A stretch of 40,509 bases of DNA from Pseudomonadota bacterium (GTDB lineage: Bacteria > Pseudomonadota > Gammaproteobacteria > GCA-001735895). The notes under the pieces were generated by a model. That model saw only the letters and a list, made by a program, of their open reading frames with translations, did no database searches and was not told the origin of the DNA. The position numbers and the translations under genes are program-made. Within the stretch, counting starts at the first letter, position 1; every line of letters begins with the position of its first letter. Shown here piece by piece: positions 1 to 40,509 of the stretch. Where the stretch lies: contig JADFMY010000011.1 in assembly GCA_022563685.1 (NCBI GenBank), positions 1 through 40,509 on the forward strand, given 5' to 3'.

Positions 1-18
1 CGTGAATTCTCAGAGGAC

Positions 19-175
19 GACAAACGAAAAGTGTCATTTTCGTTTGTCTCACAAAATCAATACCTTAGCGGTACTGATTTTGGCAGTACCTGACCCACAC
101 GGATGTGGGAAATGCAGGTTTTGCAGGAGCAAAAACCTGCCCATGTGCTGCCGGAAGGTCTGAATAAATCAGACC
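19..175. repeat. Chain of consecutive stem-loops (multi-hairpin element)
   Basis: Five hairpins lie within about 157 bp. Stem 19-30/37-48 is a perfect 12-bp inverted repeat with a 6-nt loop. Stem 53-64/70-81 is 12 bp with one mismatch. Outer stem 82-89/145-152 (8 bp, one G-U pair) encloses two more hairpins: 94-99/104-109 (6 bp) and 114-124/129-140 (11 bp with one bulged A). Stem 157-162/170-175 has a 7-nt AT-rich loop. No protein is evident across the block. The block could be a structured 3' UTR or terminator array of a gene left of the window, a REP-like or single-strand-transposition substrate, or a structured RNA. I cannot tell which. Confidence 0.7.
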
Positions 176-228
176 CTCCCTAAGAAAATTTACACAAAGT
201 CCTCGGGTAACCTGGGCTATCAAGTACA

Positions 229-474
229 CTATTCACCCAGCACGCGGCGTCGCTCTTCGAATTCTTCCTGGTCGATCTCGCCTTTGGCGAACCGTTCCTT
301 GAGGATATCCAGGGGCGTTTTGTCCGGAGGGTTGTAAGGAACACCACCACGCCCTGGTCCAACGAGCCAGCGCACCAGGAGTACGACCAGGGCCACGACC
401 AGGACCAGGACCACGATCATAATGATCGGGCCAAAGATCATCCCGCCCCATCCCCAACCCATTTCAGACATCAT
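229..474 (-). CDS. Small SHOCT-domain membrane protein
   Basis: The protein has 81 residues from the chosen start. It begins with a short Trp/Gly/Met-rich stretch, followed by one strongly hydrophobic Val/Leu-rich transmembrane segment (about residues 11-36), a short Gly/Pro linker, and a C-terminal SHOCT motif (LKERFAKGEIDQEEFEERR). SHOCT domains are short oligomerisation-type modules found at the ends of many small bacterial membrane proteins; the molecular role is generally unknown. I chose the ATG at 472-474 over an upstream TTG at 490-492 because a GGAGGG Shine-Dalgarno (complement of 482-487) sits 7 nt before it. The gene is flanked by the hairpin chain downstream and gene remnants upstream, so it lies in an accessory patch. 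Confidence 0.8.
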   Translation of the reverse strand: MMSEMGWGWGGMIFGPIIMIVVLVLVVALVVLLVRWLVGPGRGGVPYNPPDKTPLDILKERFAKGEIDQEEFEERRRVLGE

Positions 475-555
475 TGCAACGCCCTCCAGCAAGTGAGGTA
501 AGCGCTACGTATCGCCCGGACCCCGTTATTTGAGAAGGTTCTGTTTCACTACTTT

Positions 556-726
556 TCATCTGTTTCCCCCGCAACCATGCCATGGTTTTTTATCTGGTTT
601 AACGCCCCACGCAATATTCAGCCTGTTAAGGCCAGCGTAAGTATCAACATTGGAAAACAGCTCTGTTAAAGCTTTATCATCCAATCCATTATATGTTAAT
701 GCATCGGTATAAACACCAATCCTGTT
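556..726 (-). pseudogene. Unidentified C-terminal gene remnant
   Basis: On the minus strand an open frame of about 56 codons runs from just after a TGA near 729 to a TGA at 556-558. It has no plausible start codon at its 5' end. The translation looks like ordinary globular protein (it contains YTDALTYNGLDDKALTELF and ends PWHGCGGNR). It overlaps the last codons of the sigma-factor remnant in another frame, as expected if two broken genes were joined. I do not recognise the family. It could also be a chance open frame. Confidence 0.35.
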
Positions 727-985
727 TCAGAATGGTCTGCTCCGAAGATTCATGGCAGTCTGGGACGGATTCCAGCACCGACAGATCATCGGCTGTTTCC
801 GGGCGGCGGGCAATCCTGCGAAAGTGATCCCGGACAAGATTCATGGCAATCGCTGACAGCCAACTTTGCAGATTAGCGTCACCGCGAAATTTCGCCACCT
901 TTTGCGTCGCCCGAACAAACGTCTCCTGGGCTATGTCTTCGGCCAGGGCATGGTTGCCAACCAGTTGGTTCAAAAAGAGGCTAAA
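689..985 (-). pseudogene. ECF sigma factor remnant (region 2 only)
   Basis: The reading frame matches region 2 of ECF-type RNA polymerase sigma factors, including the core motif GNHALAEDIAQETFVRATQK and the following SWLSAIAMNLVRDHFRR helix. It opens directly after an in-frame TGA (986-988), inside what should be region 2.1, so the N-terminus is missing. It stops after about 99 codons, with no region 4 (the -35-binding domain); the last few codons (LYRCINI) are unlike a sigma linker. Both ends are therefore lost and it is very unlikely to be a working sigma factor. No anti-sigma gene is adjacent. An uncertain alternative is that it is expressed as a region-2-only fragment. Confidence 0.7.
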
Positions 986-1048
986 TCACTTCGACTTTCG
1001 CTTCTGGCCTGCTAGTTTGCGCCCATCGTGCTTAAGGTTTGAGAACAC

Positions 1049-3352
1049 CTAGGTGCAGAATGGTTCTGCTCGCGCTATCAATTCTTCCAGACCTGGTTCG
1101 TCAGGGTTTCTGGGTTTGCCGGGGTGGATGATGGCTACCTGGCAAGCTTCGGCGGCTTCCACCAATTCACGATAGCTACCCGCGTCCAGATTCGCGATAT
1201 AGGCTCGCTTGTCTTCGTCGTAGGCGAACATCCGGTCGTTAAGATCGGTGCACTCGTTGCAGGTCGTGCAGCGAATGGTCTCTATCCAGGCATCATCTGA
1301 GGAAATTTCAGGCGCTTCATCTGGGGTCATTTCCACTGCCGTTTCAATCGCGGCTGATGTTTGCTCTGATTCGGTGACCACAGCTTCCTGCGATACGGCT
1401 GTGGTGGCCGCCACGCTAGCCGATGCTGGAGAGGATGAAGCCTGCGTGATCAGATGCTGTCTCTCCTCTTCCCAGGCCTCCTTTTCAAGCGCTATTGCCT
1501 TCTTTGCATGGGAATTGTTGATGCCACCCAGTTCCTGCAGGTTACGCCACAGTTCACGACAGCGTTTTGCGGCGTCGATCAGCTTGACATCGCAAACTGC
1601 CCGGTGTAGCACGTCGTCTTCGTCGATCAACAGCACATAGGGCACCTTGTCTTTGTGCGCATTTGAATCGAGTTCCAGAAATAAGTCTGCGGGCAGCATA
1701 TTACTGTCCCAGCAGGTTTCCGGAATACAGGCGAAGTGCGTGTCTAAGTGACCCTCGCAGGCGATGAAATCAAGCAGTGTAAATGCAGTCTCCTCCGTAT
1801 GACTATTATGCTCAGAATCTTCGAATCTGAGCCTATGCCGCCGCCAGTCCTGTTCGACACAGGGGTTGCCATCGAGGTGGAATCGCGATGCCAGGTCTTC
1901 ACCGGATGCGGGGTCGAATACAAAGCTGGGAAAGGCGCGTGATTCGGTAGCTGCGGCAGCTGCAAGGTAGGCGGGTCGCCCACTCTTCTCGCCGGAATAC
2001 ACACTGAACAGGGCAGGTAAGTCGCTGCACAGACCATTCATGACCCGCTCACGTAGCTGGTAAAGCGATGAAGCGGCCGACTGCAGCACGAATACGTTGT
2101 TCAGGCCCAGGGCCATGCGCGCCAATTGCTGGCCTTGCGTGCCGAAAGAGAAATGACCCGAAGCGGTCGACAGTTCGCCGACAATTTTATCTTTCTGGAC
2201 GATTATCTTGAATGGGAAACCACTGCGAAGGGTCTCGAGCACGGCTTGCTCATTCGCGGCATCATCCCCGTGTTGCAGATACACCAGGTATGACGGAAAC
2301 AGCGCCAGGTCTTCGGGCCCCAGTTGATCCTCGTCGAATCGACTGTAGAAGAAATCGTGCCGTGATTCGTCATAACGGTTTTCAATTTCTAATTCGGCTA
2401 TGCTAATGGCCTTAACAAGAGCGGCCATATCCGGCAGCCGTTTCCGGAAAGCCTCGAGAGCCTCCCCGCAGTTTTCGAAATTGAAGCCGAATGAATTGTT
2501 GACACCACTGTTTGTTACGAAATTCTGGGATTGGAAGACCGAGATAGCCTCTTTAATCCGGAGCTGGCGTTTTTCCGGCAGAGGATCGCCAACCGGCGCT
2601 GATTTCAGAATATTGGCCATGGCCTGGAAATCAAACACGTTATTGTCGCCAGTACCCATAGAGCTTTCAAGGTGTCCAGCATTTCGGGCCACGCTTGAGT
2701 GCAGGTGATCGATACGAAGGATATCCGACAGCTTCTGCTTCAGGCGATCGATCTGGGAGCCCAGTTGCATGGACTTGATTCGTTGACTCTGATTCCATGC
2801 GTGCGTAATCAGCCGTCCTGGAAGCTCGGCATCGCAGTCGATGACTTCTCCATCAAGGCCCAATTCAGCGTAGGCTTTGGCGAGGTTGTCTTCCACAGAT
2901 GAGCGTATCGTTTTGCTCACGCCGGAAAGCAGCTTTCGCCGCGCTTTTTGCCACAATAACGACAGGGGTCCTTTTTGACCCTGGCTCACCAGATTCCTGA
3001 TCTCCTGCTCCAGGTTGAGAACCTGGCGCCTGATTCCCTCACTTTCGATGCCTTCAGGTGCGACTTCCCGCAAGCTGGCGTCGATAATGTCGGCTAGCGA
3101 CCTGATCCATGCAAGCCCCTGGTCGTCGTTTAGCAGAATCAGAGGGAAGTCATAGCGAAGTTTCGACAGATCGCGGTAATCTGCAAACAGGGCTGGCCGC
3201 AACTGCTGCGGGCTGATTTTTTCAACAGGGAGCCCCGAGCGATCGCCGAGCAGATGGAAAGCAGCCAGGTTGATGCTGGTCACTGCAGTCGGGCACGGGA
3301 ATGAAATGGGAATTACTTCATTTCCTGGCCCAGGTGCAGACTCCTGGTTCAT
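1049..3352 (-). CDS. Large protein of unknown function with C-terminal [4Fe-4S] ferredoxin-like domain
   Basis: A 767-residue protein, the last gene of the Nfn-like/Kor operon; its ATG overlaps the korB stop (ATGA). The C-terminal about 80 residues carry a ferredoxin-type cluster motif: Cys695, Cys698, Cys701 (CX2CX2C) and Cys737 in the segment EACQVAIIHPGKP. A low-complexity Ala/Ser/Thr/Glu-rich linker (about 640-685) separates this tail from the rest. Residues 1-640 have no motif I can name with certainty. A stretch around GRPAYLAAAAATESRAFPSF recalls the middle region of large fused pyruvate:ferredoxin oxidoreductase-like proteins, but this is from memory and unverified. The coupling suggests it belongs to the oxidoreductase, perhaps as its ferredoxin/electron-exit subunit. 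No membrane segment or signal peptide is seen, so it is probably cytoplasmic. Confidence 0.7.
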   Translation of the reverse strand: MNQESAPGPGNEVIPISFPCPTAVTSINLAAFHLLGDRSGLPVEKISPQQLRPALFADYRDLSKLRYDFPLILLNDDQGLAWIRSLADIIDASLREVAPEGIESEGIRRQVLNLEQEIRNLVSQGQKGPLSLLWQKARRKLLSGVSKTIRSSVEDNLAKAYAELGLDGEVIDCDAELPGRLITHAWNQSQRIKSMQLGSQIDRLKQKLSDILRIDHLHSSVARNAGHLESSMGTGDNNVFDFQAMANILKSAPVGDPLPEKRQLRIKEAISVFQSQNFVTNSGVNNSFGFNFENCGEALEAFRKRLPDMAALVKAISIAELEIENRYDESRHDFFYSRFDEDQLGPEDLALFPSYLVYLQHGDDAANEQAVLETLRSGFPFKIIVQKDKIVGELSTASGHFSFGTQGQQLARMALGLNNVFVLQSAASSLYQLRERVMNGLCSDLPALFSVYSGEKSGRPAYLAAAAATESRAFPSFVFDPASGEDLASRFHLDGNPCVEQDWRRHRLRFEDSEHNSHTEETAFTLLDFIACEGHLDTHFACIPETCWDSNMLPADLFLELDSNAHKDKVPYVLLIDEDDVLHRAVCDVKLIDAAKRCRELWRNLQELGGINNSHAKKAIALEKEAWEEERQHLITQASSSPASASVAATTAVSQEAVVTESEQTSAAIETAVEMTPDEAPEISSDDAWIETIRCTTCNECTDLNDRMFAYDEDKRAYIANLDAGSYRELVEAAEACQVAIIHPGKPRNPDEPGLEELIARAEPFCT

Positions 3353-4323
3353 GCTGTTGCTCCTGTGGGGTTAATGGTAACCTTGTCGAACTCGGTCTTG
3401 AGGAAGTCGGCCACGCCCTCCGACGTATTCATTTTGTCCGGAACCTGTAAATCTTCGTAGCAGGGTATGTCCGGGTTCTTATACAGTACCCCCACTGGTA
3501 TCGGGTCGTGGCTCGAGGCGATTTCGCGTGCCCGATTGCGATCAGAGGGATCGTGTACTTCCTGGTTGGGGTATATCCGCCCCAGTTCCGGGCTGATGTC
3601 GAGACCGTTCTCGTGCTTGAGCAACAACATACGTTCAGGATTTTTCACCCAATCGTCATAGCGGTTGTCCAGATATTCCGGACAGCGCTGCAGTATACGG
3701 ATGAAGGAAAAGCCTTTGTGGCGGAACCCCTGTTGAATGATGTTGTGCGTGATGTCAGGCATCCAGTCCACAGCCTGGGCCACGAAGGAGGCACTGCGGA
3801 TGCCCAGCGTAACGCTGATGGGATTCAATGGTTCGAGGTGTGAGCCTGTTGGCGTTGTATTGCTGACCAGACCGACCGGTGATGTCGGCGAAGCCTGGTT
3901 CTTGGTCAGACCGTAAATACCGTTGTCCAGCACAATCGCTGTCATGTTCATGTTGTAGCGTACCGCGTGAATCCAGTGTGCGGTGCCAATGCTGCAACAG
4001 TCACCGTCACCCATAATCACAAATACATTCAAATCCGGACGCTTGATCTTGATGCCCTGAGCGACCGGCAGCGCACGGCCATGCAAGCCGTGAAAACCGT
4101 AAGTTCTCATATAATGAGGGAAACGGCTTGAGCAGCCGATACCCGAGACAAACACGGTCTTTTCAGGCGGCAATTGTTCCTCACGGCACAGGCGCTGTAC
4201 CGCCGCAAGTACGCCATGGTCACCACAGCCGACACACCAGCGTGGCACGATGCTCTCGTAGTCTTCCAGAGCGTAATTATTGTCGATTAATTTCATCATG
4301 CATGAAGAAACAGCGGCGCTCAT
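3349..4323 (-). CDS. korB: 2-oxoacid:ferredoxin oxidoreductase, beta subunit (TPP-binding)
   Basis: A 324-residue protein of the KorB/PorB-type beta subunit family, which binds thiamine diphosphate and a [4Fe-4S] cluster and catalyses oxidative decarboxylation of a 2-oxoacid to acyl-CoA with ferredoxin as acceptor. Visible motifs are PRWCVGCGDHG with Cys30 and Cys33, Cys64 in GIGCSSRFPHYM, and the TPP/Mg motif starting GDGD at 105-108 and ending at the LDNGIYGLTKNQ segment near 132-142. Length is normal for the two-gene (gamma-alpha plus beta) architecture. The start overlaps the korA stop by 4 bp; an internal ATG at Met9 or Met10 is an alternative start. 2-oxoglutarate is the likeliest substrate by family resemblance, but pyruvate or a branched-chain 2-oxoacid cannot be excluded. 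Confidence 0.88.
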   Translation of the reverse strand: MSAAVSSCMMKLIDNNYALEDYESIVPRWCVGCGDHGVLAAVQRLCREEQLPPEKTVFVSGIGCSSRFPHYMRTYGFHGLHGRALPVAQGIKIKRPDLNVFVIMGDGDCCSIGTAHWIHAVRYNMNMTAIVLDNGIYGLTKNQASPTSPVGLVSNTTPTGSHLEPLNPISVTLGIRSASFVAQAVDWMPDITHNIIQQGFRHKGFSFIRILQRCPEYLDNRYDDWVKNPERMLLLKHENGLDISPELGRIYPNQEVHDPSDRNRAREIASSHDPIPVGVLYKNPDIPCYEDLQVPDKMNTSEGVADFLKTEFDKVTINPTGATA

Positions 4324-6305
4324 GATTGCCCCTCCAGTGATTGCAGTTTGTCCAGAATGACCTGTTCGATGGTCCCCGGTTTTATCGGCTGGCCATTGAC
4401 CTCTGAGTAGCAGTCGATGTCTACCAGGAATCTTGCGCGTAATATCATGGCGAGCTCGGTATAGCGGCGGTTGTCCTCATCGATCAGCTCGCTCTCAAGA
4501 CTGTCGGACCAGTTGTTCTCGATGGTCATCACCTGTTTGAAACGCCCGAGCACCTCACGAATACCGGAGGCCATAGGTTGGATAAATTTCAGATGTAAGG
4601 AAGAAACCTGGTGACCTTTTGCACGTACACGATCGACAGCCTCCTGGATTGAACCCCTGGTGCTACCCCATCCGATCAGTAGCAGATCGCCTTCTTCTGC
4701 ACCGTAAACAACGGGTGCCTTCAGCGTCTTTTGCAGTGCAGCCAACTTGAGGCTCCTGTGTCGTACGCCATCCACGTTGGCTTCGCTGTCATAGGCGACG
4801 CAACTATTGCGATCGTGCGCCAAACCAGTAAGCGTGTGCATGCCGCCGGGTTGTCCGGGGATGAAGCGGCGGGCGATTCCGGTGCGGGCATCCCAGTCAT
4901 AGGCTAGTGCGTCTTCGGGCACCGGACTCTGGTCAAATGGAGGGGCATGCCAGTCTTTGCTGTAGACTGGCCGTGGGAATATCTGCTGAGCGGATGCCAG
5001 GTTGGCGTCAGACAGCACCACGACCACAACATTGAATGTCTCTGCTATCTTGCGGGCAGTGATCATTGAGTAGAAGCAATCCTCGATATCCGAGGTGGCC
5101 ATCACTACTTTTGGGTTATCGCCATGGCCACCAAAGCAGGCAAAAAGCAGGTCCGATTGCTCGGTTTTGGTGGGCAGACCGGTGCTGGGACCGCCGCGCA
5201 TCACGTTCACGACTACCAGCGGAATTTCTGCCATAACTGCCAGTCCCAGGGTTTCCTGTTTAAGTGCAAAACCAGGACCCGAGGTGATGGTCACCGCGCA
5301 TTTTCCGGCATAGGACGCGCCGATGGCAAAAGCGCAGGCCGCAATTTCGTCTTCTGCCTGGTGTACCATACCGCCGGTTTTACTGAATACTTCGCTGAGG
5401 TAATGTGATGCCGAGGTTGCCGGTGTGATCGGGTACATCGCGCAGACTTCCATTCCTGATGCCATGATGCCCATGCCGATGGCAACATTACCGTTGACCA
5501 CGATCTGGGATTCGGTCACTTTTGCGGGTGGAATCCGGTAGCGGATATCGAGATTATCTGCAGCCCAGTTAAAACCGGCTTCCAGCAACGCGATATTGGA
5601 GTTGACGATGGTCTCGCCTTTTTTGCTGAAGATATAGGCAATCTGGTTGCGCCCAAGCTGCAGATCGAGCGAGTAGATATGGCACAACATCCCCAGCACA
5701 AACATGTTTTTACCGCGATGCGGGTCGCTGACCAGGCGCAGGCATTCTTCTTCCATCGGGATTTCGCGGACGTCATAACCGCCCCGAACCATTTCGTCCA
5801 CGGCATCGGCGTACATCGCCGCTATGGCCGGGTCTTTGTGGGTCTTCCACTTGTTTTCCAGTAGCACTGTGCAGCCGGGTTTCAATTCTTGCTCGCGGGA
5901 CCTGCGTAGCATGACCTGGTCATTGAAAGCGACCATCAAATCGGCCTCGTCACCACCGTTGGTCATGCGGCGTGATGCCAACCGGACCCGGTTGCCACTG
6001 GCGCCCTCGATACTGCGTGCCGGCGGTTGAATTTCAGCAGGAATGATTTCGACCGTCCAGATACTGTTACCCATGCGAGCCGCAATCGTGGCAAAAGACT
6101 GGCCGCATTTTTGCGCACCTTCACCGGAGTCACTGACAATTTCCACAGTGTGCTCATCCAGAACCACCGCAGGCTGGCGTTTATTTGATACATCTTTTGG
6201 TCGAATCTTTACAGCTAGAGTATCGGACTGACTTTTAGCAGCCTGATGACTCACCGCCACATTGGCGCTATCTTTAGCGGTGCTGTCTTTTAACGAAGTA
6301 CTCAC
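4320..6305 (-). CDS. korA: 2-oxoacid:ferredoxin oxidoreductase, fused gamma-alpha subunit
   Basis: A 661-residue fusion. After a 50-residue, low-complexity N-terminal extension, the gamma domain begins (GEGAQKCG at 61-68) and runs to about residue 195. The alpha (pyrimidine-binding) domain starts near 270 with GNVAIGMGIMASG and YPITPAT (291-297), followed by HQAEDEIAACAFAIGASYAG and TSGPGFALKQE. The C-terminal third is the usual domain II (LLIGWGSTRGSIQEAVDRVR). Together with KorB it would form the catalytic heterodimer. The start codon is GTG (complement of 6303-6305) and overlaps the preceding gene's TGA. Such fused KorA subunits of about 66 kDa with KorB of about 34 kDa are known from 2-oxoglutarate oxidoreductases of aromatic-degrading Azoarcus/Thauera. 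That makes 2-oxoglutarate the best guess. Confidence 0.88.
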   Translation of the reverse strand: MSTSLKDSTAKDSANVAVSHQAAKSQSDTLAVKIRPKDVSNKRQPAVVLDEHTVEIVSDSGEGAQKCGQSFATIAARMGNSIWTVEIIPAEIQPPARSIEGASGNRVRLASRRMTNGGDEADLMVAFNDQVMLRRSREQELKPGCTVLLENKWKTHKDPAIAAMYADAVDEMVRGGYDVREIPMEEECLRLVSDPHRGKNMFVLGMLCHIYSLDLQLGRNQIAYIFSKKGETIVNSNIALLEAGFNWAADNLDIRYRIPPAKVTESQIVVNGNVAIGMGIMASGMEVCAMYPITPATSASHYLSEVFSKTGGMVHQAEDEIAACAFAIGASYAGKCAVTITSGPGFALKQETLGLAVMAEIPLVVVNVMRGGPSTGLPTKTEQSDLLFACFGGHGDNPKVVMATSDIEDCFYSMITARKIAETFNVVVVVLSDANLASAQQIFPRPVYSKDWHAPPFDQSPVPEDALAYDWDARTGIARRFIPGQPGGMHTLTGLAHDRNSCVAYDSEANVDGVRHRSLKLAALQKTLKAPVVYGAEEGDLLLIGWGSTRGSIQEAVDRVRAKGHQVSSLHLKFIQPMASGIREVLGRFKQVMTIENNWSDSLESELIDEDNRRYTELAMILRARFLVDIDCYSEVNGQPIKPGTIEQVILDKLQSLEGQS

Positions 6306-7816
6306 ACGGCCCCCTGCAAGGTTCTTATTCTAGTAAAATTCCTTTCTTCACGGACAATCCCGAAAAGCTTGTTTTCCGGGTCTGACCTTTCATTCCTGTA
6401 CACCACATCGGTATCCCGGATGCCGAGGTATGCCTTCATTGACGCAGCCGCCTGGCGCCCCGCGCCCATCGCCAGGATCACTGTCGCCCCGCCGGTCACT
6501 ATGTCCCCGCCGGCATAAACGCCGGCAAGCGAGGTGGCCATGTTCGCATCGGTTTCGATGAATCCCCACTTATTGAGTTTGATGTTAGACGTTTGCCCCA
6601 TGATCGGGTTCGCGCTGGTGCCAATGGCGTATACGATGGTGTCAGCTTTAAATTCAAATTCACTGCCCTGAACGGGTATAGGGCTCCGTCTCCCTGACTC
6701 ATCCGGCTCACCCAATTCCATGCGGATACAACGCATGCCACGCACGTTACCCTTGCCATCATCCAGGATCTCAAGCGGGTTGCTAAGCCAGTGGAACTCG
6801 ACGCCTTCTTCCTTGGCGTGCTCGATTTCCTCGTTGCGGGCAGGGCTTTCCTCGATGGTGCGGCGGTAAATACAATATACTTTATCAGCGCCCATGCGCA
6901 GCGATACGCGCATCGCGTCCATCGCTGTGTTGCCCGAGCCGATTATCGCAACCTGCTTGCCCAGGCCCAGTGGTGTATCGTGGTTTGGGAAGTCTCCGGC
7001 CTGCATCAGGTTGCAACGTGTTAGCAACTCGTTAGCAGACAAAACACCATTCAGAAATTCACCCGGGATATCCATGAAGCGGGGTGTGCCGGCACCAGTG
7101 CCGACAAACACCGCGTCGAAACCGAGTTCATCGATCATTTGCGCGATGGTAAACAGGCGACCAACCAGGGTGTTGCATTCAATCTTGACGCCCAGTTTGA
7201 CCAGCTTGTCGATTTCGGTCGCGATCACGGAGTCGGGCAGGCGGAATTCAGGGATGCCATAGCGCAGTACGCCACCGGGTTTGTGGAAGGCTTCGTAAAC
7301 CGTGACATCACAACCGGCCTTGGCCATATCCGCAGCACAGGCGATACCGGCTGGCCCCGAGCCGACGATACCGATCCTGTAGCCGTTGGCTTCCATGTAG
7401 GGAACATTGGACCAGCCCTTGTCGATGGCCTGATCGCCAACCCAGCGCTCAAGCCGTCCAATAGCGACCGGCTCCAGGGTATCGCCGACAGGACATACGG
7501 CTTCGCACTGGTCTTCCTGTGGGCAGACCCGGCCGCAAATGGCTGCCAGCAGGTTGGCGTCGCTGAGCACGTCGTAGGCGCCACGGTAATCCTTGTCGAC
7601 TATTTTCTGGATGAAACCCGGGATATCGATGCGCACCGGGCAAGCGGGCACGCAGGCCGGATTTGCACACATCAGGCAGCGTTCCGACTCAACCAGGGCG
7701 TCTTCCAGACTGTAGCCGATTGCGACTTCATCAAAATTCTTGACCCGCTCTATCGGCGTCTGTACCGGCATCGAGGTACGGTCCTGGGGGATGGTTCTGA
7801 TCGTTTTTTTGGCCAT
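6302..7816 (-). CDS. NfnB/SudA/GltD-like NAD(P)H-dependent flavin-iron-sulfur oxidoreductase
   Basis: A 504-residue member of the glutamate-synthase small-subunit-like family. The N-terminal Fer4_20-type domain carries two four-cysteine sets (Cys47, 50, 55, 59 and Cys94, 98, 104, 108), as expected for two [4Fe-4S] clusters. An FAD-binding Rossmann motif (GSGPAG, about 152-157) and an NAD(P)H-binding motif (IIGSGNTAMD, about 291-300) follow, then the C-terminal FAD motif ending GVYAGGDIVTGGATVI. No glutamate synthase large subunit is nearby. The partner immediately upstream is an NfnA/SudB-like FNR protein, a pairing typical of NADH-dependent ferredoxin:NADP oxidoreductase (Nfn) or sulfide dehydrogenase/ferredoxin:NADP reductase (Sud). 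I infer electron transfer between ferredoxin and NAD(P)H. Confidence 0.85.
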   Translation of the reverse strand: MAKKTIRTIPQDRTSMPVQTPIERVKNFDEVAIGYSLEDALVESERCLMCANPACVPACPVRIDIPGFIQKIVDKDYRGAYDVLSDANLLAAICGRVCPQEDQCEAVCPVGDTLEPVAIGRLERWVGDQAIDKGWSNVPYMEANGYRIGIVGSGPAGIACAADMAKAGCDVTVYEAFHKPGGVLRYGIPEFRLPDSVIATEIDKLVKLGVKIECNTLVGRLFTIAQMIDELGFDAVFVGTGAGTPRFMDIPGEFLNGVLSANELLTRCNLMQAGDFPNHDTPLGLGKQVAIIGSGNTAMDAMRVSLRMGADKVYCIYRRTIEESPARNEEIEHAKEEGVEFHWLSNPLEILDDGKGNVRGMRCIRMELGEPDESGRRSPIPVQGSEFEFKADTIVYAIGTSANPIMGQTSNIKLNKWGFIETDANMATSLAGVYAGGDIVTGGATVILAMGAGRQAAASMKAYLGIRDTDVVYRNERSDPENKLFGIVREERNFTRIRTLQGAV

Positions 7817-7818
7817 GA

Positions 7819-8730
7819 TCAGATTCTCGCCTTACAGCTTTCGGTCCATTTTTCGACGGCAATTTTTTCTTCTTTGGAAAACCGTCCCAGGCGGTTCATC
7901 AGATCGGCGAAATCCACCTCGTGGCCATCGAACTCAGGTCCGTCGACACAGGCGAACTTCATCTTATCACCCACCTTGACGCGGCAACCACCGCACATGC
8001 CGGTGCCGTCAACCATCACCGGATTCAAGCTGACGGTAGTCTTGATTCCATAGGGCCGCGTGGTTTCGGCACAGGCCTGCATCATGATCGGCGGGCCAAT
8101 CGCCAGCACCTCCTGGATGTCCGGGTGCTTTTCTATTGCCAGCTCGATGCCATCTGTGACCCGGCCCTTGATGCCTGTCGATCCGTCATCGGTGCAGATA
8201 ATGAACTCATCGCAGTATTGAAGGAACTTGTCATCCCAGAAAACCAGGTCCTTGTTGCGGAAGCCGACGACGCCGATGACATAAGCGCCTGCTTCCCTGT
8301 ATGCCCGCACTAGTGGGAACACAGGTGCGACGCCAAGACCACCGCCCACGCAGACGACTTTCCCGACATTGCGGATGAGACTCGGCTTACCCATAGGACC
8401 GGTTACACTGATCAACTCCGTACCAGCCCGGCAATCACGCTGCATCTCTTTGGTGGTTTTCCCTACCGCCTGTATAACGAATGTAATGGTGCCCTGTTCA
8501 CGGTCGAAATCCGCAATGGTCAGTGGAATTCGCTCTCCATTTTCATGCGACATCACAATCACGAATTGCCCGGGCCGAGCGGCTTTCGCCATCATCGGAT
8601 GCCGAATTTCCAGCAGGTAGGTAATGTCCGAGAAGTCCTCGCGCCGGATGATCTCAATAGCGGAAGCGTGATGGCCCTCGGGAGTCGATGGATTGCTCTC
8701 GTGGAGCTCTCGATTTTTTCTCAAGGACAT
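7819..8730 (-). CDS. NfnA/SudB-like FAD/NAD-binding [2Fe-2S] subunit
   Basis: A 303-residue ferredoxin-NADP-reductase-fold protein of the dihydroorotate dehydrogenase electron transfer subunit/SudB/NfnA family, first gene of the operon. It shows the flavin-binding RIPLTIADF segment (67-75), the nucleotide-binding glycine run GGGLGVAPVFPL (129-140) and a C-terminal [2Fe-2S]-binding cysteine set MCGGC...C (Cys246, Cys249, Cys261). An approximately 20-residue polar N-terminal extension precedes the fold. It ends two bases before the GltD-like gene, so the two should be co-translated as a heterodimer. Control is probably by the FNR/ANR-type box at 8799-8812. The Shine-Dalgarno is weak (GAGAA). 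Pyrimidine synthesis (PyrK) is unlikely because no pyrD is adjacent. Confidence 0.85.
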   Translation of the reverse strand: MSLRKNRELHESNPSTPEGHHASAIEIIRREDFSDITYLLEIRHPMMAKAARPGQFVIVMSHENGERIPLTIADFDREQGTITFVIQAVGKTTKEMQRDCRAGTELISVTGPMGKPSLIRNVGKVVCVGGGLGVAPVFPLVRAYREAGAYVIGVVGFRNKDLVFWDDKFLQYCDEFIICTDDGSTGIKGRVTDGIELAIEKHPDIQEVLAIGPPIMMQACAETTRPYGIKTTVSLNPVMVDGTGMCGGCRVKVGDKMKFACVDGPEFDGHEVDFADLMNRLGRFSKEEKIAVEKWTESCKARI

Positions 8731-8763
8731 AACACTTTTTCTCGGTAATAACTACGCATGTTG

Positions 8764-8812
8764 ACTATAAATACTATAGTCTAAAAAATAGGCGCTGCTT
8801 GATATTGATCAA
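8764..8812 (-). promoter_or_regulatory. FNR/ANR box with downstream -10 for the nfn-like/kor operon
   Basis: Positions 8799-8812 read TTGATATTGATCAA, an exact match to the FNR/ANR consensus TTGAT-N4-ATCAA. On the minus strand, a -10-like TATAGT sits at 8778-8773, followed by another AT-rich hexamer. With a start near 8764-8766 the box would be centred about 40-42 bp upstream, the position for class II activation by FNR-family proteins. No plus-strand gene nearby could use the site instead. The match is direct; activation under low oxygen is inference. Confidence 0.75.
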
Positions 8813-9106
8813 TAAATTGGTTGATAAAATTTCACAAGAACTTCACTGGAGTTTAACTACAAAAACTGTTTAAGACCGCCCGAGTTTTGATTCCCATATT
8901 GGTATGACCCTAAATATGTAGACACCTAAAAGCGTTACAATAACGCAAATAGACGATGTTTTATATATGGTGGAGAAGGAATCTACGGGAGATCCCCGTG
9001 TTTCGACATCGAATTCACCCTAATACTGAAAATGTGCTGTTTTGATTGATTTCTCGAAGCCGTGAAAAGGTTCCAGGACTGATCTCGTGATTGACCTTTT
9101 CGAGTA
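8813..9106. other. Non-coding interval upstream of the symporter remnant
   Basis: About 290 bp between the FNR box and the first recognisable codons of the decayed symporter gene. I see no convincing gene, only a short hairpin (GCGTTA, 8932-8937, with TAACGC, 8941-8946) and a near-palindrome at 8990-9002. Part of it may be unrecognisable, further decayed symporter sequence: 9076-9106 can be read, with a stop and frameshift, as resembling a conserved symporter segment (PGL...LTF). Confidence 0.5.
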
Positions 9107-9617
9107 TTTCCTGTTGTATTCAATCAACTCGGATCGGGTCAGCTATACGGGACCCTGTTTTACCTGATGCTAACTCTCGCAGCCTTAACCACCTCAGATA
9201 GCCCTGATGGAAGGACCGGTTTATTATATTCAGCGACATTTTCAAGTGAGTCGAATAAAAGCGGTTTCACTGCTTGCATTGGGCATCTGAATTTTCGGCC
9301 TGGGCGTGATATTTTCGTACAATGTCTGGAATGAGGAGGGGTTTACCCTGGCGCTGTTTTTCGGAGACGAAGCGGTTCGACTGGTTAAAAATGCTGGATT
9401 CGACGATATCGTAATATTTCTTTCCAGCCTCTTGATACAGCCGTTTGCGGCGCTCATGCTGTGTTTATTTCTCGCCTGGGTGATTCCGCGTCAGATCGGT
9501 TATAGACGGCTTGGTCTCGGCGGTAGAAGCTGGTTTGAAATCTGGAATTACCTGTTACGATATGTTACGCCTGTATTATTGCTGGTCGTGACACTCGGTG
9601 CAATCAGGGTAATTTAA
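9107..9617 (+). pseudogene. Decayed neurotransmitter:sodium symporter (SNF) family transporter, C-terminal part
   Basis: Three pieces of one SNF-family protein can be read in order. 9107-9196 gives FPVVFNQLGSGQLYGTLF and a following hydrophobic helix ending AALTTS. After a one-base shift at about 9197, 9198-9287 gives IALMEGPVYYIQRHF and LLALGI. An in-frame TGA at 9288-9290 (probably an old TGG Trp codon) is followed by IFGLGVIFSYNVW and the two last helices, ending at the TAA at 9615-9617. The order matches the final transmembrane helices of sodium-dependent transporters. Everything N-terminal to this is gone or unrecognisable. The stretch from a GTG at 9306 is open for 103 codons but is only the tail of the protein, so I do not call it an active gene. 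Confidence 0.8.
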
Positions 9618-9685
9618 CCCACATATTGCATAGAGGCGGTACTGACAATAATGAATTTTTCTATATTGCAATAACTTATTACCAA

Positions 9686-10120
9686 ATGCCAAGTATCCAC
9701 CGTAGCGCGCTAATGCCTTTTTCCGCACAAACCATGTATGAAATCGTGAGCGATGTGGCTAAATATCCGGATTATTTACCCTGGTGCGGTGACTGCAAAA
9801 TTTTGTCACAGAGCGATACTTCGATGAAAGCAGCGATTTTAATGAAGAAAGGTAAGGTGAATCACTGGTTTTCGACACAAAATGTGTTGGTGGTCAATCG
9901 TAGAATCGAAATCACACTGATCGATGGACCGTTTAAACGCCTCGATGGTGTCTGGCAGTTTATTGCGCTTGATCAGGAGTCCTCAAAAATTATGCTCGAT
10001 TTGAGTTTTCAGTTTCCGAGCGGCCTCGTATCTACCCTGGTGGCGCCAGTGTTTACCCGGATTGCGAATACTATGGTCGATTCCTTTTGCTCCCGAGCCT
10101 ACGAAATTGGTCCGGCATGA
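9686..10120 (+). CDS. ratA: RatA-like START/SRPBCC-fold protein
   Basis: A 144-residue protein with the typical RatA/YfjG/Coq10 start (MPSIHRSALMPFSAQTMYEI) and the conserved segment VAKYPDYLPWCG. In E. coli RatA was described as a toxin that binds the 50S subunit and blocks subunit association; the relatives of mitochondrial Coq10 suggest a ubiquinone-related lipid-binding role. The frame is open further upstream to 9626, but the ATG at 9686 gives the family N-terminus. Its TGA overlaps the ATG of rnfH. smpB, the usual divergent neighbour, is absent; the decayed symporter lies there instead. Confidence 0.88.
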   Translation: MPSIHRSALMPFSAQTMYEIVSDVAKYPDYLPWCGDCKILSQSDTSMKAAILMKKGKVNHWFSTQNVLVVNRRIEITLIDGPFKRLDGVWQFIALDQESSKIMLDLSFQFPSGLVSTLVAPVFTRIANTMVDSFCSRAYEIGPA

Positions 10121-10428
10121 GTACAAAAATCATGATCGAAGTTGCTTACGCGACACCAGAATTTCAAAAAATAATCGAGCTTGAAGTCGAAAAGGGAACC
10201 TCCGTATTCGATGCGGCCGGACGATCGGAAATCACGCAATATTTCCCCGAGATCGATTTAGAACATACCAATTTAGGCGTGTTTGGCAAGATAGTCCCGT
10301 CCGATTACAAACTGATCGATGGTGACCGAATTGAAATTTACCGCGCTCTAATAGCAGACCCGAAAGAAATAAGACGCCAGCGTGCAGCAAAAGGACTAAA
10401 AACTAAAAAAGGTGGGGGTGCGGGTTAA
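10117..10428 (+). CDS. rnfH: RnfH family ubiquitin-fold protein
   Basis: A 103-residue protein of the RnfH (UPF0125) family, a beta-grasp fold related to ThiS/MoaD but without the terminal Gly-Gly thiocarboxylate function. The core reads MIEVAYATPEFQKIIELEVE with later FGKIVPSDYKLIDGDRIEIY. The C-terminus is basic (DPKEIRRQRAAKG). Its function is not firmly known; the name comes from Rnf clusters, but the ratA-rnfH pair seen here (4-bp overlap) is the common arrangement. No rnf genes are in the window. Confidence 0.9.
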   Translation: MSTKIMIEVAYATPEFQKIIELEVEKGTSVFDAAGRSEITQYFPEIDLEHTNLGVFGKIVPSDYKLIDGDRIEIYRALIADPKEIRRQRAAKGLKTKKGGGAG

Positions 10429-10439
10429 ATCTGATCTGG

Positions 10440-10760
10440 TTAACTCTTGTCCAGGGAACCTTCGATTGACGTCAGTAGATCGCCATCGAACCTGAGTATC
10501 ATGGCTCTCTTCTCGATTGAGCCGTCTTCTCCAGATTTCAGGAAATACACATAATGCCAGGCGTCGGGATGATAAATGTCCCTGATCGCCGGTTCCCCAA
10601 GCAAAAATTCGACCTGGCGTTTGGTCATTCCTACTTCGAGTTGTGCTATCGTCCCGCTATTGATTCGGTTACCTTGCGGAATATCTATTCGGTAGATACA
10701 GGCAGGCAATGATACAATTGAGACGATCAGGGTCAGGATGAATAACCAGCGTGATTTCAT
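10440..10760 (-). CDS. bamE: Outer membrane assembly lipoprotein BamE (SmpA/OmlA)
   Basis: A 106-residue lipoprotein. The N-terminal signal peptide (about 1-20) ends in the lipobox LPAC, making Cys21 the lipidated residue. The SmpA/OmlA fold follows, with GMTKRQVEFLLGEPAIRD and WHYVYFLKSG. BamE is a small accessory subunit of the beta-barrel assembly (Bam) complex on the periplasmic face of the outer membrane. It converges with rnfH (11 bp apart) and diverges from fur, the usual bamE-fur arrangement in gammaproteobacteria. Confidence 0.93.
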   Translation of the reverse strand: MKSRWLFILTLIVSIVSLPACIYRIDIPQGNRINSGTIAQLEVGMTKRQVEFLLGEPAIRDIYHPDAWHYVYFLKSGEDGSIEKRAMILRFDGDLLTSIEGSLDKS

Positions 10761-10837
10761 TTTATTAGTACAGGATGACGGGAGCGCCGATCATACTGAC
10801 CTCGGTAACAGGCTGCAATGATATAGAGTTAAATTTT

Positions 10838-11248
10838 ATGGAATCATCCGATATCAAAAATGCAGGGCTAAAACTAACCTTGCCCAGAATGAAGATTCTG
10901 GAGTTACTTGAAAGTTCTAATGAACGCCACCTGAAGGCCGAAGATATTTATAAAATGCTGCTCGATTCAGGTGAAGAAATTGCGCTCGCTACGGTTTATC
11001 GGGTGTTGACACAGTTTGAAGCTGCTGGTCTGGTCAACCGGCATCACTTCGATGGTGGACATGCGGTATTTGAAATAAACGATGGCGCACACCACGATCA
11101 TCTGGTCGACTTGTCGAATGGCAGGGTGGTTGAATTTTACGACGAGGCGATAGAAAAACGCCAAAAAATAATAGCCGAAAAATATAATTTCACCATCACC
11201 GAACACACCATGGTGTTATACGGACACTTTAACAAAGATAGTAATTAG
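10838..11248 (+). CDS. fur: Ferric uptake regulator Fur (cysteine-free)
   Basis: A 136-residue Fur. The winged-helix part carries GLKLTLPRMKILELLE and the recognition region ATVYRVLTQFEAAGLV; the metal-binding part has HHFDGGHAVFE and GAHHDHLVDL. It is closest in layout to the short Pseudomonas-type Fur, without the C-terminal His/Cys-rich tail of E. coli. The protein has no cysteine: the segment that is CLDCGKV in E. coli reads DLSNGRV here, so the Cys4 structural zinc site is absent. I chose the ATG at 10838 because it gives the family start (MESSDIKNAG); the frame is open upstream to 10775. It represses iron-uptake genes with Fe(II). No clear Fur box is seen in the 77-bp bamE-fur spacer. 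Confidence 0.93.
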   Translation: MESSDIKNAGLKLTLPRMKILELLESSNERHLKAEDIYKMLLDSGEEIALATVYRVLTQFEAAGLVNRHHFDGGHAVFEINDGAHHDHLVDLSNGRVVEFYDEAIEKRQKIIAEKYNFTITEHTMVLYGHFNKDSN

Positions 11249-12912
11249 CCCGCAATCATTTCACTTGCGTGCGCGCGAGTTTGATCGGTAATAGTCAGTC
11301 CTCCGAGCATCCGGGCTATTTCTTCCAGACGTTCGTCTTCGTTCAAAGCAATCACACTGGTAGTGGTATCGTCGATTGATCGGGTCTTCTCTACGCGCAA
11401 ATGTTGGTGTGCCTGTGAAGCCACCTGTGGCAAGTGCGTGACACAGAGTATCTGCCTGTTTTCGCCCAACCAGCGCAACTTTTTACCCACAACCTCAGCG
11501 ATACCACCACCAATACCACTATCCACTTCATCGAAAATAAGTGTGGGAATGCAGGACGCCTCGCACAGTATGACCTGTATCGCAAGGCTGATACGCGATA
11601 ACTCGCCGCCAGATGCTACCTTGTTCATGGGCTTCAACGGCTGTCCGGGATTTGCGCTAACCTGGTAGCTGATGGTATTAATACCGGATTGCCTGAAGCT
11701 GGTCTCGGCGTCCAGTTCATCTACCTGAATGGAAAATTGGCCGCCTTTCATCCCCAGCTCCTGCATGACTTCGGTAATCTGTGCAGACAGAGAACCGGCG
11801 GTGCGCTGTCGCTTCTGCGACAGTTGCGTGGCCGAAGCCAAATAACTGGCACGAACCTGCTCTAGTTCGCGTTCGGTTTCCTCCAGATCTTGCTCACTAC
11901 CACACAGAGAATTCAGTTCAAGTTTCAGTTTTTGGAAAAGATCGGGTAAGGAGTCGGAGTCGATACGGTGCTTACGCGCCAAATCCTGCGTAGTTGCAAT
12001 TCGCTGGTTTAACCAGTCGAGTCGTGCCGGGTCGAGGTCTATCGACTGCTGGTAATTTCGCAGCTCATTGGTTGCTTCCTGGACCTGTATCAATGCATTG
12101 TTGATCAAATCATGACTGGTTTCGAGTGTCGTATCGTAGTTCACCTGGGTTGCAAGAGACTGTTCGCAGTAACTAAGCAGGCTCTGTAGGGTATTTTCTT
12201 CATTGTCATACAGAATGTCGAGCAAGGTCCCGACCTGGTCCAATAACTGGCCCGCGTGGGATAACCGTTTGTATTCGCTCTGCAAGTTCTGTACCTCGCC
12301 ATCAGCCAGGTTAAGCTCTTCGAGTTCTTTGCAGTAAAGGCGCAATAGATCGATACGTTGTTCTCGTTCTATCGAACCATTCCGAATCTGGTGGAGGTTT
12401 TGTTCGACTTTTTTCCAGTGGGAGAATTTTTGTTTCACATCTTCGATCAATGCCTGTTCGTCCAGATAAGTATCCAGCATCAGCTGCTGGGTCAGGGGTT
12501 TTTGCAGGGATTGATGCTCGTGTTGGCCGTGTAAATCAACCAGCAACTGGCTCAGGTCTTTCAACTGCGCAAGCGTTGCGCTCTGGCCGTTTATAAAGGC
12601 TTTACTGCGTCCATTAGCATGCACCACCCGGCGAATAATGCATTCCTCATCGCTACCAAGCTCATTATCCTGTAACCATGTCAGCACTTCGTTGTGACTG
12701 GCTACATTAAAACAAACGCTGATCTCAGCCTTGTCCTGTCCGGTCTTGACCGTGTCCCTGTCGGCCCTGTCCCCGGCGACCAGCTTTATTGCATCGAGTA
12801 AAATAGATTTACCTGCGCCTGTTTCTCCGGTTAAGGCCGTTAGCCCGCGATCCAGTTCGAGGTCCAGGGCGGCTATGATCGCAAAATTCTTTATCTGAAT
12901 GGATTCCAGCAT
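11245..12912 (-). CDS. recN: DNA repair protein RecN
   Basis: A 555-residue SMC-like ATPase used in repair of double-strand breaks. The N-terminal half-domain has the Walker A GETGAGKS, a central coiled coil spans roughly residues 150-370, and the C-terminal half has the ABC signature region (SGGELSRISLAIQ), Walker B (TLIFDEVDSGIGG) and the conserved VTHLPQVA. Full length compared with E. coli RecN (553). It follows nadK with a one-base overlap of start and stop, so the two are probably co-transcribed, and its stop overlaps the end of convergent fur by 4 bp. No LexA box is evident in the nadK upstream region. Confidence 0.95.
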   Translation of the reverse strand: MLESIQIKNFAIIAALDLELDRGLTALTGETGAGKSILLDAIKLVAGDRADRDTVKTGQDKAEISVCFNVASHNEVLTWLQDNELGSDEECIIRRVVHANGRSKAFINGQSATLAQLKDLSQLLVDLHGQHEHQSLQKPLTQQLMLDTYLDEQALIEDVKQKFSHWKKVEQNLHQIRNGSIEREQRIDLLRLYCKELEELNLADGEVQNLQSEYKRLSHAGQLLDQVGTLLDILYDNEENTLQSLLSYCEQSLATQVNYDTTLETSHDLINNALIQVQEATNELRNYQQSIDLDPARLDWLNQRIATTQDLARKHRIDSDSLPDLFQKLKLELNSLCGSEQDLEETERELEQVRASYLASATQLSQKRQRTAGSLSAQITEVMQELGMKGGQFSIQVDELDAETSFRQSGINTISYQVSANPGQPLKPMNKVASGGELSRISLAIQVILCEASCIPTLIFDEVDSGIGGGIAEVVGKKLRWLGENRQILCVTHLPQVASQAHQHLRVEKTRSIDDTTTSVIALNEDERLEEIARMLGGLTITDQTRAHASEMIAG

Positions 12913-13781
12913 CAGTAGTGTGAGCTCCAGTTCAATTTGGCTCGTAAAATTTCAAAATAATCGTAATTTTGAGGGTGTAGCAGGGTAAGCGGGGAGGGGT
13001 AACGATTAATTCGAATCTTGTCCTGGGTTGTCATTTTTACAGTTGCCTGGCCATCATAGTTTATTTGAGCGACCGTACCCGGCTGGCTTAAAAGTATTTC
13101 GATATTCTGATATGCCGGTAACACAATAGGCCGGTTACTGAGGGTATGGGGACAAATAGGCACGATCGCCAGTGTTTCGAGCGAGGGGTGCATAATTGGC
13201 CCGCCACCGGAAAGTGCATAGGCAGTTGATCCAGTTGGAGTCGTGACAATAACGCCGTCGGCACGCTGCTGATGGATCAACTTCCCATCGCTGTATACTT
13301 CGTATTCGATCATACTCCGCGACCCATAGCTATGCAGAACAATATCGTTGAGAGCGATATTTCTGGAACCTGTACGGTTTGGGCTATGAATTTCCCCTTC
13401 GATAAAAAAGCGTTTTTCAACCGTATATTTGCCACTCACTACGTCTTTAAGGTGAGATTCGAAATCATCGATAGAGACATCCGCCAGAAACCCGAGTCTT
13501 CCCATATTGATTCCTAACAGAGGTGTATCCTTATCTACCAGGGCTCTCGCTGCAGTTAGCAGGGTGCCGTCACCGCCTAGCGAAATGACAAGGTCGGATT
13601 GATCAACTAGAGTTTGGATCGAATCGGTTGTAAAAGTAGTGGTTTGTGTATCAAAATCAAGACAATGCACTAACACATCGGCATATCGCTCAAGTGCAGT
13701 GGTCACTTGCTTGACAGTGCAAAGGTGGGATTGCATGTCCTTACGCACCACCAGGCCAATGGTGTTAAATTTTGCCTGCAT
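12912..13781 (-). CDS. nadK: NAD kinase
   Basis: A 289-residue ATP-NAD kinase making NADP from NAD in the cytoplasm. It shows the GGDGT motif (LVISLGGDGTLLTAAR), the NMGRLGFL segment, the substrate-binding ALNDIVLH (the usual NE motif appears as ND), and the glycine-rich TPTGSTAYALSGGGPI near the C-terminal half. Normal length. Upstream of recN and divergent from hrcA, the classic arrangement in this clade. The spacer to hrcA (13782-13928) presumably holds both promoters; it is AT-rich, but I cannot assign a confident -35/-10 pair. Confidence 0.95.
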   Translation of the reverse strand: MQAKFNTIGLVVRKDMQSHLCTVKQVTTALERYADVLVHCLDFDTQTTTFTTDSIQTLVDQSDLVISLGGDGTLLTAARALVDKDTPLLGINMGRLGFLADVSIDDFESHLKDVVSGKYTVEKRFFIEGEIHSPNRTGSRNIALNDIVLHSYGSRSMIEYEVYSDGKLIHQQRADGVIVTTPTGSTAYALSGGGPIMHPSLETLAIVPICPHTLSNRPIVLPAYQNIEILLSQPGTVAQINYDGQATVKMTTQDKIRINRYPSPLTLLHPQNYDYFEILRAKLNWSSHY

Positions 13782-13928
13782 GCCTTCCGAAAAGGGTGGA
13801 ACGAATTTTCATAATGTTTTTTTGGTTAAAATAGAAATAAAAAATAAATTATTTTCAGGGTGCCCCGAATTGCATTTAAAGTTACAATTTGTCAGTGAAC
13901 TGAAGATACTTGCAATATAGCAGACCCA

Positions 13929-14969
13929 ATGACTGAAAAATACGAACTTGACGAACGTGCGCAACTTCTGTTGAAGCAGCTTATCGCCTCGTATACACGT
14001 GACGCCCAACCGGTTGGCTCGAAATATCTGGTCGAATTGTCTGGCCTTGAAGTCAGTTCGGCAACTATTCGAAATATCATGTCCAAGCTGGAAGCTATGG
14101 GTCTGGTTGATTCCCCGCATACTTCGGCTGGTCGAATTCCAACCGAAGCAGGTTACCGGTTTTTTGTAGATTCGTTGCTGGAAGTGAATGATCTCGGTCA
14201 ATCCGCGAGAAAAACTATTTCGGACCGGTTGAGCCCCGATATGACGTCCAATGACCTGATCCATAGCGCCACCGAAATTCTATCCAGCGTGACCCAACTG
14301 ACTGGAATTGTTAGTCTGACCCACTCGACACCGGCTGAAATCAGGCATATCGAATTTATGCGCCTGACGGAGCGAAGGATTCTGGTCATTCTGGTGATTA
14401 ATCAGGATGATGTACATAACAAGGTTATCGAGGTAGATAAAGACTATAGCGATATAGAACTAAATCAGGCTGCCCAGACCCTGAGTCGTTATTTGATAGG
14501 TAGAGACTTTAACAGCGCGCGAAATCAGTTAGTAGAAGAATTGTCGGAGCTCAAGAGCGAAGTAAGCACCATCATGAAGGCCGTGCTGGATGCGATGGAA
14601 CAGGTCTGTAATGAGAGCGATCACGATGATTTGTTGACTAGCGGCGAGTCAAACTTGCTCCGATATACAGAACTCTCAGATATCAATAAGTTACGTGACA
14701 TATTTAATGTATTTAATGAGAAAAAAGACTTGCTTCAACTACTCGATAGCTGTACTTTGGCCGATGGCGTAGAGATATTTATCGGTAGTGAATCGGGTTA
14801 CACGATACTGAGCGATTTTAGTGTTCTTGGGGCACCCTATCAAATCAATGGTGAAGTGGTTGGGGTTGTCGGTGTTATCGGCCCGACCAGAATTGCTTAC
14901 GAACAGGTGATACCTGTAGTAGATGTTACCGCAAAATTATTAAGTTCGGCCTTGAATACTCAGAAATAA
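13929..14969 (+). CDS. hrcA: Heat-inducible transcription repressor HrcA
   Basis: A 346-residue HrcA. The N-terminal winged helix includes DAQPVGSKYLVE and SSATIRNIMSKLEAMGLV; the GAF-like dimerisation domain and the C-terminal IGPTRIAYEQVIPVV are present. HrcA represses heat-shock genes by binding the CIRCE inverted repeat and needs GroEL for activity. It is the first gene of hrcA-grpE-dnaK-dnaJ. I find no CIRCE (TTAGCACTC-N9-GAGTGCTAA) before hrcA, grpE, dnaK or dnaJ, so its target is probably groESL elsewhere, as in several other proteobacteria that keep both HrcA and sigma32. That last point is inference. Confidence 0.95.
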   Translation: MTEKYELDERAQLLLKQLIASYTRDAQPVGSKYLVELSGLEVSSATIRNIMSKLEAMGLVDSPHTSAGRIPTEAGYRFFVDSLLEVNDLGQSARKTISDRLSPDMTSNDLIHSATEILSSVTQLTGIVSLTHSTPAEIRHIEFMRLTERRILVILVINQDDVHNKVIEVDKDYSDIELNQAAQTLSRYLIGRDFNSARNQLVEELSELKSEVSTIMKAVLDAMEQVCNESDHDDLLTSGESNLLRYTELSDINKLRDIFNVFNEKKDLLQLLDSCTLADGVEIFIGSESGYTILSDFSVLGAPYQINGEVVGVVGVIGPTRIAYEQVIPVVDVTAKLLSSALNTQK

Positions 14970-14977
14970 CCCCCACT
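14950..14977 (+). promoter_or_regulatory. Sigma32-type heat-shock promoter for grpE
   Basis: CTTGAA at 14950-14955, a 14-bp spacer, then CCCCACTT at 14970-14977, close to the sigma32 consensus CTTGAAA-N(13-17)-CCCCATnT. It overlaps the last codons of hrcA and lies about 120 bp before the grpE ATG, so it would drive grpE-dnaK-dnaJ without hrcA. The match is seen directly; use by sigma32 is inferred. Confidence 0.75.
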
Positions 14978-15098
14978 TTTTTGCTCACGAAATTTCGCGA
15001 CTGACCCAGGGTTCCCTGGAATACCAGCCGCACATTAGTTATTGATAAAGAGCAACCTACTTTTAATAGAAAGTGCTGCCATATTCCCGGAGTAAGGT

Positions 15099-15692
15099 AT
15101 GTCGTCTGAACAAGATCAGATAGAAGAAAATGAAAAAGATGTGATTGCCGAGCCAGATAAAGTGGTTGACGAAACACCCGGCAAAAATTCCGCCGAATCG
15201 GATTCAGAAAAAGAAGCAGAGAAAGCAGAGGATAATATCGAACTTGAACTCGAAAAGGCGCAGGAAAAAATAAAGGATTACTGGGATCAGATCCTGCGCT
15301 TGAAAGCCGAGATCGAGAACAATCGTAAACGTGCCGAGCGGGACATCGAAAGTGCCCACAAATATGCTTTGAAAAACTTTGTTGAAGCACTTTTACCTAT
15401 CATAGATAGTATGGAAATGAGTCAGGCGGCGGCCGATGCCGAAAATGCGAGCCTGGAGAGTTTTAGCGAAGGAGTGGATCTGACGATGAATATGTTTATT
15501 CAGATGCTGGAAAAACAGGGACTAGTCCAGCTCGATCCGCAGGGTGAAAAATTTGATCCTGAACAGCATCAGGCGATCAGCATGAAAAAGGACAAGAAAG
15601 CAAAATCCAACACGGTCATTGAAGTGATGCAAAAAGGATTTCTGTTAAACGACAGGCTAGTCAGGCCAGCGATGGTAATCGTGGCCAAATAA
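15099..15692 (+). CDS. grpE: Nucleotide exchange factor GrpE
   Basis: A 197-residue GrpE. The acidic, disordered N-terminus (about 1-50, Glu/Asp/Lys-rich) leads into a long coiled-coil helix (IELELEKAQEKIKDYWDQIL) and then the C-terminal beta domain containing GEKFDPEQHQAISM and GFLLNDRLVRPAMVIV. It releases ADP from DnaK and senses temperature through its helix. The Shine-Dalgarno CGGAGTAAGG is well placed. Preceded by a sigma32-like promoter; dnaK follows 96 bp later. Confidence 0.96.
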   Translation: MSSEQDQIEENEKDVIAEPDKVVDETPGKNSAESDSEKEAEKAEDNIELELEKAQEKIKDYWDQILRLKAEIENNRKRAERDIESAHKYALKNFVEALLPIIDSMEMSQAAADAENASLESFSEGVDLTMNMFIQMLEKQGLVQLDPQGEKFDPEQHQAISMKKDKKAKSNTVIEVMQKGFLLNDRLVRPAMVIVAK

Positions 15693-15715
15693 ATCGGATG
15701 CCGAATGACAAATGA

Positions 15716-15743
15716 CTTGAAACAGGGGGATTAATCCTCACAT
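15716..15743 (+). promoter_or_regulatory. Second sigma32-type promoter, for dnaK
   Basis: CTTGAAA at 15716-15722, a 13-bp spacer, then CCTCACAT at 15736-15743, a good -35 and fair -10 for sigma32. It lies in the grpE-dnaK spacer about 45 bp before the dnaK ATG. A second promoter here would let dnaK be made in excess of grpE. An imperfect hairpin (ACTTGA 15715-15720 with TCAAGT 15743-15748) overlaps the site, but no T-run follows, so a terminator is less likely. Confidence 0.6.
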
Positions 15744-15788
15744 CAAGTGTAGGTTTAATTTAATTGACAGATTATCTGGAGCATATAA

Positions 15789-17717
15789 ATGGGTAGAATT
15801 ATTGGAATCGACCTTGGAACCACTAACTCGTGTGTAGCGGTTATGGAAGGTGGCAAGCCCAAGGTTATCGAAAATTCAGAGGGAGATAGAACGACTCCTT
15901 CTATAGTCGCATTCGGAGTCGAGGGTGAAGTATTGGTAGGCCAGCCGGCCAAGCGCCAGGCGGTTACCAATCCGAGCGACACGTTGTACGCGGTCAAACG
16001 CCTGATCGGTCGTCGTTTCGACGAAAAAGCAACACAGAAGGACATCGAACTGGTGCCATATAAAATTATCAAGGCTGACAATGGCGATGCCTGGGTAGAG
16101 GCCAAGGGCGAGAAAATGGCGCCACCCGAAATTTCTGCCAGGGTTTTGCAGAAAATGAAAAAAACTGCGGAAGATTACCTGGGTGAAGAAGTCACCGAAG
16201 CCGTCATTACCGTGCCCGCTTATTTCAACGACTCTCAACGCCAGGCGACCAAAGACGCGGGGAAAATTGCCGGTCTGGAAGTCAAGCGCATCATCAACGA
16301 GCCAACCGCAGCAGCGCTGGCCTACGGTATGGACAAGGCATCGGGTGATAAGAAAATCGCGGTTTATGACCTCGGTGGCGGTACTTTCGATATTTCGATT
16401 ATCGAAGTGGCGGAAATCGACGGTGAACACCAGTTTGAAGTGCTATCGACCAATGGCGATACTTTCCTCGGAGGCGAAGACTTCGATATGCGTCTGATCG
16501 ATTATCTGGCCGATGAGTTCAAGAAGGAACACGGCATGGATTTGCGTGGCGATCCGCTCGCCAAGCAGCGGCTCAAGGAAGCGGCCGAAAAGGCTAAAAT
16601 TGAATTATCTTCAAGCCAGCAAACCGATGTCAACCTGCCGTATATTACCGCCGATGCCGCGGGTCCCAAGCACCTGAATTTGAAGATAACCCGGGCCAAG
16701 CTCGAATCGCTGGTCGACGACCTGATCGCACGCACCATAGATCCATTAAAAGTAGCGCTCGATGACGCCGATGTTTCGGTTTCCGATATCCACGACGTGA
16801 TCATGGTAGGCGGGCAAACCCGTATGCCCAAGGTGCAGGAAGTGGTGAAGAACTTTTTTGGCAGAGAACCTCGTCGCGATGTGAATCCAGACGAAGTCGT
16901 TGCCTGCGGCGCCGCAATCCAGGGCGGTGTCCTCGGTGGTGAGGTCAAGAATGTATTGTTACTCGACGTGACTCCGCTTTCTCTTGGCATCGAGACACTC
17001 GGCGGCGTGATGACCAAGGTGATCGAGAAAAATACGACGATTCCGACCAAGGCATCGCAGACCTTTTCGACAGCAGAAGACAACCAGACTGCAGTAACGG
17101 TTCATGTAATGCAGGGCGAACGTGAAATCGCGACAGCGAATAAGTCTCTGGGCCGTTTCGATTTGTCTGATATTCCGCCCGCTCACCGTGGTGTGCCACA
17201 GATCGAAGTCACCTTTGATATCGATGCGAACGGTATCTTAGACGTATCGGCAAAAGACAAGGCGACAGGCAAGGAACAGAAAATCGTGATCAAGGCATCC
17301 AGTGGCCTGTCGGAAGACGAAGTCGAAAAGATGATCAAGGACGCCGAGGTGCATGCGGATGAAGACCGTAAACACCGTGAAATGGTCGAAACTCGCAATC
17401 AGGCCGATGCGATGATTCATGCCACGGAGAAATCGCTGAAGGATCTCGGTGATCAGGTCGAAGCCGAGGACAAGACCAATATTGACTCGGCAATTGCCTC
17501 GCTTAAGTCCGCACTGGAAGGAACCGACAAGTCAGATATCGAAAGCAAAACTCAGGCACTGGCCGAGGCATCGAGCAAACTGGCTGAAAAAGCCTATGCC
17601 GCCAATGCCGAGGGAGCTGAGCCGGTTGATGCGAATGCAACAGCAAAGCCAGGTGATGCGAATGACGATGTGGTAGACGCTGAATTTGAAGAAGTTAAGG
17701 AAGAAGACAAGAAGTAA
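15789..17717 (+). CDS. dnaK: Molecular chaperone DnaK (Hsp70)
   Basis: A 642-residue Hsp70 of normal length. The ATPase domain starts [20 protein letters not shown] and includes [10 protein letters not shown]-type phosphate-binding loop residues ([15 protein letters not shown]) and [11 protein letters not shown]. The interdomain linker reads [15 protein letters not shown], the substrate-binding domain follows, and the C-terminus is acidic, ending [13 protein letters not shown]. It folds and protects proteins with DnaJ and GrpE. It probably has its own sigma32 promoter (15716-15743) besides read-through from grpE. Confidence 0.98.
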
Positions 17718-17728
17718 TGCTTTGACCT

Positions 17729-17763
17729 AAAAACCTGGCCTGTTTTTCACTGGTCAGGTTTTT
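17729..17763 (+). terminator. Terminator-like hairpin between dnaK and dnaJ
   Basis: Stem 17729-17740 pairs with 17752-17763 over 12 bp with one G-U pair and an 11-nt loop; the 3' arm ends in a run of five T. It starts 11 bp after the dnaK stop and ends 22 bp before the dnaJ ATG. The hairpin could act as a partial terminator that lowers dnaJ relative to dnaK, or as an mRNA processing or stability element. No separate dnaJ promoter is evident. Confidence 0.7.
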
Positions 17764-17785
17764 CGTCGTTTGGACAAGATAAAAT

Positions 17786-19715
<1,930 letters not shown>

Positions 19716-19731
19716 AACTGATTAGGTTAAA

Positions 19732-19777
19732 TTACATTAAAAAAGCAATGTAAATATCTGAATTTAAAGATATTTAC
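19732..19777. terminator. AT-rich hairpins between convergent dapB and gor
   Basis: Two overlapping, mutually exclusive inverted repeats lie between the gene ends: 19732-19738 with 19747-19753 (7 bp), and 19750-19759 with 19768-19777 (10 bp perfect, 8-nt loop). Both are AT-rich and lack a long T-run, so termination efficiency is uncertain, but the position between two convergent stops fits a bidirectional terminator. Confidence 0.5.
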
Positions 19778-19824
19778 CTTAATTATTTAAAGCAATACAT
19801 ACCTATCCTGGCGGGAAAAACGCA

Positions 19825-21177
19825 TTAACGCATCGTAACGAGTTCTTCGGCGCTGGTAGGGTGTATTGCTACGGTATCGTCAAAGTCCCTTTTGGTGGCA
19901 CCCATTCTAATCGCTACTGCAAAACCCTGTAACATTTCATCGGCGCCAGGACCAATGATGTGACAACCGATGATCCTTTCTTCGTCTCCGAGGCAAACAA
20001 GCTTCATCGCTGTCGGTACTGAGTGATCGCTGATCGCGTTATACATAGCGGTAAATTCAGTTTGGTATACCTTGACCTGATCGCCATATTGCCTTAACGC
20101 TTCCTCCTCGGTTAGTCCGATCGTCCCGATGGGCGGGTGGCTAAATATGACCGTTGGAATATTTTCATAATCAAGATGCCGGTCCGCCTGGTTATTGTAT
20201 AAGCGATCAGCAAGACGACGTCCTGCGGCGACTGCAACCGGCGTCAGAGGAGCGCGCCCGGTGACATCGCCGAGTGCAAAAATATGTGGCTGGCTAGTAT
20301 TTTGCAGCAGGTCGGTAATAATAAAGCCCCTGTCATTCAGTTCGACGGCAGAATTTTCGATCTGCAATTCACTAAAGTCAGGCCGACGCCCGATCGCATA
20401 TAACACCTGATCGAGGCTTGCCTGGGTGTGGCCATTCGTATCTTCGACGGTCAGACTGCCGCCGGTTTCTTTTTTAATTTGCTTTATCTGGGTTTCGGTT
20501 TTTAGAATAATTCCGGCTTTTTTCAGTTCGTCGAACAAAGTGGACTTCACCAGCTTATCGAAGCTGCCCAATACGTGTGATTTTCTCAGGTACATGGTTA
20601 CTTCGGTACCCAAAGAATTCATAACCCCGGCGAGTTCGACTGCGACATATCCTGAACCTGCTATAGCCACGCGGTCCGGGCGTGATTGTAGTGCAAAAAA
20701 ACCATCGGAAGTGATTGCATGCTCGGCACCGGGTATATCCGGCACCTGGGGCCTGGTTCCGGTTGCAATCACAATGTGATTGGCGGAATAACGATTACCG
20801 TCTACTTCGATGCAATGAGAATCGACAAAATTTGCCGTTCCTGTCAGTTCGTCGATATTTAAATCCCTGAGATAACCGTGGTACCAGTTATTGATACCCG
20901 CAATGTAGGCCTGGCGTTTTTCCACCAAATGCGCCCAGTCGAATCCCCGCTTATCGACCTTGAAACCATAACTTTTAGCGTCGTCAATCGCATGGGCCAG
21001 ATTAGCGCCAAACCACATAATTTTCTTAGGAACGCATCCGACATTGACACAGGTGCCCCCCATTTTCCCCTGCTCCACCACAGCACATTTTTGGCCGTAA
21101 CTGGCTGCACGCTCTACTACCGAGAGTCCGCCGCTGCCGGCGCCAATTGCGATCAGGTCATAGTCATATTCACTCAT
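19825..21177 (-). CDS. gor: Glutathione-disulfide reductase
   Basis: A 450-residue pyridine nucleotide-disulfide oxidoreductase. The FAD motif GAGSGG is near residue 13, the redox-active disulfide lies in [13 protein letters not shown] (CxxxxC), the NAD(P)H motif is [14 protein letters not shown], and the C-terminal catalytic segment is [11 protein letters not shown] (His-Glu pair). These mark it as glutathione reductase rather than lipoamide or mercuric reductase. It regenerates GSH in the cytoplasm. Convergent with dapB; no OxyR site could be assigned upstream. Confidence 0.9.
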
Positions 21178-21251
21178 ACCGTATACCGTTTATCTGATTG
21201 TCGGGGTTGTCGAAGTGGAAGCGCACCGTATCAGCTTGACCATCGATAATA

Positions 21252-21590
21252 TTAAACTTCCGGCCCCCAAAGCATTTTGTCCAGCGTTTCTGTCGGGTTT
21301 ACTGCGATCACTCTGGGACCCTCAAACCGAACACCTTCCTGTTTTAGCAATTGTACCTGTTCCCGGTATGACTTCGACCCTGGTTCGAAAGCGAGCGTTC
21401 GATTCGATCGCACTACACGAAACCAGGGTAGAGGTTCGGGTGCTCGCCCCATCGCACCACTCACCATACGCGAATAACGAGGAAACCCGGCAACCCTGGC
21501 GACTTCGCCGTAAGCCATCACCTGTCCAGGTGGAATACCAGCCACAATTTCCCATACGAGGCTGTCAAATTTATCGTGGAATTTGCTCAT
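21252..21590 (-). CDS. Alkyltransferase-like protein (Atl/YbaZ family)
   Basis: A 112-residue member of the O6-methylguanine-DNA methyltransferase C-terminal fold. The active-site motif PCHR is replaced: PWFRVVRSN, with Trp in place of the acceptor Cys, which is the hallmark of alkyltransferase-like proteins. These bind O6-alkylguanine and recruit nucleotide excision repair instead of removing the alkyl group. The helix-turn-helix segment GQVMAYGEVARVAGFPRYSR is intact. The gene sits alone between gor and the glutamate dehydrogenase, all on the minus strand. Confidence 0.88.
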   Translation of the reverse strand: MSKFHDKFDSLVWEIVAGIPPGQVMAYGEVARVAGFPRYSRMVSGAMGRAPEPLPWFRVVRSNRTLAFEPGSKSYREQVQLLKQEGVRFEGPRVIAVNPTETLDKMLWGPEV

Positions 21591-21620
21591 ACTGATCGGT
21601 AACTTTTCGTCGTAGCGGTT

Positions 21621-24600
21621 TTACTGTGTGATAGTTACGAGCCGCCTGACTTCCGATACAGCCACGCTGGTCGCTGAGAAGTCTGGATTTGGCTTCGCGC
21701 TTAATTCGTTAATCATGTGATCGTAGCGCTCTAAAGCATCGGCATGATTTTCTTCCCACAGGTTAAGCGCCTTGGTGGTATGGCGTTTGTTATCCACCGA
21801 ATGCAGTATCAGCTCGGTTAAATTACGTTGATTTGCGTGTAAATCGTTACGCATATTAACGATCGCCAGATGATTCCAGTGATTTCGAACGACTGTTTGT
21901 GATATTGCGTCTCGAATCCAGTGTAACTGCAGGCGTTCGGACATGGCATAAAAAAGCCTGGCAATATTTTTGACACTGCTGTTTAGTTTGCTCTTGACTT
22001 CTATGATATCGAACGCTGATGCCAGGGTAGTTTTATCGGCCAGTTCCTGCGCCAGCGAGGCTGGTAGTTTGAATTTGAGGAATTGTTTACGGGAAGCTTT
22101 ATAATGCTTGCGAGACTGACCGATGATCACGCTGGAAATAACTTTTTTTAATATTTTGATATCGGCCTGGTATCGCTCGATTAAATAGCTGACGTCGAAA
22201 TTTGCACTTTTATTGCGCAATAGCCAACTGATCGAACGTTCCAGCAGACCGCTAACCTCTCTAAAAACCTCGTATCGGTTGGCCTCCTGCACCACATTAT
22301 CCAACTTTTCGAGCGCGCGCCAGGTATCGTTGAGTTCAAATATTTCTGTGCAGACGACATAGGCCTTGGCAACATTTTCAAGGCTGGCCCCGGTTTCTTC
22401 ACGAATTCGATATCCAAATCCAATACCAATATTATTGGAAATCATGTTGCTTAGACGGGTCGCGATTATTTCCTTGCGCAAAGGATGTTGCAAAATTTCA
22501 TTGCTATAATGCTTTCGTAGCATTGCTGGAAAATATTCCAGCACCAGGTGGTTGTAACATTCTTCCGCTAGTGCCGAGGAGCTTAACAGCACATTTTTGT
22601 AGGTTAACTTGCTATAGGATAAAAGTATCGATAACTCGGGTCTGGTTAATCCCTTATTTTGAGCGACGCGCGCGGTTATCTCATCATCGTCGGGCAGGTT
22701 TTCAAGTTTTCGACTCATGATACCATTGTGTTCCAGGTGGCGCATAAAACGAGCATGCTGATGCATATTTTCTGCGGCATGCTGCACCATACAGTCGATA
22801 ACCTGTGTCTGGCGATAATTATTGAACAGACAGTGCTGGGCAACCGTATCGGTCATTTCGATCAACAGGCTATTACGTTTTTCCAGGCTTAAGCGGCCTT
22901 CCTTCATCAGTTGCGACAGTAAAATTTTGATGTTGACTTCATAATCCGAACAATCTACCCCGGCAGAATTATCGATCGAATCGGTGTACAGGAGGCCACC
23001 GGCCTTCGCATACTCGACTCGGCCTCTCTGTGTTAATCCCAGATTTCCGCCTTCAGCGATTGATTTAGCCCGTACCTGTTTGCCGTTGATTCGTATTTCA
23101 TCGTTGCTTTTATCCGAAACTGCCGCGTTGGTTTCATTTGAAGCCTTTATGTAAGTGCCGATACCTCCGTTCCAGATCAGGTCGACCCGTGCTTTTAACA
23201 GGTAAACGATCAACTCGTTTGGCGTTAAATGCATCTCCTTGCAATCAATCAGTTGTTGAATTTCCGGGGTGAGGTTAATTTTTTTCGCTTTACGTGAAAA
23301 TACACCGCCACCTTTGCTAATGAGTGATTCATTGTAGTTGGTCCAACTAGACCGAGGCAGTGCAAATAATCGTTGACGCTCCTGGTATGATTTTTTGATA
23401 TTCGGATTCGGGTCAATAAAGATATGCAGATGATTAAATGCAGCGACCAGTTGTATACAGGGTGACAGCAGCATGCCATTGCCAAATACATCACCAGACA
23501 TATCTCCGATGCCCATTACGCTAATAATTTCGTTTTGAATGTCTCTGCCAAGACCACGAAAATGTCGTTTGACAGATTCCCAGGCGCCACGAGCGGTGAT
23601 ACCCATTTTCTTGTGATCGTAGCCTTGTGAACCGCCCGAGGCGAATGCATCTTCGAGCCAGAAGTTGCGCTTTGCGGCTATCGAATTGGCAATATCTGAG
23701 AAGGCTGCCGTTCCTTTGTCAGCTGCCACGACCAGGTAAGGGTCGGCGGTATCGAGTATTGCTGTGTGCCTGGGGTGAATAATTTCCTGGTTCACCAGGT
23801 TATCGGTGAGTTCAAGCAGGGCATAGATATACAGTGAATAACAGGCCTTTACCTCAGCGTAGATTTCGGAGTCTGGCAAATGAGACGTCTGCTTGGTGAT
23901 GAAACCACCCTTTGATCCAGTCGGTACAATGACAGCATTTTTCACTATTTGTGCTTTCATCAAACCCAGTACTTCAGTGCGATAGTCTTCCTTGCGGTCA
24001 GACCAGCGTATACCGCCGCGTGCGACTAGCCCGCCGCGCAGGTGTATCCCTTCAAAACGGGGAGAATAGACGAATATTTCAAATCGAGGTCTTGGCTTAG
24101 GCAGTTTTTCGATTTGGTGAGAATCCAGTTTGAAACTGATGTAGTTGGAATCGTCCCCCAAATGCTGAAAATAATTGGTTCGAACGGTCGACTGAATCAA
24201 ATTAACCAGGCGTTTATAAATCAAATCATGGTCTAGCGATTCGATATTCAGCAGCTTTTCATCGATGGTATCGATTATTTTCTGGTAGGAATCGATATCG
24301 GTTTCTTGAGGATCGAACTTGCGCAAAAAACAGTCCACCAGCAACCGTGTGATTTCGGGATAAGTATTCAGGGCTTCGATAATATAGGTGCGGCTGTGCG
24401 GTAACCGGATTTGGTTCATGTAAACGACATAGGCGCGAATAATCTGAATGTTTCTCGCCTTGATACAGGCGCTGAACAGCAGCTGATTGAATGCATCGTT
24501 TTCGCTTTTCTGATGCCATACGCTTTCAAATAGCTCGCTGAAATAGAGAGGAATTTTTTCACAGTCGACTGCGCAAATTCTTTCGGCGCGATCGAGGGTA

Positions 24601-25091
24601 AAGTGGTGAATCCAGAAAATTGTGCGCCCTAGTGTAATCCTGTAAGGCCGCCCGACTAATACATACAAACCCATCGATTCTAAAATAGGCATCGATTGCG
24701 ACAGTGGGATGGAATCTTTCGGCGTGTAAAGCTTGACCGAGTAACTTCCTCCGTGCTTTTCGATTTGCACCAGGCGAGCCCGCATGGGATTATGTTTATC
24801 CATCGTGGCCAGTACATCGAGGTCATACAAGGCGTCGCTAACGGCCAGTTCATTCTGGTACGTGTTAGAAAAAGTGATCTCGCTTACCTTGAGTTTCCGC
24901 AGCGTTTGTCGCTCGCTAATACCCTTTTGAAGCTGTTGGTACCATTTAGAAGCCATTACTTTCTCACTTTCTCCAATTCGAGCCGAGAACCCGATAGTAA
25001 TCAGGTTATTATCACCTAGTGTATTGGATTTAAGTAGGGGCGCAATAGCGCCAGACTCGGTTTTTGAAGTATCCGATAATCGACGTATCAT
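21621..25091 (-). CDS. NAD-specific glutamate dehydrogenase, N-terminally short form
   Basis: A protein of about 1156 residues from the ATG at 25089-25091 (an upstream TTG at 25103 or an internal ATG at 24956 are alternatives). The catalytic core of large bacterial NAD-GDH is present: RGGLVARGGIRWSDRKEDYR, VPTGSKGGF, AADKGTAAFSD, FASGGSQGYDHKKMGITARG, GDMSGDVFGNG, WNGGIGTYIK and the C-terminal helical part (FREVSGLLERSISWLLRN). Family members in Pseudomonas and relatives have about 1600 residues; the N-terminal roughly 450, holding the ACT-like regulatory domains, are missing. The upstream 146 bp hold no in-frame or shifted remnant. It deaminates glutamate to 2-oxoglutarate with NAD. Either a natural short version or a 5'-truncated gene. 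Confidence 0.85.
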   Translation of the reverse strand: MIRRLSDTSKTESGAIAPLLKSNTLGDNNLITIGFSARIGESEKVMASKWYQQLQKGISERQTLRKLKVSEITFSNTYQNELAVSDALYDLDVLATMDKHNPMRARLVQIEKHGGSYSVKLYTPKDSIPLSQSMPILESMGLYVLVGRPYRITLGRTIFWIHHFTLDRAERICAVDCEKIPLYFSELFESVWHQKSENDAFNQLLFSACIKARNIQIIRAYVVYMNQIRLPHSRTYIIEALNTYPEITRLLVDCFLRKFDPQETDIDSYQKIIDTIDEKLLNIESLDHDLIYKRLVNLIQSTVRTNYFQHLGDDSNYISFKLDSHQIEKLPKPRPRFEIFVYSPRFEGIHLRGGLVARGGIRWSDRKEDYRTEVLGLMKAQIVKNAVIVPTGSKGGFITKQTSHLPDSEIYAEVKACYSLYIYALLELTDNLVNQEIIHPRHTAILDTADPYLVVAADKGTAAFSDIANSIAAKRNFWLEDAFASGGSQGYDHKKMGITARGAWESVKRHFRGLGRDIQNEIISVMGIGDMSGDVFGNGMLLSPCIQLVAAFNHLHIFIDPNPNIKKSYQERQRLFALPRSSWTNYNESLISKGGGVFSRKAKKINLTPEIQQLIDCKEMHLTPNELIVYLLKARVDLIWNGGIGTYIKASNETNAAVSDKSNDEIRINGKQVRAKSIAEGGNLGLTQRGRVEYAKAGGLLYTDSIDNSAGVDCSDYEVNIKILLSQLMKEGRLSLEKRNSLLIEMTDTVAQHCLFNNYRQTQVIDCMVQHAAENMHQHARFMRHLEHNGIMSRKLENLPDDDEITARVAQNKGLTRPELSILLSYSKLTYKNVLLSSSALAEECYNHLVLEYFPAMLRKHYSNEILQHPLRKEIIATRLSNMISNNIGIGFGYRIREETGASLENVAKAYVVCTEIFELNDTWRALEKLDNVVQEANRYEVFREVSGLLERSISWLLRNKSANFDVSYLIERYQADIKILKKVISSVIIGQSRKHYKASRKQFLKFKLPASLAQELADKTTLASAFDIIEVKSKLNSSVKNIARLFYAMSERLQLHWIRDAISQTVVRNHWNHLAIVNMRNDLHANQRNLTELILHSVDNKRHTTKALNLWEENHADALERYDHMINELSAKPNPDFSATSVAVSEVRRLVTITQ

Positions 25092-25249
25092 CGGGTGTCG
25101 CAATGGTCGCTACGGTCCGATTATTCTTCGTACCTATGATGGGTAGCTTGAACCCGGAGGTGTAAAAAACCGATAATAGCCAGAATGCAACCAATGAGAA
25201 TACAGAGTAGATATGGTCGATGAATCCTTTCAGTTAACCGGATTAAATT

Positions 25250-25858
25250 GTGGCTAGACTAAAAACCGGCTGGAGCGATACAAATAAGGTGCGCAGCCTG
25301 GAGGATGTCGGTGGCGCGATCAGTTTCGATATCTGGCAAATCAGTGGGCAAGGCTTACTCGAGCTGGAAAATGAGGGGTTCCAAACCGATACCGGCTCGC
25401 AACGACTGGACGTGATAACCGAATACGCCGCTTACCTGATCCAGCTTGTCGACCGGTTCCTGTTCGATAGCTTCGAACTGGAACATCGTAAATCATTGAT
25501 CACTGCAACGGGATTACACCTGGCCGGTATCATGCAGGATAATCGTCAGGATACCGATGGGGCGGGTGACTATACCGCCTCGTTTCTAGAAACTCTGAAT
25601 AATCGTATTGGGGAGTATTCGAACTGTCTGGTCGATAAAAAAGAGGGCCCGAGCTTCGTTTTCCTGCGCTTGCTGGGCGATCACATCACCGCGCAAATGG
25701 GCGCCAAAGATGCCAAATGGATTACGACCTACGTAATTGATATTGCTGGAGAGAAACTGTTTCGCGATCTTTACCGTGTCCTGCCGGGATTACTGAACCC
25801 CGCTCAGCGTGAAATCCCCGAGTTTGATCGTTTGCGCGGTAAGAACTTCGATCGCTAA
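25250..25858 (+). CDS. Conserved-looking hypothetical protein
   Basis: A 202-residue soluble protein I do not recognise. It is rich in acidic and aromatic residues, with no signal peptide, membrane span or cysteine motif. The segment EYAAYLIQLVDRFLF followed by LHLAGIMQDNRQDT and the C-terminal LPGLLNPAQREIPEFDRLRG look like a helical domain. The start is GTG at 25250 with no clear Shine-Dalgarno. A 14-codon upstream frame (ATG 25213 to TAG 25257) overlaps this start and might couple translation. It diverges from the glutamate dehydrogenase and ends 66 bp before putA, so a role near proline/glutamate catabolism is possible but unproven. Confidence 0.75.
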   Translation: MARLKTGWSDTNKVRSLEDVGGAISFDIWQISGQGLLELENEGFQTDTGSQRLDVITEYAAYLIQLVDRFLFDSFELEHRKSLITATGLHLAGIMQDNRQDTDGAGDYTASFLETLNNRIGEYSNCLVDKKEGPSFVFLRLLGDHITAQMGAKDAKWITTYVIDIAGEKLFRDLYRVLPGLLNPAQREIPEFDRLRGKNFDR

Positions 25859-25924
25859 GGTGCGTGATATTTACGCCAGCTATGGTGGTAGTATATTGCC
25901 CTACGCTAAACAGTAATCCCATCT

Positions 25925-28900
25925 ATGAAATCACAGATTCGTAGAGCTATACCCCAATTGCCGTCCGACAATTTGCGCCAACAAATTCGCGATTATTATC
26001 TGGTTGATGAAAGCCAGTTGATTAAGGACCTGGTTAGCGATTCCCGCATCTCGACTGCCGAACGCCTTGCCATTAGCGAAAGAGCCACTGAACTAATCAA
26101 AACAGTCCGACGATCCGGTTCTCCGGGAATGATGGAAAACTTCCTCGCCGAGTATGGTCTGACTTCCCGGGAGGGGGTTGCGTTGATGTGCCTGGCCGAA
26201 GCATTGTTACGCGTGCCGGATGTGCAAACCATCGATGAGTTGATCGAAGATAAGATATCGCCGGGAAACTGGGGTGAACACCTGGGGCAATCCGAATCAC
26301 CGCTCGTCAATGCATCAACCTGGGCATTACTGTTGACTGGAAAGGTGATTGCAGCTGCCGACGAAAAAGGATTGAAGGCAACGCTACGGGGGCTGGTCAA
26401 GCGTCTGGGCGAACCCCTGGTGCGTAACGCAGTTGCCCAGGCAATGAAAGAGTTAGGCCGGCATTTCGTACTGGGTGCCAGTATCGAAAAAGCAGGTAAA
26501 CGAGCCAGAGAACTTGAAGCAAAGGGGTATACCTACTCCTACGATATGCTCGGCGAAGCAGCCCGTACCGATAACGACGCCAGGCAATATCATCGGGCTT
26601 ATGCGGATGCGATTACCGCGCTGGCGCCAACCTGTAAAAATCAGGATATCCGCTGCAATCCAGGCATATCGGTGAAACTATCCGCCCTGCATCCGCGCTA
26701 CGAAATAGGCCAATACGATCGTGTCATGTCTGAATTGGTCGCGCGTACGAGTTCACTCGCGGTTCTCGCTCGTGCGGCTAATATGGGCTTTAACATCGAT
26801 GCCGAAGAGGCCGATCGACTCGATATTTCGCTCGATGTTATCGAAAGCGTACTGAGCAATCCTGCCTTAAAAGGTTGGGATGGATTTGGCGTCGTGGTAC
26901 AGGCTTTCGGTCGCCGCGCGATGCCAGTACTCGACTGGCTCTACCAACTTGCCACCCGGCTCGATCGAAAAATCATGGTGAGACTGGTAAAAGGAGCCTA
27001 CTGGGATACAGAAATCAAACGTGCTCAGGTTCTGGGGCTTGCCGATTATCCGGTTTTTACGCGCAAGGTAAATACAGATGTATCCTACCTTGTTTGCGCT
27101 AAAAAATTGCTCGCCATGAGCGATCGTATCTATCCACAGTTTGCGACTCACAATGCCCATTCGGTGGCGGCGATTCTGGAACTGGCGCAGGGTGATAACA
27201 ATTTCGAGTTCCAACGACTACATGGCATGGGCGAATCGCTGCACGACTTCGTGGTACGCGACCAGAAAGCCCGTTGCCGCATCTATGCCCCGGTCGGCCA
27301 ACACGAAGATTTACTCGCCTACCTGGTGCGTCGTCTACTCGAAAACGGGGCTAATAGTTCGTTTGTGAATCAAATCGTAGACACCAGTATCGCTCCGGAG
27401 GAGATAGCGCGTGATCCCTTCGAGCAGGTGTCGGCGCTTGGTGAAGAAATTATCAACCCGAATATTCCATTGCCGGCAACAATTTATGGAAATCGGCGAC
27501 GTAATTCCAGGGGTTGGGATATTACCGATCTAAATGCAATAAACTCCATTGACCAGCGGCGAGAGACCTTTCGAAATACGCTCTGGAAAGCCGGGCCTTT
27601 AATCGCCTCCAAACCTGCAGGCGGTGAAATGCGTGCGGTATATAACCCCGCTAACAGTGATGACCTGGTTGGACATGTCACCGAATCTGCTGGAGCCGAT
27701 ATTGAATCTGCAATTCGAAACGCACTCGATGGTTTTAATCGCTGGACCCGGACACCCGCTAAACAGCGGTCAGCCTGTCTGAGGCGACTGGCCGGCCTGT
27801 ATGAAGCCAATGCCGAAGAATTGTTTGCGCTCGCTGCGCGAGAGGCAGGGAAGACCTGGTTAGACGCGGTGGGTGAAATTCGTGAGGCGGTCGATTTTGC
27901 GCTTTACTATGCATCCGAAGCGAGTCACATCGACGACGTCGGTGAAGCCCGGGGAGTGATCGTCTGTATTTCGCCCTGGAACTTTCCGCTGGCGATTTTT
28001 AGTGGCCAGATTCTGGCCGCGCTGGCAGCGGGCAATTGCGTGATTGCCAAACCTGCCGAGCAAACCAGCCTGATTGCTATGCGTGCGGTAAGCTTGATGC
28101 ACGAAGCCGGAATTCCTGAATCGGCGATCCAGTTATTGCCGGGTGCAGGCCCAGGCGTTGGCGCCGCACTCACTTCCGATCATCGTATCGCAGGCGTCTG
28201 TTTTACGGGATCAACCCCCACTGCCCGGCAGATTAACCGAAATATGGCGCGGCATCTGGCGCCAGATGCCCCCCTGATTGCCGAAACGGGCGGTTTGAAC
28301 GCAATGGTAGTGGACTCAAGCGCTTTACCTGAACAGGTAGTACGCGATGTACTGGCTTCCTCGTTTCAATCTGCGGGCCAGCGCTGTTCGGCGTTACGCA
28401 TGTTATATGTACAAAAAGATGTGGCTGATAAATTACTCGAAATGCTATTTGGTGCGATGGATGAACTTAAGATAGGTGATCCGTGGTTACTGAGTAGCGA
28501 TCTCGGACCCGTTATCGACCTGGCGGCAAAATCCAAAATCGAAATGCATTGCCGCACTATGGCCGACAAAGGACGTGTGCTCAAGCAAATACCGATTCCT
28601 GATCAGGGTTTGTTTGCCGCACCGACTGTCATCAGGCTAGATGGCATCGAACAACTGGAAGAAGAAATTTTTGGGCCAGTACTGCACGTGGCAACCTTTG
28701 AAGCGCACGAAATAGACCAGGTAGTCGATGCGATCAATGCCAGGGGATATGGTCTCACTTTTGGTATCCATACCCGGGTCGACAACCGGGTCGAACAAAT
28801 GGTCGAACGTATCAGAGTGGGTAATATTTACGTTAACCGCAATCAGATCGGCGCGGTGGTCGGGACCCAGCCATTTGGCGGTGAAGGCTTATCCGGTACC

Positions 28901-29569
28901 GGGCCAAAAGCGGGTGGACCGTCTTACCTCCCTCGTTTGCGGAAGTTTCCCTGCGAGCCTCTGGCAACTGAATCGTCGCCGACTATCGACCCCGATCGTC
29001 TACAGTCTGCGATCGATCGTCTGTCTTGCTCTTCCAGGGTCAGTACCTCAAAAATCGGCGAAGCGATTTCAGGCATTATTGATACTTTGGGCCTGGAACT
29101 CAAACCTCAATATCCGGACACTGTAAAAGACCTGCCGGGTCCCACCGGAGAAATCAATCGCTTATCGTCTCACCCACGCGGTGTGATCCTCTGCCTGGGG
29201 CCCACCAGACCCGCGGTATTGGCGCAAGCTATATCGGCGCTTTCGCAAGGCAATGCGGTCGTTATTATTGGTAATGGAATTACCGGTGCGCTGGGCGAAT
29301 TCGCCAGGGTTGACTTGCCGCTAGCTGGTATCGAAGGCAGCCTCGACAGCGAGGCCCTGCAACAGTTGAGCGGATTTGACGCGGTGATGAGCCAGGCCGA
29401 CCCGGACACCCTGAAGCTTTATCGGCAGGCACTGGCCGGGCGCGAAGGCGTACTGATACCGTTGATTACCGAGGCTGATGCACCCGAACGTTTAGTCGTT
29501 GAACGGCATTTATGTATCGATACCACCGCCGCTGGTGGCAATGCGAGCTTGATTGCCGCCGGGAGTTAA
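25925..29569 (+). CDS. putA: Bifunctional proline dehydrogenase / glutamate-5-semialdehyde dehydrogenase PutA
   Basis: A 1214-residue PutA, oxidising proline to glutamate in two steps with channelled intermediate. The FAD proline dehydrogenase barrel spans about 170-480 (KGAYWDTEIK, RLHGMGESLHD). The aldehyde dehydrogenase domain spans about 560-1010 with PWNFPLAIFSGQILAALAAG, FTGSTPTARQIN and the catalytic Cys in SAGQRCSALR. A C-terminal ALDH-superfamily-like domain (about 1020-1200) follows, as in long PutA types. There is no N-terminal ribbon-helix-helix domain (the start MKSQIRRAIPQLPSDNLRQQ is not RHH-like), so this PutA should not act as its own repressor. The catalytic core feeds electrons to quinone and NAD. 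Confidence 0.96.
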   Translation: MKSQIRRAIPQLPSDNLRQQIRDYYLVDESQLIKDLVSDSRISTAERLAISERATELIKTVRRSGSPGMMENFLAEYGLTSREGVALMCLAEALLRVPDVQTIDELIEDKISPGNWGEHLGQSESPLVNASTWALLLTGKVIAAADEKGLKATLRGLVKRLGEPLVRNAVAQAMKELGRHFVLGASIEKAGKRARELEAKGYTYSYDMLGEAARTDNDARQYHRAYADAITALAPTCKNQDIRCNPGISVKLSALHPRYEIGQYDRVMSELVARTSSLAVLARAANMGFNIDAEEADRLDISLDVIESVLSNPALKGWDGFGVVVQAFGRRAMPVLDWLYQLATRLDRKIMVRLVKGAYWDTEIKRAQVLGLADYPVFTRKVNTDVSYLVCAKKLLAMSDRIYPQFATHNAHSVAAILELAQGDNNFEFQRLHGMGESLHDFVVRDQKARCRIYAPVGQHEDLLAYLVRRLLENGANSSFVNQIVDTSIAPEEIARDPFEQVSALGEEIINPNIPLPATIYGNRRRNSRGWDITDLNAINSIDQRRETFRNTLWKAGPLIASKPAGGEMRAVYNPANSDDLVGHVTESAGADIESAIRNALDGFNRWTRTPAKQRSACLRRLAGLYEANAEELFALAAREAGKTWLDAVGEIREAVDFALYYASEASHIDDVGEARGVIVCISPWNFPLAIFSGQILAALAAGNCVIAKPAEQTSLIAMRAVSLMHEAGIPESAIQLLPGAGPGVGAALTSDHRIAGVCFTGSTPTARQINRNMARHLAPDAPLIAETGGLNAMVVDSSALPEQVVRDVLASSFQSAGQRCSALRMLYVQKDVADKLLEMLFGAMDELKIGDPWLLSSDLGPVIDLAAKSKIEMHCRTMADKGRVLKQIPIPDQGLFAAPTVIRLDGIEQLEEEIFGPVLHVATFEAHEIDQVVDAINARGYGLTFGIHTRVDNRVEQMVERIRVGNIYVNRNQIGAVVGTQPFGGEGLSGTGPKAGGPSYLPRLRKFPCEPLATESSPTIDPDRLQSAIDRLSCSSRVSTSKIGEAISGIIDTLGLELKPQYPDTVKDLPGPTGEINRLSSHPRGVILCLGPTRPAVLAQAISALSQGNAVVIIGNGITGALGEFARVDLPLAGIEGSLDSEALQQLSGFDAVMSQADPDTLKLYRQALAGREGVLIPLITEADAPERLVVERHLCIDTTAAGGNASLIAAGS

Positions 29570-29579
29570 CGCGGCAATC
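29551..29579. terminator. Inverted repeat at the convergent putA / zinc-ribbon gene ends
   Basis: A perfect 9-bp stem, GATTGCCGC (29551-29559) with GCGGCAATC (29571-29579) and an 11-nt loop, spans the putA stop and lies 15 bp from the end of the convergent gene. No T-run follows on either strand, so it is a possible but not a textbook terminator. Confidence 0.4.
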
Positions 29580-29594
29580 CGAAAATCGCTATTG

Positions 29595-30107
29595 CTAGGA
29601 AACTACCCGATAAAACTCGGTGTGATGGCATTTGGGGCAGGGCGGGATATGGCTGGTTTTAGACAAATTCATGGTTTGCGCGCAGTTTTTGCAGCATAGC
29701 GTGCCAGAACTACAGACTTCGCCAGTCCGATATATGCTGGCGTTTATTGTTTCATTTTCGAAATCGCGGAAGTCAAGCCAGGTTTTATCGGCGGCGCGGG
29801 CGATTAATTCGATAAATTTGTCTTCAACCAGCGCCAGGTCAAAACTGAGCCAGTCCTTGAGCTCCTTGCGTTGCTGATTGAGCGTTTTGTTTGCACTTTT
29901 AATATCGCGTTTTAATGCTTTGCCAAGTGGATCCGACTCCTCTTTGGTTAAGCCAAAAATCCCGTGGGCTATTTTTTGCGCATTGTTCACCATTTCATCG
30001 ACGCTGGGAGCGAGTGCTTCCTCGGCGTCATGTATTGCCTGGTTAACATTTACCACCATGTGGTCGAACGCCTTGATCAGTTTCTCGCGGTCAGACTTGA
30101 TATCCAT
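29595..30107 (-). CDS. YbeL-like zinc-ribbon protein (DUF1451)
   Basis: A 170-residue protein. The N-terminal two thirds are helical and charged (possible coiled coil, about 1-125). The C-terminus is a zinc ribbon with two Cys pairs, CCKNCAQTMNLSKTSHIPPC followed by PKCHHTEFYR, a layout matching the DUF1451/YbeL family of gammaproteobacteria. The function is unknown. Convergent with putA and divergent from the hotdog gene. Confidence 0.8.
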   Translation of the reverse strand: MDIKSDREKLIKAFDHMVVNVNQAIHDAEEALAPSVDEMVNNAQKIAHGIFGLTKEESDPLGKALKRDIKSANKTLNQQRKELKDWLSFDLALVEDKFIELIARAADKTWLDFRDFENETINASIYRTGEVCSSGTLCCKNCAQTMNLSKTSHIPPCPKCHHTEFYRVVS

Positions 30108-30270
30108 ACGCCATTATTAACCCATTTACCGATTGAACTCAAGAAACTCGTCCTTAGCCCACTAGATGAATCACCGCGCCTTGTATTTAGGGTGTTTGGC
30201 AGGTTAAAGTATATGAGCTCAAAACCCGGCACCCTTGCAATAATTTACTCTACTGGTAAGTACCCGACCG

Positions 30271-30759
30271 ATGAATACCATTGTTATTAATGCGCCCGAA
30301 AATCAGATCGTTAAATGGTGGCAAAGACTAGCGCCATTACCGGGAGGGGCCAGGCTATTCAGCCTGCTTCTTGGCTGGATGGTTCCCTACAGTGGTAGCA
30401 TCGGCCCTCTGGTAGAAGTCCTGGAGTCAGGAAGGGTTCGGGTATCGTTGCGTGACCGGCGGAAGGTGCGAAATCATTTAAAATCTATCCATGCGATCGC
30501 GCTGATTAACCTGGGTGAAATAGCCACGGGCCTGGCCGTTAATTCGTCCTTACCCGATAATATGCGAGGTATCGTACTCGGCCTGCAGGCCGAATATCTC
30601 AAGAAAGCCCGGGGTAAGTTAACCGCTAGCGCCAGCCTTGATTTGCCTGCAGGTATCGAGGACAACACCGCTTTCGAAATCAGTGCCGAGATTATCGATG
30701 AGTCTGGAGCGGTCGTTGCAATAGTGCGGGCAAACTGGTTACTGGGGTATAAAAAATAA
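30271..30759 (+). CDS. Hotdog-fold protein of the DUF4442/thioesterase type
   Basis: A 162-residue protein with the pattern of DUF4442 hotdog proteins related to acyl-CoA thioesterases: a hydrophobic N-terminal helix, then RVRVSLRDRRKVRNHLKSIH followed by AIALINLGEIATGLAV, where NHLKSIHA replaces the usual N-H-x-G-x-x-H active-site-like stretch, and a last strand ending VRANWLLGYKK. It may hydrolyse or bind acyl thioesters; the substrate is unknown. It is followed 2 bp later by a nitronate-monooxygenase-like gene and then a DsbA-family gene, so the three probably form one operon. Confidence 0.78.
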   Translation: MNTIVINAPENQIVKWWQRLAPLPGGARLFSLLLGWMVPYSGSIGPLVEVLESGRVRVSLRDRRKVRNHLKSIHAIALINLGEIATGLAVNSSLPDNMRGIVLGLQAEYLKKARGKLTASASLDLPAGIEDNTAFEISAEIIDESGAVVAIVRANWLLGYKK

Positions 30760-30761
30760 AA

Positions 30762-31766
30762 ATGACAGAAACAACCTTCCCGTCAGCCGCTCAGAATTTT
30801 ACCGAAACCCTGGGCATCGAGTATCCAGTCATCGGTGGGCCGATGTACCCCTGTAGTAATCCAGAACTGGTGGCGGCAGTCTCGGCTGCCGGTGGCCTCG
30901 GTGTATTGCAGCCAATTTCTTTGACCTATGTCTATGGTCATGATTTTCGCGAGGGTATCCGCCAGATGCGTAGACTGACCGACAAACCGATCGGCATGAA
31001 TGCCTTAATCGAAAAGTCATCTCAAAAATACCAGCAACGCATGTCTGAATGGATCGATATTGCGCTTGAGGAAGGCATCCGATTTTTCGTTACCTCGCTG
31101 GGTAAACCTGACTGGGTGGCCAAACGCGTCCACGCGGTAGGTGGGCTGGTTTATCACGATGTTACCGAAATGAAATGGGCAAAAATTGGCCTCGACAATG
31201 GCGCCGATGGATTGATCTGTGTGAATAACCGTGCGGGCGGCCATGCGGGGGAGAAGGATATCCAGCAATTATACGATGATCTGAAGAGTCTTGAAGTGCC
31301 ACTGGTCTGCGCAGGCGGTGTCGGTGATTCAACTGGTTTTCACCAGGCGCTCGATATTGGATATGCAGCCTGCCAGTTGGGTACCCGGTTTATCGCCAGC
31401 CAGGAATGTCTGGCGAGCAATGTATACAAACAGGCAATACTCGACGCCGGGGAAGAGGATATCGTGTTGTCCGAGAGAATTACCGGTATCCCGGTTTCGG
31501 TGATCAATACCGACTATATCAAGCGTAGTGGATTGAAGTCCGGCTGGCTGGCCAGGTGGATGTTGTCCGGCAACCGCACCAAACACTGGATGCGCACCAT
31601 TTATGCCTTGAAGTCGATCTGGCAGTTAAAAAAATCATCGCTGGATGAAAGCGGTAAGCGCGATTACTGGCAGGCGGGTAAAAGTGTCGCCAGCATCAAC
31701 TCGATTCAAACCTGCGATAGCATCATTCAGGGGCTGGTCAATTCCCAGGCCTCCAGTGCATTATGA
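30762..31766 (+). CDS. Nitronate monooxygenase / 2-nitropropane dioxygenase-like flavoprotein
   Basis: A 334-residue FMN TIM-barrel protein. Family features are EYPVIGGPMYPCSNPELVAA, AAGGLGVLQ, the phosphate-binding NNRAGGHAGEKD, and VCAGGVGDSTGFHQALDIGYAACQLGTRF. Relatives include nitronate monooxygenases and FabK-like enoyl reductases. The catalytic His region of class I enzymes corresponds to NNRAGGHAG here. The actual substrate is uncertain. The gene lies between a hotdog protein and a DsbA-family gene (4-bp ATGA overlap with the latter). Confidence 0.83.
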   Translation: MTETTFPSAAQNFTETLGIEYPVIGGPMYPCSNPELVAAVSAAGGLGVLQPISLTYVYGHDFREGIRQMRRLTDKPIGMNALIEKSSQKYQQRMSEWIDIALEEGIRFFVTSLGKPDWVAKRVHAVGGLVYHDVTEMKWAKIGLDNGADGLICVNNRAGGHAGEKDIQQLYDDLKSLEVPLVCAGGVGDSTGFHQALDIGYAACQLGTRFIASQECLASNVYKQAILDAGEEDIVLSERITGIPVSVINTDYIKRSGLKSGWLARWMLSGNRTKHWMRTIYALKSIWQLKKSSLDESGKRDYWQAGKSVASINSIQTCDSIIQGLVNSQASSAL

Positions 31767-32386
31767 ACTCTACGCTGATTTACGGTCACGACCCGATGTG
31801 CAGCTGGTGCTGGGGATTTTCCGGGGTTTATCGGAATTTACTCGAGAAATTACCAGCAGCGTTGAAGGTAGAGCGTCTTCTCGGCGGCCTCGCGGAAGAT
31901 TCGGATGTCGATATGCCCGAACCCATGCAAATGATGTTGCAGCAAACCTGGCAACGAATAGAACAGATGATCCCTGGGGTGCAATTTAATTTTGACTTCT
32001 GGAGTCAATGCAAGCCGCGGCGTTCGACCTATCCCGCCTGTCGGGCTGTGATTGCTGCGAGAGAACAGGGCGATCAATACGATTTGATTATGACTCAACA
32101 GGTTCAAAAGGCTTATTACCAACAGGCCAGAAACCCATCGGACAATCAGACCTTAATCGAGTTAGCGGAAGAAATTGGCCTCGATGCGGATCGCTTTTCC
32201 AGCCAGTTAAGCGCTCCACGGACGCAGGATCAACTGCTGGAAGAAATTAATCGAGCAAGGTCGATGGGTATAGATAGTTTTCCCGGTCTGGTACTGGAGC
32301 ATAACGGGCAGCACCATCGTATATTGACCAACTATACGGAAGTCGACCCTATTCTGAGTCAGATTGAGTCTTATCTCGAAACCTGA
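31763..32386 (+). CDS. DsbA-family / FrnE-like thioredoxin-fold protein
   Basis: A 207-residue cytoplasmic-type DsbA-like protein with no signal peptide. The redox motif is CSWC, in HDPMCSWCWGFSG, close to the N-terminus; an inserted helical domain follows, and the cis-Pro region is GIDSFPGLVLEHNG. This is the pattern of FrnE/2-hydroxychromene-2-carboxylate isomerase-like members of the DsbA superfamily. It overlaps the preceding gene by 4 bp, so it belongs to the same operon. A role as a disulfide or glutathione-dependent isomerase is plausible but undetermined. Confidence 0.85.
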   Translation: MNSTLIYGHDPMCSWCWGFSGVYRNLLEKLPAALKVERLLGGLAEDSDVDMPEPMQMMLQQTWQRIEQMIPGVQFNFDFWSQCKPRRSTYPACRAVIAAREQGDQYDLIMTQQVQKAYYQQARNPSDNQTLIELAEEIGLDADRFSSQLSAPRTQDQLLEEINRARSMGIDSFPGLVLEHNGQHHRILTNYTEVDPILSQIESYLET

Positions 32387-32429
32387 GTGTGTCCACAGGC
32401 GTGACATCACAATCTATCGCACTGAAGCT

Positions 32430-33419
32430 TTAAGCGTCCGGAATAGCATAGGGTAAATCAACTGGCGAGAGCGTAATATGGCCCTGATTTAACAGGCATA
32501 GTTCGTTTGCGCGAGCCTTTTTTATCTGCGCAATGAACAGGCCATGACACAGGCCCTGATCGTCCAGAACCGCGTCTACTACCTTGCCACTACCATCTGC
32601 AGTCGCAGCTCCACTGGTACAAATTTCATCACCGGGCGCCGGACATTGGTCGGTAGAAAAATTGGCCAGGAATAACCGGCGCTTCAATTTACCCAGATAT
32701 TGCATACGCGCCACTATCTCCTGACCGGGATAACATCCTTTTTGAAAACTCACACCGCCGAGTAAATCAAGATTCGACATTTGCAATACAAATTCTTCGG
32801 ATGTTTCAGGGTAGATCACCGGGATACCGCTTTTAATTTCCGACAGACGCCAGGCATCGAAACTTGAGACAGCCAGTCGATGGGAGAATTCTCTCCACAG
32901 GGATTTCGCCTGATCTAAAGACAGGCACAAAAGCAGATACCGGCTTTGTTGATCAAGGTTTTCGAGCTTCAGGGATATCAGGTTATCGTCCTGGTATACC
33001 TCACCTGTGTTCCGGCTTAACAAAGCATGCCCGGTGATGCCAGGATCGTCGGACTGAATAGCAAATCGAGCAAAATGATCGGATGCATCCGCTAAAGTCA
33101 CTTTAGACTGAATTACAAACATCTGTAAGCGTTGTAACAAAGAAGTCACCAGCGAACGCGGTGTAATCAAAATATAGCCATTGGAAATACGAACGACTCG
33201 AAATATAGCCAGCATACGGCCTTTGGGTGTCGAGTAGGCGCTTAACTGAAACTGCGATTCGTCAATATGAGTAATATCGTTACTCAATTGATTTTGCAAG
33301 AATTCCTCCGCATCATCGCCGGTAACCAGTACCAACCCCAGATCGGTGGCGTCACAGATGAAGTTGCCCGTTTTAAGGCCACTGGGTTGCGATTTAATGA
33401 ATGCCTGCCAGTCTTTCAT
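32430..33419 (-). CDS. ygfZ: Folate-binding Fe-S cluster assembly protein YgfZ
   Basis: A 329-residue protein of the GcvT-like YgfZ/IBA57 family, which helps build or repair certain [4Fe-4S] enzymes. The signature KGCYPGQEIVAR, with its conserved cysteine, is present (in GVSFQKGCYPGQEIVAR), and the N-terminal GDDAEEFLQNQLSNDI segment fits the folate-binding fold. I chose the ATG at 33417-33419 over a TTG at 33440 because it gives the family start (MKDWQAFI) and follows a purine-rich stretch. It overlaps the end of queG by 26 bp, so the two are probably co-transcribed. Confidence 0.9.
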   Translation of the reverse strand: MKDWQAFIKSQPSGLKTGNFICDATDLGLVLVTGDDAEEFLQNQLSNDITHIDESQFQLSAYSTPKGRMLAIFRVVRISNGYILITPRSLVTSLLQRLQMFVIQSKVTLADASDHFARFAIQSDDPGITGHALLSRNTGEVYQDDNLISLKLENLDQQSRYLLLCLSLDQAKSLWREFSHRLAVSSFDAWRLSEIKSGIPVIYPETSEEFVLQMSNLDLLGGVSFQKGCYPGQEIVARMQYLGKLKRRLFLANFSTDQCPAPGDEICTSGAATADGSGKVVDAVLDDQGLCHGLFIAQIKKARANELCLLNQGHITLSPVDLPYAIPDA

Positions 33420-34497
33420 TTTTCTTACCCTGCTGTTCAAGTATTGCCCAATCTATATGCTCCTGAATAAAAGCATTGTGTATCGCGTAGTTCGATTTGA
33501 GCGTGGCTAATATATTAGGGTCATAATCCGCGTTTCCAAGTGCGATGACAATATTTCTGATCCAGCTCTGATATCCAATGCGACGTATCGCCGATCCGAG
33601 CATTTTTTGTTCAAAATCATCCGATGACCAGGTAAAGCATTCTAGTAGTGAAATCTTGTCGAGTCCATGCCGGGGCTGGAAGTCAGCTTCCTGGGTGATT
33701 CTGGCAAATCGATTCCACGGACAGAATAGCTGACAATCGTCGCACCCATAGATGCGGTTGCCAATCGCTGCGCGTAATTCGAGCGGAATCGCTGATTTGT
33801 GCTCAATGGTCAAATACGAAATACAGCGACGAGCATCCACGACGTAGGGTGCAACGATTGCCTGGGTCGGGCACACTTCCATACAGGTAGTACAGCTACC
33901 GCAATGGTTTTCTGCAGGCTTGTCGATATCGAGTGCCAGGTCGGTATAAATTTCGCCCAGGAAAAACCAGGAGCCATGATCTCTATGCAAAATATTACTG
34001 TGTTTACCCTGCCAGCCTATACCCGCTTTGGCCGCCAGTGCTTTTTCCAGAACCGGGGCACTATCGGTAAATACGCGATAGCCCATATCACCCACCAGTG
34101 CGGATATATCTGTGGCGTAGCGCTGGAGGCGTTTGCGCATTAATTTATGGTAATCGCGACCCAGCGCATAACGTGACACATAAGCCAGTTCGTTACTCTG
34201 CAACAGTTTTTGTGGCCAGTCACCTTCGTCAATCAAATAATCGAGTCGCACGCAAATCACCGACAGCGTGCTGGGAATCATCCGGTCGGGGTGCAGGCGC
34301 TTATCGACGTTGCGCGCCATGTAAGCCATTTCGCCGTGATAGTTTTGCTCGATCCACTTTTTGTAGTGACTGTGATGCTGGTCCAGTTTGGCGTCGGTTA
34401 TGCCGACCTGTTGAAAGCCCAGTTCTGCACCCAAACGCTTTATCTTTTGACTCAGGGTCTGTGACGATATGTTACTCACAAGCGGCGATAGGAACAT
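33394..34497 (-). CDS. queG: Epoxyqueuosine reductase QueG
   Basis: A 367-residue cobalamin-dependent enzyme of the last step of queuosine tRNA modification. Two ferredoxin-type cluster motifs are seen: CGSCTTCMEVCPTQAI and GCDDCQLFCPWNRFA. The N-terminal cobalamin-binding region includes SRYALGRDYHKLMRKRL and the AGIGWQGKHSNILHRDHGSW segment. Normal length. The last codons overlap the start of ygfZ, an Fe-S assembly factor, which fits the enzyme's need for two [4Fe-4S] clusters. It diverges from crcB. tsaE and nnr, its common neighbours, are not here. Confidence 0.94.
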   Translation of the reverse strand: MFLSPLVSNISSQTLSQKIKRLGAELGFQQVGITDAKLDQHHSHYKKWIEQNYHGEMAYMARNVDKRLHPDRMIPSTLSVICVRLDYLIDEGDWPQKLLQSNELAYVSRYALGRDYHKLMRKRLQRYATDISALVGDMGYRVFTDSAPVLEKALAAKAGIGWQGKHSNILHRDHGSWFFLGEIYTDLALDIDKPAENHCGSCTTCMEVCPTQAIVAPYVVDARRCISYLTIEHKSAIPLELRAAIGNRIYGCDDCQLFCPWNRFARITQEADFQPRHGLDKISLLECFTWSSDDFEQKMLGSAIRRIGYQSWIRNIVIALGNADYDPNILATLKSNYAIHNAFIQEHIDWAILEQQGKKNERLAGIH

Positions 34498-34574
34498 TCG
34501 GATAAAAAACCGGGGATGTCGGGTGCATCTTTCAGAACGACTGGTACAATACCGTATTTTTACCTAAACCTGAA

Positions 34575-36309
<1,735 letters not shown>

Positions 36310-36327
36310 CCTGGAAATGGAAAGCTT

Positions 36328-36822
36328 ATGAAACTGGCGTGGAAACTACTGCTTGCGGTGTTGGTCATCGGCATGCTCCTGCCCTTTACTCTGCTAAAAG
36401 ACGATACAGGAAGCGCGATACTCAATTTTTCAAACCTTAAGTGGCCGGACTGGCGGAAAGCAGTGGGAAATTTATCACAGGCAGTCATGTCCCGGGACGC
36501 TGAAGCCGAAAGTGCAGATACCATTTACCAATGGGTCGACGCCGAGGGCAATATGCATTTTAGCAATACCCCGCCCCTTGAGGGTATTGAATTCAGGGTC
36601 AAAAATTTTGACCCTGATCTAAATGTTATACAGTCTGTTAATACCAAAACAGACGAGGCAGAAGTAACGGTAGAAGGTACACCTAAAAAAGAAATGATAA
36701 CCACCGAAGATGTTGGCAGTCCTTATTCAGTGGACGGTATTAAAAAACTGTTTGAGGATGTCCATAACGTCGAAAAGTTATTGAAGCAAAGATTACAAAA
36801 ACAGGAGGCCGCTCTCGGCTAA
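36328..36822 (+). CDS. DUF4124-containing membrane-anchored protein
   Basis: A 164-residue protein with an N-terminal hydrophobic anchor or signal (about 4-23), then a DUF4124 domain whose core is IYQWVDAEGNMHFSNTPP (about 66-83), and a polar C-terminus that ends in a predicted helix rich in Lys/Gln/Glu. DUF4124 domains occur in many periplasmic or envelope proteins of gammaproteobacteria with no assigned activity. It lies between serS and an OmpH/Skp gene on the same strand, 12 bp before the latter, so the two are probably co-transcribed. Confidence 0.82.
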   Translation: MKLAWKLLLAVLVIGMLLPFTLLKDDTGSAILNFSNLKWPDWRKAVGNLSQAVMSRDAEAESADTIYQWVDAEGNMHFSNTPPLEGIEFRVKNFDPDLNVIQSVNTKTDEAEVTVEGTPKKEMITTEDVGSPYSVDGIKKLFEDVHNVEKLLKQRLQKQEAALG

Positions 36823-36834
36823 TAAGAGAAGACC

Positions 36835-37326
36835 ATGAAATTTAATCTACCCATTCTAGCATTATTGAGTTTTATCTCCTTTGGCATTGAGGCAGCCGGC
36901 AAGTTCGCTTTTCTCAACCCGGCTATTATCATGGAACAGTCACCGCAGGCGAAGGCTGCTTCAAAGGCACTTGAAAACGAGTTTAAGCAGCGTGAGTTAG
37001 CTTTACGTGTAGATGCGGACAGTATTAAACGGATGGAAAGCAATTATCAGAAAGACAGTGCGATAATGAGCGCTGAACAGAAAAAGAAAGCCGAGGAAGC
37101 GATCATTCAGAAAAAACGCAAGTTTCAGTTCGATCAGCAATCGGCAAAAGAGGACTTACAGATTCGTCGGCAGCAGCTCATTCAGGAGTTACAGCAATCG
37201 GTTTCAGCCGTGATTCGTAAATACGGAAAAGAAAATGGATATGATTTCATATTTACCGAAGGCGTCGCTTACGCGAGTGACAGCGTCAATATCACGGATG
37301 AAATTCTAAAAGAGCTGTCCCAGTAA
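36835..37326 (+). CDS. OmpH/Skp family periplasmic chaperone
   Basis: A 163-residue protein. A signal peptide (about 1-20, ending near GIEAAGKFAF) is followed by the Skp pattern: a start strand (KFAFLNPAIIMEQSPQAKAA), a long coiled-coil hairpin rich in Lys/Gln/Glu (about 40-125), and a C-terminal segment (KENGYDFIFTEGVAYASDSV). Skp trimers hold unfolded outer membrane proteins in the periplasm. It is not in the usual bamA-lpxD cluster, so this may be a second or relocated OmpH paralogue. A double inverted repeat follows 8 bp after the stop. Confidence 0.85.
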   Translation: MKFNLPILALLSFISFGIEAAGKFAFLNPAIIMEQSPQAKAASKALENEFKQRELALRVDADSIKRMESNYQKDSAIMSAEQKKKAEEAIIQKKRKFQFDQQSAKEDLQIRRQQLIQELQQSVSAVIRKYGKENGYDFIFTEGVAYASDSVNITDEILKELSQ

Positions 37327-37333
37327 GGATTTT

Positions 37334-37462
37334 TTGGCTCTTCCCTAAATCGAGTTGGTAGATAATACCGTAGGGTCGAATTCATTCGACCAATACTCCC
37401 TACGTTACCAGGAGACACCACCGGTCGAATGAATTCGACCCTACAATTAGGGGAAGAGCCAA
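37334..37462. repeat. MITE/REP-like element with nested inverted repeats
   Basis: The outer arms, about 16 bp, match with one indel: TTGGCTCTTCCCTAAAT from 37334 and its counterpart ending at 37462. Inside is a perfect 22-bp inverted repeat, 37370-37391 and 37423-37444, whose unit GGTCGAATTCATTCGACC is itself palindromic. No open frame is inside. It sits between the ends of two convergent genes (skp and rne). Small, non-coding, symmetric and between gene ends, it fits a miniature inverted-repeat or REP/BIME-type repeat. It may also act as a two-way terminator. Confidence 0.75.
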
Positions 37463-37506
37463 TTTTTCGAGGGCCGAAGTCTCTCCCTGACCTCGGCTCA
37501 TTTTCT

Positions 37507-39900
37507 TCAGGTGTCTTTTACGCCAGTTGAGTCCGAAACAGGCTCAGCTGGCTTCTGAACGGCTGGCGAAGGCAAATCCTGCTTTGCCGGCTCGTTCGGT
37601 GTTGGCGCGGAAGTTTCAATGGTTTTGACCGGCGTATTTTCAGTATCGGTCTTTTTCACCGGTGAAACCGGTTGTGCCGTTGCAACTGATTCCGGCCTGT
37701 CATTGCTATCCCCACCGGTGTTGATATTCTGGGTAACTGGTTCGGGTTTGGCGACGCTTGCCACCGAAGTGTTTTGTTGATCGACCACTTTTTCGCTGGG
37801 TTGAGAGGGTTTGGGCTGCTCCTGCTTCACCGGTCGTTCCCCGGTTTCACTGGAAACGGAAGATTTTTGTTCGGCATTATCGGCCCTGGGTGTATTGGCC
37901 TGCCTGTTGCCAGATCGATTGCCTCGATTTGTCGAACGGTTACCGCGCGATCTTTGCGGACGGTTTTGCTTCGATGGCCGAGATTCAGATTGTTCAGCCC
38001 TGTTGCCTGCGCTTTGTTCGCTATCCCTGGTTTTCGGCTTCGGCTTCGAACTCCTGGCTGTGGCCGAGCTTTGTTTAGCAGGCGCATTGCTGCGATTTCG
38101 ATTTTGATTACCTCGATACTTGCCGCGCCGGGGCCGGTTTCTAGTTTCGGCCTGGCGATTTTCTGACCTGCTCTGCTCCTCCACCTTCGACTGCTTGTCG
38201 CCCTCACCGAACAGAGCCTCGGAAAGCCTTCTAAGAATCCCTGGTTTACTGCCGCGCTGTTTTACCGCTGCGGTAGCGGGCTTCGGTGCAGGTGGATCGA
38301 CCAGTTGCACCGCTGCAGTCTCGCCGGAGGCGGTTTGACTACTGGAAATTTCCACCAGATCGACAGGCTCTTCCTCGGTGGTTAACTCATAGGATTTTTT
38401 ATAATTCGCTTCGTGTCGGTGGGTATCGCTATCCTTGACCCGTTCAATCTCAAAATGAGGTGTTTCCAGCTTTGGATCTGGTATTACCACCAGGTGAACG
38501 TTTCGACGCTTTTCAATGGCCTCTATCTTGTCGCGCTTTTCGTTGAGTAGATAGGTGGCGCATTCAACCGGAAGCTTGGCAAGGATTTTTCCTGTATTGT
38601 CTTTCAGTGACTCTTCCTCGAGCAGGCGCAAAACAGCCAGCGACAGGGGTTCGATATCACGAATTGTGCCCTGACCACTGCAGCGTGGGCAGACAATTTG
38701 GCTCGATTCGCCAAGCGAAGGACGTAGACGCTGACGCGACATTTCGAGCAAACCAAATCGGGATATACGCCCAATTTGAACTCTGGCACGGTCATCATAT
38801 ACCGCGTTGCGCAGCCTGGTTTCCACTTCACGCTGGTTTTTATTCTGCATCATGTCGATAAAATCAATGACGATCAGGCCACCGAGATCGCGAATTCGGA
38901 GTTGCCGGGCAATTTCATCCGCCGCTTCCAGGTTGGTCAATTTTGCTGTTTCTTCTATATCGCTGCCGCGTGTTGCACGCGCCGAATTGATATCGATCGC
39001 AATCATGGCTTCGGTATGATCGATCACAATTGCACCACCCGAGGGCAGGGTTACTTCGCGGGAAAAAGCTGATTCGATTTGGTTTTCAATCTGGAAGCGG
39101 TTGAATAGCGGTAAATCGTCGTCGAACTTTTTTAATTTACTGAGAGTATTGGGCATCACCATGGACATGAAATCATGCGCCTGGTCGTATGCCTTCTGTG
39201 AATCGATCAGAATTTCACCGATATCGGACCTATAGTGATCGCGCAGCGCACGAACTACGATATTTGACTCCTGATAGATCAGGAAGGGTGCTGCTCTATC
39301 AGCTGCAGCCTTTTCTATCGCGAGCCATACCTGGTGCAAATAGTCCAGATCCCATTGCATCTCTTCGGTGGAACGACCCACGCCAGCGGTACGTACAATG
39401 ACTCCCATGCCTTCAGGCATATTGATTTCGGACAATACCTTCTTCAACTGGTCGCGTTCTTCCCCTTCTATGCGACGGGAAACGCCACCGGCACGTGGGT
39501 TCTGTGGCATTGCCACCAAAAATCGGCCTGCGAGGCTAATAAAACTGGTGAGCGCGGCGCCTTTGTTACCGCGTTCTTCCTTTTCTATCTGGACGATGAT
39601 TTCCTGATCGACCTTGATCGCATCCTTGATGCTTACCTTGCCACCATCAGTTTTTGCGCCGGACCTGTAATATTCCCTGGAGATTTCCTTGAATGGCAAA
39701 AAGCCGTGACGTTCTGCTCCGTAGTTAACGAATGCAGCTTCCAGGCTGGGTTCTATGCGGGTTATTTTCCCTTTATAGATGTTGGATTTTTTCTGCTCCC
39801 GGGAGGGGACTTCGATGTCGAGATCGTATAGGCGTTGGCCATCGACCATGGCCACCCGAAGTTCTTCCACCTGGGTGGCGTTGATTAAAATACGTTTCAT
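37507..39900 (-). CDS. rne: Ribonuclease E
   Basis: A 797-residue RNase E. The S1 RNA-binding domain lies at about 35-120 ([20 protein letters not shown]), followed by the RNase H-like and DNase I-like parts with the catalytic Asp segments ([15 protein letters not shown] and [15 protein letters not shown]). The zinc-link CPRCSGQG lies near 405. The C-terminal about 290 residues are disordered, rich in Arg, Asn, Gln and Pro, as in the scaffold half that binds RNA and degradosome partners. Shorter than E. coli (1061). It initiates mRNA decay and processes rRNA and tRNA at the inner membrane. A long leader lies upstream. Confidence 0.95.
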
Positions 39901-40269
39901 GCGTGATTCTGCCTTGAAGTAAAGGCTTAGTACCTGTTGTCTTGCGCTTTTCTGATTGATCTATTGAAGGTTTTAATACCTGCATGGAATAAGTTTGAAA
40001 CGATCTTTCCAGAGCGTTTATCAGTGCAATGTTTTTGATCAGAAAATAGCTATTAAATAGACTGTACATGAGCCTGAGTCATTGAAAGTTGTCCTGGGTT
40101 AAACCGCTGTAGGTAGTGTAGAGGTTTAAAGGACTAATCTTATTAGAAAACAATGATTTAATTAAATTGTTCTCTATAAAAAAACGGTTTTGGTAGTGTC
40201 TTGCCTGTCGATTAAACAGTATAATGCTACGCGCAGGAATATACCATACTTTGTCGGTGCTGCCATCAT
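39901..40269. other. Divergent rne-rluC intergenic region (probable long rne 5' leader)
   Basis: This 369-bp AT-rich region separates rne (minus) from rluC (plus). RNase E in other gammaproteobacteria controls its own level through a long 5' UTR, so part of this may be that leader; I see no match to the known leader hairpins and none is claimed. A TATAAT hexamer at 40220-40225 (plus strand) could be a -10 for rluC, although the -35 (TTGCCT, 40201-40206) is only 13 bp away. The same sequence read on the minus strand gives TATACT, so divergent promoters may overlap. An AT-rich palindrome lies at 40149-40171. Confidence 0.5.
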
Positions 40270-40509
40270 TTGAATACAAATACCTCGAAAAAAACTGGCG
40301 TTAATTTTATCGAAATTAACCAGACTCAGGTTGGTCAGAGACTGGATAATCTGTTATTCAAAAATCTAAAGCATGTTCCGAATACCTGGGTTTATCGGAT
40401 CATTCGAAAAGGCGAAGTCCGGGTAAACAAAAAACGCATCAAGCCCGACTACAAGGTGAAAGTTGGCGATCTGGTCAGAATTCCACCCCTGCGTCTCGAT
40501 CAGAAGCAA
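40270..40509 (+). CDS. rluC: 23S rRNA pseudouridine synthase RluC, 5' part only
   Basis: The first 80 codons of an RluC-type enzyme; the gene runs off the window. The S4-like RNA-binding domain is seen: TQVGQRLDNLLFKNLKHVPN followed by IRKGEVRVNKKRIKPDYKVK. RluC makes pseudouridines at three positions of 23S rRNA (955, 2504 and 2580 in E. coli). The start is TTG at 40270, since no ATG or GTG is in frame nearby; the Shine-Dalgarno is poor, so translation may be weak or the start may differ. Adjacent to and divergent from rne, the classic order. Confidence 0.85.
   Translation, partial: MNTNTSKKTGVNFIEINQTQVGQRLDNLLFKNLKHVPNTWVYRIIRKGEVRVNKKRIKPDYKVKVGDLVRIPPLRLDQKQ

Follow-up and report, generated by a model that had tools for sequence, protein, structure and literature searches.

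The question raised by this locus is what five closely packed genes of the window (the whole stretch of DNA analysed, 40,509 nucleotides) accomplish together. The genes and a site upstream of them are as follows.

8799..8812, minus strand: FNR/ANR-type box, exact match TTGATATTGATCAA, starting 82 bases upstream of the NfnA start codon
7819..8730, minus strand: NfnA-like flavin/[2Fe-2S] subunit, 303 aa
6302..7816, minus strand: NfnB-like subunit, 504 aa, with eight N-terminal Cys and Glu101
4320..6305, minus strand: KorA, 661 aa from a GTG start, 2-oxoacid oxidoreductase subunit with gamma and alpha fused, carrying YPITP
3349..4323, minus strand: KorB, thiamine diphosphate and [4Fe-4S] subunit, 324 aa
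1049..3352, minus strand: putative adaptor resembling the C-terminal half of a PFOR-like protein, 767 aa, with lost thiamine site and tethered ferredoxin

Three junctions are 4-bp overlaps (6302-6305, 4320-4323 and 3349-3352) and the gap between NfnA and NfnB is 2 bp, so the ORF coordinates and junctions bear out the tightly coupled five-gene minus-strand operon described in the initial annotation. The named families of the operon proteins were recovered with Pfam and NCBIfam searches. Our favoured answer, held with modest confidence, is that the operon specifies a single soluble 2-oxoacid:NAD(P) oxidoreductase under FNR control, a physical complex in which the adaptor with its tethered ferredoxin would wire KorAB to NfnAB.

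A scan of named genomes with a KorA alignment gave at least 552 relatives, and the best 80 were kept. All five genes were matched in the same order in 64 of these 80 loci; 15 loci end at a contig end and one reaches N, and clean loss of an operon gene was found in none of these 16 (an apparent adaptor loss at locus L147, where the record turns to N after about 63 residues, was rejected and not counted). Genome G246 also carries the five genes in order. These ordered matches rule out chance or an assembly artefact and uphold the proposal that the five genes belong together, and the neighbourhood count met neither scattered homologues nor intact operons without the 767-residue gene. The same wide distribution among named genomes rules out an operon unique to the window's genome, and a make-up peculiar to it is not supported. 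A scan of the named genomes using the 767-residue protein alone gave no matches, and no description of the five-gene operon was found in our literature searches, as far as the sources were available. When neighbouring ORFs of at least 100 aa were clustered once, no further family was present in more than 10 of the 80 loci. A KorA2-KorB2 set with the look of the Azoarcus enzyme lies near the operon in 7 of the 80.

The NfnA-like subunit matches P. furiosus NfnS best in the PDB (5jca_S, 325 bits, residues 25-297) and has both the FAD/NAD fold and an Asp-Cys3 [2Fe-2S] site, whose ligands D241, C246, C249 and C261 are invariant in 66/66 aligned sequences. For the NfnB-like subunit the best match is T. 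maritima NfnB (4ylf_B, 528.7 bits, residues 13-464); two [4Fe-4S] sites and the two-dinucleotide fold are present, and Cys 47, 50, 55, 59, 94, 98, 104 and 108 as well as E101 are invariant in 75/75 aligned sequences. The NfnB cluster ligand set includes one Glu beside the 8 Cys. The pair had been named Nfn/Sud/GltD-like; the best PDB matches place it nearer NfnAB than GltD. According to the available part of an Nfn review (PMC6405883), bifurcating and non-bifurcating activity cannot be separated from Nfn sequence alone, and that part contains no occurrence of oxoglutarate or oxoacid.

KorA matches TIGR03710 above cut-off (511 bits) and 6n2n_A best in the PDB, with YPITP invariant in 81/81 aligned sequences, and KorB matches 6n2n_B best, with C30, C33, C64, C214, G105-D106-G107 and L139-T140-K141 invariant in 76/76. 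KorAB is thus predicted to be an intact two-subunit 2-oxoacid oxidoreductase, and the combination of Nfn pair and KorAB first proposed for this locus agrees with the retention of all aligned cofactor ligands. Evidence on the substrate is mixed. Arg67 of KorB aligns with Lys49 of StOFOR1, and 6n2n_B, from a structure titled 2-oxoglutarate:ferredoxin oxidoreductase, also has Arg here, yet the K49R mutant of StOFOR1 is described as strongly preferring pyruvate in the available part of PMC5020499. Further indication comes from a sister form, in which KorAB and the adaptor lie directly upstream of RnfB in 13 loci (KorAB being cut off in one). Four of these Rnf-type loci (L024, L069, L071 and L073) carry sucCD, encoding succinyl-CoA synthetase, and 6/13 carry a NADH dehydrogenase/fumarate reductase-like set, together indicating succinyl-CoA/2-oxoglutarate; sucCD had no match in the stretches surrounding the 80 Nfn-type operons. 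RnfC had no match above cut-off in the window's genome and was present in 24/24 other genomes searched. In the KorA tree both outgroup branches are very long, and the root position is not trusted for the order of the Nfn and Rnf forms. Since a 2-oxoglutarate dehydrogenase E1 gene is present in the window's genome, the operon is not the sole route there, and a role of KorAB in replacing a missing dehydrogenase was rejected for this genome.

The 767-residue protein contains three regions that matter for the argument.

1493..2461, minus strand: putative pseudo-thiamine domain, residues 298-620, aligning with the PFOR thiamine domain, motifs missing
1298..1435, minus strand: Ala/Pro-rich low-confidence linker, about residues 640-685, pLDDT below 50 at 646-679
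1058..1288, minus strand: C-terminal single [4Fe-4S] ferredoxin domain, residues 689-765, Fer4_13, with C695, C698, C701 and C737

Its sole Pfam match above cut-off is the C-terminal Fer4_13 (residues 692-743, E 3e-5) and NCBIfam gave none, so it appears to belong to no named family among those searched beyond the ferredoxin tail. It is 30-34% identical to the C-terminal 470 aa of PFOR-like proteins of about 1650 aa. With its AlphaFold2 model (pLDDT 87, pTM 0.78), all 17 Foldseek matches at E<=0.001 were PFORs, the TM-scores being low at 0.16-0.22 of the query. A sequence profile searched against the PDB gave ferredoxin I as the one plausible match, with two others at E 0.6-0.7; the link to PFOR comes from the giant proteins together with the Foldseek matches. 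The motif NTGG occurs in 0/82 adaptors, whereas GDG and NTGG are both present in 10/10 giant PFOR-like proteins and likewise in YdbK. The letters GDG appear in the pseudo-thiamine region of 8/82 adaptors, near the right place in one (L136) and never with NTGG, and the claim of a lost thiamine site accordingly rests on NTGG. The pyruvate-binding alpha domains POR_N and POR had no match in the adaptor, and the dicluster ferredoxin motif CxxCxxCxxxC was found in 0/82. Taken together, the 767-residue protein is apparently a PFOR-derived adaptor that has lost its thiamine site. The ferredoxin tail is present in 81/82 adaptors (in the exception, L024, it is in a separate frame), its four Cys are invariant in 54/54, and one adaptor (L064) carries three ferredoxin copies in tandem. 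Linkers of 69 Nfn-type adaptors have a median of 30 aa, with 40% Ala and 19% Pro.

The perfect FNR box noted at the outset is confirmed as an exact match. The window by itself shows no excess of such sites, as its 3 boxes with at most one mismatch compare with a shuffle mean of 2.08 and 38/100 shuffles reach 3. Among related operons, boxes with at most one mismatch lie upstream of 29/65 (control mean 1.27, largest 4 in 200 draws), and the window's genome encodes a Crp/Fnr protein whose cysteine pattern is FNR-like, in line with the FNR-type control suggested earlier.

In the favoured mechanism, KorAB would use CoA to oxidise a 2-oxoacid (2-oxoglutarate being the likeliest), and its [4Fe-4S] cluster would give off electrons at low potential. 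The adaptor, devoid of thiamine chemistry, would act as a docking scaffold, a remnant of the PFOR C-terminal half, and its single-cluster ferredoxin on the flexible Ala/Pro-rich arm would ferry electrons from KorB to that end of NfnB which carries the clusters. NfnAB would couple these electrons and NADH to NADP+ reduction, and the net reaction would be 2-oxoglutarate + CoA + NADH + 2 NADP+ -> succinyl-CoA + CO2 + NAD+ + 2 NADPH. Alternatively, the system might run backward and make 2-oxoglutarate from NADPH. More tentatively, we suggest as a real possibility that the dead PFOR half has become a carrier whose ferredoxin arm swings and, with its Ala/Pro-rich linker and one or three domains, is built in the manner of a lipoyl arm; this carrier would wire KorAB to NfnAB or Rnf within a widespread, oxygen-regulated, bifurcating, mostly proteobacterial 2-oxoglutarate:NAD(P) oxidoreductase, so far unnamed. 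If true, these bacteria would possess, beside the ordinary 2-oxoglutarate dehydrogenase, another way of interconverting 2-oxoglutarate and succinyl-CoA when oxygen is low, making or spending NADPH via bifurcation; a dead enzyme would have been retained as wiring, with its ferredoxin tethered rather than free, and one module would plug into two electron exits, Nfn or Rnf.

Use in the reverse direction, with NADPH driving 2-oxoglutarate synthesis by reductive carboxylation of succinyl-CoA at low oxygen, is unlikely. In its favour, sucCD (4/13) and the fumarate reductase-like set (6/13) of the Rnf sister loci fit the reductive order fumarate-succinate-succinyl-CoA-2-oxoglutarate. The reverse TCA cycle was the role proposed for the OGOR genes of tubeworm symbionts, which are interleaved with bifurcating Flx-Hdr (PMC6315080, available part), and a synthetic direction was likewise suggested for Por-Bfu (PMC9304861, available part). 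However, with the potentials given in the latter source (Fd about -500, NADPH about -380 and NADH about -280 mV) the oxidative direction is downhill, and the ATP-citrate lyase profile PF16114 had no match, a result of little weight as no control matched either. It is distinctly unlikely that bifurcation plays no part, the NfnB-like subunit simply passing KorAB electrons to NADP+ and NfnA being regulatory or acting on another substrate. The model for this is the 2-oxoglutarate:NADP+ oxidoreductase of Azoarcus evansii, which reportedly has three subunits, KorAB and a GltD-like subunit being enough. Against it, NfnA was matched in every locus whose contig extends there, with the Asp-Cys3 site invariant in 66/66, and in seven loci another KorA-KorB set, distinct from that of the operon, lies close by, with a GltD-like gene visible in 5/7, so that two systems coexist.

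A very doubtful reading is that the operon supplies reduced ferredoxin to a low-potential sink outside it, benzoyl-CoA reductase or nitrogenase for instance; the adaptor would then be the ferredoxin donor or serve in docking. According to the available part of PMC9973337, R. palustris needs AadN to degrade aromatics anaerobically, AadN was proposed to feed benzoyl-CoA reductase there, a mutant AadN supports nitrogenase, and KorAB is cited as donor in Thauera. Many of the 80 kept loci are from Betaproteobacteria, and in the operon-bearing G246 NifH matched with 439 bits and BcrAD_BadFG gave two adjacent matches above cut-off, the latter profile being unspecific and matching E. coli too. In contrast, in the window's genome (92% complete) BcrAD_BadFG gave only two matches below cut-off (20-21 bits), and the NifH-family matches span 39-52 of 271 positions at no more than 29 bits, two of them barely above cut-off, unlike true NifH; neither sink is thus supported there. 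In addition, no sink gene is common to the neighbourhoods of the 80 loci, and the operon ferredoxin is tethered, not free. That the 767-residue protein performs catalysis of its own instead of serving as electron adaptor is highly improbable: there is partial conservation beyond its ferredoxin and a few adaptors retain the GDG letters, but NTGG is lost, the ferredoxin tail is conserved and the gene comes immediately behind KorB whether the operon is of Nfn or Rnf type.

The favoured reading, KorAB wired to NfnAB by a tethered-ferredoxin adaptor, can be compared with known systems. The pair resembles NfnAB in that both subunits are full length, have Nfn proteins as best PDB matches and retain the aligned cluster ligands, and differs in being encoded, within one operon, alongside KorAB and an adaptor that bears a ferredoxin. 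The Azoarcus evansii enzyme likewise combines Kor subunits with an NADP-reducing GltD-like flavoprotein, but is not known to contain NfnA or the adaptor, both conserved in the present operon. BfuB of the Bfu family is NuoF/HydB-like, whereas Pfam found the Complex1_51K domain in none of the five operon proteins. Por-Bfu, a predicted system of pyruvate oxidoreductase and the bifurcating BfuABC core, shares the encoding of a 2-oxoacid oxidoreductase with a bifurcating NAD(H) module (PMC9304861, available part). Flx-Hdr with KorABCD of tubeworm symbionts is similar as an OGOR interleaved with an electron-bifurcating complex, but there the OGOR has four subunits and bifurcation is of the Hdr type, and the available part of PMC6315080 mentions no comparable adaptor. 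AadN, the fused Nfn of Rhodopseudomonas palustris, is a proteobacterial Nfn homologue acting under anoxia and tied to the job of KorAB; it occurs in strains without korAB and is not joined to KorAB, and a comparable adaptor is not mentioned in the part of PMC9973337 available. With the two-subunit OGORs (Magnetococcus 6n2n and S. tokodaii StOFOR) the operon shares the KorA/KorB domain set, YPITP, GDG and the four KorB cysteines, but StOFOR uses a separate ferredoxin according to the available part of PMC5020499, whereas here a tethered ferredoxin is encoded in the operon. Joining 2-oxoacid oxidoreductases to bifurcating modules is already known, and the present operon is a new version of it.

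The five-gene operon is real, conserved and partly explained, and its new element is the unnamed family of adaptors to which the 767-residue product belongs.

1049-8730, minus strand: five-gene operon encoding products of 303, 504, 661, 324 and 767 residues, in transcription order
8799-8812: FNR box, exact match

The tight coupling of the genes proposed in the initial annotation was borne out by 4-bp overlaps at three of the four junctions, the remaining one being a 2-bp gap. According to Pfam and NCBIfam, the 303-residue protein is NfnA/DHODB-like and the 504-residue protein GltD/NfnB-like, KorA scored above the cut-off of TIGR03710 and KorB just below that of TIGR02177 (both NCBIfam), and the sole domain in the 767-residue protein was a C-terminal Fer4_13. 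When compared with solved structures, the 504-residue protein was closest to T. maritima NfnB, scoring 528.7 bits over 13-464, whereas chains named glutamate synthase small chain gave at most 285 bits; the pair is nearer to NfnAB than to GltD, which amends the naming in the initial annotation. The closest structure was P. furiosus NfnS (325 bits) for the 303-residue protein and 6n2n (Magnetococcus) for both KorA and KorB. At G000:C86:21068-21991 (L107), the window's genome holds a further KorAB pair, which is distant (identity about 30% and 36%). Beside the operon, at 9626-10760, are genes that we take to be RatA-like, RnfH-like and BamE-like, though RnfC was not found in the genome.

Co-occurrence of the five genes was determined by using an alignment of ten KorA proteins as the query against named genomes, one per species (84,980 species). 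At least 592 stretches matched, at least 552 of them encoding KorA relatives, and the best 80 of the latter were analyzed; because they were picked by KorA closeness, they do not measure how often such a KorA occurs without the other genes. All five genes were matched on one strand and in order in 64 of the 80 loci; of the remaining 16, 15 stop at a contig end, which lies no more than about 215 bases from the last gene detected, and in L147 the adaptor reads into N. Among the 64, a contig end cuts NfnA or the adaptor in L113, L122, L142, L162, L166 and L183, and NfnA and NfnB match piecewise in L184. NfnA is separated from NfnB by 1.6 kb in L122, and its frame, extended by script, stops early in L146 and L186. 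Median intergenic gaps across loci were 29, 21, 9 and 32 bases, with starts estimated by script, and one clustering of neighbouring ORFs gave no other recurrent family in more than 10 of the 80 loci. The sources are mainly metagenome bins and mainly Alpha-, Beta- and Gammaproteobacteria, with Photobacterium lipolyticum, Ideonella sp. A 288 and Propionivibrio soli as isolates and a few labelled Acidobacteria, Chloroflexi, Armatimonadota or Thermoanaerobaculia. Within the class, NfnA of the operon kind (E<=1e-30) was present in 4 of 369 genomes: the window's own, G246 (another family), which has the same five-gene set, and G152 and G230, where KorAB was not found in the stretches examined.

In the full-length sequences from the 80 loci and the window, NfnA D241, C246, C249 and C261 (66/66) and the eight cysteines and E101 of NfnB (75/75) were invariant, and we assume them to be cofactor ligands. 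The same was true of KorB C30, C33, C64, C214, GDG and L139-T140-K141 (76/76) and of KorA YPITP (81/81). Judging from alignment with solved relatives and, for OFOR, from PMC5020499, the invariant Nfn and Kor residues are probably ligands and active-site residues.

The perfect FNR box previously claimed was confirmed. In 29 of 65 loci (4 exact), the 300 bases upstream of NfnA contain an FNR-like box with no more than one mismatch, whereas 200 random draws from these loci gave 1.27 on average and never more than 4. This contrast is overstated to some degree, because the draws are mainly coding DNA and several kin loci share one box. No such box was found in G246, where it has two mismatches. The window's genome encodes a Crp/Fnr protein whose cysteine pattern is FNR-like.

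The 767-residue protein was matched in 16 of 95 genomes (the window's own counted) and in 34 of 369 genomes of the class, a count that includes adaptors as well as giants, plus a few weak matches (E 1e-10 to 1e-5). Its origin is explained by these two kinds of relatives, giant PFOR-like proteins and adaptors. Residues 298-765 of the window protein align at 30-34% identity with the last 470 residues of the giants, which are about 1650 residues long, and the one giant scanned contains POR_N, PFOR_II, POR, thiamine and Fe-S domains and a C-terminal ferredoxin. In nine loci (L026, L028-L033, L038, L076), the Rnf operon has an intact giant with the C-terminal ferredoxin lodged between RnfB and RnfC. 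This arrangement, present in several relatives, suggests an Rnf-linked 2-oxoacid (perhaps pyruvate) oxidoreductase.

The adaptors, 750-860 residues long, are placed after KorB. Motifs were counted in 82 of them (68 Nfn-type, 13 Rnf-type and the window's) with E. coli YdbK as reference. GDG, NTGG and YPITP are kept in all ten giants aligned with YdbK. None of the 82 adaptors has a dicluster motif, or NTGG in the thiamine region; the letters GDG occur somewhere in that region in eight, near the right place in one (L136), and the four-cysteine tail is in frame in 81. With the AlphaFold2 model of the window protein (pLDDT 87, pTM 0.78; 646-679 unstructured), the 17 Foldseek hits with E<=0.001 were without exception PFORs, as was the 18th, and the 19th was ferredoxin I (E 0.036); TM-scores were low (0.16-0.22 of query) because single domains align. 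Preceding the ferredoxin is a stretch with a median length of 30 residues, composed of 40% Ala and 19% Pro (69 Nfn-type sequences), which can be likened to lipoyl arms by analogy. The adaptor of G246 (L064, 8152-11070) has three closely similar ferredoxin domains with Ala/Pro-rich stretches between.

In 13 loci (L023, L024, L025, L065-L074), the adaptor directly precedes RnfB, which is followed by a second PFOR-like protein.

L023:6144-10745, L066:11512-15984 and other Rnf-type loci: second PFOR-like protein, after RnfB
L073:1609-5131: Fe-S protein, fumarate reductase-like flavoprotein and NuoF-like protein, upstream of KorA

KorA and KorB precede the adaptor in 12 of the 13, L070 beginning at the adaptor, and nine also have RnfC downstream without leaving the stretch (L023, L024, L065, L066, L068, L069, L071, L072, L073). 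In L024 (one-contig genome G074), KorA (region 14144-16009) and the tail of the adaptor (10652-10897) are both split across frames, through either true frameshifts or sequencing errors. The 11 second PFOR-like proteins examined (1143-1599 aa) have two dicluster motifs, no ferredoxin tail, and no YPITP, GDG or NTGG in the aligned regions. By motif content, this protein and the adaptor jointly hold the iron-sulphur sites of a giant PFOR without its chemistry, and it is apparently another dead PFOR retained in an operon. The Riftia symbiont has a 'PFOR-like' gene and a dimeric korAB(3) whose expression drops together (PMC11636981), and the two might be this Rnf-type KorAB and PFOR-like protein.

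The pair 2-oxoglutarate/succinyl-CoA is proposed as substrate mainly because of genes inside or upstream of the Rnf-type operons. SucC and SucD lie within the operon in L024, L069, L071 and L073. A trio of NuoF-like, fumarate reductase-like and Fe-S genes, possibly an NADH-dependent fumarate reductase, stands upstream of KorA in L067, L069, L071, L073 and L074, and two of its members do so in L024. Around the 80 Nfn-type operons, the stretches covered had no sucCD match.

A quick tree was computed for 49 rows of KorA, made up of 33 named loci out of the 80, L064, the window, twelve rows from Rnf-type or unplaced loci and two outgroups. It placed the ten Rnf forms, together with fragments from G001 and G006, in a single group (SH-aLRT 99), indicating that the genus-mates G023, G001, G006 and G011 carry Rnf-group KorA. 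The window was sister to Photobacterium lipolyticum (99) and next to a Chromatiales bin (100). RnfC gave nothing above cut-off in the window's genome (92% complete, 6% contaminated) and was above cut-off in all 24 other genomes searched. G+C is 0.547 in the operon versus 0.486 in the window right of it. The simplest reading is that this lineage gained the Nfn form laterally.

In the most likely working, KorAB would oxidise 2-oxoglutarate, the ferredoxin domain of the adaptor would carry electrons on its arm to NfnB, and NfnAB would use these together with NADH to reduce NADP+. This direction would be downhill according to the potentials listed in PMC9304861, and the reverse may be possible at high NADPH and CO2. 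Since 2-oxoglutarate dehydrogenase E1 is present in the window's genome, where neither nitrogenase nor benzoyl-CoA reductase had a convincing match, a low-oxygen side route trading 2-oxoglutarate for NADPH fits best.

Azoarcus evansii reportedly has a three-subunit 2-oxoglutarate:NADP+ oxidoreductase. A KorA2-KorB2 set is close to the operon in seven loci (L149, L150, L153, L168, L181, L185, L186), so two systems coexist; a GltD-like gene is also visible in five of these, and the stretches of L149 and L181 end there. No description of the five-gene set or adaptor was found in the open literature (subscription papers were mostly outside the search), and the words oxoglutarate and oxoacid are absent from the available text of an Nfn review (PMC6405883). 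OFORs coupled to bifurcating modules are already known: Por-Bfu is a predicted OFOR with a bifurcating module (PMC9304861), Flx-Hdr with KorABCD was proposed in tubeworm symbionts (PMC6315080), and aromatics-degrading R. palustris strains have one of two, AadN or KorAB (PMC9973337).
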